Below are positions 1-64,000 of a stretch of 64,000 nucleotides of DNA, piece after piece (position 1 is the stretch's first letter; each line of letters begins with the position of its first letter). Source of the DNA: Meiothermus cerbereus DSM 11376 (GTDB lineage: Bacteria; Deinococcota; Deinococci; Deinococcales; Thermaceae); NCBI RefSeq assembly GCF_000620065.1, contig NZ_KK211062.1, forward strand, positions 1 to 64,000. The letters are read 5' to 3'. The translations under genes were made by a program, and so were the position numbers. The notes beneath the pieces are model-generated. The model made no database searches, was not told where the DNA came from, and was given only the letters and a program-made list of their open reading frames with translations.

Positions 1-68
1 TCTATCTCCAGGAGCACCCCGAGGTCATCCGGGGGGTGGCGGGGTTCGGGTGGATTCCTGAAGAATGA
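1..68 (+). CDS. 3' end of an unidentified protein (partial)
   Basis: An open frame enters from the left edge and ends at TGA 66-68. It encodes about 21 C-terminal residues rich in acidic and aromatic side chains (ending GWIPEE). The frame has the local GC-rich codon style and stops just before a MITE-like repeat. Too little is present to name a family. It would converge on citrate synthase. Confidence 0.45.
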   Translation, partial: YLQEHPEVIRGVAGFGWIPEE

Positions 69-90
69 CTATCTATCTAAGGTTGGTATA

Positions 91-217
91 ATACCGGATT
101 CAAAAAGATAATCTTCAAACAAAAAGCGCTAAGAGGCTATCTTTTTGAATCCTAGAGCACTCCCTTCGGTCGGGTTATTTCGTCACCGTTCGGTGACGAA
201 ATAACCGAATCTGGTAT
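91..217 (-). mobile_element. MITE-like repeat, short form (copy A)
   Basis: This is a 127-bp element bounded by ATACCGGATTC on the left and GAATCTGGTAT on the right, an imperfect terminal inverted repeat, with TA-rich flanks. Inside it has a long palindrome built on TTCGTCACCG/CGGTGACGAA and a second inverted repeat at the other end (GGATTCAAAAAGATA and its complement). It is the reverse orientation of the copies at 4111, 15875, 34772 and 63303, and lacks the 31-nt module of the long copies. It encodes nothing plausible, so I read it as a non-autonomous transposable element. Confidence 0.85.
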
Positions 218-362
218 AAATGCCAGATTCCCACGAGTGCCGCCCATTCAGGCCCTAGCATCCGTGGGAACCCCGGCTATTTATCGCAGCGCATCTTTGT
301 TAAGCCCGATTGACTCCCTTCGGTCGGGGCCGTCTAAACAATCTTGCCAAACCTGTCTTTGG
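218..362. other. Non-coding gap with an 8-bp inverted repeat
   Basis: No gene is supported here. TTCCCACG (228-235) and CGTGGGAA (263-270) form a perfect 8-bp inverted repeat around a 27-nt loop, and a short GGTCGGGG-rich stretch follows near 322-332. The gap lies between convergent genes and might carry the citrate synthase transcript end, but no run of T marks a standard terminator. Confidence 0.4.
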
Positions 363-1505
363 CTAGCGCTTGGACAGGGGCTTATAGGGCAGATCCAGCT
401 TACCGGTGTAGTGGGAGTCTGGGCGCAGTAGGCGGTTATCCACTTTGGTGTACTCGAGGATGTGCGCGCACCAGCCCGAGATGCGGGCCACCGCAAAAAT
501 GGGCGTGAAGAACTCGAGCGGGTAGCCCAGGTCGGAGTACACCACCCCAGAGTAGAAATCGACGTTCGGGTAGATGCCTTTGGGGTTGTAGATGGCACCC
601 GCCTGGCGCTCGAGCTCCTTCAAAATGGCGTACTCCTTGCTGTGGCCGTGCTTGGACGCTACCTCTCCCGCGTACTTGTCCAGCACCCCAGCCCTGGGGT
701 CGTAGGACTTGTATACCCGGTGGCCCATGCCCATTACCCGGCCCCTGCGGGCCTGCAGGTCGGCCAGCCAGGACGCGACGTTCTCGGGTGCGCCAATCTC
801 GGCAATCATCTTCATCACGGCCTCGTTGGCCCCGCCGTGCCGAGGCCCTTTGAGCGCGCCTACCGCCGCCACAATGGAGCTATAGATGTCGGTCTGGGTA
901 GAGTAGGTCGCGATGGCGGTAAAGGTAGAGGCATTAAAGCCGTGTTCGGCCTGCAAAATCAGGGCTACGTCCATCAGTTTGGTCTCTTCCTTGCTGGGCA
1001 ATTTGCCGTTGGACATGTAAAGGAAGTTGGCCGCGTGGGACAAGCCTTTGCGGGGGGCAAGAATTTTCTGCCCCTCCCGGTGGCGCTTGGTGGCCGCTAC
1101 GATGGTGGCAAACTTGGCGATCAGCGAGAGTGATTTCTCGTAAAGGGCCTCGGGCGAGACGTCGCCTTCGGTGGGGTCGGTCATGCCCAGCTCGCTCACC
1201 GCCGTACGGAGCATGGACATGGGGTGGGCATCGCGGGGGAACTGTTTGATTTGCTTGATGACGGAAGGCGGCAAAGCCCGCAGCGAGGCCAGCCTGGCAC
1301 TGAAGGCCTTAAGCTCCGCTTTGTTGGGTAGGTGGCCGTGCAGAAGTAGGTAGGTTACCTCCTCGAAAGTGGAGTACTCGGCCAGATCCTGGATTTTGTA
1401 GCCAGCATAGTACAGGCGACCCTGATCGCCATCGATAAAGCACAGGCTGCTTTCGGTGAAAATGACGTCTTCCAGACCTCGAGCAATGGTTACGGTTGCG
1501 CTCAT
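363..1505 (-). CDS. gltA: Citrate synthase
   Basis: Condenses acetyl-CoA and oxaloacetate to citrate, the entry step of the TCA cycle, in the cytosol. The 380-residue product is the usual length for the short bacterial type. The catalytic triad is visible: His223 in PRHGGANEA, His262 in [12 protein letters not shown] and Asp316 in NVDFYSG. The start is supported by AAGGAG placed 7 nt before ATG, one of the clearest Shine-Dalgarno sites in this part of the window. The E1-like gene ends 61 bp upstream on the same strand, so the two may be cotranscribed. The ring of active-site residues leaves little doubt; 2-methylcitrate synthase is the only close alternative. Confidence 0.96.
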
Positions 1506-1566
1506 AGACTCTCCTTAAGCTTTCCCGACTGCAGTCGGCTATAGCCTGTGTATTGTATCGCGCTTT

Positions 1567-2367
1567 TTACACCGAAATACCGCACCAAAGCTCATAATCT
1601 TGCAGTGTAGTTACACTAGGGTGTTCGCCACACACCCCACAGTCCGGGCGACGGGGAAAACCAAGGCGGCGGAAGCGCGCCTGCAAGCCGTCGTAGAGCA
1701 GAAGCTGGCCGGACAGCACCTCTCCCAGCCCCAGCAGCACCTTGAGCGCCTCGGTAGCCATCAGGCTGCCAATCACGCCGGGAAGCACCCCAAACACCCC
1801 GGCTTCCGCACAGTTCGGAACCGCTCCAGGCCTGGGTGGCTGGGGAAACAAACAGCGGTAACAGGGTCCTCCCTGGTAATGAAAAACCGAGAGCTGGCCC
1901 TCAAACTGGTGAATGGCCCCGTAAACCAGCGGTTTATCCAGCAAAACACAGGCGTCGTTGATCAGGTAGCGAGTAGGAAAGTTGTCGGTGCAGTCGATGA
2001 TGAGGTCGTAAGGCTCCAGCAGCCCTAATGCGTTTTCGGAAGTAATGCGCTGGGCATGAGCTTCAACATGGGTATGCGGGTTGATGCTTTCCAGTCTATT
2101 TTTTGCCACTTCGGCCTTGCGCTGTCCGATAGATGCGGTATCGAACAGTACCTGCCGCTGCAGGTTGGAGAGGTCCACCCTATCCATTTCTACCAGACCC
2201 AATCGGCCCACCCCCGCTGCGGCCAGGTACATGAGCACCGGCGAGCCCAGGCCGCCTGCGCCCACCACCAGCACCGAGCTTTGCTTGAGCCTGGCCTGGC
2301 CTGCGCCCCCCACCCCTGGCAGCACGATGTGGCGGGCGTAACGATCCAGCTCCTCCTTAGTCCACAT
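1567..2367 (-). CDS. ttuC: ThiF/MoeB-family E1-like adenylyltransferase (TtuC-like)
   Basis: Adenylates the C-terminal glycine of ubiquitin-like sulfur carriers. In Thermus a single enzyme, TtuC, serves TtuB (2-thiolation of tRNA T54), ThiS and MoaD, and this protein is the expected equivalent. Visible features are the nucleotide-binding GAGGLGS at residues 36-42, paired zinc cysteines CYRC (169/172) and CGVC (243/246), and Cys186 in PNCAEAGV at the likely catalytic position. At 266 residues it lacks the rhodanese domain of some MoeB relatives. Its own -10 box (TATAGT, 2374-2379) sits 6 nt before ATG, so it is probably leaderless, although a JAMM peptidase gene ends only 30 bp upstream. MoeB or ThiF would be the alternative name. 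Confidence 0.88.
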   Translation of the reverse strand: MWTKEELDRYARHIVLPGVGGAGQARLKQSSVLVVGAGGLGSPVLMYLAAAGVGRLGLVEMDRVDLSNLQRQVLFDTASIGQRKAEVAKNRLESINPHTHVEAHAQRITSENALGLLEPYDLIIDCTDNFPTRYLINDACVLLDKPLVYGAIHQFEGQLSVFHYQGGPCYRCLFPQPPRPGAVPNCAEAGVFGVLPGVIGSLMATEALKVLLGLGEVLSGQLLLYDGLQARFRRLGFPRRPDCGVCGEHPSVTTLQDYELWCGISV

Positions 2368-2397
2368 ACCAGCACTATAGCAACCCTGCGCAAACGT

Positions 2398-2790
2398 TCA
2401 GTCTTGCTCGAGCCAGACCGGCACTTCTTCCCCTTGCGGTAGCCAAAAAGCCCGCAGGTGTTCTGAACGCATATCGAAGATTACGTAAGGGACACGCCAG
2501 AAGGCCTGGGCACGGTCGGTTTCACTAGGCTGCGCGGGCCCATTGGGGTGGGAGTGAAAAATTGCCACGAGCTCGAGGCCCGCCCGTTCGCTATACCGGA
2601 CTGCTTCGAGGAGGGACTGGGGTTCTGCCTGGTAACGTTCCCAGGGTCGGAGATGAACGTTGGGCAGAGGCCAGACCTGCAAGACCCGTCCGGCCTGGCC
2701 CAGCCATAGCCCCACCCCTTCGCGGGGCAGGGCCGCCCGCAGGTGGGAAAGGGTTTGCTCGAGGCATGCCCTGGACAGGCGCACAATCAT
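2398..2790 (-). CDS. JAMM/MPN+ metallopeptidase (deubiquitinase-like)
   Basis: A 130-residue single-domain Mov34/MPN protein. The zinc site of JAMM isopeptidases is complete: Glu24, then His79, His81, Ser89 and Asp92 in the pattern HxH-x7-SxxD. In bacteria such proteins release or process ubiquitin-like sulfur carriers; in Thermus a JAMM enzyme has been linked to TtuB conjugates. Position supports that role: it lies 30 bp upstream of the E1-like gene and overlaps the preceding DUF2461 gene by 4 bp (ATGA). An alternative is a CysO-cysteine peptidase (Mec) role in cysteine synthesis. Confidence 0.88.
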   Translation of the reverse strand: MIVRLSRACLEQTLSHLRAALPREGVGLWLGQAGRVLQVWPLPNVHLRPWERYQAEPQSLLEAVRYSERAGLELVAIFHSHPNGPAQPSETDRAQAFWRVPYVIFDMRSEHLRAFWLPQGEEVPVWLEQD

Positions 2791-3470
2791 GTCTCTGTGG
2801 GAAGCAACAAAACCTCGCTCAAAAACCGATTGAGCGGCAACAGCCTGCGAAAGGTCTTTTCTACTGTATCCATAAACTCTTCCGAAACAACTATTTCCTC
2901 GGATAGGTTGTACGAGACTGTAAAACTACGCTGCTTCAGGTCTTCGATAAGCGGGTGATGGGGGTCAAAGCCTTTGGGCGGGCGGGTTAGCTTGCCTTCT
3001 CCATCGAGCTTTAGCTTCTTACGGAGCATCAACCAGCGGGGATCCTGGCGGGCAATAGCCGCCCGGATGCGCCGCAGGTTGTCGGGCTCGGGCATCCACA
3101 TTCCGGCTCCCAGAAAGCAGTTGTCGGGCTCCAAATGAATATAAAAGCCCGGCATGTGTACATCTTGCCCCAGGCGGTGGCGAAACTGAGCCGCGGCATG
3201 GGTCTTGTAGGGGGCTTTGTTGGCGCTAAAGCGGGTATCGCGGTGGATGCGAAAGAGACTTTGGGGGCCCGCTACATAGTCGGGGGTTATTTTCTCCAGG
3301 CGCGGAGCGAAATCTGCAATAAAGCGCAGAAACGGCTGCCGAACCCAGGCCTCGTAGCGGGGCTTGTTGGCCTGGAACCACTCCCGCTGGTTGTTGTAGC
3401 GCAACTCGACCAGAAAATGAAAAAGTTCGGAGGAAAAATAAGCTTGCTTGGTACCCTTGACAGCGGCCAT
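2787..3470 (-). CDS. DUF2461 / TIGR02453 family protein
   Basis: A 227-residue cytosolic protein of a widespread family with no assigned reaction. Family hallmarks visible are an N-terminal FHFLVELRYNNQREWF-type segment, the RIHRDTRFSANKAPYKTHAAA stretch (split here as RIHRDTRFS and NKAPYKTH), and an aromatic-rich FYIHLEPDNCFLGAGMWMP-like core. It is translationally coupled to the JAMM gene (ATGA overlap 2787-2790), so it may belong to the same ubiquitin-like functional unit; that link is inference. ATG at 3470 was chosen because homology-like sequence begins within about ten residues of it. Confidence 0.8.
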   Translation of the reverse strand: MAAVKGTKQAYFSSELFHFLVELRYNNQREWFQANKPRYEAWVRQPFLRFIADFAPRLEKITPDYVAGPQSLFRIHRDTRFSANKAPYKTHAAAQFRHRLGQDVHMPGFYIHLEPDNCFLGAGMWMPEPDNLRRIRAAIARQDPRWLMLRKKLKLDGEGKLTRPPKGFDPHHPLIEDLKQRSFTVSYNLSEEIVVSEEFMDTVEKTFRRLLPLNRFLSEVLLLPTET

Positions 3471-3539
3471 TGGCGTAACGTTAACGGTTGAATAGTTATA
3501 GGAATTGTTGCTAAGGCTCGAGTTGACCCCAAATTGGGC

Positions 3540-4046
3540 CTAGTTGAGCTGCGCCAGCGCGGCCTGGAGCTGATCCGGGCTCATGTAGCCTCGCACTTCC
3601 CCCAGCAGCTTACCCTTGGAGTCGTAAAAAAAGTTCGAGGGATAGCCGTTCACCCTCAGCGACCTGGAAACCGTGCGCAAGGCATCCTGGTACACCACCG
3701 CGCTGGCAAAACCCCGGGTGTCGTGGAACTGGCGCACCAGTTGGGCCGGCTCGCCGTCGTTCACAAAGGCGAAATGAACATCTGGACGCTGGCGGGCTAT
3801 CGCTTCGAACTCGGGGAGCTGCCGCTGGCAGTAGGTGCACCAGGTAGCCCAAACGGTAAGCACGGTGGGCTTTCCACTCTGGAGCTGTACGCTGCTCCCG
3901 TCGAGGCGGACCAACTGGGCTTGAGGCAAATCCCCAGTTCTTTGCGGGGGAGAGGAAACCAAAGCCAGCACAAGCAGGCCAACTGCAATAAGGCCAACGA
4001 TGCCCAGCTGCAAAGCCGGGGAAAGTTTTTTAGGTGCAGCTTCCAT
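3540..4046 (-). CDS. Membrane-anchored thioredoxin-fold protein (TlpA/ResA-like)
   Basis: A 168-residue protein with one N-terminal membrane helix (about residues 12-30) followed by a thioredoxin fold exposed to the periplasm. The redox motif is WATWCTYC with cysteines 70 and 73, and a GYPSNFFYD cis-proline region lies near the C terminus. Such proteins reduce or oxidise cysteines in c-type cytochromes or other exported proteins. The open frame extends upstream through a MITE-like repeat, but ATG at 4046 is preferred because a TAGACT -10 box (4054-4059) lies 7 nt before it and the residues upstream are repeat-derived. The precise partner is unknown. Confidence 0.85.
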   Translation of the reverse strand: MEAAPKKLSPALQLGIVGLIAVGLLVLALVSSPPQRTGDLPQAQLVRLDGSSVQLQSGKPTVLTVWATWCTYCQRQLPEFEAIARQRPDVHFAFVNDGEPAQLVRQFHDTRGFASAVVYQDALRTVSRSLRVNGYPSNFFYDSKGKLLGEVRGYMSPDQLQAALAQLN

Positions 4047-4110
4047 CCAGATAAGTCTAGCAGGGCGCCAGCCCGTAATGTGTTTACCGCTTCCAAAGGG
4101 CCGGATACTA

Positions 4111-4268
4111 ATACCAGATTCGGTTAGTTCGTCACCGAACGGTGACGAACTAACCCGACCAAAGGGATACGCTTTCTTCGCCGAGCGCAGCGAGGGGCGT
4201 GCTCTAGGATTCAAAAAGATAGCCTCTTAGCGCTTTTTGTTTGAAGATTATCTTTTTGAATCCGGTAT
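4111..4268 (+). mobile_element. MITE-like repeat, long form (copy B)
   Basis: 158 bp from ATACCAGATTCGG to GAATCCGGTAT. Differs from the short form by a 31-nt module between the AAGGG and GCTCT boxes that reads CTTCGCCGAGCGCAGCGAGG at its centre. Lies between the divergent thioredoxin and MFS genes, about 65 bp upstream of the thioredoxin start. Its translation contributes a spurious N-terminal extension to that frame. Confidence 0.88.
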
Positions 4269-4316
4269 AAGGTGGATGACGCCAGTGGCGAGGCGGCGCT
4301 CTCGGCGCCTGGTTGA

Positions 4317-4406
4317 GGGGATGCCGGCCCATAGCATGTTTGCGCTCCAGAGGTTCCCGGTGTAACCGGCCTCGAGGGGGTGGGCGGCGAGAAAAGCCTG
4401 CGCTGA
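4317..4406 (-). pseudogene. Possible relic of a transposase N-terminal HTH
   Basis: A short minus-strand stretch reads like the winged-helix start of IS630-type transposases (HPLEAGYTGNLWSANML). It has no start of its own and no continuation into a transposase core, and lies between MITE copy B and the MFS promoter. If real it is a fragment left by an old insertion. The resemblance is from memory of the family and is weak. Confidence 0.25.
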
Positions 4407-4414
4407 ATCAAGCG

Positions 4415-4420
4415 TATACT
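4415..4420 (+). promoter_or_regulatory. -10 box of leaderless MFS gene
   Basis: TATACT lies 6 nt before GTG 4427. This fixes the likely start well downstream of the first in-frame ATG at 4313, whose 38 codons look non-coding. Confidence 0.65.
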
Positions 4421-4426
4421 GCCCTT

Positions 4427-5704
4427 GTGTCCACCTGGCCCCACGCACCCTCCGATACCAAGCAAGTGGCGATTCCCCCCCTGGTACGAAAAAACACCTG
4501 GCTGCTGGCCATCACCCAGGCCGTGAGCGGAGCGGGTATGCAGCTCGTACCCACCTTTGGGGCCATCCAGGTGGTGCTATTGCTGGGTAATGCCACATTC
4601 GCGGGTCTAGCCACCAGCCTTCTGGCCTTGTCCAGGGTGATGACGGCCTATTTTGTGGGGCGCATGACCGACCGGAGGGGAAGGAAAGCCGGGCTATACC
4701 TGGGATTGTGGCTGGCGCTGGTGGGGGCCTTGCTCATCGGCACCGCCACCCTGTTGGGCTCGTTTGCCCTGTTTGGTGCGGGTGTGCTGGTGTTTGGGAG
4801 TGGGGTGGGGGCCGTCCAGCAGATGCGGGTGGCGGCAGCCGACATGTACCCCCCCAGCCGACGGGCCGAGGGGCTTAGCCTGGTGGCGATGGGTTCGTTG
4901 TTCGGTGCGGGCCTCTCCCCTCTGGTGGTTTGGACGGCTGAGCAGCTGGGGCTGGCCCTGGGGGTGAGCGAGATTGCCCTGGCCTGGCTGATGGTGCCGC
5001 TACTGATCCTACCGAGCTTTTTGCTGGTAAACAGCATTCGACCTGACCCAAAGCAGATGGCCCTCGAGCTCAGCCGCTATTACCCGGCCTGGGCCTTGCA
5101 CAGCACTGCTTCGACCTCGGAAAACCTCGAGCAAAAAGACTTGGCCCGCATCCGGGTTGCCGCCATCCTTACCGCGGTGGTGGTGCAGGGGCAGATGGTC
5201 ATGATGATGGCCATGACCGCCCTGGCCCTCAAGGCCCTCGATTGTAGCCTTTCGCAAATCTCTTTTTCGGTGGCGCTGCACGTAATGGGCATGTTTGCTT
5301 TTTCCTGGCCCATAGGCCGCCTGGCCGACCGCCTGGGCCGCAAGCCGGTGATTATGGCGGGGCTGGTAGTAGCGGGGCTGGGGGCCTTGCTGGTGGGGCT
5401 GGGCGAGGGCTACTGGGTCATCACCGCCGGTACTTTTCTGGTGGGACTGGGCTGGTCAGGGGCTTTTTTGAGCGCCAATACCATGCTGACCGACGTGACG
5501 CCACCCACCCGGCGCGGCCAGGCCATTGGGGTGCTCGACCTGTGGTCCAACACCGCCGGCATGAGCCTGCCCATCCTGGGGGGGCTGATTGTAGAAGGGT
5601 TCGATTTACAAGCGCTGGGCTTTTTTGGCGCCCTTTTGGTGCTGATTCCACTTTACAATTTGTTTCAGGTGCGGGAACAACAACCCGGAGACTACCGCCC
5701 ATAA
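4427..5704 (+). CDS. MFS transporter
   Basis: A 425-residue inner-membrane protein with about twelve hydrophobic segments, typical of major facilitator drug/sugar porters. Two copies of the loop motif are visible, GRMTDRRGRK between helices 2 and 3 and GRLADRLGRK at the equivalent place in the second half, so both halves are intact. The substrate cannot be read from sequence. GTG 4427 is preferred over the upstream ATG because TATACT lies 6 nt before it. The gene ends 9 bp before the helicase gene and may be cotranscribed with it. Confidence 0.88.
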   Translation: MSTWPHAPSDTKQVAIPPLVRKNTWLLAITQAVSGAGMQLVPTFGAIQVVLLLGNATFAGLATSLLALSRVMTAYFVGRMTDRRGRKAGLYLGLWLALVGALLIGTATLLGSFALFGAGVLVFGSGVGAVQQMRVAAADMYPPSRRAEGLSLVAMGSLFGAGLSPLVVWTAEQLGLALGVSEIALAWLMVPLLILPSFLLVNSIRPDPKQMALELSRYYPAWALHSTASTSENLEQKDLARIRVAAILTAVVVQGQMVMMMAMTALALKALDCSLSQISFSVALHVMGMFAFSWPIGRLADRLGRKPVIMAGLVVAGLGALLVGLGEGYWVITAGTFLVGLGWSGAFLSANTMLTDVTPPTRRGQAIGVLDLWSNTAGMSLPILGGLIVEGFDLQALGFFGALLVLIPLYNLFQVREQQPGDYRP

Positions 5705-5713
5705 ACCCAAAGC

Positions 5714-7999
5714 ATGTCGTTGCCCAAAGAACTACTCCCCTACCCTAGCTACGCCGAATGGCTGCGCGACCTTGAAGGCTATGCCGGACAGCTCGCATTT
5801 GTGCGGGTACTGCCCCCACAGCCTCCAGAAAAAGTTCCCTACGACGGCATTTTCTCGGGCGTGCTGATGGCCTTGAGGCTCTACCCCTATCGCTTTCAGG
5901 CTGAGGCCTTGGCCCAGCTCGAGCAGAACCAGCACCTGGTGATGAGCACCTCTACGGCCTCCGGCAAGAGCCTGGTCTTTCAGGTTCCGGTGCTAAAGGC
6001 TTTGCTCGAGGGCCAGACTTCGCTGTTGCTCTATCCCACCAAGGCCCTGGCCCACGACCAGCTCGGGCGCTTAAGGCAGATGGGCAGGGCGCTCGAGGTC
6101 GCCGACAAAGTCTATGCCTACGACGGCGATACCCCCGATTCAGAGCGCAAAAAAGCCAGGGAGATGGGGCAGGCCCTCCTCACCAACCCCGATATGCTGC
6201 ACTTTGGCCTGCTGCCCCGCCACGGGGAGTGGGCCGAGTTTCTCGCTAGGCTGCGGTACATCGTGCTGGACGAACTGCACGCCTACCGGGGAGTGTTTGG
6301 CACACATACCGCCCTGATTCTGCAAAGGCTGTTGCGGCTGGCCTGGCACTACGGGGCTCGCCCCCAGGTGATTGCGGCCAGCGCCACCATCGCCAACCCC
6401 GCCGAGCACGCCCAGAGCCTGACCAGCTTGCCGTTTGCTCAGATCACCGCTAGCCCCCGGGGAGCCGAGCGCGAGTTTGCGGTCTGGGTGCCTAAAGCCC
6501 TGGATAAGGAAGGCAAGAGCCGTCGCAGCCCCAACCTTGAGGCGGCCTTGCTGGCCCGCTATGCCGCCGAGCAGGGGCTGCGCACCCTGATTTTTACCAA
6601 CGCCCGGCGCACCGCCGAGCTGGTCGCCCGCTACGCCGCCGACGAGCGGGTACGGCCCTACCGGGCTGGCTATACCGCTGCCGAACGCAGAAAGCTGGAA
6701 CAGGCTTTGCAGGAAGGCGAAGTTCGAGTGCTGGTGAGCACCAGCGCCCTCGAGCTGGGGGTGGACATTGGGGGGCTGGACGTCGTGGTTCTGTTGGGTT
6801 ATCCGGGCTCGGTGAGCTCGTTTTGGCAGCGGGCCGGGCGGGCCGGACGGGGAACAAGGCGCGCACTGGTGCTCTGGATTCCCCGCGAAGACCCCATGGA
6901 CGCCTATTTTGAACAGCACCCCGAACTGCTCCTGGCAGGCGCGCCCGAGGCGGCCATTGCCGACCCCGACAACCCCACGCTCTTTCCCCTACACGCCCAC
7001 TGCGCCGCACGGGAGTTGCCCATTGCGCTACCCAGCGCTACCCAGGCCCCCGACCCTTTTTACAAACCCTGGCACAACATCCAGCCCCCCCTCATCGAGA
7101 AATACGGACGGCTTTACTCAACCCTGCGAAACCCACACCAGGCCCTGGTTTTGCGGGGGTTTGGCAAGAGTTTTAGCTTGCGCGACAACAGCGGGAAGCT
7201 ACTGGGCACCCTGGATGAGCGCCAGGCCTACTGGGAGGCCCATCCTGGAGCAGTTTATCTGCACCAGGGCGAAACTTACCTGGTGCGCAACCTCGACCCC
7301 GAGCGGCGGGAAATTGTGCTCTTGCCGGGCCTCGAGGACTACTACACCCAGCCCCGGGCCGAGACCGAAATCGAGGTGCTGCAGGGCGAGGAGATTCTGG
7401 AGGGAGTCTGGGTGGGGCCGGTGGTGCTGCGGGAGCGGGTGACGGGCTATGTGAAAAAGCGCTTCATAACCGAGACCGTGCTGGAAGAGGTGGCCCTCTT
7501 GATGCCCGAGCTGACCTTTCAGACCGAGGCGGTCTGGTTTCACCCCTGCGAAGGCCTGGTGGTGCTGCCCACCCTGGAGGAAGCCCGCCAGCCCGACCAG
7601 ACTTTTCTAACCGAAGCCCAGGTGCCCGCGGCCCTCCACGCCCTCGAGCACACCCTGATTGGCCTCTTACCCCTCTTCGTGCTGGCCGAGCGGCAGGACA
7701 TCGGCGGGGTTTCCTATCCCTTCTACCCCCGGCCCCTGCCCTCGAGGGGCGGCCCCACCATCTTCATCTACGATGGTTATCCGGGCGGGGTGGGGTACGC
7801 TCGAGCGGCGGCGCGGCAGTTCTCCCGCTGGATCGCCGCCGCCCGCGACCTGCTACAGCGCTGCCCATGTGAGGAAGGCTGCCCACGTTGCATCCTGTCT
7901 CCCAAGTGCGGCAATGGCAACCAGTATCTGGACAAACAGGCCGCCTTACTGCTGGCCGAGTCGCTTAGTGCCCATTACCGCAGCGGAAAGCCCAACTGA
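5714..7999 (+). CDS. DEAD/DEAH-box helicase with DUF1998 (MrfA/YprA-like)
   Basis: A 761-residue superfamily 2 ATPase. Visible motifs include TASGKS (residues 81-86), the DELH box (186-189), SATIANP (motif III) and QRAGRAGRG (motif VI). The C terminus carries a DUF1998-type cysteine cluster beginning at Cys717 (CPCEEGCPRC and a following cysteine), which in MrfA is needed for activity. Bacillus MrfA is a 3'-5' helicase that repairs mitomycin lesions with the exonuclease MrfB. No MrfB-like gene follows here; only a 39-codon frame overlaps the stop codon. A general DNA repair role is likely, the exact lesion is not known. Confidence 0.88.
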   Translation: MSLPKELLPYPSYAEWLRDLEGYAGQLAFVRVLPPQPPEKVPYDGIFSGVLMALRLYPYRFQAEALAQLEQNQHLVMSTSTASGKSLVFQVPVLKALLEGQTSLLLYPTKALAHDQLGRLRQMGRALEVADKVYAYDGDTPDSERKKAREMGQALLTNPDMLHFGLLPRHGEWAEFLARLRYIVLDELHAYRGVFGTHTALILQRLLRLAWHYGARPQVIAASATIANPAEHAQSLTSLPFAQITASPRGAEREFAVWVPKALDKEGKSRRSPNLEAALLARYAAEQGLRTLIFTNARRTAELVARYAADERVRPYRAGYTAAERRKLEQALQEGEVRVLVSTSALELGVDIGGLDVVVLLGYPGSVSSFWQRAGRAGRGTRRALVLWIPREDPMDAYFEQHPELLLAGAPEAAIADPDNPTLFPLHAHCAARELPIALPSATQAPDPFYKPWHNIQPPLIEKYGRLYSTLRNPHQALVLRGFGKSFSLRDNSGKLLGTLDERQAYWEAHPGAVYLHQGETYLVRNLDPERREIVLLPGLEDYYTQPRAETEIEVLQGEEILEGVWVGPVVLRERVTGYVKKRFITETVLEEVALLMPELTFQTEAVWFHPCEGLVVLPTLEEARQPDQTFLTEAQVPAALHALEHTLIGLLPLFVLAERQDIGGVSYPFYPRPLPSRGGPTIFIYDGYPGGVGYARAAARQFSRWIAAARDLLQRCPCEEGCPRCILSPKCGNGNQYLDKQAALLLAESLSAHYRSGKPN

Positions 8000-8118
8000 T
8001 GAATGAACTTATTGCCCAGATGGTAGATTCGCTCGAGTCCGACCCCAAGGTAACAAGGGTGCTACCAGCTCCCGCGCGGGACGATGCTACCCCCTCACCC
8101 GCAGCAAAACTGCCCTAA
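7999..8118 (+). CDS. Small ORF coupled to the helicase gene (unknown)
   Basis: ATG overlaps the helicase TGA (ATGA) and opens a 39-codon frame ending TAA at 8118. The product starts MNELIAQMVDSLESDPKV, plausibly helical, then becomes Pro/Ala-rich and ends. It may be the N-terminal remnant of a longer partner gene or a genuine small protein. I recognise no family. Confidence 0.35.
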   Translation: MNELIAQMVDSLESDPKVTRVLPAPARDDATPSPAAKLP

Positions 8119-8124
8119 CCCTCA

Positions 8125-8151
8125 TTGACTGGCTTCTGCCGAGAATAGACT
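8125..8151 (+). promoter_or_regulatory. mnmE promoter
   Basis: TTGACT (8125-8130), 15-nt spacer, TAGACT (8146-8151), then 8 nt to the GTG start. The position predicts a leaderless or nearly leaderless mnmE transcript. Confidence 0.55.
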
Positions 8152-8159
8152 AAACCTCT

Positions 8160-9473
8160 GTGGGCCTGCCTTCGCTAAATGATGTGATTGCCGCTATTGC
8201 CACACCCCCCGGCAAGGGCGCGGTGGGGATTGTGCGGGTCTCGGGCAATGGCGCTCTAGAACTGGTCTCGAGGCTCTGGCAGGGCAAAAACCCTTGCAGG
8301 CTGGCCGGTGGGCGCTTTACCTACGGCATAATCTGCGACCCGAACACCCTGGAAGTGCTGGACGAGGCGCTGTTACTGGTCTTCCGCAAGCCGCACTCCT
8401 ACACCGGCCAGGACAGCGCCGAGCTGCACACCCACGGCTCACCCGCGGTGTTGCGCCGGGTTTTGCAGGCACTGTTTGAGCTGGGGGCCCGCCCGGCCCA
8501 GCCCGGCGAATTCACGTTGCGGGCCTACCTGAACGGAAAAATGGACCTGGCCCAGGCCGAGGCGGTGTTGAGCTTGGTAGAGGCCGAGTCAGACGCCGCC
8601 CGGCGGCAGGCCTTGCGGGGCCTCTGCGCGGGGTTGTCGCAGAAGATCACCCACCTCTGCGAGCAATTGTTCGACCTGCTGGCGCACATCCAGGCCTGGC
8701 TGGACTACCCCGAAGAAGGGGTCGAACCCGCCCAGATTCAGGAAACCCTCGAGCCCGTTTTGCAGGAAATCGGCCACCTGCTGGCCACCGCCCCCGCCGG
8801 GCGCATCGCCCAGAAAGGGGCCCGGATTGCCCTGGTGGGGGCCCCCAATGCCGGCAAGTCCAGCCTCCTCAACGCGCTCTTAGGCTACGAGCGGGCCATC
8901 GTTACACCCATCCCAGGCACCACCCGCGACTACCTGGAAGCTCCGCTGGAGATTGCCGGGGTGCCCATTGTGGCTATAGACACCGCCGGAGTCCGGGAAA
9001 CCCACGACCCAATCGAGAAAAGCGGGGTGGAACGGGCCTTACAGATCGCACAGGAAGCCGACCTGGTGCTCTACCTGGCCGACCAGAGCCAGCCCCACCC
9101 CACCCCGCCACCGCTGCCCTGGGAGCGCACCCTGAAGGTAGCCACCAAGGCCGACCTGGCCCCCGCCTGGACAGCGGATTCGTACCTGCGGGTCTCGAGC
9201 CAGACCGGCCTGGGCCTGCACGAGCTACGCCAGCAAATCCACCAGCGGCTTCTGGGCCAGGCCCCCGAGGGGGAGCTTTGGGTCAGCAACGAGCGGCATG
9301 TGGAGGCCCTGCGCCGGGCCCAAACCCACCTGCACGAAGCCCTGCAAGCCCCCCAGGACCTGGCCGCCCTCTCGATCGAGATGGCCCTGGACGCGCTGGC
9401 CGAAATCCTGGGCAAAGACGTTTCGGAAGAGGTGATTGACCGAGTATTCCGTAACTTTTGCGTGGGCAAGTGA
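8160..9473 (+). CDS. mnmE: tRNA modification GTPase MnmE
   Basis: With MnmG, MnmE installs the 5-carboxymethylaminomethyl group on U34 of tRNAs that read split codon boxes. The 437-residue protein has the N-terminal folate-binding domain, a helical domain and an inserted G domain: P-loop GAPNAGKSS (227-235), DTAGVRET (G3) and TKADL (G4). It ends FCVGK, keeping the cysteine of the conserved C-terminal CxGK box. GTG is the start, 8 nt after a TAGACT -10 box. An MnmC-like methyltransferase, acting later in the same pathway, is encoded at 11930-12607. Confidence 0.95.
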   Translation: MGLPSLNDVIAAIATPPGKGAVGIVRVSGNGALELVSRLWQGKNPCRLAGGRFTYGIICDPNTLEVLDEALLLVFRKPHSYTGQDSAELHTHGSPAVLRRVLQALFELGARPAQPGEFTLRAYLNGKMDLAQAEAVLSLVEAESDAARRQALRGLCAGLSQKITHLCEQLFDLLAHIQAWLDYPEEGVEPAQIQETLEPVLQEIGHLLATAPAGRIAQKGARIALVGAPNAGKSSLLNALLGYERAIVTPIPGTTRDYLEAPLEIAGVPIVAIDTAGVRETHDPIEKSGVERALQIAQEADLVLYLADQSQPHPTPPPLPWERTLKVATKADLAPAWTADSYLRVSSQTGLGLHELRQQIHQRLLGQAPEGELWVSNERHVEALRRAQTHLHEALQAPQDLAALSIEMALDALAEILGKDVSEEVIDRVFRNFCVGK

Positions 9474-9548
9474 AAAGTCGAAGGCAAAAAGCCAAGCACC
9501 CCTCGAGCTTTGTCCTTGAACTTCCCACCCTGATGGCGCGCATTCGTT

Positions 9549-9774
9549 GAAAAGCGGCTTCTGTCGTCTGTCCCGAGGGTAATCGTCCCCTGGGTGAACA
9601 GCGGCGCCAGCCGTCTGTCCCGAAGGGGATCGTCCCTGGGTGAACAGCGGCGCCAGCCGTCTGTCCCGAAGGGGATCGTCCGCTTGGTGAACAGCCGCTT
9701 TAGCGGTCTGTCCCGAAGGGGATCGTCCCTAGGTGAACAGGCTGGTCGGGGCTATGTCCCAAAAGACCGTCCCC
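9549..9774 (+). repeat. Tandem array of a 46-47 bp unit, about 4.9 copies
   Basis: Units begin at 9549, 9596, 9642, 9689 and 9735 (last one partial and diverged). Each holds a small stem around GGCGCCAGCC followed by TGTCCCGAAGGGGATCGTCC and TGGGTGAACA. In the fourth unit both stem arms change together (CCGC-ttta-GCGG instead of CGGC-gcca-GCCG), suggesting the hairpin is kept. The array lies between mnmE and a small membrane protein gene and ends just before that gene's promoter. It is not a CRISPR array since there are no unique spacers. Confidence 0.85.
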
Positions 9775-9779
9775 TGCAC

Positions 9780-9808
9780 TTGTACGGTGCTGGCAGCCCA
9801 CGTAAACT
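9780..9808 (+). promoter_or_regulatory. Promoter for gene at 9816
   Basis: TTGTAC (9780-9785), a 17-nt spacer and TAAACT (9803-9808), followed by 7 nt and ATG. One of the best-formed leaderless promoters in the window. Confidence 0.7.
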
Positions 9809-9815
9809 TGCCGCC

Positions 9816-10334
9816 ATGGAGGAGCCCAAAGCGGTAGTCTCAAAACGCAGCCTGCAGACCTATGTGGTTGCGGTAGGGCTGATGGTCATGGGCCTGGCCC
9901 TGGTAGCTTTATGCAGCGCCGCCTGGCTACAGGGCGTCGAGCCGCGCTGGTCGGTGATTCTGTTTGGGCTGCTGGGGGTTTACATGGTGCTACTCGGGGT
10001 GGATGAAGGCTGGCTGAGCGGGCTCGAGGTCACCCCCACCCACCTGCGCATCCAGAGCTTTGGCCGCTGGACGGAACACCCGCTGCCCCGCGTTGAGGCC
10101 GTGGATGGCCTGCGGGACATCCTGGGCGGTGGAATCCAGCTGGTTCTGATAGCCAGCGAAGGCGAGGCCATCCGGGTTCCGCTGCGCCGCTACGCCAACG
10201 CTGGCCCCCTGGCCCAGGGCTTGCTGGATGCGCTGTGGTTGAAAAACCCCCAGCTTATCCTGATGCCCCGTTTGGCCAGGCGGCTGGGCCAGCCCCCCTT
10301 CGGGGTTTTGGCCGCTAAGAAATCCAGGCGTTAG
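9816..10334 (+). CDS. Small membrane protein with a PH-like C-terminal domain
   Basis: A 172-residue protein of unknown function. Two hydrophobic helices occupy about residues 15-65; the rest is a beta-rich cytosolic part (VTPTHLRIQSFGRW, HPLPRVEAVDG, GIQLVLIASEGEAIRVPLRR) resembling bacterial PH-like domains of the YdbS/YdbT kind. ATG 9816 is chosen from its promoter; an in-frame extension upstream is just translation of the tandem repeat. It is followed 16 bp later by the antiporter gene. Confidence 0.65.
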   Translation: MEEPKAVVSKRSLQTYVVAVGLMVMGLALVALCSAAWLQGVEPRWSVILFGLLGVYMVLLGVDEGWLSGLEVTPTHLRIQSFGRWTEHPLPRVEAVDGLRDILGGGIQLVLIASEGEAIRVPLRRYANAGPLAQGLLDALWLKNPQLILMPRLARRLGQPPFGVLAAKKSRR

Positions 10335-10350
10335 CCTCTATGATTGAGGT

Positions 10351-11928
10351 ATGGAGCTGGCGTGGGTAGGGGCCGCCTATGGGCTGGGGTTGCTGGCGAG
10401 CCGCTTTGGCCTGCCACCCCTGGTGGGCTATCTGGGGGCGGGTTTTGCGCTCTGGGGGTTTGGCTACCAGGACAGCCGCTTGCTGGGAGAAATCGCCGAT
10501 GTGGGCGTGCTGCTGCTTTTGTTTACGGTGGGCCTGAAGCTCCGCTTTGCCAGCTTAGTGCGCCGGGAAGTGCTGGGCGTGGGGGGGATCCATCTGGTGC
10601 TTTTCGCCCTGCTGCTGGGCCTGATCACCCTTTTGCTGGGCATGAGCACCGATGCGGCGCTTTTTGTAGGGGTGGGGCTGGCCTTCTCGAGCACCGTACT
10701 GGCCGTCAAGCTGCTGGATGACCGGCGGGAGCTCTCCACCTTCCACGGGCGGGTGGCGGTAGGCATCCTGGTTTTGCAGGACTTGGTCGCGGTTGGGCTA
10801 CTGGCCTATGCCGGCGTCAAAAATCCAACGCCCTGGGCCTTGCTCCTTCTGGCCCTGCCTCTGCTGCGCCCTGTTGTGGGCTGGATTCTGGAAAAAAGCG
10901 GCCACGACGAGCTTTTGTTGCTGTACGGCCTGGGCTTGTCCCTAGGGGGTGCTAGCCTGGCCCAAAGCCTGGGGGTATCGCCGGAGCTGGGGGCTTTGCT
11001 GATGGGCGCGGTTCTGGCAGGACACCCGCAAACCTCCGAGCTTTCGCGTACCCTGTGGGGCCTGAAAGAGGCTTTCCTGGTGGCCTTTTTCCTGGATATT
11101 GGGCTGATGGGCCTACCCTCGGCCTCGGCGCTGCCGCTGGCGCTGGGTTTTATCCTGCTCATACCGCTTAAGGCCGTCTTGTTCTTCGCTCTCTTCATCG
11201 CCTTTGGCTTGCGGGCTCGCACTGCCTTTGTAACCAGCGTTTCGCTCGCCAGCTACAGTGAATTCGCCCTGATTACCAGTGTGGCCGCCGTAGAGGGGGG
11301 TCTGTTACCGGAGTCCTGGGGCCAGCTGGTGGGGCTGGTGGTGGCGGTCTCGCTGGCCCTGGCCGCCCCCCTCAACCGCTCGGTGCATAGCCTGTTTCAG
11401 CGCTACGAGCATTTCTTGTTGCGCTTCGAGCGTAAGGTACAGCACGCCGACGACGAGCCTACCAGCCTGGGCGGGGCCGAGTGGCTGGTGGTGGGCATGG
11501 GCCGCACGGGTGGGGCCGCCTACAAGATGCTGGCCAGCCACGGCTACCGGGTGTTGGGCCTGGATGCGGACGAAGGCAAGCTGGACTTCCACCGGGCTAA
11601 AATGCGTCAGGTGCGCTACGGCGACGCCGAAGACCCCGAGCTATGGGAGCGCTTGGACTTGACGGGACTCAGGGGCGTATTGCTGACCCTGCCCGACCTC
11701 GAGGCCAAGCTTCGGGCCGCCCGTGGCCTTAAGCAGCGGGGCTTTAGTGGAATCATTGCCGCTACCAGCTACCACCGCGAAGAAGACCCGATCCTGCTCG
11801 AGGCCGGCGTAACCCTCATCTCGCACCCCTTCGCCGAGGCCGGAGAACGGCTGGCCGAACGGGCTATGGGCCTGAACATTATCCCTGAGTCGGATGACCC
11901 CAAGCTGGCCGATACGCGAACAGCTTGA
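10351..11928 (+). CDS. Kef-type CPA2 cation/proton antiporter with TrkA-N domain
   Basis: A 525-residue inner-membrane protein. About twelve helices form the CPA2 antiporter, with conserved FTVGLKL and FSSTVLAVKLL segments; a cytosolic Rossmann domain follows from about residue 375 (VVGMGRTGGAAYKML, then LGLDADEGK), which in KefB/KefC/YbaL senses nucleotides. The likely job is K+ (or Na+) efflux in exchange for protons. No KefF/KefG-like partner is next to it. The start sits 6 nt after TATGAT (10339-10344), indicating a leaderless message. Confidence 0.9.
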   Translation: MELAWVGAAYGLGLLASRFGLPPLVGYLGAGFALWGFGYQDSRLLGEIADVGVLLLLFTVGLKLRFASLVRREVLGVGGIHLVLFALLLGLITLLLGMSTDAALFVGVGLAFSSTVLAVKLLDDRRELSTFHGRVAVGILVLQDLVAVGLLAYAGVKNPTPWALLLLALPLLRPVVGWILEKSGHDELLLLYGLGLSLGGASLAQSLGVSPELGALLMGAVLAGHPQTSELSRTLWGLKEAFLVAFFLDIGLMGLPSASALPLALGFILLIPLKAVLFFALFIAFGLRARTAFVTSVSLASYSEFALITSVAAVEGGLLPESWGQLVGLVVAVSLALAAPLNRSVHSLFQRYEHFLLRFERKVQHADDEPTSLGGAEWLVVGMGRTGGAAYKMLASHGYRVLGLDADEGKLDFHRAKMRQVRYGDAEDPELWERLDLTGLRGVLLTLPDLEAKLRAARGLKQRGFSGIIAATSYHREEDPILLEAGVTLISHPFAEAGERLAERAMGLNIIPESDDPKLADTRTA

Positions 11929-11929
11929 T

Positions 11930-12607
11930 TTAGGGGTGTTCTGCCAGCGTCCAGGCTTTCTTGCCTACACCCGGAACCTTACTTACCACAAAACCGGCCG
12001 CTGCCAGGTCGCGCCGAAAACGTCCAGAAACCGAGTAGGTTGCCAGCCGTGCGCCACTACTGGCGGCCAAAAATAGCTTTTCCAGCACGCGGGGCTGCCA
12101 GGGCTCGGGGTTAACCCGGGGGCTAAAGGGGTCGAAATAGATAGCGCTGGCCCACCCCGCCGGAAAAAGCGCAGCCGTTACGTCCTCGAAACGAACCTCG
12201 AGGCGGCCCCAGGGGCCCTTTAGGCAGAGTGAACCCTGCGGATGGGCCGGCCAGCGCTTTAGCAGGCTGGCCCATATCCGCTGGGATGGCGCCGAAAGGG
12301 GAAGCTCCACCGAGGCCAGAACCCCGCGGGATACCGGAAAGCCCTCATAGCTTATGTACTCCAGAAAAACCCCGCGCTTCAGGCAGTCTTCCAGCGTGGC
12401 CCGGAAATTGACCCCCAGTCCAAAGCCCACCTCCAGCACCCTGGGGGCCGGGTGCTGATGGGTCTGGGTCAGCTTCAGGTAAAGCTCGTTGGCCTGCATC
12501 CAGGCCCCATGCCGCGAGCTGTAGGCCTCGCCGAATACCGGGTGCACCAGGGTAAGCGAGCCATCCTGGGTTTGCAGGGGCTGGTAGGGTTTCAGCTCAG
12601 GTCTCAA
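11930..12607 (-). CDS. MnmC-like SAM-dependent methyltransferase (DUF752)
   Basis: A 225-residue protein matching the methyltransferase half of MnmC, which makes the final 5-methylaminomethyl group on tRNA U34. The SAM-binding LEVGFGLGVN motif and the signature YFDPFSPRVNPEPW are visible. The FAD oxidase half of proteobacterial MnmC is absent, as in other stand-alone DUF752 proteins. The gene overlaps the upstream decarboxylase by 11 bp, so the two are translationally coupled although functionally unrelated. Confidence 0.85.
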   Translation of the reverse strand: MRPELKPYQPLQTQDGSLTLVHPVFGEAYSSRHGAWMQANELYLKLTQTHQHPAPRVLEVGFGLGVNFRATLEDCLKRGVFLEYISYEGFPVSRGVLASVELPLSAPSQRIWASLLKRWPAHPQGSLCLKGPWGRLEVRFEDVTAALFPAGWASAIYFDPFSPRVNPEPWQPRVLEKLFLAASSGARLATYSVSGRFRRDLAAAGFVVSKVPGVGKKAWTLAEHP

Positions 12608-14021
12608 TCTCCACCTTCTGGGCTTCCTGCTGCATTAGGTGCCACAACGCCTCCACGTGGCTGCGTTCGGTGCTTTCGACCCCAATCGAAACCCGCACCA
12701 TCCAGCGCCCTTTCAGCAAGGCTGGGGTGAGGAAGGCCCGGCCCGAGCGGTTGATGCGGGCCACCCAGTTTTGCGTGTGCTGATCGAGCTGCTCGGGCGA
12801 GAGGTGGCCCGGATTGTAGCGCACACAGAGCGTCTGGAAGGGCACCGGGGCCAGCAGTTCCCAGCCGGGGGTCTGCCGCACCTGGGCCTCGAGCCACCTG
12901 GCATTGGCTATGTCGCGCCGCAGGCGGGCTTGCAGTCCCTGAAGCCCCTGGTCGCGCAGGGTGAACCAGAGTTTGAGGGCTCTGAAGCGCCGCCCCAGCG
13001 GGATGCCCCAGTCCTTGTAGTTTTTGACCTGCCCATCGGCGGCGGAGTGCAGGTAGGAGGGGTTGGTGGACATGGCCCGAATCAGGTGCTCCGGCTCACG
13101 CACGTAATAAAGCGAGCAATCGAAGGCTACCCCCAGCCATTTGTGGGGGTTGATGGCGATGGAATCGGCCTGTTCGATTCCGTCCCACAGGTGGCGGCAC
13201 TCCGGCAAAATCATGGCGGAGCCGGCCATAGCGGCGTCAACGTGAAGCCAGAGGCCATAGCGCTGGCACAGTTTGGCAATTTCGCGCAGGGGGTCGATGG
13301 CGGTGGTATTGGTAGTGCCTACCGCCGCCACCACCGCGCAGGGCTTGCGGCCTTCGGCCAGGTCGCGCTTTAGGGCGGCCTCGAGCTGGTCTGGACACAT
13401 GGCGTGGTTGTCATCGGTGCCGATGAGGCGCAGGTTCTCGCGGCCAAAGCCCGCCAGCAGCACGGCCTTGGGTACGGAGCTATGGGCCTGATCGGAGGCG
13501 TAGACCGTTAGGGGTTGCGGCTCGGCCTGGAGCCCGCCCCGATCCTGGGACTGGCCGGTGGCCCACTCCCGGGCCGTAAGCAGCGCAACCAGCGTACCGC
13601 TGGAGGCGGTGTCCTGAATTACCCCTTGAAAATACTCGGGCAGGCCCAACATCTGCCGCAACCAGTCGGTCGTGACCTCCTCGAGCTCGGTCAGGGCTGG
13701 ACTAGCCTGCCAGGTGATGCCGGTCTGGCCCAACCCAGTAGCTACCAGATCGGCCAGTACCGAAGACAGCGGGGCATTGGAAGGAAACCAGGCGAAGAAA
13801 TTAGGGCTTTGCCAGTGGGTCAGGCCGGGAAAAAGGGCCATGAGGTCTTGCCGCACCTCTTCAAAGCCCACCGGCTGCTCGGGAGGTGTAGGGGAAAACA
13901 TGGCTTTGATGGCCCCAGGCTGCACTTGCGCCATTACGGGCTTGGCCTCGAGCCCGGCGCGGTACTCGGCTATAAAGTCAATCAGCTGGTATCCCAGGCG
14001 CTTGAACTCTTCTGGCGTCAT
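12597..14021 (-). CDS. PLP-dependent decarboxylase (aromatic-L-amino-acid decarboxylase family)
   Basis: A group II decarboxylase of 474 residues, the family's usual length. The PLP lysine is Lys294 in INPHKWLG, with Asp262 in HVDAAMAGSA contacting the pyridine nitrogen and DTASSGTL upstream. Relatives decarboxylate tyrosine, tryptophan or DOPA; glutamate is less likely from the layout. The substrate is not determinable here. A TAGTCT box (14028-14033) lies 6 nt before ATG, indicating a leaderless transcript that runs on into the MnmC-like gene. Confidence 0.88.
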   Translation of the reverse strand: MTPEEFKRLGYQLIDFIAEYRAGLEAKPVMAQVQPGAIKAMFSPTPPEQPVGFEEVRQDLMALFPGLTHWQSPNFFAWFPSNAPLSSVLADLVATGLGQTGITWQASPALTELEEVTTDWLRQMLGLPEYFQGVIQDTASSGTLVALLTAREWATGQSQDRGGLQAEPQPLTVYASDQAHSSVPKAVLLAGFGRENLRLIGTDDNHAMCPDQLEAALKRDLAEGRKPCAVVAAVGTTNTTAIDPLREIAKLCQRYGLWLHVDAAMAGSAMILPECRHLWDGIEQADSIAINPHKWLGVAFDCSLYYVREPEHLIRAMSTNPSYLHSAADGQVKNYKDWGIPLGRRFRALKLWFTLRDQGLQGLQARLRRDIANARWLEAQVRQTPGWELLAPVPFQTLCVRYNPGHLSPEQLDQHTQNWVARINRSGRAFLTPALLKGRWMVRVSIGVESTERSHVEALWHLMQQEAQKVEIET

Positions 14022-14205
14022 ACCCCAAGACTACCTGATCGTGCGCTTCACAGAGGTTGCTATGGCTTCAATCCCAACCAGACGGGCCTTTGCGACAGGT
14101 CAACCCGACCATTGCCGGGTAGATAAAGCCAGGCTCAAGGTCTATCCCAAGATTTCTTTAGTTTTCGCTCAAACTCAGATCCATAGCGCTGCCTAGCCTG
14201 AAGGC

Positions 14206-15861
14206 ATGGTGTTATTAAGACTGCTCATCCCGATTCTTCTGGCATTGCTGGCCCCAGTCACGCTGGCCGCACCTGCCCTGGTAGAAGTAATTGTGGAACT
14301 TGATGGGCCACAACTACCCAAAGGGCAGGCCCGGGCCGAACTCACGCGTCTGCTCAAAGCCCACCTGGGCCAGATGCAAGGGCGGCTTAGCGTCAAGGCT
14401 AGCAAGGGGTTCTGGGCCAGTCAGAGCTTCCTGGTACGCTTACCGGAGTCGCAGGTAAGTCGCCTGGCCCAGATTCCCGGGGTGCGACGGGTCTACCCAA
14501 ACCGCCCGGTACATATCAGCCAGCCCGTAGCCTCGGCCCTTGCTAACCCGGTCAACAGTGGAAGCAACTGGGCCTTACAGCACATCGGCGTGCCTGGCCT
14601 GTGGGCGGCTGGGATGCGGGGTCAGGGCATCCGCATTGGCCACCTGGACACTGGGGTAGATGCATCCCACCCCGACCTGCGTGGGAAAATAGCCGCCTTT
14701 GCAGAGGTTGACACCGACGGCACAGCCCGCCCCAGCGACCCCTACGACTCCTCGCTGCACGGAACCTTTACTGCCGGTCTGCTGGTGGCCAACAATGTGG
14801 GTGTGGCCCCAGAGGCACGCCTGGTTTCGGCTCTGGTTCTACCGGGTGGCTACGGCACGCTGGCCCAGGTGCTGGGCGGCCTGGACTGGGTGCTCGAGCA
14901 AAACGTGCAAATCGTTTCGATGTCGCTGGGCCTCGAGGGGAGCTGGAGCGAGTTTGTGCCTGTGGTCGAACGCATGAAGCAAATGGGGGTATTGCCAGTG
15001 TTTGCGGTAGGGAACTCCGGCGGCGCCCCGGCCTCCCCTGGCAACATGCCGGGGGTGCTGGCGGTAGGAGCCAGCAACCCCGCCAATCAGATTGCTGGAT
15101 TCAGCAGCCGCGGCGAGGTGCGCTGGGGCGCACCCTACCACACCGTGGTGAGCAAGCCCGACCTGGTTGCCCCGGGGGTGGACGTGCACTCAACCATTCC
15201 CGGCGGGCGCTATATGGCCATGAGTGGAACCTCCGTCAGCACCGCCATTGCTGCCGGCAGTGCGGCCTTGCTGATGTCCGGGGGCTTCAAGGCCGAGCAG
15301 GTGCGGCAAGCCCTGCTTAGTGCAGCGCTGCCCCTGTCATCTGCTGGCAGCGGCAGGGGCCTGATTCGGCTGGCAGAAGCGCTGGCTGCGCTAAAGCCCG
15401 CACCGCCCAGCAGCCCTCAGGTCGGCCAGCCAGCCCCAAACACCCCAGCAGATAGCCCGCCCATCCCCAAAAAATCCGCCCTTCTGGTGGTCGAAGCCTC
15501 CGAGGTAGACGCCGTAAAAAAGGCCCTGGATGGCCTGGGTTTTAGCAGTACCCTGGTTCAGGCAAGCCCTACAAAGCGGCCTGAGGCCGGAAAAGTGGCA
15601 GAATACCCACTGGTCGTCTGGGTTCTGCCGCCCGACTGGAGCAACCACTGGCCAGAAACCCAGCGCAAGATGCTGCGGGCCTACGTGGAGCAGGGCGGCA
15701 GGCTGATGCTCATAACCAACGACCCCAGCCAGCGCCCCCTGGCCGAGTCCAGCACCTTTGGTAAAGGCAAGGCCAGCTTTGTCAGCGGCGACCTGGGCCG
15801 TATGGGCCTCGAGCAGCAGGCGCAGGTTTTGCAGGGCCTCATCCAGCAGCTCCTGCGCTAA
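14206..15861 (+). CDS. Secreted subtilisin-like serine protease (S8) with extra C-terminal domain
   Basis: A 551-residue exported protease. A signal peptide (about residues 1-21, ending TLAAPA) is followed by an inhibitor I9-type propeptide to about residue 105 and the S8 catalytic domain: Asp148 (HLDTGVD), His185 (SLHGTFTAG), oxyanion Asn270 (AVGNSGG) and Ser343 in SGTSVSTA, which has Val where most subtilases have Met. After about residue 390 comes a proline-rich linker and an alpha/beta domain resembling a GATase-like or ThuA-like fold. It probably digests peptides outside the cell; the role of the C-terminal domain is unknown. Confidence 0.9.
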   Translation: MVLLRLLIPILLALLAPVTLAAPALVEVIVELDGPQLPKGQARAELTRLLKAHLGQMQGRLSVKASKGFWASQSFLVRLPESQVSRLAQIPGVRRVYPNRPVHISQPVASALANPVNSGSNWALQHIGVPGLWAAGMRGQGIRIGHLDTGVDASHPDLRGKIAAFAEVDTDGTARPSDPYDSSLHGTFTAGLLVANNVGVAPEARLVSALVLPGGYGTLAQVLGGLDWVLEQNVQIVSMSLGLEGSWSEFVPVVERMKQMGVLPVFAVGNSGGAPASPGNMPGVLAVGASNPANQIAGFSSRGEVRWGAPYHTVVSKPDLVAPGVDVHSTIPGGRYMAMSGTSVSTAIAAGSAALLMSGGFKAEQVRQALLSAALPLSSAGSGRGLIRLAEALAALKPAPPSSPQVGQPAPNTPADSPPIPKKSALLVVEASEVDAVKKALDGLGFSSTLVQASPTKRPEAGKVAEYPLVVWVLPPDWSNHWPETQRKMLRAYVEQGGRLMLITNDPSQRPLAESSTFGKGKASFVSGDLGRMGLEQQAQVLQGLIQQLLR

Positions 15862-15874
15862 GGCTGGCCCAGTT

Positions 15875-16001
15875 ATACCAGATTCGGTTAGTTCGTCACC
15901 GAACGGTGACGAACTAACCCGACCGAAGGGAGTGCTCTAGGATTCAAAAAGATAGCCCCTTGATGTTTTTTGTATGAAGAGTATCTTTTTGAATCCGGTA
16001 T
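15875..16001 (+). mobile_element. MITE-like repeat, short form (copy D)
   Basis: 127 bp from ATACCAGATTCGG to GAATCCGGTAT, lacking the 31-nt module. Both inner palindromes are intact, but the region between the right-hand arms differs from the other copies (TTGATGTTTTTTGTATGAAG). Begins 13 bp after the protease stop codon. Confidence 0.87.
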
Positions 16002-16132
16002 TAATCCGAAGAAAACCTTGCGCCCTTGATGCGTTCCTTTTGCTTTGGCCTTGGCGCGAGCATTTTTCAGATTGGGTCGGTTTCGTCCTATACCGTTAGC
16101 CCGGTTTTTGTGATTTTGGCATGAAAACTCAG

Positions 16133-16157
16133 GTCACAGTAGTCTGCAATCTGTGAC
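16133..16157. promoter_or_regulatory. Operator-like inverted repeat GTCACAG-N11-CTGTGAC
   Basis: A perfect 7-bp dyad 25 bp long overall, immediately upstream of a TATACT -10 box at 16167-16172. Its place over the -35 region fits a regulator site. The half sites resemble CRP-type sequence but in the opposite arrangement. Confidence 0.45.
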
Positions 16158-16179
16158 TTTGTTCACTATACTGACGCTT

Positions 16180-16242
16180 GTGAAAACCGTCTACACCGAC
16201 CATCCGGTACACTTACTGGGCTTTTCGCATCCAGCGCGTTAG
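16180..16242 (+). CDS. Possible 20-residue leader peptide or gene remnant
   Basis: GTG at 16180 is placed 7 nt after TATACT and opens a 20-codon frame (VKTVYTDHPVHLLGFSHPAR) ending 9 nt before the racemase gene. The opening resembles starts of the acetylpolyamine amidohydrolase/histone deacetylase family, so it may be a truncated gene; a leader peptide is the alternative. Confidence 0.3.
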   Translation: MKTVYTDHPVHLLGFSHPAR

Positions 16243-16251
16243 CATACAGGC

Positions 16252-17364
16252 ATGAAAATCGAAGCAGCCGACCTCCGCCTGATCTCGCTACCACTCAAGT
16301 TTCGCTTCGAGACCTCCTTTGGGGTGCAGACCATGCGCCACCTTATCGTCCTGACGCTCTACGGCGAGGGCCTCGAGGGCTACGCCGAGACCGTGATGGA
16401 GTTCACACCCCACTACCGCGAGGAGACCATCCCAGGGGCCTGGGCGCTGTTGGAAGAGCTGCTGCTTCCCAAAGTGCTGGGCAAAGACTTCGCCAACCCC
16501 GAGCAGCTCTGGGGCGAGATTGCCGGCTTTAGGGGCAACAAGATGACCAAGGCGGCCCTCGAGATGGCCTTCTGGGACCTCTGGTGCAAAAGCCTGGGAC
16601 AGCCCCTCTGGAAGGTGTTGGGCGGTGTGCGAACCGAGATTCCGGTGGGCATCAGCCTGGGGATAGAACCCAGCCTCGAGGCCACTCTCGAGAAGGTGGG
16701 CCGGGGACTGGCGGAAGGTTATAAGCGCATCAAGCTGAAAATAAAGCCCGGCTGGGACGTCAAGGTGGTGATGGCGGTACGCGAAGCCTACCCCGAGGCC
16801 AGCCTCACCGTGGATGCCAACTCGGCCTACAGCCTAAACGATATTGCCACCTTCAAGGCCCTGGACGCCGCCGGGCTGGACTATATCGAGCAGCCCCTGG
16901 CCTTCGACGACATCCTGGACCACGCCAAGTTGCAGGCGGCCATCTCCACCTCCATCTGCTTAGACGAGTCCATCACCTCGCCCGAGGACGCCCGCAAAGC
17001 CCTGGAAATTGGGGCCGGGCGGGTGATTAACCTCAAGCCGGGGCGGGTGGGCGGTATCCTGGCCAGCCGCAAGATTCACGACATCACCCAGAGCTACGGC
17101 CTGCCGGTCTGGATGGGCGGGATGCTGGAGGCCGGCATTGGCCGCGCCGCCAACATCCACGTGGCCACGTTGCCCATGTTCATCAAGCCAGGCGATACCA
17201 GCAGCGCCAGCCGCTACTGGCAGGAGGACATCATCGAGGAGGCCCTCGAGGCCACCAGCGGCCTGATGCCTGTGCCGCAAGGCCCCGGCCTGGGCATCAC
17301 GCTGAAGCGCGACCTGATTCAAAGCCTGACCGAGAAATCGGCCTATGTGACCCCCCGGAGCTAA
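16252..17364 (+). CDS. N-succinylamino acid racemase / o-succinylbenzoate synthase family enzyme
   Basis: An enolase-superfamily protein of 370 residues. The KxK acid/base pair is Lys163/Lys165 (KLKIKPGW), metal ligands are Asp188, Glu213 and Asp238 (DANSAY, IEQPL, LDES), and the second-face lysine is Lys262 (NLKPGRVGG), numbering close to Amycolatopsis NSAR. Family members racemise N-acylated amino acids or make o-succinylbenzoate for menaquinone. A GNAT acetyltransferase of the type paired with NSAR follows 21 bp downstream, which favours the amino-acid route over MenC. ATG at 16252 lies 6 nt after a TAGCAT box. Confidence 0.88.
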   Translation: MKIEAADLRLISLPLKFRFETSFGVQTMRHLIVLTLYGEGLEGYAETVMEFTPHYREETIPGAWALLEELLLPKVLGKDFANPEQLWGEIAGFRGNKMTKAALEMAFWDLWCKSLGQPLWKVLGGVRTEIPVGISLGIEPSLEATLEKVGRGLAEGYKRIKLKIKPGWDVKVVMAVREAYPEASLTVDANSAYSLNDIATFKALDAAGLDYIEQPLAFDDILDHAKLQAAISTSICLDESITSPEDARKALEIGAGRVINLKPGRVGGILASRKIHDITQSYGLPVWMGGMLEAGIGRAANIHVATLPMFIKPGDTSSASRYWQEDIIEEALEATSGLMPVPQGPGLGITLKRDLIQSLTEKSAYVTPRS

Positions 17365-17385
17365 AACGCCCAACGCCCTCGCCTT

Positions 17386-18180
17386 ATGAACGTTGTGATT
17401 CGTGAACTGCACGAACCCGAGGAAATAGCACAAATTCCCCGGCTCGAGCAGGCCATCTGGAACGACCCCAGCGACACCATCCGCCCCGGCACCCTGATGG
17501 CCCTGGTGCATGAGGGAGCTTTGCTGGCAGGGGCCTATGTGCCCGAGCCCAACGCCACCGAGCGCCTGGTGGGCTTCATCTTCGGCTTCCCCACCGACCG
17601 CCCGAGCGAACACCACTCCCACATGGCCGGGGTCTTGCCGGAGTTTCAGGGCAGCCAGATTGGCCTCCTGCTCAAGCGTTACCAGCGCGACTGGGCCTTG
17701 AGCAAGGGCTACCTGCGGGTGGTCTGGACCTTCGACCCGTTGCGGAGCCTCAACGCCCATTTCAACCTTCGCAAGCTGGGGGCTACTTTCAACCGCTATA
17801 TCCCCAACTGCTACGGCACTATGGGCGGCATCAATGCGGGCGCACCTTCCGACCGGGCCTACGCGGTATGGGAGCTCTGCTCCCCCAGGGTTTTTCAGCG
17901 CATCTACGCCCCCGCCCCTGCCTTTGACCCCAGGGGCCTGCCCCAGGCCAACCAGATCGAAAGAGAGGTGCCAGTAGGGCTCGAGCTGAGCCTGACCGAA
18001 AAGCACGTCCTGGTACAGATACCCGAGAACTGGGGCCAGATCTTGCAAACCAACCCGCCCCTGGCCCAGCTTTGGCGCACCCACAGCCGCGAGGTCTTCG
18101 AGCACTACTTCCAGCAGGGCTACCGGGCGGTGGACTTTGTGCGAAACCCCAACCGCTACGTGCTGGAACGGGACGATTGA
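17386..18180 (+). CDS. GNAT-family acyltransferase (COG3375-type)
   Basis: A 264-residue protein of the large predicted acetyltransferase group found beside NSAR genes, where it is thought to succinylate D-amino acids before racemisation. Visible acyl-CoA binding landmarks are GVLPEFQGSQIGLLLKRYQRDWA and the following strand VVWTFDPLRSLNAHFN, which is characteristic of this subfamily. It sits between the racemase and an amidohydrolase on the same strand. Function is inferred from family and context. Confidence 0.8.
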   Translation: MNVVIRELHEPEEIAQIPRLEQAIWNDPSDTIRPGTLMALVHEGALLAGAYVPEPNATERLVGFIFGFPTDRPSEHHSHMAGVLPEFQGSQIGLLLKRYQRDWALSKGYLRVVWTFDPLRSLNAHFNLRKLGATFNRYIPNCYGTMGGINAGAPSDRAYAVWELCSPRVFQRIYAPAPAFDPRGLPQANQIEREVPVGLELSLTEKHVLVQIPENWGQILQTNPPLAQLWRTHSREVFEHYFQQGYRAVDFVRNPNRYVLERDD

Positions 18181-18204
18181 GCCAGACATCATCGGGAGGA
18201 TAAC

Positions 18205-19314
18205 CTGATACTCAAGCCTGAAATCTGGACTGCTGAGGTGGTGTATGCGGGCTTTGGCACGCCCATGCTCGAGGGGGGCCTGGTGGTGGTGGGCCAGCAT
18301 GTAGCGGCAGTGGGTCAACTGGACGAGCTGCAGCAAGCCTATCCTGATACGCCATTGGTGCACAAAGGCAAAGCCCTCACGCCGCCGGTGGTGAACGCCC
18401 ACACCCACCTGGATCTGTCCACGGTTCCGTATTTTCGAGGAAGCTACAGCAGCTTCATCAGGCACGTGATTGACCACGCTTCCGAACGCAACGTAAAGGC
18501 TGCCGAACGAGGCCTGCGTGAGCTTCAGGCGCTCGGTGTAGGCGGCTTTGGCGACATCGTGTACAAGCCCGAGGTGCTCACATGGCTCCTAGAACATAGC
18601 CCACTCCCAGGGGTGCTTTACCTGGAAGTGATCAACCGAAACCCCAGTCAGGCAGATTCGGTGGCGAAAAAAGTCGCCCAGCAGTTATCGGACTGGAGGC
18701 AGCAGAATAGTCAAGTTGGGGTGGGCATTTCGCCCCACACCCCGTACAACGTGAGCGCGGCTCTGCTCAAAAAGCTGGTGGAGATTGCCCGGCTGGAGGG
18801 CTTCCCCCTGCAGATGCACGTGGCCGAAAGCCCCGAGGAGACCGAGCTGATGACCCAGGGCAGCGGGGCGCTACAGGAAGTACCCCTGCAGTATGGCTTT
18901 CCCGCTTATCAGGACTGGCCTGGCCTCACCCCCGTGCGCTATCTGGCCGAACTGGGGGTGCTGGGGCCGCACCTAACCATCGTGCACGGGGTTCAGGTAG
19001 ACGAAGAGGAGGTGCAGATGCTGGCCCAGTCGGGCACCCGCCTGGTTTCCTGCCCCCGAAGCAACGCGGGCCTGGAATGTGGCCGGATGCCTTGGGAACT
19101 GTACCTGAAGCACCGGCTCGAGCCCGCCCTGGGCACCGACTCGCGTAGCAGCAGCCCCGACCTGGACGTGCGAAAAGAGGCGCTTTTGTTGTGGGAACAG
19201 GTAGACCCCCGGGTGCTGGTACGGGCCGCAACCCGCAACGGCTACCGGGTGCTGGGCCTCGAGGCCCCGCGCATCACCCGCGGAACACCAATTTCCCAAG
19301 TACAATCCTGGTAG
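18205..19314 (+). CDS. Metal-dependent amidohydrolase, possible non-ATG start
   Basis: An amidohydrolase of the AtzA/MTA-SAH deaminase group. Metal and catalytic residues are visible as NAHTHLD, PHTPYN, MHVAESPEE, IVHGV and LGTDSRSS. Relatives deaminate purine or pterin rings, including aminodeoxyfutalosine in menaquinone synthesis, so that is a candidate substrate. GTG 18238 is the first standard start, but the expected first beta strand (LKPEIWTAEVVYAGFG) begins earlier, and GGGAGGA (18194-18200) precedes CTG 18205 and ATA 18208. I therefore place the start near 18205. It is the last gene of the racemase cluster. Confidence 0.75.
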   Translation: MILKPEIWTAEVVYAGFGTPMLEGGLVVVGQHVAAVGQLDELQQAYPDTPLVHKGKALTPPVVNAHTHLDLSTVPYFRGSYSSFIRHVIDHASERNVKAAERGLRELQALGVGGFGDIVYKPEVLTWLLEHSPLPGVLYLEVINRNPSQADSVAKKVAQQLSDWRQQNSQVGVGISPHTPYNVSAALLKKLVEIARLEGFPLQMHVAESPEETELMTQGSGALQEVPLQYGFPAYQDWPGLTPVRYLAELGVLGPHLTIVHGVQVDEEEVQMLAQSGTRLVSCPRSNAGLECGRMPWELYLKHRLEPALGTDSRSSSPDLDVRKEALLLWEQVDPRVLVRAATRNGYRVLGLEAPRITRGTPISQVQSW

Positions 19315-19351
19315 CGAGCACGGCGGTTGCAAAACACCGCACAACGACACT

Positions 19352-20683
19352 ATGCAGATTGGTTCACTCATCGTCTATAGCGCGTTCGTCGGGGCTCTGA
19401 CCGGCGTTTTTGCTGCTGGGTTTGTATTCATCTTGCGGCTGATCGAGCGCTACCTGCTGGGTGAAACTCTGGGCTACCTGCCGCCCGGCCTGCCCGGCGA
19501 GGGTGGGCTGTCCCAGGTTTTTCGTGGGCCGACCTTCTGGTGGCTGGCCCTGCTGCTGCCCCTGGCCTTCGCCGCCTCGAGCTACCTGGGTTCGGGCCGA
19601 GGACTGGGCTGGCTTTTAGCGGCGTACCGGGCAGGCCGCCCGGTACGGGCCATTGAGTACTTTCGAGGCATTATCGGTTCGCTGGTTCAGCTCGGAGCGG
19701 GCTCCCCGCTGGGCCGTGAGGGCCCCATGGCCGCCCTGGGTTTGTGGATAGGAAGCGCTCTAGGGCGGCGCATCCCGCTGGGGGAGTCGAGCCGGTTCCT
19801 GCCCTTTGCGGGGATGGCTGCGGGCTTTGCCGCGGCCTTTCATGCACCCATGGCGGGAGCGCTTCTAGCCAGCGAGATCGTCTACCGGGGGCTGGCCCTC
19901 GAGGTCGGCGCCCTGGCCCCCGCGCTGATTGGGGCCCTGGCCGGCTTTACCGTGTATGGGCTTTTTCATGGCTACGGGCCGCTGCTCGAGCTGCCCCCAG
20001 GACCGCTGGAATGGCCCCAGCTCTTGTTTGGCCTGGCCATCGGGCTGGTTTGCGCCGGGGTAGGGACGCTCTGGCTCGAGTCTGAGCGGGTTTTGCAGCG
20101 CTACTTAAGGCGTCTGGGATTCGGCCTGCGCCATGCCCTGTTCGGCTTGGTGCTGGCCGTGGTGTTGCTGCTCATGCCCGAGGCCATCGGCAATGGGCTG
20201 CCCTGGGTACAGCTCGGCACCTCCCCCATCCTGACGCTGCCTTTTTTGGGTGTACTGTTCTTGGTGCAACTGGCCTTGCTGATACTGGGTGGCGGTGTGC
20301 GGGCCTACGGTGGTCGGCTCACCCCGGCCCTGACCCTGGGCGGCCTTAGCGGGCTGATTCTGGCCCAGCTTCTGGGCGAGGTTTTTCCCTCCATTGCCCC
20401 CTCGCCCCAGACCGCCGCGCTGGTGGGTATGGCCTCGCTTCTGGCCGGTATCGCCCGTGCACCCTTTGCCGCAGTGGTGCTGGCAGGCGAAATTGGCGGG
20501 TATAGCCTGTTGCCGCTCACGCTGATTGGCGCATTTGCAGCCTATACCTTTACCAGCCCCCGTGGAAGTTTTGAGGATATGGAGCTCAACCAAGATAAGG
20601 AAGCGCCAGCGGAGCCTCAGCCTGAAAACGCTCCGCAAACTTTACTGAAGCCTCCGCCCCCAGCCTCGAGCGATTCGCCCTGA
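19352..20683 (+). CDS. ClC-family chloride channel or transporter
   Basis: A 443-residue inner-membrane protein with the ClC selectivity segment in a variant form, GAGSPLGREGPMA, and the second GIARAPFAA-type element near residue 370. No C-terminal CBS domains follow; instead there is a polar Pro/Glu tail of about 35 residues. Bacterial members exchange Cl- for H+ or conduct fluoride or chloride. The last 98 bp overlap the 3' end of the PIG-L gene on the other strand. Confidence 0.9.
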   Translation: MQIGSLIVYSAFVGALTGVFAAGFVFILRLIERYLLGETLGYLPPGLPGEGGLSQVFRGPTFWWLALLLPLAFAASSYLGSGRGLGWLLAAYRAGRPVRAIEYFRGIIGSLVQLGAGSPLGREGPMAALGLWIGSALGRRIPLGESSRFLPFAGMAAGFAAAFHAPMAGALLASEIVYRGLALEVGALAPALIGALAGFTVYGLFHGYGPLLELPPGPLEWPQLLFGLAIGLVCAGVGTLWLESERVLQRYLRRLGFGLRHALFGLVLAVVLLLMPEAIGNGLPWVQLGTSPILTLPFLGVLFLVQLALLILGGGVRAYGGRLTPALTLGGLSGLILAQLLGEVFPSIAPSPQTAALVGMASLLAGIARAPFAAVVLAGEIGGYSLLPLTLIGAFAAYTFTSPRGSFEDMELNQDKEAPAEPQPENAPQTLLKPPPPASSDSP

Positions 20684-21251
20684 AGGCCTCCAGGCTGTAC
20701 TCCCACTGGTAAAAGTCGCGGTAAAAACTGAACACCTGTTCGGCCACCGCCTGGCCTTCCTCGCCCACATCCACATACACCGCAGGCCTGGGAATATCGC
20801 TGCGGTAGTAGTGCAGCAGCCGCACGGGCTCGCGGTAGGGCTCCCCCACCAGCTTGGGAATGCGGCAGAACTTGAGCGCCGAGAGGGTGGCCCAGTAGGC
20901 GGCCCGGTGGTCGGGGTGGACATCGTAGGGGTTCCAGGTAAAGACCACATCGGGCTTCCAGGCCGCCATCACCTGGGCGATGGCCAGGGCCTCTTCGCGG
21001 CCTCCGGTCAGGCTCGAGTCGGCAAAGTCGAGAAACTGCGCCTCTGCGCCAATCATCTGGGCCACGGTATGCCCGTGCCCCTCGCGGATACGCGCGACCT
21101 CGTCGGGGGACATCTGGCCAAACTGGCTGGCCAGCTCGCCTCGAGTGAGCCAGAGAATTTTGGCCGCATCGCCTCGCATGACATGCTTGGCCAAGGTACC
21201 GGAAACTCCTATTTCGTCGTCTGGATGAGGGAAGACAGCTAGCAAGCGCAC
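20586..21251 (-). CDS. PIG-L family N-acetylglucosamine deacetylase-like protein
   Basis: A 221-residue zinc hydrolase. The metal motif FPHPDDE lies near the N terminus and the second histidine motif HPDHRA in the middle. Relatives remove acetyl from GlcNAc conjugates; BshB-type enzymes in the bacillithiol pathway are a possibility, since Deinococcota make bacillithiol. GTG at 21251 is preferred: TATACT (minus strand, 21259-21264) lies 7 nt before it, and the conserved strand VRLLAVFPHPDDE starts there. The gene converges on and overlaps the ClC gene by 98 bp. Confidence 0.87.
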   Translation of the reverse strand: MRLLAVFPHPDDEIGVSGTLAKHVMRGDAAKILWLTRGELASQFGQMSPDEVARIREGHGHTVAQMIGAEAQFLDFADSSLTGGREEALAIAQVMAAWKPDVVFTWNPYDVHPDHRAAYWATLSALKFCRIPKLVGEPYREPVRLLHYYRSDIPRPAVYVDVGEEGQAVAEQVFSFYRDFYQWEYSLEAFRANRSRLGAEASVKFAERFQAEAPLALPYLG

Positions 21252-21315
21252 GCACAAGAGTATAACGCCAAAGCTTGACGCTCCTAATACTGCCCTGTAC
21301 ACTCAACGTTGCCCT

Positions 21316-21406
<91 letters not shown>

Positions 21407-21410
21407 GGGA

Positions 21411-21438
21411 AGCCATCCGCCAGCGGATGGCTTTTTTG
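21411..21438 (+). terminator. Terminator of tRNA-Ser
   Basis: A perfect 10-bp stem, AGCCATCCGC and GCGGATGGCT, with a 2-nt loop centre, runs directly into TTTTTTG. It begins 5 nt after the encoded CCA. Confidence 0.92.
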
Positions 21439-21440
21439 TT

Positions 21441-21651
21441 AGGACTTACGCAGTTGAACGTTGACAAAACCATAGGCTGGCTCCTCACTTCAGCCCGTCG
21501 GAATCGTGTTTTATTGACGTTGTGGGCTTCTTGTTTCTGGAATCGTTATACCTTGTAAACGCAGGTACGTTAGGATTCGGGTAAATGCCGTTCTGTACGC
21601 GATTTTATCAATCTTGTTCCCCCCAAATCCTCACTCAAGTGCGTAACTCCT
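21441..21651. mobile_element. MITE-like element with TACGCA-type inverted ends
   Basis: The left end AGGACTTACGCAGTTGA and the complement of the right end AGGAGTTACGCACTTGA match at 15 of 17 positions. The roughly 210-bp interior holds no gene and is less GC-rich than its surroundings. TA flanks the element on both sides, consistent with a TA target duplication. Ends of this kind occur in IS5-related elements, so it is probably a non-autonomous derivative. It inserted between the tRNA terminator and the end of the aminotransferase gene. Confidence 0.75.
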
Positions 21652-21658
21652 ATTTGTT

Positions 21659-22846
21659 TTAGGCCCCCAGGGCCCGGGCCAGGGCCTCCACGTCCTCTAG
21701 GCTGTTGTAGACCTGGGCCGAAATCCGCACCCATAAGCGTCCGCCAAGACTCAGGATGGGGGCTTCAATCCGGTGTTCGTACAACAGGGCGTACTGCAGA
21801 CGCACCGCATCTTCTCGGGTTGTGCCCAAAGCAGCCGGTAGAGGCAGCGTGACCATACAGCCCAGCATAGCCTCGGGGGCCGGAGGTTCAAACCCCCAGC
21901 GGGCGCTGAGCCAGGCCAGGGCCTGCCGTGCTAGATGGTGGTTGTAGGTCTGCATGGCCTCGAGGCCCCATTCTTGCATCAGCGCCAGCGCCGCCGGGGC
22001 CGCCAGAAAGGGCGTGGGGTCTTTGGTGCCGACCCAGTCGAACTCCTGCACAAAGCCCTGCCCCAAACCCCAGGAGATAACGGGCGGATGGAGGCCCTGC
22101 TGCCGCTCGGGAGCGACCCACAAAAAACCGCAGCCTTTGGGGGCCAGGGCCCACTTGTGCAGGTTGCCGGTGTAGTAGTCCACCCCCAGGCGGGGGATAT
22201 CCAGGGGAATGGCCCCCGGCGCATGGGCGCCATCGGCCAGCACCGGCACCCCCGCCGCCCGGCAGCAAGCCGCCATCTCGGCCAGAGGGAGCACCAGGGC
22301 GGTCTCGGAGGTGATGTGGTCGAGGATGGCCAGGCGGGTGCGGGGGGTGAGGGCCTGGGCCAGTCGGTTCAGGTAAAGTGCAGGCTCGGCCACCGGAAAG
22401 GGCAGCTCGAGCGTAACCAAACGGGCCCCCTGGCGCTCGGCCACAAAGGCCGCCGCGTTGCGCACCGCACCGTAGGCCAGGTTGGTGATCAGGATTTCGT
22501 CGCCGGGCTTGAGCTCGAGCGAGCCCAGCACTGCATTGACCCCGGTGGTGGCGTTATCCACAAACACCAGGTCTTGCCCCTGGGCCCCCATAAAACGGGC
22601 TACTGCAGAAGCGGCCTCCCGCAACCGGGGAACAGCCCGGTCGGAGGGGCCCGAGAGGCCGCACAGCTCCCTTAGCAAGAAACGCGCGGGCTGCTGCTCC
22701 ATCTCTTCGCGCAGGGCCTGCTGCACCGCCAGCACCCGCCGGGGGGTGGCCCCCACCGTGCCGTGGTTGAGGTAGACGATGTCGGGCTCCAGGGGCCAGT
22801 GGGCCAACATCCCCCGGCCAAAGCTGGTCAGCACCGATGGGTTCAT
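21659..22846 (-). CDS. Class V aminotransferase (isopenicillin-N epimerase-like)
   Basis: A 395-residue PLP enzyme of the cysteine desulfurase/epimerase fold. The PLP lysine lies in GNLHKWALAPKG, and ADGAHAPG upstream provides the pyridine-binding Asp. N-terminal YLNHGTVGATP is typical of the isopenicillin-N epimerase-like subgroup. The reaction in this organism is unknown. ATG at 22846 is used because the frame upstream overlaps the coding sequence of the preceding gene; the two overlap by 4 bp (ATGA). Confidence 0.83.
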   Translation of the reverse strand: MNPSVLTSFGRGMLAHWPLEPDIVYLNHGTVGATPRRVLAVQQALREEMEQQPARFLLRELCGLSGPSDRAVPRLREAASAVARFMGAQGQDLVFVDNATTGVNAVLGSLELKPGDEILITNLAYGAVRNAAAFVAERQGARLVTLELPFPVAEPALYLNRLAQALTPRTRLAILDHITSETALVLPLAEMAACCRAAGVPVLADGAHAPGAIPLDIPRLGVDYYTGNLHKWALAPKGCGFLWVAPERQQGLHPPVISWGLGQGFVQEFDWVGTKDPTPFLAAPAALALMQEWGLEAMQTYNHHLARQALAWLSARWGFEPPAPEAMLGCMVTLPLPAALGTTREDAVRLQYALLYEHRIEAPILSLGGRLWVRISAQVYNSLEDVEALARALGA

Positions 22847-23334
22847 GGGTCTAAGGCCAGCTCTTCGTAGGGCAGCTTCAGGTAGTCGGCCAGCACCTCC
22901 ACCACCAGCTCGTGGTCTTCGCGCTGGGGCAGCCCCGAGACCGTAATGGCCCCAATGCAGCCCGCCCCCTGCACGAAGATGGGAAAGCTCCCCCCGTGGG
23001 CGGCATACTCGCGAACATCCAGTCCACGTTCCTCGAGGCTGCTCTCCTTCTGTTTGAGCCAAAGCCCCACCGCATAGGAACTGCGGTGAAAGCGCTGCAC
23101 CACGTTGCGCTTGCGCCGAATCCAGTCGGCGTTGTCGGGGGTGGTGCCGGGCATGGCGTAGTAGAACAGGGGCTGGGCAAATAGGCTGATGTCCATGGCA
23201 ATCACGCCGTGAAGGCGCTCGGCGGTCTCTTTGAGCCGCTGCCCCAGCATCCAGGCTATGGCGGGGTCAAAGCGCTCGAAGCGCAGGCGGGCTTCCTGTT
23301 CGGCAATAACCTTCAGATCCTGTTCGACATTCAT
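22843..23334 (-). CDS. UPF0303 / HbpS-GlcG-like heme-degrading domain protein
   Basis: A 163-residue single-domain protein matching the UPF0303 family (YBR137W-like). The middle carries the family's RKRNVVQRFHRSSY and EYAAHGGSFPI segments. Some relatives bind or degrade heme, but function is not settled. It is coupled by 4-bp overlaps at both ends, to the oxidoreductase upstream and the aminotransferase downstream, so the three act as one operon. Confidence 0.8.
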   Translation of the reverse strand: MNVEQDLKVIAEQEARLRFERFDPAIAWMLGQRLKETAERLHGVIAMDISLFAQPLFYYAMPGTTPDNADWIRRKRNVVQRFHRSSYAVGLWLKQKESSLEERGLDVREYAAHGGSFPIFVQGAGCIGAITVSGLPQREDHELVVEVLADYLKLPYEELALDP

Positions 23335-24371
23335 ACCTGACCCTCCAGGGCAATCTCTCGGCGCTCGAGGGCGCTTTTATGGGCAGCATCGAGCAACTCC
23401 ATCAGTCGCACCGCCTGCTCGGGCGGCACCGGGTTGGGCCCTTGGCCCCGAATAGCGTCCCGCACACTCTCGTAGTAACGCCGGTAATCGCCGACCTCGA
23501 CAAAAACAGGCTCCGGGGCCTGCTCGGGCCGGTAGAGCCAAGCCTCGCTTCCCTCGGGCTTCCAGCCTGGCGCACCCGGACGCAGGCCGTCTTTAAGGGC
23601 TTTTTCCTGAGTATCCAGGCCATACTGCACCAGACTGCCCTGGGTTCCGTGGATCACAAAGCGTGGGCTACCCCCCGGCACCAGGGCGCTGGCGTGCAGC
23701 ACCACCCGCAGCCTCGAGTAGCGCAGCAGCACGTGAAAGTAATCGGGGGCCTGGGCCCCCTGCCGCTGCATGCCGATGTCGGCGAAGATGGCCTCTGGCC
23801 AGCCAAAAAGCAGCAGGGCCTGGTCAGCCAGGTGGGGCCCCAGGTCGTACCAGATGCCACTGCCAGGGCCAGCCTGCTCGCGCCAGCGGTTCTGCACCTC
23901 TCGGCGGTAGCGGTCAAAGTGCGACTCGAAGTAGACCACCTCCCCCAGGGTTCCGGCTTCCACAATTTTGCGCAGGGTCAGAAAATCGCCGTCCCAGCGA
24001 CGGTTCTGGAAAACCGAGAGCACCCGTCCCTGGGCTTCGGCCAGTTCAGCCAGGGTGCGGGCCTGGTGGGCATTAAGGGTAAAGGGCTTGTCCACCACCA
24101 CATGCTTGCCTGCTTCCAGGGCACGCCGCGCTAGCTCGAAGTGGGTGGAGTTGGGGGTGGCAATCACCACCAGGTCAATGAGGGGGCTGCTAATGACCTC
24201 CTCGAAAGTAGCGCTCACCCAAACTTCGGGCCAGTCGGCGCGTACTTTTGCGGGCTGACTGCTCTGGATAGTCACCAGGTGCAGGCCTGGCACAGCCTGA
24301 ATCAGCGGTGCATGAAAGACTTTTCCGGCCATGCCGTAGCCAATGAGTGCGACATGAATGGGTAGGGTCAT
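23331..24371 (-). CDS. Gfo/Idh/MocA family oxidoreductase
   Basis: A 346-residue NAD(P)-dependent dehydrogenase. The N-terminal Rossmann motif is GYGMAGKVFHAPLI, and the family's EKP-type motif appears as DKPFTLN with the DLGPHLADQAL histidine in the C-terminal half. The layout resembles YdgJ/YvaA-type inositol or sugar oxidoreductases; the substrate is unknown. First gene of a three-gene operon. GAGG lies just upstream of ATG. Confidence 0.87.
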   Translation of the reverse strand: MTLPIHVALIGYGMAGKVFHAPLIQAVPGLHLVTIQSSQPAKVRADWPEVWVSATFEEVISSPLIDLVVIATPNSTHFELARRALEAGKHVVVDKPFTLNAHQARTLAELAEAQGRVLSVFQNRRWDGDFLTLRKIVEAGTLGEVVYFESHFDRYRREVQNRWREQAGPGSGIWYDLGPHLADQALLLFGWPEAIFADIGMQRQGAQAPDYFHVLLRYSRLRVVLHASALVPGGSPRFVIHGTQGSLVQYGLDTQEKALKDGLRPGAPGWKPEGSEAWLYRPEQAPEPVFVEVGDYRRYYESVRDAIRGQGPNPVPPEQAVRLMELLDAAHKSALERREIALEGQV

Positions 24372-24440
24372 AGCACCTCTTCTACCTGCAAAACCACACG
24401 ATCCATCATTTGCTCTAGCCTAACGCGCTGAGGCCCCAAC

Positions 24441-24470
24441 TTGCCAGCTATATGGGGTAGGCGGTAATGT
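24441..24470 (+). promoter_or_regulatory. Promoter for second oxidoreductase
   Basis: TTGCCA (24441-24446), 18-nt spacer, TAATGT (24465-24470) in the divergent gap. It predicts a leader of about 55 nt, consistent with the Shine-Dalgarno site GAGGT (24522-24526) before GTG 24531. Confidence 0.5.
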
Positions 24471-24530
24471 AGCGGTAGCCAACCAACCAATAGAACACCA
24501 GGTTGAAAGGCATTATCCCGTGAGGTCGCT

Positions 24531-25574
24531 GTGAGGATTGGAATCGTAGGTGCCGGCTGGTGGGCCGGGTTTGCTCATCTGCCCGCATTCAGAGATGCTG
24601 GGGCGCAGATTGCAGGCATCTACAGCCGCACCCCCGCCCATGCCCAAAAACTGGCCGCAGCCTTTGGCACCCAGGCCTTTGAGCGCTACGACGACCTACT
24701 GCAACTCTGCGACGCCGTAGCCATATCCACCACCGACGACACCCACGCCCCGCTGGGCATCCAGGCCCTGCAGGCGGGCAAGCACCTCTTCATGGATAAG
24801 CCCCTGGCCCGCACAGTGGAGGAAGGGCGGGCCCTGGTAGCAGCGGCCCAGCAGCACCAGCGCATAGGCCTGACGGCCTTCACCAGCCGGGGCGACCTGG
24901 CCGCCGAGACCGCGCAGGCCCTGGTGCAGGCAGGTGAGATTGGGGATGTTCTTTATCTACGGGGCTACTTCCACGGGGGCTACATGGGCGACCCCAGCGG
25001 CCCCACCACCTGGCGGGCCAAAGCCGAGACCGGCGGAGCGGGGGGCGCCGTGGCCGACCTGGGGGCCCATCTATTCGACCTGGTGCGGATGGTAACGGGC
25101 CTCGAGTTCACCCAGGTGATGGCCCAGGGCCACATTCACCTACAGCGGCCCGACCCCGTCAGCAACTACGACGAAGGGGCGGTGCTGGCCCGTCTGGGCG
25201 AGGCTAGCGGAATGTTCTCGCTCTCGAGGGTGCACATCGGGGGCGATCAACGGCTCGAGCTCGAAGTCCAGGGCACCCAAGGGGCGCTCAAGCTCTCCCC
25301 TGCCCTGTGGGGCAGCGGACAAAGCGCCCAACTTTTGTTAGCGAAGCGCCCCGGCCAGTACCAAGCTGTGCCCCCCGACCCCAGCCTGTTGCGGGGGCGC
25401 AACCCCGAGACCTCCTGGGGACACTTTCAGTTCATCGAGCTGGCCCGGCGCTTCCTGGAGAGCATCGCCAAAAACCAGCAACCCACGCCCAGCCTCGAGG
25501 ACGGCCTCATGGCCCAACAAGTGATTGACGCGTGTGTGCTAAGTAGCCAGCAAAACACCTGGGTATCGGTTTGA
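24531..25574 (+). CDS. Gfo/Idh/MocA family oxidoreductase
   Basis: A 347-residue paralogue of the divergent neighbour. It has GAGWWAGFAHLP at the Rossmann turn and the MDKPLART motif near residue 87, with a GGAVADLGAHLFDLVR helix. GTG is the start, with GAGGT 4 nt upstream. Two related enzymes transcribed from one divergent gap suggest consecutive steps on one sugar-like substrate, but that is inference. Confidence 0.86.
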   Translation: MRIGIVGAGWWAGFAHLPAFRDAGAQIAGIYSRTPAHAQKLAAAFGTQAFERYDDLLQLCDAVAISTTDDTHAPLGIQALQAGKHLFMDKPLARTVEEGRALVAAAQQHQRIGLTAFTSRGDLAAETAQALVQAGEIGDVLYLRGYFHGGYMGDPSGPTTWRAKAETGGAGGAVADLGAHLFDLVRMVTGLEFTQVMAQGHIHLQRPDPVSNYDEGAVLARLGEASGMFSLSRVHIGGDQRLELEVQGTQGALKLSPALWGSGQSAQLLLAKRPGQYQAVPPDPSLLRGRNPETSWGHFQFIELARRFLESIAKNQQPTPSLEDGLMAQQVIDACVLSSQQNTWVSV

Positions 25575-25628
25575 GCTGACCCAAAGCACAAACTGCACAA
25601 ACGGTCGGGCTCTACGTGAACGGGCTAC

Positions 25629-25658
25629 TTGGGCCTGGTGTATAAGGCAGTGTATTCT
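25629..25658 (+). promoter_or_regulatory. glnS promoter
   Basis: TTGGGC, 18-nt spacer, TATTCT (25653-25658). The ATG at 25671 is 12 nt downstream, giving a leader of only a few nucleotides. Confidence 0.5.
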
Positions 25659-25670
25659 TTGCATGTTGGC

Positions 25671-28043
<2,373 letters not shown>

Positions 28044-28108
28044 CGCGAGCAACAGGGCACAACCACCTCGCAGATAGGTTGTTCTGGAGTATCGCACATA
28101 CCCCAAGC

Positions 28109-29323
28109 TCAGCGGCCCCTGTACCAGATGCGGTAAACCCGCCCGCCCCTGGCGTCCGAGACATACATCGCACCATCCGCGCCGATTACCAGCCCCACCG
28201 GGCGGCCCCAGGCATCGCGGCACATCTGGCCGGGCTCGCGCCAGCCGGTCGCAAACACCTCCGCACGCAGCGGCAGCCCGTTTTGAATCTCAAAGCGTTC
28301 AATTTTGCAGTCGCGGTAGTTGGCCGGGTTCTGCACCCCCAGCGAGCCGTGGTAGGCAATAAAGAGGCTATTGCGGTACTCCGGGGGAAAGTGGCTCTTG
28401 GAGCCCCAGGTCATCCCCAGCGGGGCCGAATGGGCCGGTGCGGTAAAGATGGCCGGAACCGCTTTGCGGCAGTCGAAGCCCTGGGTGCGGGGGTCGGGAA
28501 CTTCGGCCCGCTCGGCCTTCAGGTTTAGGCCCAAACCCGGCGTGTAGCAGTAGGGCCAGCCATGAAAGCCCCCCGGCTGCACCGCCACAATCACCTCCTC
28601 GGGCGGCAGGTCGTCGCCCAGGTGGTCGGTGCCGTTGTGGGTGGCCCAGAGTTCGCCCCTGGGAGTCCAGGTGAAGTCCACGCTGTTTTTGAGCCCCTCG
28701 GCCCAGACCGCCCGGCGGCGGGGGTCGGGGTCTTGCAGAAAGGGGTTGTCGGCAGGCAGGCTTCCATCGGGGTTAAAGCGCAAAATGGCTGCCCGGCGCG
28801 GGTCGCGCTCGGGGCCAAAGTTGGTCTCGGAGCCCACCGAGACATAGAGCTTGCCGTCGGGCCCCACGTGCAGGGTCCGGGTAAAGTGCCCCGAGGGGCC
28901 TGGGAGATCCGAAACCACCGTTTCCTGTACCCACCCGCGCCCCCTTGGCCGCAACCGAACCACCGTGGTGCTGGTCGCCACGTACAGCCAGCCCTGGTGC
29001 CACTCGATCCCGTGCGGTAACTCCAGATTGTTCGCAACAACCTCTACCCTATCGGCCCGACCATCGCGGTTCTGGTCCGGCAGACGCACCACCTGGCCTC
29101 CGTACATCAGGGTCAGGTACAGTTGCCCATCGGGCCCCACGCTCATCATGCGGGGCGCGCCCTCGAGGTTTTCGGCAAAAATCTGAATGGCAAATCCGGG
29201 CGGCAGTCGAATGCGGCGGGCAGCCTCGTCGGGCGCAGGTTGTGCTGGGGGCCTCGAGGCAAACCACACGACTCCGGCCACGGCCAGCGCAGCTACCCAC
29301 ACCCATCTGTCCCAGTGGGTCAT
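28109..29323 (-). CDS. Membrane-anchored sorbosone dehydrogenase-like beta-propeller protein
   Basis: A 404-residue protein with an N-terminal hydrophobic helix (about residues 7-23) and a six-bladed propeller. Visible family signs are LPPGFAIQIFAENLEGAPRM, a DQNRDGRADR calcium-like loop, LPHGIEW, and GFHGWPYCY. Homologues (COG2133) are PQQ-dependent sugar dehydrogenases, but PQQ ligands cannot be checked here. It is probably periplasmic and may have only a binding role. It converges on glnS. Confidence 0.82.
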   Translation of the reverse strand: MTHWDRWVWVAALAVAGVVWFASRPPAQPAPDEAARRIRLPPGFAIQIFAENLEGAPRMMSVGPDGQLYLTLMYGGQVVRLPDQNRDGRADRVEVVANNLELPHGIEWHQGWLYVATSTTVVRLRPRGRGWVQETVVSDLPGPSGHFTRTLHVGPDGKLYVSVGSETNFGPERDPRRAAILRFNPDGSLPADNPFLQDPDPRRRAVWAEGLKNSVDFTWTPRGELWATHNGTDHLGDDLPPEEVIVAVQPGGFHGWPYCYTPGLGLNLKAERAEVPDPRTQGFDCRKAVPAIFTAPAHSAPLGMTWGSKSHFPPEYRNSLFIAYHGSLGVQNPANYRDCKIERFEIQNGLPLRAEVFATGWREPGQMCRDAWGRPVGLVIGADGAMYVSDARGGRVYRIWYRGR

Positions 29324-29438
29324 CTGTGGTTCAGGGTAGCAAATCTAGGAAAACTTCGATGAGAACGCATCGTACCCCAGGCCAGCTCCTTAGGCCTGTA
29401 GGTATCTCATAGTCTGGTGCTACACTGCCTTAAGGAAG

Positions 29439-30134
29439 ATGCCACCCAGTGGTATGCGCTTCAAAGCAAAAACTATGAAAAGTACCCACCCTACAACCCC
29501 TGGTATCGCTGTTCGTGAACCTTTCAATACCTACTCCCACGCTGTTGGTGTGGTGCTGGGCCTGGCCGGTATGGTCGTGTTGTTGTTTTTTGCTCAGGGC
29601 AATCCGGCCAAAGTTGCTGGCGCGCTGGTGTTCGGCCTGTCCATGATCCTGATGTACACCTCCTCGGCCCTGTACCACGCTTTGCAGGTCTCGGAGCAGG
29701 CCTTGTTGTGGCTACGCAAGCTCGACCACGCCGCCATCTTTCTCTTCATTGCAGGCACCTATACACCGGTGCTGCTGCAGGCCATGGAGCCTTCCTGGCG
29801 GCCCTGGGCCCTGGGGCTGGTCTGGGGACTGGCAGTTTTAGGCATAGGCCTCAAACTGGTCACGCTCAAAGCCCCGCGCTGGTTGTACACCGCCACCTAT
29901 CTAGGCATGGGCTGGCTTGCGGTGTTTTTCCTGCCCAAGCTGGCTCTGAACCCCTGGGCCCTGGGCTTCCTGATTGCGGGCGGCCTGGCCTACAGCCTGG
30001 GCGCGGTGGTCTACGCCGCCAAATGGCCCAACCTGCTGCCCGAACGGATAGGTTTTCACGGCATCTGGCACGTATTTGTGCTGCTGGGAAGCCTGGGCAT
30101 GTATTTTGCTGTTTTGGCCCTGTACCTGAACTAA
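29439..30134 (+). CDS. Hemolysin III (YqfA/PAQR) family membrane protein
   Basis: Seven predicted helices and family motifs EPFNTYSHAVG, SSALYHAL, KLDHAAIFLFIAGTYTP and GFHGIWHVFVLLGS, which hold the metal-binding histidines of the PAQR fold. Function in bacteria is uncertain; homologues affect membrane physiology. The start is unclear: ATG 29439, 29454 and 29475 are possible. TACACT at 29421-29426 gives transcription from about 29433, close to the first ATG, so that one is shown. Confidence 0.85.
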   Translation: MPPSGMRFKAKTMKSTHPTTPGIAVREPFNTYSHAVGVVLGLAGMVVLLFFAQGNPAKVAGALVFGLSMILMYTSSALYHALQVSEQALLWLRKLDHAAIFLFIAGTYTPVLLQAMEPSWRPWALGLVWGLAVLGIGLKLVTLKAPRWLYTATYLGMGWLAVFFLPKLALNPWALGFLIAGGLAYSLGAVVYAAKWPNLLPERIGFHGIWHVFVLLGSLGMYFAVLALYLN

Positions 30135-30175
30135 TCTCCGGTAGGGCCAGAACCCCACCGGCGTTGTACCCTCGG

Positions 30176-30265
30176 GGAACCACCTCACCCGAAGCTTTCA
30201 GTTTGGTTCAGGTAAAACCGGCTGGACACGAAGGCTCCGCAGAACCATTCCGGTTCTTAACGCTT
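30176..30265 (+). repeat. Degraded partial copy of the hairpin-ended repeat
   Basis: The segment GAAGCTTTCAGTTTGGTTCAGG and what follows to about 30235 aligns with the left half of the complete copy that starts at 30266 (GAAGCTTTCTGTTT, CAGGTCAAAGCCG). AGAACC-attcc-GGTTCT (30242-30258) forms a small stem between them. It lacks the right arm. Downstream of the hemolysin III gene. Confidence 0.55.
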
Positions 30266-30384
30266 ATATGAACCCCACCTGAAGCTTTCTGTTTAGAGCA
30301 GGTCAAAGCCGACCGGATGCAAGGGCAGTTCCTGACACAGCTTCAGGTGGGAGCCCCAACAAAAAGAACAAATCAAAGACATTC
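30266..30384 (+). repeat. Hairpin-ended repeat, copy 1
   Basis: Starts ATATGAACCCC and ends AACAAATCAAAGACATT. CCCACCTGAAGCT (30274-30286) and AGCTTCAGGTGGG (30339-30351) pair over 13 bp. Relative to copies 2 and 3 the stem has a G-C pair replaced by A-T on both sides, so the pairing is kept. Sits in the gap between convergent genes. Confidence 0.8.
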
Positions 30385-30437
30385 GCACACTACGACAGGA
30401 ATAGGCTTTATCGCGCTCTTCGCATGTGAAGAGCGCT

Positions 30438-30647
30438 CTAAAAACCTATGCTAACCTGGCCTAGCTTGCCCAGGATAAGCATCGAGGCCACTGCAGCCGC
30501 CGTCAGGATGATGAGGATCAGGGCCATGGCGATGTAGCGAAGGTCGGCCGTTTCGCTCTCGACCTCGAGGGCACGGGGGCGCAGAGCCAGGTACAGCAGC
30601 CAGGTAACCATAACCGCAAGAACCGTGAAGATGATTGCAAACAGCAC
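30438..30647 (-). CDS. Small two-helix membrane protein
   Basis: A 69-residue protein with hydrophobic segments at about residues 3-21 and 38-62 separated by a charged loop (LRPRALEVESETADLRY). GTG start with a strong Shine-Dalgarno AGGAGGGAG 4-7 nt upstream on the minus strand, which argues that it is translated. No family recognised. It follows a 196-codon unknown gene by 27 bp. Confidence 0.65.
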   Translation of the reverse strand: MLFAIIFTVLAVMVTWLLYLALRPRALEVESETADLRYIAMALILIILTAAAVASMLILGKLGQVSIGF

Positions 30648-30674
30648 TTTTCTCCCTCCTATACCCCTTACTGG

Positions 30675-31265
30675 TTAGCACATACGCCAGGCTTCCAGCA
30701 GGGTTTGCAAACTCCTGTCTAAGCCTACCAAACCCAGGCCATAAGTGGGTATACCCCGCTCCCAGCCCACCGCCCCGACCGCTGGCCCCACGAGCGTGGG
30801 CAAAGACGCCGGGGCTGGGGCTTCCCAGGGGGCATAGGCCCTGTGCTCGAGGTAGCTAAACTCGGGCCGGAGTACCACCTCGAGCTGCCGGGCTTCCCGC
30901 GGGTCGTGCCATGGCGCCCACTCCCCCTCGGCAGCCTCCTTACCGCCAGGGAAAGCAAGGCCCAAACCCTCCCCCGGCATCACCACCAGCGCCCAGCGGG
31001 GATTGGCCCAGTGTAAAGCCCTGGCAAAAGGCGCAGCGTGGCCTTCAGAGGCATCAAGGCCCAGCACGATTCGGCCCTTGAAGCGTTTGGGCAGTTGAGG
31101 CAGCACTTTCTCCAACATTGGTCTGCTCATCCACAGCAGCAAGGTATCGCCACCATGCGAACCCTCGAGCCAGGCATAAAAGCTACCAAACTCATCCACA
31201 AAAGTTCGGGTGTGTTCTGCCAGCCAGGACTCCAGCCATTCGGTATTTGGGGTTAAGGTCTGCAC
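30675..31265 (-). CDS. Protein of unknown function
   Basis: A 196-residue soluble protein with no recognised motif. It is Trp-rich and acidic at the start (WLESWLAEHTRTFVDEFG) and contains GRIVLGLDASEG and RWALVVMPGEGLGL segments that look like alternating strands. GTG 31265 is fixed by a TATCCT -10 box (31272-31277) 6 nt upstream. Codon style matches neighbours, so it is likely a real gene. Confidence 0.65.
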   Translation of the reverse strand: MQTLTPNTEWLESWLAEHTRTFVDEFGSFYAWLEGSHGGDTLLLWMSRPMLEKVLPQLPKRFKGRIVLGLDASEGHAAPFARALHWANPRWALVVMPGEGLGLAFPGGKEAAEGEWAPWHDPREARQLEVVLRPEFSYLEHRAYAPWEAPAPASLPTLVGPAVGAVGWERGIPTYGLGLVGLDRSLQTLLEAWRMC

Positions 31266-31402
31266 ACCAGAAGGATAACCTCTTTTGCCAGGATGTATGC
31301 TACCGGTGTAGCACGAAAAGCCGGTCGGCTCTGGCCCGACCTTAACAGGGCGCTTTAGGTGGGTTCGTATTATCTGGTGTAGCTGGGTATGATGGTGAGG
31401 CT

Positions 31403-32164
31403 GTGCGCTATCTGATTGTCTCCGACCTACATGGCAACTGGCCCGCCCTCGAGGCCGTCCTCAAGGAAGCTCGAGGCTACGACCAGGTGCTCTTCCTGGG
31501 CGACGCCGTTGGCTACTACCCCGACGCCAACCGGGTACTGGACTGGTTGCGCTCGGTGAATGCCACGGGGATAATGGGCAACCACGACATCTGGTTGCTG
31601 GAAATCAAGTCTATGCAGATTGAGGGACCGGTACTGGAAATTCTGTCCTGGCAGGCCGAGCGTATCAGCCCTGAGAACCGGGAATACCTGTCCAGACTGC
31701 CCTGGATCGCCGAAGTGGAAGGAGCCCTGCTGGTGCACGGCAGCCCCCTCGACCCCCTGGCTTATCTGGAAGAGATTGAGCAGGCCCGGGATGTGTTTGA
31801 AAAGGTAAAGCACCGCTGGATCTTTCACGGGCATACCCATCTAGCTGGAAGTTACCTGACCCTGGACGCACCTTCGGGGCGCGCTACCACCGAAGGAAGC
31901 ACACAAGGGCGCTGGGTGCGCTACAACCGCTACGCCCACGGCGGCGAGCTGATCCTCGCCCCCAGAGCCCGCGCCATCGTGAACCCCGGTTCAACCGGCC
32001 AGCCTCGAGACGGCGTGGTTGGCGCCGCTTATGCAATCTGGGATGCAGAAGAAGGCTCCGTGGAGTTTTACCGCGCCAAGTACAACCTCGAGCATGTGCT
32101 GGCCCGGCTGCACCACGAGCAATTTCCCATGTGGCTCTACGAGCGGCTGGTGCTGGGCAAGTAG
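31403..32164 (+). CDS. Calcineurin-like metallophosphoesterase
   Basis: A 253-residue YfcE/ApaH-type phosphoesterase. The dinuclear metal motifs are all present: SDLHGN near the start, FLGDAVGY, MGNHD, VHGSP and FHGHTH. Such enzymes hydrolyse phosphomono- or diesters; the substrate is unknown. GTG 31403 lies 9 nt after TATGAT (31388-31393), and a TTCGTA -35 candidate lies 18 nt upstream of that. Confidence 0.88.
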   Translation: MRYLIVSDLHGNWPALEAVLKEARGYDQVLFLGDAVGYYPDANRVLDWLRSVNATGIMGNHDIWLLEIKSMQIEGPVLEILSWQAERISPENREYLSRLPWIAEVEGALLVHGSPLDPLAYLEEIEQARDVFEKVKHRWIFHGHTHLAGSYLTLDAPSGRATTEGSTQGRWVRYNRYAHGGELILAPRARAIVNPGSTGQPRDGVVGAAYAIWDAEEGSVEFYRAKYNLEHVLARLHHEQFPMWLYERLVLGK

Positions 32165-32216
32165 CGGTTTGCCCAGGCGGCCCGTGAGCGCTCTGCGTAT
32201 CCCATAACAAACGGCT

Positions 32217-33098
32217 ATGCAAATCCTCGGACATCAGGGAATCCTCGAGCTGCTGCCCAGGCTACAGGCCCAGACTTTTTTGTTCACCGGGCCGGAAGGA
32301 GTAGGGCGTCGGCAGGTAGCCCGCTGGTTTACGGCTGGCCTCAACTGCGAGCAGGGATTTCCCCCCTGTGGCCGGTGCGCTTCGTGCCGGCTAGAACCGC
32401 ACCCGGACTACCTGGAAGTTGCACCTGAACAAGAGACCAAAACCGGCCGCAAAGCCCGCTTACCACAGATTCGCCTCGAGCAAATTGCCCCGCGCCAGGA
32501 TGCCGAAGAACAAAGCCTGCTGGACTGGATTTCCACCTATCCTCGCTTCAAGGCCAAGGTGGCGGTGGTGGATGGCGCGCACTTTTTAGGAGAAGCTGCC
32601 GCCAACGCCCTGCTAAAGGTTCTGGAAGAACCACCGTCCTTCGCCCGAATCATCCTGATTGCCCCCAGCCGTGAGCTGGTGCTGCCCACGTTGGTGAGCC
32701 GCAGCCTCGAGGTCGGCTTCACACCAGTACCCGAGGCCCTTTTGCAGACCCTAAGCACCGATCCCGAGGTTCTAGCTTTTGCCCAGGGTGCTCCTGGCAG
32801 GGTGCGCTGGGCTTTGCAACACCCCGCCGAGTTCGACAGGCTGGTCAGCCGCACCCAGGGCGTGCTGGAGGCCTTGCAAGCCGGCCCTGCCCAGACCCTC
32901 GAGGCCCTCCGGCTGCTTGCTGAAGTAGAAGAAGCCCTCCCGTACCTGGGGCGACGCCTGGGGCAGCTCTTTTCGGTCGAGAACCCCGCCTACAAAGCGG
33001 CCCTCGAGGCCCTTGCCCGCGCACAGGACGCACACTCGGCTTACGTCAGCGAAGACCTGGTTCAAACCTGGCTGGCCCTCAAACTCTCACAGCTCTAG
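32217..33098 (+). CDS. holB: DNA polymerase III delta-prime subunit
   Basis: A clamp-loader subunit of 293 residues. The zinc cluster is NCEQGFPPCGRCASC, the P-loop position reads GPEGVGRRQ with Arg in place of the catalytic Lys, as in the non-ATPase delta-prime subunits, and ALLKVLEEPP and SRS motifs follow. A RicT-like gene starts 113 bp downstream, the same order as holB-yaaT in Bacillus. Confidence 0.93.
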   Translation: MQILGHQGILELLPRLQAQTFLFTGPEGVGRRQVARWFTAGLNCEQGFPPCGRCASCRLEPHPDYLEVAPEQETKTGRKARLPQIRLEQIAPRQDAEEQSLLDWISTYPRFKAKVAVVDGAHFLGEAAANALLKVLEEPPSFARIILIAPSRELVLPTLVSRSLEVGFTPVPEALLQTLSTDPEVLAFAQGAPGRVRWALQHPAEFDRLVSRTQGVLEALQAGPAQTLEALRLLAEVEEALPYLGRRLGQLFSVENPAYKAALEALARAQDAHSAYVSEDLVQTWLALKLSQL

Positions 33099-33211
33099 AT
33101 TTCCCGGGGCATTTTGCCTTAGGCTAAGTACGGATTGTGCGCTCTTTGCAGTCCGCAGTATGGCAATTTATGGGCCATTTTCAGTCTCAGGGCCCTTTTG
33201 AGGAGGTTTAC

Positions 33212-33991
33212 ATGGAATGCGTAGGCGTGCGATTTGCGCACGGCCCCAAAATTTACGATTACCGCTTCAGCAACCAGGCCCCACCCTTGGGTAGCTGGGT
33301 GGTGGTAAAAACCGCACGCGGGCTCGAGCTAGCAAAAGTGCGCACCGAGCCCCATCTGGGCCATGCTGTGGGCGAAATTGTTCGCATCGCGACCCCAGCA
33401 GACCTGGAACAACACAGCAAGCTCAAGAACCGGGCCGAGGAAGTCCACTGGTGGCTCAAAGCCCGCTTGCGCCGGGAAGGTGTAAGGGCCAAGGTTCTGG
33501 GCTGCGAGTTCACCCTGGACGGCAATCATATCTCGGTGCAATACTCCGCCGAAGAGCGCATTGACCTGCGGCGCTGGGTTAATGAACTCAACAAGCTGGC
33601 CGGGGCTCGAGTGGAGTTCGTTGCGCTGGGCCCCCGCGACCAGACCGCCTACCTGGGCACCCTGGGGGCCTGCGGCATGGAGTCGTGCTGCTCAAAATGG
33701 CTCCAGGATTTTGCCCAGGTCTCCATCAAGATGGCCCGCGATCAGCAGCTTCCGCTCTCACCCGAAAAAATCTCAGGCCCCTGTGGACGCCTGCTCTGCT
33801 GCTTGCAGTACGAACACGAGCAGTACCAGGAGCTGCTGGCCGAGCTGCCCCGCAAAAACAGCAAAGCCTGTAGCCTCCAGGGCACCTGTGGCAAGGTTGC
33901 CAAGCTTAACCCCCTGGCCGGAACGGTGGAACTGCTTACCGAGGAGGGCAGTACCGTAACGGTACACAAAAGTGAGCTCCGATGGGATTAA
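33212..33991 (+). CDS. PSP1 domain protein (RicT/YaaT-like)
   Basis: A 259-residue cytosolic protein of the PSP1 family. Conserved cysteines lie in CGMESCCSKW and GPCGRLLCCLQYEHEQY; in Bacillus RicT these help bind iron-sulfur clusters in the complex that guides RNase Y processing. An in-frame ATG at 33137 exists, but ATG 33212 is chosen because GAGGAGG sits 6 nt upstream and homology begins there (MECVGVRF). The holB-ricT order matches Bacillus. Confidence 0.9.
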   Translation: MECVGVRFAHGPKIYDYRFSNQAPPLGSWVVVKTARGLELAKVRTEPHLGHAVGEIVRIATPADLEQHSKLKNRAEEVHWWLKARLRREGVRAKVLGCEFTLDGNHISVQYSAEERIDLRRWVNELNKLAGARVEFVALGPRDQTAYLGTLGACGMESCCSKWLQDFAQVSIKMARDQQLPLSPEKISGPCGRLLCCLQYEHEQYQELLAELPRKNSKACSLQGTCGKVAKLNPLAGTVELLTEEGSTVTVHKSELRWD

Positions 33992-34123
33992 AGCGCTCTT
34001 CACAAATATTGAGCCGCCCACAACTTGATTGCTTTGTCCTGCGCAGCACAGTTGCCTCCCGGATGGGAGGTAACGTCTTTGAAGGGTGCGATAAGAGCCG
34101 GATAAAGCCGTGAGGGGTACCTG

Positions 34124-34738
34124 GTGCTGAGCATCGGACAGGTTCTCACCCGTAGTTTTAGGCTACTGGCACAGCACCCCATTGGCATTGTCTGGTTGCT
34201 GATTCAAGCCCTCCTGGTCAGTATTTTTACCCTTGGCATCATGGCTGGACCCATGCAGGTAGGTGTCTATACCGTCCTGGTTCACTATGCCCGCACCGGC
34301 GCATGGAACCCCGAAGCCCTCTGGGGCAACACCACAAGGCACAACATAGTGGCCGGCATTGTGTTTGTAGCCAGTGCCCTGGCGGCGTTTGTGGCGGGCC
34401 TACCGGTTGCGGTGCCAGACCCCCTGCTGGCCTCGTTGCTAAGCTATCTGGGTCTGGTCGCCATCAACCTGCTGTGGTTTTACACCTTCCAGATTATGGC
34501 CGACGACGACCAGACCTGGCCCAGAGCCATCCGCAAAGGTTGGGACTTAATGCAACAGGGAGGACTGGGCAGCCATCTCCTGCTTATCGCCATCCTGGAA
34601 TTGCTCATCCTGGTGTCCACGCTATCCACTTGGATACCTTTCCAGGTCGTGGTGTACCTGCTCCTGCTGGGTTTCTCCACAGTGGCCCGTGCGGTGGCCT
34701 ACGTGCAGCTGGTGCCCCGGCGGGCGTTTGAGCCCTGA
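34124..34738 (+). CDS. Multi-pass membrane protein of unknown function
   Basis: A 204-residue protein with about five hydrophobic helices, reminiscent of glycerophosphoryl-diester-phosphodiesterase-associated or DUF975-like membrane proteins (internal segment WGNTTRHNIVAGI, then ADDDQTWPRAIRKGWDLM, a common feature of that group). GTG start with GAGGGG 7 nt upstream. Followed by a MITE copy. No specific function supported. Confidence 0.68.
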   Translation: MLSIGQVLTRSFRLLAQHPIGIVWLLIQALLVSIFTLGIMAGPMQVGVYTVLVHYARTGAWNPEALWGNTTRHNIVAGIVFVASALAAFVAGLPVAVPDPLLASLLSYLGLVAINLLWFYTFQIMADDDQTWPRAIRKGWDLMQQGGLGSHLLLIAILELLILVSTLSTWIPFQVVVYLLLLGFSTVARAVAYVQLVPRRAFEP

Positions 34739-34771
34739 GCACCAGCCCACATACACACAAAAGCAGCTCTT

Positions 34772-34929
34772 ATACCAGATTCGGTTAGTTCGTCGCCGAA
34801 CGGTGACGAACTAACCCGACCGAAGGGATACGCTTTCTTCGCCGAGCGCAGCGAGGGGTGTGCTCTAGGATTCAAAAAGATAGCCTCTAAGCGCTTTTTG
34901 TTTGAAGATTATCTTTTTGAATCCGGTAT
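34772..34929 (+). mobile_element. MITE-like repeat, long form (copy E)
   Basis: 158 bp, ATACCAGATTCGG to GAATCCGGTAT, with one change in the central palindrome (CGTCGCCG for CGTCACCG). Its last base is the third base of the permease stop codon on the opposite strand. Confidence 0.88.
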
Positions 34930-35840
34930 TACTTATCGTATGGCTTGCCCACAGCTGCCGGTGGCCGGCTGCGGCCGATGAAGCCTGCCAGCACCAGCAT
35001 CGTCAGGACAAACGGCAAGGCCTGTACGATGGTCGCGGGCAGAATATCGCCACCCTGAAGCTGGATGGCCAGGGCCTGGGCGAAGCCAAAGAGCAAAGTA
35101 GCCCCCAGCACACCCAGCGGATGCCACTTGCCGAAGATGAGCGCCGCCAGGGCAATAAAGCCCGCCCCTGCGCTCATGGCCCGGATAAACTGGTTCAGGA
35201 AGCCAATCGAGAGGTAGGCCCCGGCGATGCCCGCCAGCATGCCCGACAAAATAACTGCCGTGTAGCGCATGCGAATCACGTTCACGCCCATGGTCTCGGC
35301 TGCCTGGGGATGTTCACCCACAGCCCGCAGGCGCAAACCCCAGGGGGTTTTGAACAGCACCCACCACACCACCGGCACCAGCAAGAAAGCAATCAGTACA
35401 AGTATGGATACTTCGCCGCTACCGAAGGATATCAGCGGGAGACGATTCTTAACTTCTTGCGAAGTGGAGGTGTTGTTGTAGAGCACCTGCAAGACAATCG
35501 AGGGCGCCCCCAGGGCCGCGATGTTTATGGCCGTACCCGAGACAATCTGGTCGGCGCGGTACTTGATCGTGGCGATGGCGTGAATCAAGCCCACCAGACC
35601 CCCCACAATGGCCCCAACCAAAAGGCCCACCCAGGGAATCCAGAAGGCCTCGAGGCCCCCGGTCGCCACCTCGATTCGGTTTACGGTAATGGCAGCGGCC
35701 GCCGCACCGAACAAAATCATGCCCTCGAGGGCGATGTTAACCACCCCGCTACGCTCGGAAAACAAGCCGCCCAGCGCGGTCAGTAGCAGTGGCGTGGCCT
35801 GGCGCAAGGTCGAAAAAAAGAGCGCGATAACGATTTCCAT
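34929..35840 (-). CDS. ABC transporter permease, nucleoside/BMP type (second permease)
   Basis: A 303-residue inner-membrane permease with about eight helices. The ERSGVVNIALEGMILFGA opening and the EAA-like GEHPQAAETMGVNV loop identify the group serving guanosine-type nucleoside uptake (YufQ/NupC-like). It follows the first permease by 3 bp. The TAA stop (34929-34931) abuts a MITE, so the C terminus may have been set by the insertion. ATPase and binding protein are encoded 11-14 kb away. Confidence 0.88.
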   Translation of the reverse strand: MEIVIALFFSTLRQATPLLLTALGGLFSERSGVVNIALEGMILFGAAAAAITVNRIEVATGGLEAFWIPWVGLLVGAIVGGLVGLIHAIATIKYRADQIVSGTAINIAALGAPSIVLQVLYNNTSTSQEVKNRLPLISFGSGEVSILVLIAFLLVPVVWWVLFKTPWGLRLRAVGEHPQAAETMGVNVIRMRYTAVILSGMLAGIAGAYLSIGFLNQFIRAMSAGAGFIALAALIFGKWHPLGVLGATLLFGFAQALAIQLQGGDILPATIVQALPFVLTMLVLAGFIGRSRPPAAVGKPYDK

Positions 35841-35843
35841 AGA

Positions 35844-37718
35844 CTAATCTCCTGCCACCGTCGCAGACTTGGCCTGACGGGCCTCTTGCTCAGCTTTGGC
35901 TTCGCTCTCGACCTGGGCTGCCCGCAAGGGGTCTGTAAAGTAGCGCGGCAAAAAGCCACCCACCGCTATGAACAAAATTATGAGCGCCTGCAAGACCTGG
36001 ATAATCTGGTTGCTGATACCCAGCTGGGCGTTGAGGGAGACCCCTCCCGCCAGAAGCACCCCAAACAATGTGGCAGAAAGAAAAATACCCAGGGGCATGT
36101 TCTGACCCATCAAGGCCACCGCAATCCCATCGAAGCCCACGCTCGAGGGGATGGCAGTTTTGAGGCGATATGTACCGTCCATACCAGCCCCCAGCACGTA
36201 GTGGGTAGCAGCCAAACCCGCCAGAGCACCCGAGATGATCATGGTCAGGATTATCTTCCGCCTTAAGTTAACCCCCGCATATTCTGCGGCCTTGGGCGCC
36301 AGGCCGGTTGCCCGCAGCTCGTAGCCCCCCGCAGTACGAAAGAGGTAAAAGTTATAAAAGAGCAGGGCCAGAACGGCAATCAGGAAAGAGCCATTCAGGA
36401 GCTGCGAGGACAGGGCCGAGCTGATGGTCACAGGAATACCCGGCAACACCTGCCCCACCACATACCCCGCCACCAAAGCCACAAGGGCTGCCAGGAGCCG
36501 CTTACCAAGCTCGAGTCGCCGGGTGGCGTAATACACAGTGAGGGCAGCCACCACCGCAAGCGGCAGGGCCCAGGAAAAAGTGCTGTTGGGGGCGAAGATA
36601 TTAATCATTAGGGGGATACGCCCACCCTCCTGAATCTCCTCGCTGCGGCCCTCGAAACCTTCGGCTTTGAAGGGTAGCCGCACCTTGTTACCAAAAAAAC
36701 TGTACTCGTTGGCCGCCAACATAAACAGCAACACCGAAGCTGCGATGTAGTTCATCATGATGGTGTTGATGACCTCGTTGGCGCCAAAGCGGGCCTTGAG
36801 CCAGCCCACAATGCCGCCCCACAAAGCCCCACCCAGGGCCGCAGCCACAATGGCAGCCGGCAGCAGCAACCAGCCCGGTAGGGGCAGATACACCCCGGCC
36901 AGCATGGCAAAAAGCGCCCCAATGGTGAGCTGGCCGGGAGCCCCGATGTTAAAAAGTCCCGCCCGAAAGCCAAAGGCCACAGCCAGGCCGGTGAAGATCA
37001 GCGGGGTGGCAAAAGCCAGGCTGTTAAAGATGCCCGGCAAGGTCAGGATGGGGCTAAACAAAATTTGAAAGGTATAGGTGACCAGGTCGAGCTTTCCCGC
37101 GATCAGCTCGCGCAGCCCCAGACCCTCAACCCCCTGGGTGCCAAGCCCAGGCCGCAGGATGGCCACCACCACGGCACCCACCACCACGGCCAGCAGAAGC
37201 GAAACCACCGGAACCACCACCCCGCGCAGGCGCACCAAAAAGGCCAGCCCGCCCGGTAGTTGCATGCGGGCCACCAGCAAAAGCGTCAGGGAGTAAAACA
37301 ACCCGGCATAGGCCCCCAGCGAAAGGGCGAAACGACGCAGCGGCGGACGCCGCGCCCCCGCCGCCAGGGCTGCATCGTTCACGGCAGTGATGGCTTGATA
37401 AAACAAAGCGGCCTCGAGGGCAAACAAAGCCAGCCCCACCCCCCCCAGAATGTAGAGAACCCTGGCGCGGGTTTCGGGGTTGGGCAAAAACACAGCCACA
37501 CTAGCCGCCAAAAGCAGCGAGACCCATATCCCAAAAAACAACCCTAGCCAATCAAAGCGCAACCCCTCTGGCAGTGTAAGGCCTTTGGGGTTCATGGTCC
37601 CTAGCGGGTTGAGCAAGTAGCCAGTGCCATCAAACTCCCGCATAGGTACAGCCCAGGGGGACAGCATCATCAGCGCAAGCGCGATCACCCCCACAATTAA
37701 AAACAGGTACCTACCCAT
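35844..37718 (-). CDS. ABC transporter permease, nucleoside/BMP type (first permease, extended)
   Basis: A 624-residue permease, far longer than the about 350 usual for the family. The conserved core starts near residue 220 (FNSLAFATPLIFTGLAVAFG, LFNIGAPGQLTIGA) and ends with the GLAPKAAEYAGVNLRRK loop and FDGIAVALMG. About 215 residues with five or so extra helices precede it, and a roughly 100-residue insert splits the core after EYSFFGNKVRLPF. ATG 37718 is preceded by GAGGA. Coupled to the second permease. Confidence 0.85.
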   Translation of the reverse strand: MGRYLFLIVGVIALALMMLSPWAVPMREFDGTGYLLNPLGTMNPKGLTLPEGLRFDWLGLFFGIWVSLLLAASVAVFLPNPETRARVLYILGGVGLALFALEAALFYQAITAVNDAALAAGARRPPLRRFALSLGAYAGLFYSLTLLLVARMQLPGGLAFLVRLRGVVVPVVSLLLAVVVGAVVVAILRPGLGTQGVEGLGLRELIAGKLDLVTYTFQILFSPILTLPGIFNSLAFATPLIFTGLAVAFGFRAGLFNIGAPGQLTIGALFAMLAGVYLPLPGWLLLPAAIVAAALGGALWGGIVGWLKARFGANEVINTIMMNYIAASVLLFMLAANEYSFFGNKVRLPFKAEGFEGRSEEIQEGGRIPLMINIFAPNSTFSWALPLAVVAALTVYYATRRLELGKRLLAALVALVAGYVVGQVLPGIPVTISSALSSQLLNGSFLIAVLALLFYNFYLFRTAGGYELRATGLAPKAAEYAGVNLRRKIILTMIISGALAGLAATHYVLGAGMDGTYRLKTAIPSSVGFDGIAVALMGQNMPLGIFLSATLFGVLLAGGVSLNAQLGISNQIIQVLQALIILFIAVGGFLPRYFTDPLRAAQVESEAKAEQEARQAKSATVAGD

Positions 37719-37840
37719 AAGTTCCTCAGAGCGGATTCTACACTGCAAAGCCATTTTGCGTAGCACGAACTCATTGAAGGCGCGAGCTTCTTGAGCTCAA
37801 AAACTACGGGAATTTCTACAATTATCTACCGATGCGGTGA

Positions 37841-37846
37841 TAAACT
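37841..37846 (+). promoter_or_regulatory. -10 box of menG
   Basis: TAAACT followed by 6 nt and GTG 37853, giving a leaderless message. This fixes GTG as the start. Confidence 0.6.
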
Positions 37847-37852
37847 TGTCAG

Positions 37853-38617
37853 GTGCAAGATTCGACGGAAGGCAAAGCCAAGGTCGTTCAGCAAATGTTT
37901 TCGGAAATAGCCCCACGCTACGACTTTCTGAACAGGGTGCTGTCTGCAGGTGTGGATCGCGTCTGGCGGTTGGCCGCAGTCAAGGCAGCTCTGGAGATAA
38001 GACCGGCCCGCATCCTCGACCTGGCCACCGGTACTGGCGACATCGCCCTATTGCTAAAAAAGGTTGCGCCCGAGGTAGAGGTTATCGGGGGCGACTTTGC
38101 TCTGCCCATGCTCGAGCTGGCCCGCCAAAAAGCCCAGCGAGCCGGCCTTGCCATCTCCTTTGTTGAAGCAGACGCCCTCCAACTGCCTTTCCCCGATGAT
38201 CATTTCGATGCCGTAACCATTGCCTTTGGCTTTCGCAACTTTGCCGATTACAAAAAAGCACTGGCCGAGCTGTATCGGGTGCTTGCGCCAGGCGGGCGGC
38301 TATGTATTTTGGAGTTTCCTCCCCCGCCCCGTGGCGGCTTGGGTGCGCTATACCGCTTTTACTTCACCCGCATCCTGCCCTTAATTGGGGGGCTCATTTC
38401 GGGCAACGCTTCAGCCTATCGTTACCTACCCGATTCCGTGGAGCGCTTCCCAGATCCCCCAACCCTTGCTACCATGATGGCTCTGGCCGGTTTTAACACC
38501 CGCTACCAGCTTTTCACCGGCGGTATTACTGCCCTTCATATTGGCGACAAGCCTGCCCCCGCTAAGCCCACCCCGGCTGTTCGCACTGGAGAGTTTTACC
38601 CCGATGAACCATCCTGA
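37853..38617 (+). CDS. menG: Demethylmenaquinone methyltransferase
   Basis: Methylates demethylmenaquinone in the last step of menaquinone synthesis, the respiratory quinone of this group. The 254-residue protein has the SAM motif DLATGTGDIALLL, the UbiE/MenG signatures FGFRNFADYKKAL and RVLAPGGRL, and the N-terminal MFSEIAPRYDFLNRVLS box. GTG start, leaderless. Its last 14 bp overlap the next gene. Confidence 0.93.
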   Translation: MQDSTEGKAKVVQQMFSEIAPRYDFLNRVLSAGVDRVWRLAAVKAALEIRPARILDLATGTGDIALLLKKVAPEVEVIGGDFALPMLELARQKAQRAGLAISFVEADALQLPFPDDHFDAVTIAFGFRNFADYKKALAELYRVLAPGGRLCILEFPPPPRGGLGALYRFYFTRILPLIGGLISGNASAYRYLPDSVERFPDPPTLATMMALAGFNTRYQLFTGGITALHIGDKPAPAKPTPAVRTGEFYPDEPS

Positions 38618-39149
38618 CCTGGCTTTTGAAATTGACCCACAGCGGCTGCTGCTGGAAGGCATGGAAACCGGCGCCCTGCCAGACCTGAAGCCGCTCGAGC
38701 TTGCACGTGAGTACGCCCAGGAGCTGGCCCAGGGGAGCGGAGGGGAAAACGAAATAGTGCGGTGGTGGCACAGCCCGGGCGGTTTTTACTACGAGTTCAA
38801 ACAGTTTCCTGCTGCCTTTTATGGCCGCTCAGGTCTGGTTCAGGGTCAGTACCTGACACCCCAAGAAGCCCAGGTGCTGGTGTGGGATGCCCTGACTCGA
38901 GCCGACAAAGACCAGGCCGACCTCACCCTTTTTTACACCGCCAACCTCATGCAAAGCGACCAGGACTTTTTCATGGTCTATACCCTGGGTCAGATGCGTA
39001 TCGAGCGGGGCGAAGCCCGCTACGCCCTCCCGCTGTTCATGCGCTTGAAGCTGCCGCAATACCTGCTGGTACTGTTCCGCAGCAATGACGAGTACCTGGT
39101 TTTCAAACTCCCGCAAGGGCAGCCTGTTTTATTGCAAATCCGCGCTTAG
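38604..39149 (+). CDS. Protein of unknown function
   Basis: A 181-residue soluble protein that starts inside the 3' end of menG (14-bp overlap) and so is translated from the same message. Composition is mixed alpha/beta with aromatic-rich WWHSPGGFYYEFKQFPAAFYG in the middle, split here as WWHSPGGFYYEF. No family recognised. GGAGAG lies about 9 nt before ATG 38604; an upstream in-frame ATG inside menG is less likely. Confidence 0.65.
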   Translation: MNHPDLAFEIDPQRLLLEGMETGALPDLKPLELAREYAQELAQGSGGENEIVRWWHSPGGFYYEFKQFPAAFYGRSGLVQGQYLTPQEAQVLVWDALTRADKDQADLTLFYTANLMQSDQDFFMVYTLGQMRIERGEARYALPLFMRLKLPQYLLVLFRSNDEYLVFKLPQGQPVLLQIRA

Positions 39150-39194
39150 CACGCCCCCTCACTTCGCTCAGCGAAAGAGCCTCGCCCACGGGTG

Positions 39195-39310
39195 ATATGA
39201 ACCCCGCCTGAATCGTTCCGTTGGGGATTGTTGGAGCATCATCGTTTTTCAAGCTGTTGCCACCCGCGCTTCAGGCGGGGGCCCCAGAAAAAGAACAAAT
39301 CAAATAAATT
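39195..39310 (+). repeat. Hairpin-ended repeat, copy 2
   Basis: ATATGAACCCC start, CCCCGCCTGAA (39202-39212) and TTCAGGCGGGG (39270-39280) as an 11-bp stem around a 57-nt loop, then GCCCCAGAAAAAGAACAAAT. Same orientation and gap type (between convergent genes) as the other copies. Confidence 0.82.
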
Positions 39311-39392
39311 CCTTATGAGTAGACGCTTGAGCGGTGTCTGTTCACCCAAATTCGGTATTGCTGTGCAGGTACGGTTCATGATAGCAACCATC

Positions 39393-39430
39393 CCCTAAAA
39401 CAAAAGGCAGGGGCCTATGCCCCTGCCTTT
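39393..39430 (-). terminator. Terminator of slyD
   Basis: A perfect 12-bp stem, AAAGGCAGGGGC (39403-39414) and GCCCCTGCCTTT (39419-39430), loop CTAT. On the minus strand it is followed by TTTTGTTTTAG, so it ends the slyD transcript; it may also stop readthrough from the other strand. Confidence 0.88.
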
Positions 39431-39510
39431 GGCCCAACTGGCCTTGCTTATCGCATCCTCGAGAGCGGCAAATGTGCCGTGCAGGACAAAGCAATCAAGT
39501 TGTGAGCGCT

Positions 39511-39981
39511 CTAGTGGCTGTGCTCTTTAGCGCTGTGCGCGTGGCCGTGCTCGAGCTCTTCCGGCGTTGCAGGCCGAACGGCTGTAAGGGTCACGTCGAA
39601 GTCGAGGGTCTCACCTGCCAGGGCATGGTTGAAATCAATGGTTACCTCGTTATCGTCCACGCTCAACACCGTAAAGGGCATGGGGTTGCCCTGGGGGTCT
39701 TCGGCGTAGAACATGGCCCCTTCCGCCAGCTCGGCATCTGCCGGAAAGGCTGCCCGATCCACGACCTGTACACCTTCTGGATCGTAAAGGCCGTAGCCCT
39801 TTTCGGGGGGTACAGAAACAACAACCCGATCGCCGGCTGACTTGCCCTCGAGGGCTTCCTCCAGACCCGCCACAATGTTGCGATGACCGTGCAGATAATC
39901 CAGCTCACCCTGGTCAATCAGCTCGTTCTCGACTTGCAGGGTATAACGAATGGTAACCACATTTCCTTTGCTTGCCGTCAT
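39511..39981 (-). CDS. slyD: FKBP-type peptidyl-prolyl isomerase, SlyD type
   Basis: A 156-residue prolyl isomerase and folding helper. The FKBP core surrounds an inserted IF domain, with LDYLHGHRNIVAGLEEALEG and DFNHALAGETLDFDV as family signatures. The His-rich end (HGHAHSAKEHSH) can bind nickel or other metals. GAGGAG lies 6 nt before ATG. Confidence 0.94.
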   Translation of the reverse strand: MTASKGNVVTIRYTLQVENELIDQGELDYLHGHRNIVAGLEEALEGKSAGDRVVVSVPPEKGYGLYDPEGVQVVDRAAFPADAELAEGAMFYAEDPQGNPMPFTVLSVDDNEVTIDFNHALAGETLDFDVTLTAVRPATPEELEHGHAHSAKEHSH

Positions 39982-40097
39982 AAAGGCTCCTCTCCATTCA
40001 CAGAAACCATTCTTCGTTTCCGCGAGACAACCGAGTATAAAACATTCAGATGAAACAATCGTAAACCAAATCGGATCCCACCCGTAACCCCATGCCC

Positions 40098-40103
40098 TAT
40101 GCT
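40098..40103 (+). promoter_or_regulatory. -10 box of cysteine synthase gene
   Basis: TATGCT, 6 nt before ATG 40110; no convincing -35. Confidence 0.5.
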
Positions 40104-40109
40104 TAGGTC

Positions 40110-41036
40110 ATGAACGTGGAAGACGTAATCGGAAAGACGCCGGTGGTTCGCCTCAAACGCCTGGTAGAGCCTGGCATGGCGGAAGTTTGGGTGAAGCTCG
40201 AGGGCAACAACCCCGGCGGCTCCATCAAAGACCGCACCGCCTGGTATCTGATCAAAGACGCCGAAGAGCGCGGCATCCTGAAGCCGGGCTCGGGGCAGCT
40301 CATTGTGGAGCCCACCAGCGGTAACACCGGCATCGGCCTGGCCATGGTAGCGGCCAGTCGGGGCTACAAGCTCATTCTGACCATGCCGGCTCAGATGTCG
40401 GAAGAACGCAAGCGCATCCTCAAAGCCTATGGGGCCGAGCTGGTGCTAACCGACCCCAGCCGCCGGATGCTGGCCGCCATTGAGGAGGCCAACCGCATCG
40501 TGGCCGAGCAGGGGGCCTTCATGCCCAACCAGTTCGACAACCCCGCCAACCCCAGGGCCCACTACGAGACCACCGGCCCCGAAATTTTCCAGCAGATGGA
40601 GGGTCGGCTGGATGCCTTCGTGTATGGCTCGGGTACAGGGGGCACCATTATGGGGGTAGGCAAGTACCTGCGCGAGCGGCTGCCCAACATCCAGATCATC
40701 GCCTGCGAACCCCGCCGCAGCAATGTGCTTTCGGGCGGCCAGATGGGCTCGCATCAGTTTCAGGGCATGGGGCCTGGCTTTATCCCGCCCAACCTGGATG
40801 TGAAGATGCTGGACCAGGTAATTCAGGTGCTGGAGGAAGACGCTTTCCCCCTGGCTAAGCCGCTGGCCCGCCAGGAAGGTCTTTTTGTGGGGATGAGTGC
40901 CTGCGGGATGATCTGGGCTGCCCTGCAGGTCGCCCGGAAACTTGGGCCCGGCAAAAGGGTACTGACCATCGCCTGCGACTCGGGCATGAAATACCTCTCA
41001 ACGCCCCTCTTTGCAGACGCAGAGGGCGGTGTCTAG
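40110..41036 (+). CDS. cysK: Cysteine synthase (O-acetylserine sulfhydrylase)
   Basis: Makes cysteine from O-acetylserine and sulfide, using PLP. The 308-residue enzyme shows the PLP lysine in PGGSIKDRTA, the substrate loop TSGNTGIGLA and the phosphate-binding GSGTGGTIMGV. CysK and CysM cannot be told apart with certainty. The link to the ubiquitin-like sulfur system at the left end is possible but not shown by context. Confidence 0.88.
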   Translation: MNVEDVIGKTPVVRLKRLVEPGMAEVWVKLEGNNPGGSIKDRTAWYLIKDAEERGILKPGSGQLIVEPTSGNTGIGLAMVAASRGYKLILTMPAQMSEERKRILKAYGAELVLTDPSRRMLAAIEEANRIVAEQGAFMPNQFDNPANPRAHYETTGPEIFQQMEGRLDAFVYGSGTGGTIMGVGKYLRERLPNIQIIACEPRRSNVLSGGQMGSHQFQGMGPGFIPPNLDVKMLDQVIQVLEEDAFPLAKPLARQEGLFVGMSACGMIWAALQVARKLGPGKRVLTIACDSGMKYLSTPLFADAEGGV

Positions 41037-41098
41037 TCCAGGGGGGTGTGGGCTTCACCGGGCAGCAGGATGTGGCTGCGGAAAGGTGCATTCAAGCT

Positions 41099-41126
41099 TT
41101 GATTTGCGCTGGATGCAGGCTACACT
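41099..41126 (+). promoter_or_regulatory. radA promoter
   Basis: TTGATT (41099-41104), 16-nt spacer, TACACT (41121-41126), then 9 nt to ATG 41136; near-leaderless. Confidence 0.6.
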
Positions 41127-41135
41127 GGCTGTTAG

Positions 41136-42449
41136 ATGGCCAGGGCTTCTATTCAATATCGCTGTATCGAGTGCGGGTACAAATCGGTAAAGGAGCTTGG
41201 GCGCTGCCCAAACTGTGGGGCCTGGGACAGTTTTAAGGAAGAAGCACCCCCGCCCAAGCCCGGCGCGGCCCCAGGTAAGGCCGGGCTGTCGCGGCCCCTG
41301 CCCAACCCGGCTGCGCTGACCCGCCTGGCGGATGTGTCTGAGGGTGGGGAGGTTCGCTTCTCGAGCCGCATGGGAGAACTTGACCGGGTGCTGGGTGGGG
41401 GGTTCGTGCCGGGCGAGGTGCTCCTGTTGGGCGGTGAGCCAGGGGTGGGCAAAAGCACCCTTTTGCTGCAGGTCGCACAAAAGATGCTGGAAATGGGCAA
41501 GCGGGTGGTTTACCTGGCCGGAGAGGAGTCGCCCGGCCAGATTCGCCTGAGGGCCAGGCGGCTGGGAATATCGGGGGAGCTCGAGCTGCTGCGGGAAACT
41601 GGACTGGATGCTATGCTCGCCACCCTCGAGGCCGCCCCACCCGACTTCCTGGTGGTGGACTCCATTCAAACCATCGAAACCACCGCCTCCCCGGGTTCGC
41701 TGGTGGCGGTTCGCGACGCCACCGCGGCCCTGACCCGCTTTGCCAAACACCACCAGGTAACCACCGTGCTGGTCGGACACGTCACCAAAGAGGGCATCGT
41801 GGCCGGGCCCAAGGTAATTGAGCACGTGGTGGACGCCACACTATACCTGGAGACGGCCGGCAACTTCAGGGTTTTGCGCTCCAGCAAAAACCGCTTCGGG
41901 CCGGTGGGCGAAATGGGCGTCTTTACCATGATTCATGAGGGCATGGAGGAAGTCGCCAACCCCTCGGCAGCCTTTCTGGCCGAGCGTCCGGTGGGCGCTC
42001 CGGGTTCGGTGGTGGCCCTGAGCCTCTCGGGCGAGCGGGCGCTGGCCCTGGAAGTACAAGCCCTGGCCGCCCGCACACCCTTTCCGGCTCCCCGCCGGGT
42101 TTCACAAGGCCTGGACAGCCGCCGGGTAGACGTGGTGCTGGCGGTGTTGGAGCGCAGGCTCAACCTGCCTTTGGGAAACCTGGACATCTACGTCAATCTG
42201 GCCGGTGGTCTGCGGGTCTTCGACCCAGGGCTGGATTTGGCTGTGGGCCTGGCAGTGTATTCTGCTGTGGTAGGCCGTCCACTTCCCCCCGATGTGGCGG
42301 TGGTGGGCGAGGTGGGATTGGCTGGGGAGTTGCGCAGCGTGGAGGGCCTCGAGCGTCGTCTACGCGAAGGTCAGCGGGCGGGCTTTAAAGAGCTGGTACA
42401 TCCGCCCCATTTCAAAAGCCTGGAGGCTGCGGTAAGCAAGTTTCTATGA
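41136..42449 (+). CDS. radA: DNA repair protein RadA (Sms)
   Basis: A 437-residue DnaB-like helicase that helps process recombination intermediates. Zinc finger [19 protein letters not shown], Walker [10 protein letters not shown], the RadA-specific KNRFG motif and a C-terminal Lon-like domain ([24 protein letters not shown]) are all present in order. The stop overlaps the next gene by 4 bp, the radA-yacL arrangement known from Bacillus. Confidence 0.95.
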
Positions 42450-43516
42450 GTATGGCGCGCTGGATTTTGTACGCACTGTTTGCCTATTTGGGCTACCAGG
42501 CAGGGGTGTGGCTCGAGGTCAACAACCTCATCGGAAGCAGCCCGCTGGGTAGCCTGACCAGCTTGAACCGCCTGTACCTGGGGGTGGTGGGCCTTCTGGT
42601 GGGTTTTTTGCTCATACCCCGCCTGACAGACTGGGCCCAGCAGCGCTGGGAGCACACCCAGGCCTGGTTGAAGCGCCTCCCACCCGAGATTCCCGTTGCC
42701 ATCACGGTGGCTTCAGGTCTGGGGCTTCTCTTGGCGGTGCTGCTCACCAACCTGTTGAACCAGATTCCGGGCTTTTCCGCCATTCACTCGCTGATTATTG
42801 CTGCGGTGCTGGTCAGCTCACTTTCGGCTTTTGCCATTGTCAATCGGGAGTATTTCCGGCTGGCCCGCCCGTCCGCCCACCCGCCCAAGATCCGAGGGGG
42901 CAAGGTACTCGATACCTCGGTGCTGATCGATGGGCGCATCGGGGATGTGGCCGAGATGGGATTCCTGGAGGGCCCGCTGTTTGTACCTCGGCAGGTGTTG
43001 CGCGAACTTCAGCAATTTGCCGACTCCGCCGAGGCCCAGAAACGCGCCAAGGGCCGCCGGGGCCTAGACACCCTCGAGCGCCTCAAGCTTAGTGTGGGGC
43101 TCGAGGTGCTCGATAGCACCGAGACCGATGAACCCGTGGACGACCAGATTCTGGCCGAAGCCAAAAGGCTGGGCGCAGCCCTAGTCACCAACGACCATGC
43201 CCTGGCCCAGCTTTCCCGCATCTACGGGGTCAAGACGCTCTCGGTGCAGGCGTTGGCCTCGGCCCTGCGGGCCCCCCTGCAGCAAGGCGACACCCTGAAC
43301 ATCACCATCGTGAAGGAGGGCAAGGAACCCGGCCAGGGGGTGGGCTACCTGGAGGATGGCACCATGGTGGTGGTGGACGATGCCATTCCATTTCGCGGCA
43401 AGGAAGTGGGGGTAGTTATCACCCAGTCCATTCAAACCCAGGTCGGTCGGCTGCTGTTTGGCAAGCTCCAAACCGAGGACAATGCGCGTCCTGACCCCAA
43501 AGCCCAGCGGCAGTAA
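42446..43516 (+). CDS. PIN-TRAM membrane protein (YacL-like)
   Basis: A 356-residue protein: four hydrophobic helices to about residue 135, then a PIN nuclease domain ([42 protein letters not shown] with acidic residues in place) and a TRAM RNA-binding domain ([21 protein letters not shown]). It probably acts on RNA at the membrane. Translationally coupled to radA. Confidence 0.9.
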
Positions 43517-43595
43517 AAGACCTAGCCAACACCCTCCCCACACCGCGCAAGCGCTTCCAGCGCCATGCAGGGTCGGTGCTTTTACGGGTTCAGGA

Positions 43596-43601
43596 TAAAC
43601 T
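43596..43601 (+). promoter_or_regulatory. -10 box of the large regulator gene
   Basis: TAAACT, 7 nt before ATG 43609; the -35 side is weak (TCGGTG at best). Confidence 0.55.
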
Positions 43602-43608
43602 GTAGTCA

Positions 43609-46221
43609 ATGCCCTACCGCGTACCCAAAAGCCGACTTCTCCCGCCCCGCACCGCGCGGGAGGTGGAGCGGCTGCGGCTGCTGGAGCGCCTGCGGCAAGG
43701 GTTTGCGAAAAGTCCAGTGCTGGTGCTGGCTGCCGGAGCCGGGTATGGCAAGTCCACCCTGCTCTCGAGCCTCCCCGCCCTCTGGCTCACCCTGGGCGAA
43801 GACTGCTCCGACCCGGTGGTTCTGGGCTGGCATCTGGTCGAGGTCTATCGGCCCCGGCTGGGCGATGCGCTGGAAGGGGTGGCAGCGGCGCTCGAGCGCG
43901 GGGCCTGGGCCGTAGCCGGCGAGCTTATGCTCGAGTGCCTGAGCGACCAACCAGGACATATCCTGGTAATGGATGAAGCCCAGCGGGCCGCAAGCCGCCA
44001 GGCCGTGGCCCTACTACGAACCCTGGCCCAGGTGCCGGGCTTGCACATGGCCCTGCTAACCCGCCGGGCCGCGCCCTGGGAGGTGCTGGGACAGGTGCTG
44101 GACGAAAGCGAGCTGGCCTTTGACCCCGCCGAGTCTTTGCAGCTGGGCCAATATATCGCCCCCGAGCTGAGCGCTTTCGAGGTCGAGCAGGCCCACAGCC
44201 TGGTACGCGGCTGGCCGCTGGGGCTGCGGCTTTTGTTGCGGGCCATGCAGCGGGGCGCCAAACCCGAGGAGGCTTTCTACGCCCATCCCGACCCGGCTGG
44301 CCTGCTGGTTTATTTGCTGCCCGCCCTGCCTGAGGAAGTGCTTAAGCTGGCCGCAAAGGCCAGTGTGCTGGGCGAGGTGGGACCCGAGGAGGCTGCCTGG
44401 GTAGGAGGGCTCGAGGCCCTGCAACCCTATGCCCCAGACCTGCTGCTGGAGCACGTGGGGGGGCGCACCCGTTTTCACCCCCTGGTGCGGGCAGCCCTGA
44501 TGAGTCTGCTTGAGCCCGATGAGGTGCGCAAGCTGCTGGCAAAAGCCGCAGAGCTGGCCCTGGAGCGGGGAGAAGAGGTGCAGGCAGCGGGATACCTCCT
44601 GGAAGCCGGGCGGCTGGGCCACGCCGCCGACCTGCTGCAAAGGCAGGGGGAGGCCTGGCTGGCTCGAGGACTTACCTACACTGTGCTGGCGCTGCTCGAG
44701 CGCCTTCCCGAAACCCTGCGCGCCACCCGTCCCACTTTGCGTTTTTTGCACGGAGAGGCCTTGCGGCAGGCCGGACGTTACACCGAGGCCGAAGCCGTGT
44801 ACCAGCAGGCGCTGCAGGCGGGTGTAGAGCAGGCCCTGCTGGGCTTATCAAGGCTTTATCTGGACACCGTAGAGCCAGCCAAAGCCCAGGGTTATCTGCT
44901 GGCCGCTCGAGTGCGCTTTCCCAGCGAGGTCGAAGGCCTTTGGGCCGAAAATCTGCTCAACTCCGGGCGGGTAGAAGAGGCCCAGGCCCTCGGCCTGCAA
45001 GGCCCCCGGGTCTGGCTGCGCAGCGGCCAGCCCGAGCGAGCCCTGGCCGAGCTACGCCGCTGGGAAAAGGGCTCCACCGCCCGCGCGCCACAGAACCACC
45101 GCGAGGGAACCTTGCTGCTAGCACTTCTGGAGGCGATTGCGGGCGATGCCAGGGCTGCCGAACAAGCCGCCCATCGGGGCCGCCGCGAAGGCGAGACCCT
45201 GGGCAGCCCGTTCGTGGTAGCGCTGGCCGAAGCCCGGCTCGGACACGCGCTGTTGGCGCAAAACCGCTGGAGCGAGGCCGCCGAAGCCTATCAGCGGGCG
45301 CTTTCGCTCTCACATGGAGGGCCGGCCCGCCTGCAGGTGGAACCCCTGGGCGGGCGGGCTGCGCTCGGCGAGGCCCGGGCCTTTGAGGAGATGGTGCGGC
45401 AGGCCCGTGAGGCCGGGGATGCCTGGGTCGAGGCCTTCATGACCCTGGTTGCGGCCCAGGCCCACCTGCGGCGGGGGCAGCCCTTTAGCCTGCCTGCACT
45501 GCCAGGGCTGGAAGACCCCTTTTTGCGAGCCCTGGCTGACAACTATCCCTGGCAGGCCGACCAGGAAGGCTTGTTGCTACGCTACCCCTTCCTGAGCCAA
45601 CCCACCCTCTTTGCCCCGCCGCTTCACCGCAGCCGCAGGCTCTTGTGGGAGGCTGGCCGGCTCTCGCTGCCCTATCATCCGGGGGTTGCGGTAGAGATAC
45701 GGGCCCTGGGCGGCCTCGAGGTCTGGGTGAACCACCAGGAGGTACGGTTCAAACGGGAAAAGGCCCGGATATTGCTCGGCCTACTTTTGCTGCGTGAATG
45801 GAGCAAGGAAGCCCTGCTCGAGGCCCTGCAGGTTTCCGACGGGGAGTTTCGCGTGCTGTGGTCGGAGCTCTTGGGGGCCCTGGAGCCGGGCCGTCCGCCC
45901 CGGGCTCAGGGCTACTTCCTCAAGCCCTACGCCCTGAACCGGGTGCCCGAGCTGTGGGTAGACCTCTGGCACACAGACCAGGAAGGACAGCCCCCCTTCG
46001 AGGGGCTGGATCACCCCGAGTTCGAGTACTACCAGGCCGCCTGGCTGCAAGGGTTAGTAAAGCGCTACCGCCACAGCGAGGCCCCAGCCGACTGGCTCCG
46101 GGGGCTCAGGCTGGAGCCCTTGGACGAAGAGCTTTACCTAAGGCTTTTGAAAACGGAGCTGGCTTCCGAGGCCCGTCTGCTTCGGCAAACAGCCTTACGG
46201 GAGCTCGAGCTCGAGGCCTAG
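43609..46221 (+). CDS. Large STAND-NTPase/TPR regulator with BTAD-like C terminus
   Basis: An 870-residue multidomain protein. Residues 1-250 form a MalT-type NTPase (LAAGAGYGKSTL P-loop near residue 43; HILVMDEAQRAA Walker B near 120). Residues 300-690 are TPR-like helical repeats (EALRQAGRYTEAEAVYQQAL, EAGDAWVEAFM). The C-terminal 200 residues start VEIRALGGLEVWVNHQEVRFKR, the opening of the winged helix used by SARP/AfsR-type activators, followed by a BTAD-like region. It probably activates a transport or catabolic operon on ligand binding. Leaderless. Confidence 0.8.
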   Translation: MPYRVPKSRLLPPRTAREVERLRLLERLRQGFAKSPVLVLAAGAGYGKSTLLSSLPALWLTLGEDCSDPVVLGWHLVEVYRPRLGDALEGVAAALERGAWAVAGELMLECLSDQPGHILVMDEAQRAASRQAVALLRTLAQVPGLHMALLTRRAAPWEVLGQVLDESELAFDPAESLQLGQYIAPELSAFEVEQAHSLVRGWPLGLRLLLRAMQRGAKPEEAFYAHPDPAGLLVYLLPALPEEVLKLAAKASVLGEVGPEEAAWVGGLEALQPYAPDLLLEHVGGRTRFHPLVRAALMSLLEPDEVRKLLAKAAELALERGEEVQAAGYLLEAGRLGHAADLLQRQGEAWLARGLTYTVLALLERLPETLRATRPTLRFLHGEALRQAGRYTEAEAVYQQALQAGVEQALLGLSRLYLDTVEPAKAQGYLLAARVRFPSEVEGLWAENLLNSGRVEEAQALGLQGPRVWLRSGQPERALAELRRWEKGSTARAPQNHREGTLLLALLEAIAGDARAAEQAAHRGRREGETLGSPFVVALAEARLGHALLAQNRWSEAAEAYQRALSLSHGGPARLQVEPLGGRAALGEARAFEEMVRQAREAGDAWVEAFMTLVAAQAHLRRGQPFSLPALPGLEDPFLRALADNYPWQADQEGLLLRYPFLSQPTLFAPPLHRSRRLLWEAGRLSLPYHPGVAVEIRALGGLEVWVNHQEVRFKREKARILLGLLLLREWSKEALLEALQVSDGEFRVLWSELLGALEPGRPPRAQGYFLKPYALNRVPELWVDLWHTDQEGQPPFEGLDHPEFEYYQAAWLQGLVKRYRHSEAPADWLRGLRLEPLDEELYLRLLKTELASEARLLRQTALRELELEA

Positions 46222-46400
46222 GTGTCTCCATCAAATCCTTCAAATACGCCCAATTTTGGTTCTTTGCAAAAGGCTTCATCGTACCAATCAGGAAAAAAGC
46301 TGTTTCGAACGTATTTTTTGCCCCAGGGAGTGGCAGCAAAAACAGCCAAGGCTGCAATAAAGTTCACGCTTCTAAGCCACCTTGCTTCTAACCTCGAGCC
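46222..46400. other. AT-rich gap with possible gene remnant
   Basis: Base composition is clearly lower in GC than the flanking genes. On the minus strand a frame ends with SFFPDWYDEAFCKEP and then GVFEGFDGDT before a stop at 46218, which looks protein-like but has no start once the flanking gene's antisense is excluded. It could be the end of a decayed gene. No promoter is evident. Confidence 0.3.
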
Positions 46401-46970
46401 GTGGTTCGCTCTGCGCTCATTGCCCTGGTAACCATTGTGGTGTTTTCGGTCTTCCTGTCCACACGCCCCATTCCAAGCCCAGCTATACCCAACCGGGGGG
46501 TTAAGTTGGAAAATGTCCAGCTTACCCTTTACCCCGAGCAAGATCCCAAAGCCCGCTGGGAGTTCAGAGCGAGCCAGGTCGAACAAGACCCCGGCACCCG
46601 TGAGGCCAAAGTAACCGGCCTGCAATCGGGAAGGCGCTATGTCGAAGACCGGCTGGATATGCGGCTCGCCGCACCGGAGGTGGTCATAGATCGTAGCGAT
46701 AACCTGCGGGTTCCCTATGCCAGGGTAGAGATTCTCAAAGGCTGCTACACCGTCGACCTGGGCAAGCCGGGCGAGGCGCCGGTTACGATAGACCAGCGCG
46801 AGGGCTTTCGTGCCCCAAGCGTCCACATCACCGCACCCAGCCTGGAAGTGCGGGGCAAGGACTTTAGAAGCGATTTTGGTATCGAGAACCCCAGTTGGCG
46901 CGACCCCATCGAGAAATTTATCTCTGGTGGGGAACAGCCGCCCTGTCCTATCGAAGGTGGTAGTTCATGA
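46401..46970 (+). CDS. LptC-like periplasmic protein
   Basis: A 189-residue protein with an N-terminal hydrophobic helix and a beta-jellyroll-like body (PNRGVKLENVQLTLYPEQD, TGLQSGRRYVED, LDMRLAAPEVVIDR), as in LptC of the envelope lipid export bridge. GTG 46401 start. It overlaps the LptA-like gene by 4 bp. Because Thermaceae make no classical lipopolysaccharide, the cargo would be another outer-membrane lipid. Confidence 0.72.
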   Translation: MVRSALIALVTIVVFSVFLSTRPIPSPAIPNRGVKLENVQLTLYPEQDPKARWEFRASQVEQDPGTREAKVTGLQSGRRYVEDRLDMRLAAPEVVIDRSDNLRVPYARVEILKGCYTVDLGKPGEAPVTIDQREGFRAPSVHITAPSLEVRGKDFRSDFGIENPSWRDPIEKFISGGEQPPCPIEGGSS

Positions 46971-47881
46971 AACGTCTAGCATGGCTTCTTTTTCTACTAG
47001 CACTGGCAGTACTGGCCCAGAGCAAAGAACAGCGCATCATCACCATCGAAGCACCTGGTGGGCAACGCTCAGGCAACCTGCGCAACGGCCCCTGGGTCTA
47101 CGAAGGCGGTAAACCGGGCGGGGTAATAGGTAGGGTAAAAGACCTCGAGATCAACGCCACCCGGGCCATCCTGGAAGCCCCCCAGGGCAAAACCATGCAG
47201 GAGGCCGAGGGTGAGCGGGTGGCCTCCTTCGAGGGTAGTGTGGTGGTCAAGCGCGACCGCATGACGGCCAGCGGCCCCAAGCTGGTCTACCGCGAGTCCA
47301 GTGGGCGCGGCACCCTCGAGGGCAACGCCCGTATGCGCCAGGAACCACGGGACAAAAACAGCGATCCGGTAGAGGTTACCGCCCCCGTCATGACCTTCGA
47401 CGTTGACACCAATATCTCAAGCAGTGAAGGTGGCGTAACCCTCAAGAATGGCCGCCAGGAAGGGCGCTCGGAGACGGTGTACTACGAAGAAGACCGCGGC
47501 CTGGCGGTCTTTGGCGATGCCAAAGAAGTGGTGCTGCTGCGCAAGCGCGAGGGCAAGGGCGACCTGGTGATTCGGGCCAAAGAAATCCGCAGCCTGACCG
47601 ACGAGAAGCGCCTGCTGGCCACCGGCGGGGTGACCCTGGTAGACGGTGACATCACCACCACCGGGGCCAGCCTGGTCTACAACGACAACACCGGCGAGGC
47701 CACCATTGTGGCGGGTCGGGTGGGCAACCAAAATGTACCGGCCCGCAGTGTGAACGCCAAGGAGCGGGCCACTTTGTCGGGCAACTCGCTTCTGCACAAC
47801 GTCAACCGTTCGCAGGTGCGGGTGCTGGCCCAGGCACCCCGGCTGCCGGTAAACGACTTCCGCAAGCTGGGCGAGCAATAA
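46967..47881 (+). CDS. LptA/OstA-like periplasmic protein
   Basis: A 304-residue protein with signal peptide (about residues 1-18) and repeated beta strands of the OstA kind: SFEGSVVVKRDRMTASGPKL, LEGNARMRQ, FGDAKEVVLLRK, ATGGVTLVDGDITTTGASL. In proteobacteria LptA forms the jellyroll bridge for lipid transport. Second gene of three; the next starts 8 bp later. Confidence 0.78.
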   Translation: MKRLAWLLFLLALAVLAQSKEQRIITIEAPGGQRSGNLRNGPWVYEGGKPGGVIGRVKDLEINATRAILEAPQGKTMQEAEGERVASFEGSVVVKRDRMTASGPKLVYRESSGRGTLEGNARMRQEPRDKNSDPVEVTAPVMTFDVDTNISSSEGGVTLKNGRQEGRSETVYYEEDRGLAVFGDAKEVVLLRKREGKGDLVIRAKEIRSLTDEKRLLATGGVTLVDGDITTTGASLVYNDNTGEATIVAGRVGNQNVPARSVNAKERATLSGNSLLHNVNRSQVRVLAQAPRLPVNDFRKLGEQ

Positions 47882-47889
47882 TAAGTGCC

Positions 47890-48882
47890 ATGCGCTGGCC
47901 CTGGCTGGTCTCGGGACTGCTGTTGCTGGTGGCCATAGCCCAGCAGGAGCCCGAGCCCTCTTTCCAGACCACCGCCGAGATTGAGCGACGGGGTAAAAAG
48001 ATTGTGGTGGTCAAAACCGGGCCGGACAACCCCCCGGCCATCATCGAGCTGCGCGACCTGTATGGCGGCATCATTACCGCGCTGGATAGCGAAAAGAAAA
48101 CCCTCAGCCTGGGGGAGCAGCTTTTTGCGACCGATAAGCTGACCCGCTACTGGCACCAAGGTAAGCAGGTGCAGTTTGCCGACCTAAAGGTAGGACAACA
48201 GGTGCGCCTCGAGGCCGCCGAGCAAAACGACGGGAGCCTTAAGGCTTTCGAGGTTCGGATTGGGGAGAGCCGCGAAGGCCCCTCTTTGGTTCGCTCGCTT
48301 TTTGCCGACCCGCCGCCTTTTCGCGTGCAGATTACCTTTGGCGAGGATGCCCTGGCTTTTGGGGCCATCGCCCGCGTGGAGCAGATTCGTGGGGTAAACG
48401 ATTATGTCTTCATGACCGGAGGCACCGCCCGCTACATCGAAGAAGAAGATCGCCTCGAGCTCGAGCTCAAGCCCGCGCCCAGGGCGGTGGAAGTACAGCA
48501 AGGCAAGAGCAAAGCCTGGGGCAGCCGCCTCGACTACGACAACGAAAGCGGCAATGCCTTGGTAGCCGGGCCAGTAGAGCTCGAGCGCGCGGGTGAAAAA
48601 CCCCTTCAAGGCAGCGCCGAACGCATGGTTTATAACGTAGACGACGAGGCTCTTACCTTATTTGGCGCCATCCGACTGGTTCAGGATGGCCGCACCTCCA
48701 CAGCCCAGGGTGCGCTTGTACGCGAAAAAGACCGCATCGCATTTCTGTACGGCAGCAAAGACAAGCCGGTGCGAAGCCAGAACAAAGATGGCTTCGTGGA
48801 GGGAACCAGGGTGCTGTACAACCTCGACACCGGCGATGTGGTGGTGCTCGAGGGGGTCAAGGGGGAGTTTCAAGACCCATAG
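47890..48882 (+). CDS. Second OstA/LptA-like periplasmic protein
   Basis: A 330-residue exported protein (signal peptide about residues 1-18) with a short N-terminal domain (DLYGGIITALDSEKKTLSLG) followed by the same repeat style (MTGGTARYIEEEDRLELEL, LVAGPVELERAGEKPLQG, LFGAIRLVQDGRTSTAQGALV). It lies 8 bp after the first LptA-like gene and completes a set of three bridge-type proteins. No LptD barrel is in the window. Confidence 0.72.
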   Translation: MRWPWLVSGLLLLVAIAQQEPEPSFQTTAEIERRGKKIVVVKTGPDNPPAIIELRDLYGGIITALDSEKKTLSLGEQLFATDKLTRYWHQGKQVQFADLKVGQQVRLEAAEQNDGSLKAFEVRIGESREGPSLVRSLFADPPPFRVQITFGEDALAFGAIARVEQIRGVNDYVFMTGGTARYIEEEDRLELELKPAPRAVEVQQGKSKAWGSRLDYDNESGNALVAGPVELERAGEKPLQGSAERMVYNVDDEALTLFGAIRLVQDGRTSTAQGALVREKDRIAFLYGSKDKPVRSQNKDGFVEGTRVLYNLDTGDVVVLEGVKGEFQDP

Positions 48883-48941
48883 GCTGGCGCTGTTCAGCCC
48901 TCTTTATAAGTGGGACTGTAGCATGCTCTCCGAAGACCGCT

Positions 48942-50486
48942 CTAGTCTTTAATCCCCGCCATCAGGAGCCCCAGCTTTTCCTCGGTGGCCTCACTGGCTT
49001 TCAGCTCGCCCATGATGCGGCCCTCGAACATCACCAGAATGCGGTCGGCGAGCGAACGCACCTCGTTAAGGTCGGCTGATACCAGCAAGACCGCCATGCC
49101 GGCATCCCGCGCTTTTACAATTTTTTCGTGAATGAACTCGATGGCCCCAATGTCCACCCCACGGGTGGGCTGGGCCGCTACCAGCACCCTTGGGTTGCGG
49201 CTCAACTCACGCCCCACAATGATTTTCTGGGCATTGCCACCCGAGTAACGACGGGCCACCAGTTCGGTGCTGCGGGGCCGCACGTCAAATTGCTCCACAA
49301 TTTCACGAGCCGAAGCCTCGATATGGTCGGCATTTAGAAAGCCCAGGAAGCCCGCATTGGGGCTTTTGTAGTGGTCGCCCAGGATCAGGTTCTCGCGGGT
49401 GGTAAAGTCCAGTACCAGCCCGCGCGTATTGCGGTCTTCAGGGATGTGCGAAACACCCCACTCACGCACCGTCCGGGCACTGGGTTTGAGGCTTTGACCG
49501 TCGTACTCGATGAGACCTTGGTAAGGCCGCAAGCCAGTAATGGCCTCCACCAGCTCGGTTTGCCCGTTGCCCTCAACCCCCGCAATACCCACAATCTCAC
49601 CCGCCCGCACCTCAAAGGATACGCTGTCCAGCCGGTGCTTTTTATCCTTCCCAGGAATTGAGAGGTTGGAAACTTTGAGCAGCGCCGGGCCTGGCTTGGC
49701 CTGGTCCTTATCCACCGAGAGAATTACCTCGCGCCCCACCATCATCCGGGCGAGCTCGGCCACGTTGGTCTCGGGGGTGTTGACCGTACCCACCACCTTG
49801 CCGTCACGGATCACCGTAACCCGATCCGAGAGCTTGATCACCTCGGCCAGCTTGTGGCTGATAAAAATGACCGCGTTGCCCTGATCCACAAACCGCCGCA
49901 AGAAGTCGAACAGCTCGTCGGCTTCCTGGGGCGTGAGGACGGCAGTTGGTTCGTCCAGAATTAGGATTTTGGCCTTGCGGTAGAGGGCCTTGAGGATTTC
50001 CACCCGCTGCTGCAAGCCTACCGGAAGCTCCTCTACCGGGGTATCGAGGGGCAGGTCGAACTCGAGGTCTTTCATCAGGGCCTCTACATCGCTGCGGGCC
50101 TGAGCCAGGTTGAGCTGGGCCCCCTGGGTGGGTTCTGAGCCCAAAATTACGTTCTCCAGCACAGTAAATGGGTCTACCAGCATGAAGTGCTGGTGCACCA
50201 TCCCGATGCCCCGTGCAATGGCATCGCCCGGTTCGCTGATGTTTACTTTCTGGCCGCCAACCCATATCTCGCCCTGGTCTGGCTTAACCAGGCCGTAGAC
50301 AATCTTCATTAGGGTGGACTTGCCCGCCCCGTTCTCCCCTACTACCGCCAGCACCTCGCCCCAGCGAACATCCAGAGAAATGCGATCATTGGCCAGCACC
50401 AGGGGATAGCGCTTGGTGATGCGCTTTAGCTCGAGGGCCACCGTACCCTTGACGTGCGTTTTGGAGGCGGAAAGCGAATCGCTCAT
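48942..50486 (-). CDS. ABC transporter ATP-binding protein, nucleoside/BMP type (tandem ATPase)
   Basis: A 514-residue protein with two ATPase domains. Domain 1 has Walker [10 protein letters not shown] and [10 protein letters not shown]; domain 2 has a degenerate Walker [10 protein letters not shown], signature RYSGGNAQK, and [11 protein letters not shown], the pattern of sugar and nucleoside importers. ATG 50486 follows TATGAT by 7 nt (50494-50499). It is 105 bp downstream of the binding-protein gene, separated by a terminator, and should work with the permeases at 34929-37718. Confidence 0.9.
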
Positions 50487-50543
50487 GCCCACAATCATAC
50501 AAGCAAGAAGGCCGCCCAACGCCAGGCGATACCATCTCCGAGC

Positions 50544-50574
50544 AAAAAAACGCCCAGGGCAAAAACCCTGAGCG
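50544..50574 (-). terminator. Terminator after the BMP gene
   Basis: On the minus strand CGCTCAGGG and CCCTGGGCG pair (one G-U) around a U-rich loop and run into TTTTTTT. It would end or attenuate the binding-protein transcript before the ATPase gene, giving more of the binding protein. Confidence 0.85.
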
Positions 50575-50591
50575 CTCGAGGTAAAAATCTA

Positions 50592-51725
50592 CTAACGCTT
50601 GCTGGGCACCTTAATGGCGCCAGAGATGATCTGGCTGCGCAAAACCGCCAGACGGTTGACCACAGCCTGAGGAATCAGGGCCTTGTTGTACTCATCAAGG
50701 GCATAGCCTACGCCATTGTTGTTCAGGCCAAACTCCTTGACGCCGCCTTTAAAGGTACCTTCCTTAACCGACTTAATCACGTCGTAGGTGGCCACGTCCA
50801 CCCGCTTGAGCATGGAGGTGAGCACGTGGTTCAGGGTGTTGGGGTTGTTGTCGGTGTCGCCCAGGTAGTTCTGGTTGGCGTCAACCCCAATCATGAACAT
50901 GGGGCGGGTGGTGGCAGCCGGGCAGGACTGGTTGTAAGCGGCGTAGCGCGGCACGTTGGCGCCGTTGTTGGAGATGAAACGCACGCCAGAGGGCAGCTCG
51001 TTTTGCTTCAAGCAGCGCTGCTGTTTCACATAGTCCAGCACACCCAGGCCCGAAGCCCCCGCAGCGGCGTAGATGATATCGGCGCCCTGCTTGGCCTGAG
51101 CGGTGGCAATTTCCTTGGCTTTGCCGGGGTCGTTCCAGGCCGCGGGGGTGTTGCCTACGTAGTTGATGAGCACGCGGGGGTTGGCGATGTTGCGCTCGCG
51201 CATACCGGCAATGGCCCCAGCCCGGTAGCCTTGCTCAAACTTGTGGATCAGCGGGATGTCCATGCCGCCCACAAAGCCCACCACACCGGTGTTGGTCATG
51301 CGGCCCGCGATGTAGCCGACCAAGTAGCTGCCCTCGTGTTCGCGGAAAACCAGGCCCACGGCGTTGTCGCACTTGCCTTCGCAAGGAACCGAGTCAATAA
51401 CCGCAAACTTGACGTTTTTGAACTCCTGGGCGTTTTTGGTAATCGAGGGTTCGTTGGCAAAGCCTACCCCCACGATCAGATCGAAGCCCTCCTCCGCAAA
51501 GCGGCGGATGCCCTGACCTACCTGACCGGGGTCGCCGGGCTCAAAGTCGAAGACCTTGACCCCGAGTTCCTTAGCCGCCCGCTGGGCCCCTTCAAAGGTG
51601 GACTGGTTGAAGCTGCGGTCGTTTTTACCACCTGCATCGAAAGCCATGCCCACGCGAATTTCCTGAGCGAGGCTCAAGCCTAGCGCGGTCGCTACGGCAA
51701 CACCGAGCATTACGAGTTTCTTCAT
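50592..51725 (-). CDS. BMP-family substrate-binding protein
   Basis: A 377-residue periplasmic nucleoside- or lipoprotein-type binding protein. Signal peptide to about residue 21 (LGLSLAQEIR), then the Med/BMP family landmarks GMAFDAGGKNDRSFNQSTFEG, GEGKC-like VPCEGKCDNAVGLVFREHEGSYL (read in two parts) and GVVGFVGGMDIPLI. No lipobox cysteine is evident. ATG 51725 has GGAGG 8 nt upstream. Confidence 0.9.
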   Translation of the reverse strand: MKKLVMLGVAVATALGLSLAQEIRVGMAFDAGGKNDRSFNQSTFEGAQRAAKELGVKVFDFEPGDPGQVGQGIRRFAEEGFDLIVGVGFANEPSITKNAQEFKNVKFAVIDSVPCEGKCDNAVGLVFREHEGSYLVGYIAGRMTNTGVVGFVGGMDIPLIHKFEQGYRAGAIAGMRERNIANPRVLINYVGNTPAAWNDPGKAKEIATAQAKQGADIIYAAAGASGLGVLDYVKQQRCLKQNELPSGVRFISNNGANVPRYAAYNQSCPAATTRPMFMIGVDANQNYLGDTDNNPNTLNHVLTSMLKRVDVATYDVIKSVKEGTFKGGVKEFGLNNNGVGYALDEYNKALIPQAVVNRLAVLRSQIISGAIKVPSKR

Positions 51726-51787
51726 GCGATTCGCCTCCATTTAGCTTGTGGGTATCACAAGCGCTGAACTGGCTGTTAGCCTCAGGC

Positions 51788-51817
51788 ATTATAGAACACA
51801 ACGCGGGAAGCTTGAAA
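51788..51817 (-). promoter_or_regulatory. BMP gene promoter
   Basis: On the minus strand TTTCAA (complement at 51812-51817), 18-nt spacer and a perfect TATAAT (51788-51793). Predicts a leader of about 56 nt containing a GCTTGT/ACAAGC stem, one of the few leadered genes here. Confidence 0.75.
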
Positions 51818-51822
51818 GGGGC

Positions 51823-51849
51823 TTGACAAAAGGAAGTAGCCTCTATAAC
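51823..51849 (+). promoter_or_regulatory. Divergent plus-strand promoter
   Basis: TTGACA (51823-51828), 15-nt spacer, TATAAC (51844-51849). Its -35 lies 5 bp from that of the BMP promoter. Would drive ligA with a leader near 165 nt, or a small RNA. Confidence 0.45.
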
Positions 51850-52011
51850 GCCCTCTTTGCATGTACGGCACTACACCTGCCGCCTTCTACAAAAGCTTGC
51901 GGTGACAACCTGCGAGCAAGCCATGTAGTCGGTTTCCTCATCTGCAAAAAACCCGCCCCAGCACAGCAAAGGTGCCCGCTTCAACCGTCTATGAAGTGTG
52001 CGGTAAGCTGA

Positions 52012-54045
<2,034 letters not shown>

Positions 54046-54102
54046 AGTGGTCTTCAGAATGGCCCGGCCCCAAGCAGCAGAACAGTCCTCCAAGACCGGA
54101 TG

Positions 54103-54219
54103 ATATGAACCCCGCCTGAATTGTTCCGTTAGGGAGAGGTTAGGGCACCATCTTTTTTCAGGCTGTTTCTACCCGCGCTTCAGGCGGGGGCCCCAGAAAA
54201 AGACCAAATCAAAGACATT
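54103..54219 (+). repeat. Hairpin-ended repeat, copy 3
   Basis: ATATGAACCCC start with CCCCGCCTGAA (54110-54120) and TTCAGGCGGGG (54179-54189) stem and the ending GACCAAATCAAAGACATT. Close to copy 2 outside the loop. In the convergent gap after ligA. Confidence 0.82.
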
Positions 54220-54250
54220 TCTTATGACCTTGCCAGGAGGGTTTTGCTGT

Positions 54251-55009
54251 TTATCGCGCCGTCCAGCCCAGATCAATCACCTGGGCCGAGCCGGTAATCG
54301 CCCCGGCCCTGTCGGAGGCCAAGAATAGTGCGTACTCCGCGACTTCCTCCGGTTCGATCAAGCGCTTGATGGCCGCCGGGGCCAGCATCACCTTTTCGAT
54401 CACCTCGGCTTCGGGGATGCCCAGGGTGCGGGCCTGGTCGGCAATTTGCGACTCCACCAGGGGGGTGCGTACGTAGGCCGGGCAGATGGCGTTGCAGGTG
54501 ATGCCATATTCACCGACCTCGAGCGCCACGGTCTTGGTCAGGCCCAGCAGGCCATGCTTGGCCGAGATATAGGCCGATTTGTAGGGGCTCGCCACCAATC
54601 CGTGCAGCGAAGCGACGTTGATGATGCGGCCCCAGCGCCTTTGCTTCATGTCGGGCAGGGTGTACTTGATAAGCTGGAATGGGGCTGTAAGCAGCACCTG
54701 CAGCATCATGTTCCAGGTGTCTTCGGGGTATTCGTCCACCGGGTTGATGCGCTGTAGACCAGCGTTGTTGACCAGGATGTCTACCGGGCCAAGCTCGAGC
54801 GCCCTTTGAGCCAGCGCCCTAACCGAGCGCTGGTCGGAAAGGTCGGCCTGAATAAAAACCCCACCCAGGGCCTGAGCGAGCTCAGCGGCATTGGGCGCGA
54901 GGTCGTTGAGGATGAGGCGGGCCCCTTCACGGGCGAACACTTCGGCAATGGCTTTTCCAATGCCGCTACCGGCGCCGGTGATGAGGGCAGTTTTGTCTTT
55001 CAGTTGCAT
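54251..55009 (-). CDS. 3-hydroxybutyrate dehydrogenase (SDR family)
   Basis: A 252-residue short-chain dehydrogenase that interconverts D-3-hydroxybutyrate and acetoacetate with NAD. GAGSGIGKAIAE at the start, NNAGLQR, the catalytic serine in NVASLHG, and KSAYISAKHG with Tyr and Lys fit; the combination HGLVASPYKSAYISAKHG is characteristic of this enzyme. It follows livF by 29 bp and has a TAATAT box 5 nt before ATG, so it may also be transcribed on its own. Last gene of the operon. Confidence 0.85.
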   Translation of the reverse strand: MQLKDKTALITGAGSGIGKAIAEVFAREGARLILNDLAPNAAELAQALGGVFIQADLSDQRSVRALAQRALELGPVDILVNNAGLQRINPVDEYPEDTWNMMLQVLLTAPFQLIKYTLPDMKQRRWGRIINVASLHGLVASPYKSAYISAKHGLLGLTKTVALEVGEYGITCNAICPAYVRTPLVESQIADQARTLGIPEAEVIEKVMLAPAAIKRLIEPEEVAEYALFLASDRAGAITGSAQVIDLGWTAR

Positions 55010-55038
55010 ACCCTATATTACGTGCATCTAAGCCATAT

Positions 55039-55743
55039 TTAGAGCGCCAAATAGGCCTTCTGTACGTCTTCGTTCTGGGCCAGGGTTGCCGCACTGCCCT
55101 GCAGAACCACCTTCCCGTGTTCCACCACATAGCCCCGGTCGGCCACCTCGAGCGATAACGCCACGTTCTGTTCCACCAGCAGCACCCCCACCCCTTCGGC
55201 TTTAACCCGAGCCAGGGTAGCCAGCACTTCCTCGGCCAGCTTTGGCGAAAGACCAAGGCTTGGCTCGTCCACCATCAGAATTCTGGGCCGGCCCATCATG
55301 GCCCGCCCAATGGCCAGCATCTGCTGCTCACCCCCCGAAAGGGTTCCGGCCAGCTGGCCGCGCCGCTCGGCCAGGCGAGGAAAAAGGGCGTAGGTGCGCT
55401 CCAGTCCTTCCTGCCGGTGCGACCAGGCCAGAAAAGCCGCCCCCAGCAGCAGGTTCTCCTCCACGCTCATCAGGGGGAAGAGCTGGCGCCCTTCCGGCAC
55501 ATGTCCCAGTCCCCGTCGGGCCCGCTGGGCTGCCGAAAGGCCCAGAAGGCTGGCCCCGCCAAGCTGCACCTCGCCCCCCCAGGGTCGAATCAGCCCAGAG
55601 ATAGTGCGCAGCGCGGTGGTCTTGCCAGCCCCGTTGGCGCCCAGCAGGGCCACCAGCTCGCCCTGGGCTACCTCGAGCGTAAGCCCAAACAGCACCTGGG
55701 CCTTGGCGTACCCGGCCATAAGGTTCGTCACGCTGAGCCTCAC
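55039..55743 (-). CDS. livF: Branched-chain-type ABC transporter ATPase LivF
   Basis: A 234-residue ATPase: Walker A GANGAGKTT, signature LSGGEQQML, Walker B ILMVDEPSLGLSP. Family preference is branched-chain amino acids, but the operon context suggests an organic acid. Overlaps livG by 4 bp. Confidence 0.88.
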   Translation of the reverse strand: MRLSVTNLMAGYAKAQVLFGLTLEVAQGELVALLGANGAGKTTALRTISGLIRPWGGEVQLGGASLLGLSAAQRARRGLGHVPEGRQLFPLMSVEENLLLGAAFLAWSHRQEGLERTYALFPRLAERRGQLAGTLSGGEQQMLAIGRAMMGRPRILMVDEPSLGLSPKLAEEVLATLARVKAEGVGVLLVEQNVALSLEVADRGYVVEHGKVVLQGSAATLAQNEDVQKAYLAL

Positions 55744-56456
55744 GAAGCCCTCCCTAAATAGGCCTCGCGCACCCTGGGGTTAGCGGCCACCTCGTCGTAG
55801 CGGCCCTGGGCAATTACCTGGCCGTAGTCCATCACCACCACCCGGTCGGCCAGGGCCCGCACCACCGGCATCAGGTGCTCGATGAAGAGTACCGTCACAC
55901 CGCTCTCCCTAATGCGTCGCACCAGCTCCACCGCCTCCAGGGCCTCTGAAGGGCGTAGGCCGGCCATCACCTCGTCTAAAAGTAAGAGCCTGGGCCTTGT
56001 GCATAGGGCGCGGGCGAGCTCGAGGCGCTTGTCTTCCAGAAGCGTGAGTTCCCCAGCAAGGGTCTGGGCCTTGGGCGCCAGGCCCGTGCGTTCGATGATC
56101 TCTTCTACCACACCCTCGGCCACTTTAAGTGAGGTGTTTGGCTTGCCGTAGAGGGCCCCCACCAAAAGGTTTTCCCATACGGTCATCTCGGGAAACGGCT
56201 GCACAATCTGAAAGGCCCGCCCCAGCCCTTTCCAGGTTCGCACCTCGGGCGGGGCCTGGGTAATCTCCTCGCCCAGGAACTCAATGCGGCCTTGATCGGG
56301 GCGTAGAAGGCCCGAAAGCAGGTTTAAGAGGGTGCTTTTGCCTGCCCCATTGGGGCCGATGACCGCCAGGATTTCTCCAGGCTGAACCTGCAGGTCTACC
56401 CCGCTGGCTGCGACCACCCCACCAAAGCGTTTGGAAAGGCCCTCGACCCTAAGCAT
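55740..56456 (-). CDS. livG: Branched-chain-type ABC transporter ATPase LivG
   Basis: A 238-residue ATPase with Walker A GPNGAGKST and Walker B LLLLDEVMAGLRP. The signature helix reads LTLLEDKRLELARAL in place of the usual LSGGQ run, so the signature is poorly conserved, a common trait of some LivG proteins. Pairs with LivF on the inner membrane. Overlaps livM by 8 bp. Confidence 0.86.
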   Translation of the reverse strand: MLRVEGLSKRFGGVVAASGVDLQVQPGEILAVIGPNGAGKSTLLNLLSGLLRPDQGRIEFLGEEITQAPPEVRTWKGLGRAFQIVQPFPEMTVWENLLVGALYGKPNTSLKVAEGVVEEIIERTGLAPKAQTLAGELTLLEDKRLELARALCTRPRLLLLDEVMAGLRPSEALEAVELVRRIRESGVTVLFIEHLMPVVRALADRVVVMDYGQVIAQGRYDEVAANPRVREAYLGRAS

Positions 56457-57357
56457 GCCCCACCCCCTTGCGGCGGAAGAGGCTGACCAGACCCCTGGGC
56501 AAAAACAATATGGTCAGCACAAGTATCACCCCGTACACCACCAGATAACCCTCGCCAATTCGCAGGCGTAGCCAGGTCTCGAGGCTTACTATGATGAGCC
56601 CACCCAACAAGGGCCCGGTGGTGGTGTAAAGCCCACCAAAGATGGGAATCACCAAGGCCTCCACCGCCCGCCCCAGGCCAAAAGCGTCGTAGGGGGAGAG
56701 AAAAAGGGTCTTCATGGCATACACCCCACCCGCCAGACCGGCCAGAAAAGCCGATATGGCGAAAGCCAGGAGCTTGACCCGTACCACCGGCACCCCCAGC
56801 ACCCGCGCTACCGCCTCGCCTTGCCGGGTTGCCGTCATGGCGTAGTGCAGGCGGCTTCTACCGAGGAACAGGCTAATCCCGCTGGCTAGGGCCAGCACGG
56901 CCACCGCCAGGTAGTAGCTGCCCAGGGGAAAAGCGCCCCCAAAAGCAGGCTGCACCGGCAGGCCGATGGCCCCTCCAGTAAAGGCCGATTTGAGCACCAG
57001 GGTGCGCATGACCTCGCTGAAAGCCAGGGTGGCAATTGCGAAGTACATCCCGTGCAGCCGCAGGGTGGCCAGGCCCAGCAGCAGACTGAACAAAGCGGCT
57101 ACCACACCCCCCAGGAGCAATGCCGGGAGGGTGCCCACGGCAGGGGCCGCCAGTGCGGCGGCATAGGCGCCTAGACCAAAAAAGGCCCCGTGGGCCAGCG
57201 AGAGCTGCCCGGTGCGGGCCAGCAGATCCCAGGCCAGTGCCAGGGCGCTAATCAGAAAGGCAAACTGGGCGCTGTCCAGCAAAAAAGCCCGCCACTCGCC
57301 CAGGGGCAACCCCGGAAGCACCAGCGCCAGGAGCAAAAGCAACCCAACCAGCATCAT
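56449..57357 (-). CDS. livM: Branched-chain-type ABC permease LivM
   Basis: A 302-residue permease with about nine helices. Conserved QLSLAHGAFFGLGAYAAAL (opening helix), TGGAIGLP and GAVRVLGVPVVRVK-like EAA loop are visible. Overlaps livH by 4 bp; the two permeases form the channel. Confidence 0.88.
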   Translation of the reverse strand: MMLVGLLLLLALVLPGLPLGEWRAFLLDSAQFAFLISALALAWDLLARTGQLSLAHGAFFGLGAYAAALAAPAVGTLPALLLGGVVAALFSLLLGLATLRLHGMYFAIATLAFSEVMRTLVLKSAFTGGAIGLPVQPAFGGAFPLGSYYLAVAVLALASGISLFLGRSRLHYAMTATRQGEAVARVLGVPVVRVKLLAFAISAFLAGLAGGVYAMKTLFLSPYDAFGLGRAVEALVIPIFGGLYTTTGPLLGGLIIVSLETWLRLRIGEGYLVVYGVILVLTILFLPRGLVSLFRRKGVGHA

Positions 57358-58211
57358 GCCGCCCTCCAGCTACGCCAGGTGAGGGCCACAAAGATGACCA
57401 GAAAGAAGACCGCTTCCACCCAGCCGCCCCCACCCGGCACGTAGGTGCTTACCAGGGCTTCGGCCAGGGCCAGGATAATTGCCGCCGGCACTACCCCCCG
57501 TAGGTTGCCCAAACCTGCCATCACGATAATGGCAAAGGCTTTAAGGGTGTAGGCAAAGCCCACCGTGGGAGAGGCGTAGAGCATTACCGAAAGCATCACA
57601 CCGGCCACCCCGGCCAGAGCTGCCGATAGGCCAAAGGCCAGCAGGTATACCTGCTGGGTCTCGATGCCCAAAAGCCCCGGCGCCAGCCGGTTTTGCGCTA
57701 CTGCCCGCACCGCCAGGCCCATCCGGGTGCGGTCGAGAAAGCCGTACAGAGCAGCCAAAATGCCCACCGAAAGCCCAAAGGTCAGCAACGGCGGTACTCC
57801 AAACGAGAGTCCCCCCAGGCTAAGGGTAGCCCCCTGGTAGCTGGTAGAGACCACCCGGGTATCGGCGCCAAAAAGCAGCAGGGCGATGTTTTGCAAAGCT
57901 ACCGAGAGGCCGAAGGTGAGGAGCATCTGGTTTAGTTCGGGCGCAGCCAGGATGGGCCGGATCAGGCCCAGGTAGCTAATGGCCCCCACCAGAAAAAGCA
58001 CCAGGGCCGCCAGTCCCAACGAGAGAAAAGGATCGAGGCCAGCTCCCACAAAGAGCAGGTAAGCAATAAAGGCCCCAATCATGGTGAACTCGCCGTGGGC
58101 AAAGTTGACGATGCCCACCACGCCCACCGCCAGGGCCAGCCCACTGGCCACCAGCGCGTAGATGCCGGCGGCCAGGATGCCGTTGATGAGGGTTTGCAAA
58201 AGTAGTTCCAT
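57354..58211 (-). CDS. livH: Branched-chain-type ABC permease LivH
   Basis: A 285-residue permease. Characteristic segments are GIVNFAHGEFTMIGAFIAYL near the start, the EAA-like RLAPGLLGIETQQVYLLAFG, and the final LGNLRGVVPAAIILALAEAL. First gene after a long hairpin that separates it from the binding protein. Confidence 0.88.
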   Translation of the reverse strand: MELLLQTLINGILAAGIYALVASGLALAVGVVGIVNFAHGEFTMIGAFIAYLLFVGAGLDPFLSLGLAALVLFLVGAISYLGLIRPILAAPELNQMLLTFGLSVALQNIALLLFGADTRVVSTSYQGATLSLGGLSFGVPPLLTFGLSVGILAALYGFLDRTRMGLAVRAVAQNRLAPGLLGIETQQVYLLAFGLSAALAGVAGVMLSVMLYASPTVGFAYTLKAFAIIVMAGLGNLRGVVPAAIILALAEALVSTYVPGGGGWVEAVFFLVIFVALTWRSWRAA

Positions 58212-58235
58212 AGTTTGGGCTGTGGGTGCGGAGTG

Positions 58236-58291
58236 GAGGGCAGCGCGCCAGGAGCCTCACGGCTGCTCTGCGCGCCTGGCCCTCTGCCCTC
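58236..58291 (-). promoter_or_regulatory. Long hairpin between binding protein and permease genes
   Basis: Nested stems GAGGGCAG/CTGCCCTC, GCCAGG/CCTGGC and AGCC/GGCT fold the gap almost fully, with no T tract after it. It may protect the upstream mRNA end or reduce readthrough, giving more binding protein than permease, as in other binding-protein operons. Confidence 0.6.
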
Positions 58292-58293
58292 TG

Positions 58294-59457
58294 TTAGTAG
58301 TTGCCGGGGAAGCGCAACGGACGTGCGGCACGATTGGCCGGGAAGACCGGACGGCGTGAGCCTTCCAGGTACTGGAACTGTAGCCAGATGCTCTGGTTGA
58401 AACCCTGGAAGCGGGTACGCCCGGTGTCGGAGGGCTTGAACGATAGGGGGCCGAATGGGGTATCCATCTGCACCTTGGCCAGTTCGGCGGCGATGCGGTC
58501 TTTATCGGCGGAGCCAGCGGCCTCCACTGCCCTGCCCAGGCTAAGCGCAATTACGTAGCCCATGGGGGCCATGTACTCGTCGGTAACATCGCCGAACTTG
58601 CGGCGGTAGAGGTTTACAAAGCGGCGGCTTTCGTTATTGGACACCGAGGGCAGCCAGGCGGTCATGCCGGCAATGTCGTTGGAGAGAGCGTTCTTCTCGA
58701 AGCCAACCGGCCAGGCGGGGGGCGCACCGTAGATGAGCTTGGGCTCGAGCCCCACCTGCCGGGCCTGGGCCGCGATGGGCAGGGCGTCCACGTCGTAGCC
58801 GATCCAGTACAGAATGTCGGGCCGGAAGCCTTTAAGGCGGGTCAGGATGGAGGTAAAGCTGCCCGAACCCGACTTGAAGGGTTCAGCCTGCACGGTGTAG
58901 CCCTGCCGCTCGAGCTGCTGACGGTAGGTCTGGATGCCCGCTGAACCAAAAGGCCCGTCTTCGTAGAGGATGGCCACCCGCCGGGCTCCGAGGTCGTAGA
59001 GGTGCTTGAAGAACTCGAGCGCTGCCGCTACGTTGTGGTAGTCCCAGGGGTGGTAGTGGAAGAAGCGGCCATAATCACTAAAAGCCTGCTCCACCACGCT
59101 GCTGGCTGCCCCGATGCAGAGGAATAGCGGCTGGTATTGCTTTACCGGCCCCGAAAGGGCAAACGTTACCCCAGAGGCCAGCCCACCAATCACAATGTCT
59201 ACCCGGTCGACTGTCATCAGCTTGGTGAGGGCCGGAACCGCAGCCGCAGGGGCGTTGCCATCGTCTACCACCACCAGCTCGATCTTTACCTTTCCGCCAG
59301 CATTGACCTGGTCAACCCCAAGCTGCACCCCATTCAGTGCGGCTTTGCCCGCTACGGTCGAGGTGGGCAGCAGCACGCCTACCCGCACGGTGGTCTGGGC
59401 CATGGCCAGCCCAGCCAAACCCAAGACAGCCAAAAGAACCAACCAGACTCTTTTCAT
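58294..59457 (-). CDS. Branched-chain-type ABC substrate-binding protein
   Basis: A 387-residue periplasmic protein with signal peptide to about residue 21 (GLAMAQTT) and the Leu/Ile/Val-binding fold: LNGVQLGVDQVNAGGK, DRVDIVIGGLASGV, RRVAILYEDGPFGSAG and DILYWIGYDVDALPI. AGGAGG lies 5 nt before ATG. Substrate likely the compound processed by the four enzymes encoded upstream. Confidence 0.87.
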   Translation of the reverse strand: MKRVWLVLLAVLGLAGLAMAQTTVRVGVLLPTSTVAGKAALNGVQLGVDQVNAGGKVKIELVVVDDGNAPAAAVPALTKLMTVDRVDIVIGGLASGVTFALSGPVKQYQPLFLCIGAASSVVEQAFSDYGRFFHYHPWDYHNVAAALEFFKHLYDLGARRVAILYEDGPFGSAGIQTYRQQLERQGYTVQAEPFKSGSGSFTSILTRLKGFRPDILYWIGYDVDALPIAAQARQVGLEPKLIYGAPPAWPVGFEKNALSNDIAGMTAWLPSVSNNESRRFVNLYRRKFGDVTDEYMAPMGYVIALSLGRAVEAAGSADKDRIAAELAKVQMDTPFGPLSFKPSDTGRTRFQGFNQSIWLQFQYLEGSRRPVFPANRAARPLRFPGNY

Positions 59458-59476
59458 ACTTGCCTCCTATATGGCT

Positions 59477-59881
59477 TCACAGAACTTCCTCGTACAGCAC
59501 CGTGGCCTCACCCTCGATGACCCGCTCGCCTTTTTGGTTGGTGCAGACGGTCTCGAGACTCAGGATGGGTTTATCCGGGCGGATGGCCCGCACGGTCACG
59601 GTGGCGGTGATGGTATCGCCCAGGTAGGTGGGCTTCAGAAAGCGCAGGCTCTGGCCCAGGTAAATGGCGCCCGGCCCCGGCAGCCTGGTGCCGATGGCGG
59701 TGGATATAAGACCAGCCACCAGGACACCCTGGGCAATACGGGCCCCAAAACGGCTTTTCCTGGCATATTCGGCATCCACGTGTAGGGGGTTGGTGTCGCC
59801 CACCGCTCCAATGAACAAGGCCAGATGTGCCTCTGCCAGGGTCTGGGTGTAGGAAGCTGTATCTCCCACCTTGAATTTCAT
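59477..59881 (-). CDS. MaoC-family (R)-enoyl-CoA hydratase
   Basis: A 134-residue hot-dog-fold protein. GDTNPLHVDAEYARKSRFG carries the catalytic Asp and His of the hydratase-2 motif. It would hydrate trans-2-enoyl-CoA to (R)-3-hydroxyacyl-CoA. GGAGGT is 6 nt before ATG; it overlaps the hydrolase gene by 4 bp. Frames upstream of this ATG are antisense or read-through only. Confidence 0.87.
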   Translation of the reverse strand: MKFKVGDTASYTQTLAEAHLALFIGAVGDTNPLHVDAEYARKSRFGARIAQGVLVAGLISTAIGTRLPGPGAIYLGQSLRFLKPTYLGDTITATVTVRAIRPDKPILSLETVCTNQKGERVIEGEATVLYEEVL

Positions 59882-60681
59882 TGTTTGACCTCCAAAAACT
59901 TGGCTATTTGCTGGGCCAGCCCAGGTGCATTTTCCAGGGGAGCCACATGCCCCACCTGGGGGAGTACCCGGTGTGTAGCGCCGGGGATGGCCATAGCAAT
60001 TTCCTGGCCGTAAAAAGGCGGGAAGAGCAGGTCGTCCTCGCCAGAGAGAACCAGGGTGGGGGCTTCTATACGGCCCAGTCGAGGGCGCAGGTCTTCCATC
60101 GCCAAAAAACCATCCAGCAGGTGTCGCTGCGCTTCTGGGGTGGGGGCCGCCTGTTCCATCTGCGAAAGCCAGGCCTCGCTCGCTACCTCCGGGTGGGCCT
60201 GTAGGAAGGCCCGACCCCAAATCCAGGGCAAAGCCACCAGCATGCGCCCACGGGTACCGCCCCACTCCAGGCCCCGCCGCCAGCTTTCAACCTTGGCCCG
60301 CAAAAGGGGGTCGAGGCGGGGGGTAGTACACAGCAGCACCAGCTTTTCCAGGCCGGTGGGCCTACGGGCGGCGTGTACCTGCGCCACCACCCCACCATTG
60401 GAGAGGCCCAGCAGGTAGTAGCGCTTTATCCCCAGCGCTGCCAGGAGGGCTGCCAGGTCGTCGGCGTGGAGCTCTGGGGGATAAGGCCCCGCGGGCACGG
60501 CGCTTTGACCCTGGCCCCGCATGTCGTAGCGCAGCAGCCGGAAGCCCTCGAGGTAAGGCAACAGGGGCTCCCAGGCTTCGGTGCGCTGGAAGATGCCGTT
60601 AAGCAGCACCAGCCACGGTGCCGCTGGGGGGCCCTCCGTGCGGTAGAAGAGTGTGGTGCCGTTCAGCGCCAGCTCAGGCAT
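59878..60681 (-). CDS. Alpha/beta hydrolase
   Basis: A 267-residue hydrolase with nucleophile serine in GLSNGGVV, an acid at LSGEDDLLFPP and catalytic histidine at QVGHVAPLENA. The layout resembles 3-oxoadipate enol-lactonase-type enzymes but esterase or acyl hydrolase activity is equally possible. Coupled to the genes on both sides. Confidence 0.83.
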   Translation of the reverse strand: MPELALNGTTLFYRTEGPPAAPWLVLLNGIFQRTEAWEPLLPYLEGFRLLRYDMRGQGQSAVPAGPYPPELHADDLAALLAALGIKRYYLLGLSNGGVVAQVHAARRPTGLEKLVLLCTTPRLDPLLRAKVESWRRGLEWGGTRGRMLVALPWIWGRAFLQAHPEVASEAWLSQMEQAAPTPEAQRHLLDGFLAMEDLRPRLGRIEAPTLVLSGEDDLLFPPFYGQEIAMAIPGATHRVLPQVGHVAPLENAPGLAQQIAKFLEVKQ

Positions 60682-62146
60682 GGGACTCCTCGGTAAACCT
60701 GCGGTATAGCTCGCTCTTCAAAATCTTGCCGGGGCCGCTTTTGGGAAGCTCGGAGATGAAAAGAAAGTGTTTGGGCACTTTATAGCCCGCCAGCCGGGCC
60801 CTGAGAAAATCCTTTAGTTCCTCCTCGCTGATGGGCGTTTTTAGCACCACCGCGGCCAGACCCACCTCGCCCCAGCGGGCATCGGGTACGCCCAGTACGG
60901 CGCACTCGAGCACCGCCGGGTGGTCGTAAAGAACGCGCTCAATCTCGATGGGGTAGACGTTTTCGCCACCCGAGATGAACATCTCCTTGGCCCGCCCCAC
61001 GATGTAGTAACGTCCCGCGGCATCTCGCTGGGCCAGGTCGCCGGTACGCAGCCAGGTGCGGCCCTGGTGGACAACCAGGGCTTTAGCGGTCTCGGCGGGA
61101 CGCTCGAAGTAGCCCGACATCACCACCGGCCCGGAAAGCCAGAGCTCACCCTCGAGCGCCTCCAGGCCGTCATCCCCCACCAGCCGGGCCCAGAGGTGGG
61201 GCATTGGTCGGCCCACCGACTCGGGGTAGGCATCGGCTTCCTCGAGGTCTTGCGTGAAGCAGTTTACCCCACACTCGGTAAGACCATAGCCTTGCTTGAA
61301 ACGCACCCCTTTGGCCCGGAAGGCTGCCCGCACAGGGTGGGGGCAGGGGGCGCCGCCAGAGATGGCCCAGCGCACCGTTTGCAGGTCGGCCTGGGCGAAG
61401 TGGGGGTGCTGGGCCAACATCTGGTACATGGTGGGCACCAGGAACAAAAGACTCACCCGGTGCGTGCTGACCCAGGCCAGGTACTCCGCAGGGTCGAACT
61501 TCTCCTGCAGCAGTACCTGGGCCCCCAGGTAAAGCAGTGGGGTGGCCAGGGCGTTCAGGGCGGCATGGAACATGGGCGTGGCCACGATGTAGCGATCTTC
61601 GGGCGAAAGCCCCCAGCTCATGCAGGTCTGGATGGCGTTGACCAGAAGCTGGCGGTAGGGAATCAGGGCCCCTTTGGGTAGCCCGGTGGTGCCGCCGGTG
61701 AACAGCAGCAGGGCGGGGTCTTCCAGGCTGGGGGCATAATCGGGCAGGCTGCCCTCGGGTAGGGTTTGCAGGGCTTCCAGGGGGTAAGCCTGCGGGTGCA
61801 GCCGCTGTGCGATTGCGGCGAATTCATCGGTGTAGAAGAGCACCCTGGGCCGGGTGTACTCGAGCAACCCCTTCAGCTCAGCCTCGCTCAGGCGGTGGTT
61901 CAATAGGGTGGGTATAAAGCCCAGCAGCGGTGCAGCAAAGTAGAGCTCGAGGTAGCCCAGGTGATTGGGCCCCAGCACCGCCACGCGTTCCCCCCTGGTT
62001 ACCCCAAGCCCGGCCAGCGAGGCCGCAGCCCGCTGGGCCCGCCGGTACAGCGCAGCGTAATGCAGCCAGCTCCCACGCCAGTACACCGCTGGGCGCTCGG
62101 GGTGGTAGGCGGCCAGGCGCGAGAGCCAGTTGGCGTTCAGTTCCAT
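60674..62146 (-). CDS. Acyl-CoA synthetase (AMP-forming)
   Basis: A 490-residue ANL-superfamily ligase that activates a carboxylate as its CoA thioester. Visible motifs: LLFTGGTTGLPKGAL (P-loop), YGLTECG, WLRTGDLAQRD and the C-terminal Lys in KSGPGKILKSEL. Most similar in style to medium or aromatic acid ligases. Overlaps KAS III-like and hydrolase genes by about 10 bp on each side. Confidence 0.88.
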   Translation of the reverse strand: MELNANWLSRLAAYHPERPAVYWRGSWLHYAALYRRAQRAAASLAGLGVTRGERVAVLGPNHLGYLELYFAAPLLGFIPTLLNHRLSEAELKGLLEYTRPRVLFYTDEFAAIAQRLHPQAYPLEALQTLPEGSLPDYAPSLEDPALLLFTGGTTGLPKGALIPYRQLLVNAIQTCMSWGLSPEDRYIVATPMFHAALNALATPLLYLGAQVLLQEKFDPAEYLAWVSTHRVSLLFLVPTMYQMLAQHPHFAQADLQTVRWAISGGAPCPHPVRAAFRAKGVRFKQGYGLTECGVNCFTQDLEEADAYPESVGRPMPHLWARLVGDDGLEALEGELWLSGPVVMSGYFERPAETAKALVVHQGRTWLRTGDLAQRDAAGRYYIVGRAKEMFISGGENVYPIEIERVLYDHPAVLECAVLGVPDARWGEVGLAAVVLKTPISEEELKDFLRARLAGYKVPKHFLFISELPKSGPGKILKSELYRRFTEESHA

Positions 62147-63150
62147 CTGGCCCCCCCTTCAAAGCGCAGCACCGCCGCCCCCCAGTGGTAGCCCACCCCA
62201 GCAGTAGCTAGGGCTACCAGGCTCCCCGGGAGCAGCCTGCCTGCCTCGCTGGCCAGCTTCAGGGAAAGAATGGGGTCGAGCTGGCCCAGGTGTCCATAAT
62301 CGGACAGGTAAATGGAATGCTCTTCCGATAGCCCCAACCCGGCCAGCACGGCCTGGTGGGCCGAGGGCTTCATGTGTAAAAGGGCCAGGTAGTCGAGGTC
62401 GGCAGCCGTATAACCAGCCTGCCCAAGTGCGCCCTGGATGACCTCCAGAAAACCGGGCAGCGAGACCTGCTCGAGCCGCTCTTTCATCACTTCAGGCTCA
62501 GCCACCCGCAACCTGTACTGGCCTACATTGGCCGGAGTTAGGGGCTCGACCGTGCCCCCCACCGGCACCCGCACACTGGTTGCTAGGGTGGGGTCGGTTT
62601 TGAGCCGGCTGGCCAACAGCTTGAGCCCGGATCCCTGCCGGGCCACCACCACAGCCCCACCGCCCGCCGCCAGGTCGTACATGAAGCGCACCGCGGGGTC
62701 GGCGTAGTCAATCAGGTCGCCGTTGCGGTAACCACCTGCAATCAGGATGTGGGCCAGGTCGGGGCGGCTGGCCAGAAGCCCCTCGGCTACTGTCAGCGCG
62801 GTGATAAAGCTGGCGCATTTCTGGTTCAAGTCAAAACACCAGGCCCGGCTGGCCCCCACCATCTGGGCAATGAGGGGTGCGCTGGTCCAGACCGGATAAT
62901 CTTTGTGCTCGTCAGTGATGCTAATCACCACGTCCAGTTGTGCGCCCTCCAGATCCGCCTGTTGTAGCGCGGCCTGGGCAGCCCAGCCCCCCATCCGGGC
63001 CGGGTGGTCGCCTGGGCCAGGGATGGGTTTTTGGTGGATGCCGAGCTTCTCCCGCACCACCCATTCCGGCAGCCCGCTGGCCGCAGCAATCTCGCTGCTG
63101 TGCATGCGTGGTGTAGGTAGATAGACCCCAAGGCCCCGAAGGTACGCCAT
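62137..63150 (-). CDS. KAS III / thiolase-superfamily condensing enzyme, non-standard active site
   Basis: A 337-residue protein with the FabH fold. The nucleophile is Cys112 (NQKCASF), as in E. coli FabH. The histidine position reads LLHMKPS (His259) rather than PHQAN, and the Asn site reads SDYGHLGQ, with His287 where FabH has Asn. It may accept acyl-CoA rather than acyl-ACP or catalyse a different condensation or cleavage. ATG 63150 follows GAGG by about 6 nt; an upstream TTG is less likely. First gene of the operon. Confidence 0.8.
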   Translation of the reverse strand: MAYLRGLGVYLPTPRMHSSEIAAASGLPEWVVREKLGIHQKPIPGPGDHPARMGGWAAQAALQQADLEGAQLDVVISITDEHKDYPVWTSAPLIAQMVGASRAWCFDLNQKCASFITALTVAEGLLASRPDLAHILIAGGYRNGDLIDYADPAVRFMYDLAAGGGAVVVARQGSGLKLLASRLKTDPTLATSVRVPVGGTVEPLTPANVGQYRLRVAEPEVMKERLEQVSLPGFLEVIQGALGQAGYTAADLDYLALLHMKPSAHQAVLAGLGLSEEHSIYLSDYGHLGQLDPILSLKLASEAGRLLPGSLVALATAGVGYHWGAAVLRFEGGARWN

Positions 63151-63302
63151 CTCGAACCTCAAAACCAGATTGAGGTGAGTTTATGCGGGGCCTGTTACAA
63201 CCTTGTTACACACAACCCGGCCCTGGAGGGTGGGTCGAGGGTGTTGTTTGGCGCTCTCTCCTGCAGTGCAAACAGCGAGCAAGGTGCCGGTGGCTCGATT
63301 TG

Positions 63303-63460
63303 ATACCAGATTCGGTTAGTTCGTCACCGAACGGTGACGAACTAACCCGACCAAAGGGATACGCTTTCTTCGCCGAGCGCAGCGAGGGGTGTGCTCTAGG
63401 ATTCAAAAAGATAGCCTCTTAGCACTTTTTGTTTGAAGATTATCTTTTTGAATCCGGTAT
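63303..63460 (+). mobile_element. MITE-like repeat, long form (copy F)
   Basis: 158 bp, ATACCAGATTCGG to GAATCCGGTAT, nearly identical to copies B and E. It lies between dnaG and the first gene of the operon, both on the minus strand. Confidence 0.88.
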
Positions 63461-63560
63461 TAGATCTACTGGGGGGCTGTAGAGGTAAAAATCTGATGCG
63501 GAGATACTTAGTATTACGCTGGCCTGGTTCCAAACAATTCTCAAGGTAGAAAGTTTTTTA

Positions 63561-64000
63561 TCAGCGCTTGTAGACCCGCCGCTCGGCCTCGATGGCCTGC
63601 AAGACCTCCTGGATTTCTTTGGTCAGGGCGCGAATCTCGTCCAGGTCGGTAACGCTTTTGAGCTGGGTTTTGAGTTTTTCCAGCCGCATCTCGAAATAGA
63701 CCTCCCGTACCCGGGCCAGCGCCACATTCAGGTGGACCTCGAGGTTCTGGCGCTCAAAGCTGGGGCTCTTCATCAGTACGTCGATCAGACGGGCGCCTTC
63801 CCCCCGTTGCTCAAAATGCTTCAGGATTCGGTTCTTGCCCTGTTCAGAACGGGCCGCCTGCATAAATTCGGCCAGAAGGCTTCCTTCGGGCGGCCAGGTG
63901 TGGTCTTCGACGTACTGGGTCCACTGCAAAAACTCCTCCTCGGGCACCGAATACAAAAGTGCGATAACATCCAGCTCGCGCAAGAGACGTTTTTCCGTGA
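63561..64000 (-). CDS. dnaG: DNA primase, 3' part (partial)
   Basis: The frame continues past the right edge, so only the last 146 or so codons are present. The product has the helical style of the primase C-terminal helicase-binding domain (RELDVIALLYSVPEEEFLQW, FMQAARSEQGKNRILKHFEQ, KTQLKSVTDLDEIRALTKEI read in parts). The stop at 63561 is about 100 bp from MITE copy F. Identification rests on this tail only. Confidence 0.6.
   Translation of the reverse strand, partial: TEKRLLRELDVIALLYSVPEEEFLQWTQYVEDHTWPPEGSLLAEFMQAARSEQGKNRILKHFEQRGEGARLIDVLMKSPSFERQNLEVHLNVALARVREVYFEMRLEKLKTQLKSVTDLDEIRALTKEIQEVLQAIEAERRVYKR

What the first reader, a model, noticed from the sequence alone, without database searches (positions are those of the whole stretch)
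9549..9815. 46-bp tandem array with compensated hairpin just upstream of a small membrane protein gene
Units have conserved CTGTCCCGAAGGGGATCGTCC and a variable stem. In unit 4 both arms change to CCGC/GCGG from CGGC/GCCG. That suggests selection on RNA or single-strand structure. The array ends about 5 bp before a good TTGTAC/TAAACT promoter, so it could bind a regulator or be a separate transcript.
Basis: partly seen in the sequence, partly recalled or inferred. Interest (0 to 1): 0.52.

Follow-up and report, generated by a model that had tools for sequence, protein, structure and literature searches.

The report
Mobile 42–48-base hairpin repeat in Thermaceae
The array is one of about fifty copies, in this genome, of a tiny hairpin-shaped DNA repeat that has been spreading through Meiothermus and its relatives and often sits in frame inside protein genes, so it looks like a jumping sequence rather than a switch for the neighbouring gene.

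Summary
The array is real: three good units (9593-9728) and two decayed ones (9546-9588, 9732-9772). The compensated change in the 9686 unit is real.

It is not local. Covariance models find 52-58 copies in this genome. Copies occur in 20 of 22 genomes of Meiothermus, Calidithermus and Allomeiothermus type (up to about 100 each); 3 of 27 genomes of a Thermus-like genus have one or two weak matches.

The unit is GGTGNAC, a variable hairpin, GTCCC, a 3-5 nt loop, GGGGATCGTCC. The hairpin arms covary strongly. Of 17 congeners, 14 show both flanks of the window site; none has the array, while the downstream promoter is conserved without it.

Compared sites show inserts of mostly 42 or 48 bp per unit. 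A CCNC direct repeat flanks many copies. Many copies lie in frame inside genes, including dnaE- and dnaX-type genes. Array periods are multiples of three in genes (39 of 43) more often than between genes (10 of 22).

Best reading: a new REP/RPE-like non-autonomous mobile hairpin element. The hairpin probably serves mobilisation, not the next gene. The enzyme is unknown: neither Y1 transposase nor reverse transcriptase tracks the element.

The parts
9546..9588 (+). unit 1, decayed
   Evidence: R1 match E 2.2e-4
9593..9635 (+). unit 2, long form (43 nt), P1 stem CGGC/GCCG
   Evidence: R1 match E 6.7e-17
9639..9681 (+). unit 3, long form (43 nt), P1 stem CGGC/GCCG
   Evidence: R1 match E 6.7e-17
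9686..9728 (+). unit 4, long form (43 nt), compensated P1 stem CCGC/GCGG
   Evidence: R1 match E 9.1e-17; one pair swapped on both arms
9732..9772 (+). unit 5, very decayed
   Evidence: R1 match E 0.14 only
9780..9808 (+). promoter-like TTGTAC-17-TAAACT of the downstream gene; ancestral, not part of the element
   Evidence: read; conserved in congeners without the array
9816..10334 (+). downstream small membrane-protein-like gene (172 aa), bystander
   Evidence: ORF; start supported by conserved promoter and ATG; no Pfam match

Best explanation
The array is a local cluster of a dispersed, non-autonomous mobile hairpin element of Thermaceae. Shown: the unit (mostly 37-44 nt; GGTGNAC, hairpin P1 of freely varying but paired sequence, GTCCC-loop-GGGGATCGTCC) occurs at many unrelated sites; orthologous sites without it exist in relatives; against them the insert is mostly one unit plus about four bases (42 or 48 bp) or a multiple; a CCNC-like direct repeat flanks many copies in a fixed register; many copies lie in frame inside protein genes. 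Inferred: an unidentified trans-acting enzyme recognises P1 by shape plus the invariant flanks, probably as a single-strand hairpin, and inserts the unit at CCNC-like sites with a duplication of about 4 nt. Because the 3' end of the element (GTCC) resembles its own target, and because tandem copies can slip or recombine, head-to-tail arrays build up. Copies in genes survive when the added length is a multiple of three without a stop; this is filtering, not evidence of benefit. At the window site the array is a bystander in a spacer.
For: Many dispersed copies. Covarying P1. Empty sites: 14 of 17 congeners at the window site; L025 48-bp insert against 14 orthologues and L012 144-bp insert against 12; 42-bp inserts at L198, L197, L199, L215 and a site with 0, 1 and 2 units in three relatives. 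CC at -6/-5 in 71 and 58 of 81 array starts. Base -4 equals +1 in 39 of 71, 17.7 expected. Direct repeat of 5 nt or more in 35 of 100 arrays, 17.2 in shuffles. In-frame filtering: periods divisible by three 39 of 43 in genes, 10 of 22 outside. Excess on plasmids.
Against: No enzyme identified: Y1_Tnp and RVT_1 presence does not track the element. The direct repeat is not universal: L166 and L025 mismatch, and over half of 71 arrays would be needed to match by more than the 39 seen if every copy kept a perfect repeat. Other net lengths occur: 36 (L031), 46 (L015), 47 (L022). G-T against A-C mismatches (30 against 18) give only weak support for one strand. No movement has been observed; all evidence is comparative. 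Arm matching could partly come from template switching.
Confidence: 0.78

Rival explanations
1. A single-strand (HUH, Y1) transposition product: a very small relative of IS200/IS605 or RAYT/REP ends, cut 3' of CC at both ends, with the GG of GGTG guiding recognition of CC, and no true duplication.
For: Hairpin, CC at -6/-5, element 3' end in TCC; elements lie in the loci of some Y1 transposases.
Against: Base -4 matches +1 beyond chance, which this model does not predict. Y1_Tnp was not found in G004, G008, G010, G012, G013 and G015, which carry copies, and was found in G014 and in some Thermus-like genomes without copies. The matches near Y1 genes sit inside tnpA or tnpB as inserts in the cases read (L198, L199, L215), not at the ends of the insertion sequence. 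The own-genome Y1 locus has no element.
Confidence: 0.25
2. A cis-regulatory or RNA element for the downstream gene, or a small RNA.
For: Conserved pairing; stable folding; position next to a promoter.
Against: Absent from 14 of 14 comparable congeners while the promoter is kept; many copies in both orientations inside genes; no Rfam match.
Confidence: 0.06
3. Ordinary tandem minisatellite whose arms stay matched by intrastrand template switching, with no transposition.
For: Identical local multiplications, e.g. six units in L133; unit number differs between relatives.
Against: Single units at many unrelated sites (79 of 125 arrays have one unit), clean empty sites and a flanking repeat need insertion as well.
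Confidence: 0.07
4. Reverse-transcribed structured RNA inserted by target priming, SINE-like, with 3'-end microhomology to the target.
For: Covarying hairpin, 3' end matching the target, short duplication and no terminal inverted repeats.
Against: RVT_1 (PF00078) is found in only 4 of 50 family genomes and in none of G000, G020, G023, G018 or G002, which are rich in copies.
Confidence: 0.04

Closest known systems
Rickettsia palindromic elements (RPE)
   Same: Short palindromic repeats found in frame inside many protein genes as well as between genes (PMC2229807 and PMC3733652, passages).
   Different: RPE are 105-146 bp with 12-bp terminal inverted repeats; here 42-48 bp units, no inverted ends, a variable covarying stem and head-to-tail arrays.
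GTAG REP elements and RAYT transposases
   Same: Short hairpins, many copies, some intragenic, proposed single-strand mobilisation (PMC3733652).
   Different: No GTAG tag; Y1 transposase presence does not track.
CGTC-tagged REP elements
   Same: Intragenic copies; no associated transposase known; letters CGTC occur in the unit.
   Different: CGTC lies 3' of P2 instead of at the foot of a stem that begins with AT pairs, stems vary freely, and copies are head-to-tail, while CGTC REPs are mostly head-to-head.
Bacterial MITEs (Correia, RUP, ERIC, YPAL)
   Same: Non-autonomous, dispersed; several have target duplications and empty sites; some sit in frame in genes (PMC2229807).
   Different: About 100-200 bp, mostly with terminal inverted repeats and TA ends; here neither.

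Membership tests
Rickettsia palindromic elements | palindromic repeat inserted in frame in protein genes | tested here: met
   In-frame inserts with empty sites; genes with Pfam domains
Rickettsia palindromic elements | about 105-146 bp with 12-bp terminal inverted repeats | tested here: not met
   Inserts of 42 or 48 bp per unit; unit ends GGTGNAC and GATCGTCC are not inverted copies (by inspection)
GTAG REP / RAYT | GTAG at the foot of the hairpin | tested here: not met
   98 distinct units listed have no GTAG foot
GTAG REP / RAYT | Y1 transposase gene flanked by the repeat | tested here: not met
   30 Y1 loci scanned; 8 matches at E<=0.001 in other places than both ends of one gene in the loci read, weaker pairs at L201 and L212 not resolved
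CGTC REP | CGTC tag at stem foot, 8-9 bp stem starting with AT pairs, CCA tail, mostly head-to-head dimers | tested here: not met
   Unit list and head-to-tail arrays against the description in PMC3733652
IS200/IS605-type derivative | insertion 3' of a fixed short target, no duplication | tested here: inconclusive
   CC preferred but -4/+1 matching points to a duplication
IS200/IS605-type derivative | Y1 transposase available in carriers | tested here: not met
   Not found in several carriers; some of these assemblies are drafts
MITE of a DDE transposon | terminal inverted repeats plus target duplication | tested here: not met
   Duplication supported, inverted ends absent on inspection of units
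Rfam RNA family | match to a covariance model | tested here: not met
   9400-9900 searched up to E 1: none of 4227 families

The most novel reading that the evidence does not exclude
A transposition system of a new kind: an enzyme unrelated to Y1 transposases and reverse transcriptases recognises a hairpin by shape (P1 sequence free, pairing required) and inserts single 38-44-nt units with a short CCNC duplication. Genes, replication genes among them, tolerate the 14- or 16-codon quantum, and the element stacks on its own end to build arrays of mixed hairpin types.
Probability: 0.25. Interest if true: 0.8.

Novelty: new variant of a known kind. Interest (0 to 1): 0.58.

Why it matters
How REP/RPE-like palindromes move is open; the survey read here says so for its CGTC type. 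This family offers apparently recent inserts with empty sites, a near-fixed quantum, a candidate target rule, and a hairpin whose letters are free but whose pairing is kept. Some carriers are cultured thermophiles with plasmids rich in copies (A. silvanus, C. chliarophilus), so the mobilising enzyme should be findable. In-frame inserts in conserved enzymes are also natural tests of where a protein accepts 14-16 extra residues.

Tried and rejected
Rfam: no family. Exact 19-mer outside Thermaceae: of 44 stretches in genome contigs, 32 are Thermaceae and 12 are others. The 19-mer reads VPKGIV; four Microbispora and a Nonomuraea share one site; none shows the paired unit convincingly, so I treat the 12 as chance or coding, although they score 24-32 bits against R1, partly because they were selected for the 19-mer. 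Viral contigs 0, phages 0, plasmids 3 records. Y1 transposase as resident mobiliser: presence does not track. Reverse transcriptase: does not track. Strand of action by G-T against A-C: weak, p about 0.06. Six-frame openness as an adaptation: rejected as evidence, since 2452 of 20,000 shuffles of a short consensus unit are also open. Peptide preference: frames are uneven (antisense 24/5/42, sense 20/6/11), but codon phase of the target could cause it.

Caveats: genes come from my own codon-usage caller; its 82 in-gene arrays of 125 include the window array, which is really intergenic (start corrected). One search counted 174 of 200 units and dropped those not clearly inside or outside a gene. 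Flank counts keep only arrays with clean ends, distinct flanks and room to the locus end: 81, 71 and 100 rows; one search also left out G020 arrays with leader or trailer. Some loci are orthologous or duplicated (e.g. L112/L114), so counts are not fully independent. The output was cut.

Full report
Observation. The array exists as described, with small corrections. TRF gives 9565-9740, period 46; the core 16-mer is present three times against 0.05 expected. A covariance model of the unit finds five units in register, three good (9593, 9639, 9686) and two decayed (9546, 9732), with steps of 46-47. The compensated stem of the 9686 unit is one pair swapped on both arms.

Anatomy. Each unit is GGTGNAC, then hairpin P1, then GTCCC, a loop of 3-5 nt, GGGGATCGTCC. 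Two main forms occur: a long form (43-44 nt; stem of 4 bp, bulged T, 4 bp) and a short form (about 38 nt, 6-bp stem). In A2 (20 distinct long units) 99.1% of pair cells are paired and 16 cells have double changes, 5.3 in shuffles. In A4 (98 distinct units, both forms) 98.0% are paired, with 103 double-change cells against 38.1. A4 was aligned by a model that carries this structure, which favours it; sliding the partner columns drops pairing to 25-57%. The unit list itself shows matched arms of many sequences. Over 148 distinct units that could be parsed out of 181, 896 of 985 P1 pairs are Watson-Crick, 30 G-T, 18 A-C, 41 other. DNA folding gives P1 and P2 for 5 of 6 units tried on the top strand; the L198 unit folds otherwise.

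Distribution. A DNA search gives 27 places in the own genome, R1 gives 58 matches at E<=1, R2 gives 52 at E<=0.001 with stricter filters. Of 41 genomes (own and 40 relatives) 21 had matches at E<=0.01. Of 50 genomes of the family, 24 have matches at E<=0.001: 16 of 18 of the own genus, 2 of 2 of g2, 2 of 2 of g4, and only one or two weak matches in 3 of 27 of g5 and in the single g3 genome. Named carriers from the exact 19-mer scan are Meiothermus taiwanensis, M. hypogaeus, unnamed Meiothermus, Calidithermus roseus and C. chliarophilus; Allomeiothermus silvanus comes from its plasmids. G023 is A. silvanus: its contig sizes equal those in the genome paper (passage).

Replicon bias. In G022, 31 of 60 matches lie on a 156-kb contig. 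In G023, 22 of 45 lie on the two plasmids and 13 of 45 in an 84-kb stretch of the chromosome (the counts were made from the listing).

Empty sites. The window site was compared in 17 congeners; 14 gave both flanks and a scan with R2 found no unit there (only matches with E above 0.5 in those loci). Two of the 14 have other spacer DNA of 371 and 407 bp. The TTGTA...TAAACTTGCC block before the ATG is kept in L138-L141 without the array. L025 (one unit) is a 48-bp in-frame insert against 14 orthologues; L012 (three units) is a 144-bp in-frame insert against 12. L198 (in tnpA), L199 and L215 (in tnpB) and L197 carry 42-bp inserts; one orthologous site has 0, 1 and 2 units in G010, G016 and G008. 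Net lengths of 36 (L031), 46 (L015, one unit difference) and 47 (L022) also occur.

Target. Upstream of clean array starts C stands at -6 in 71 of 81 and at -5 in 58 of 81. Base -4 equals +1 in 39 of 71 (17.7 expected), -3 equals +2 in 47 (38.9 expected), while -2 and -1 are at chance. The longest flanking direct repeat is 5 nt or more in 35 of 100 arrays, 17.2 on average in 300 shuffles with a maximum of 33, and the repeats lie mostly in this register. This fits a short CCNC duplication but is not universal (L166, L025).

Genes. By my own gene caller 82 of 125 arrays fall in called genes (81 without the window array), 55 antisense and 27 sense, where 82% of the DNA is coding. Own-genome cases with Pfam support: DNA polymerase III alpha (L014), DNA polymerase III tau/gamma (L031), metal P-type ATPase (L012), a Glycos_transf_3 enzyme (L011), a VWA protein (L028); elsewhere a T4SS coupling protein (L120). 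Annotated cases: NADH-quinone oxidoreductase subunit C, RES NAD+ phosphorylase and a secretin-N protein in A. silvanus, a hypothetical protein in M. taiwanensis. L014 was not compared with an empty site. Periods divisible by three: 39 of 43 in genes, 10 of 22 outside (Fisher p 1.3e-4).

Arrays. Some arrays are identical local multiplications (six units in L133). In G020, 40 fetched stretches show arrays of one to five units, of about seven hairpin types in mixed order, many between a common leader and trailer, which suggests recombination among units.

Mechanism. Dispersal, empty sites, quantum and flanking repeats support movement by insertion. That the hairpin is needed for this is inferred from pairing with free sequence. 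The enzyme is unknown; Y1_Tnp and RVT_1 do not track. Template switching could add to arm matching and is not excluded.

Literature. Seen: PMC3733652 (abstract, passages, section 15), PMC2229807 (passages), PMC3035272 (passages); search listings only for the rest. No held paper contains the 17-base core on either strand, and no listed paper is about this family; most subscription journals are not held. The naming of the upstream gene 8160-9473 as an mnmE-type GTPase gene is from recall, not from a call.

Noticed in passing
window 9594-10334: A mechanical ORF runs open through the array into the membrane-protein gene and could mislead annotation; the conserved promoter and ATG put the start at 9816.
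   Followed up: partly
L222-L260 (G020): Many G020 arrays sit between a leader of ACGTCRTACG-type repeats ending GAAGGGGATCGGTCCC and a trailer GCGTTTAGCGTCTGGCGTTTTGCGTATTGCG, a composite dispersed repeat with one to five mixed hairpin units.
   Followed up: partly
L253, L254, L258-L260 (G020): In some units the P2 loop is replaced by a longer hairpin-like stretch of about 30 nt.
   Followed up: no
L143 (G004), spacer after the mnmE-type gene: A repeat GTCATTCCGAGCGCAGCGAGGAATCT lies in the orthologous spacer and resembles CGTC-type REPs as described in PMC3733652.
   Followed up: no
L111 and L116 (pMESIL02): Several TnpB genes are annotated but TnpA only once in the stretches read.
   Followed up: no
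125 arrays: Inside called genes the element is antisense about twice as often as sense (55 against 27), unexplained.
   Followed up: partly
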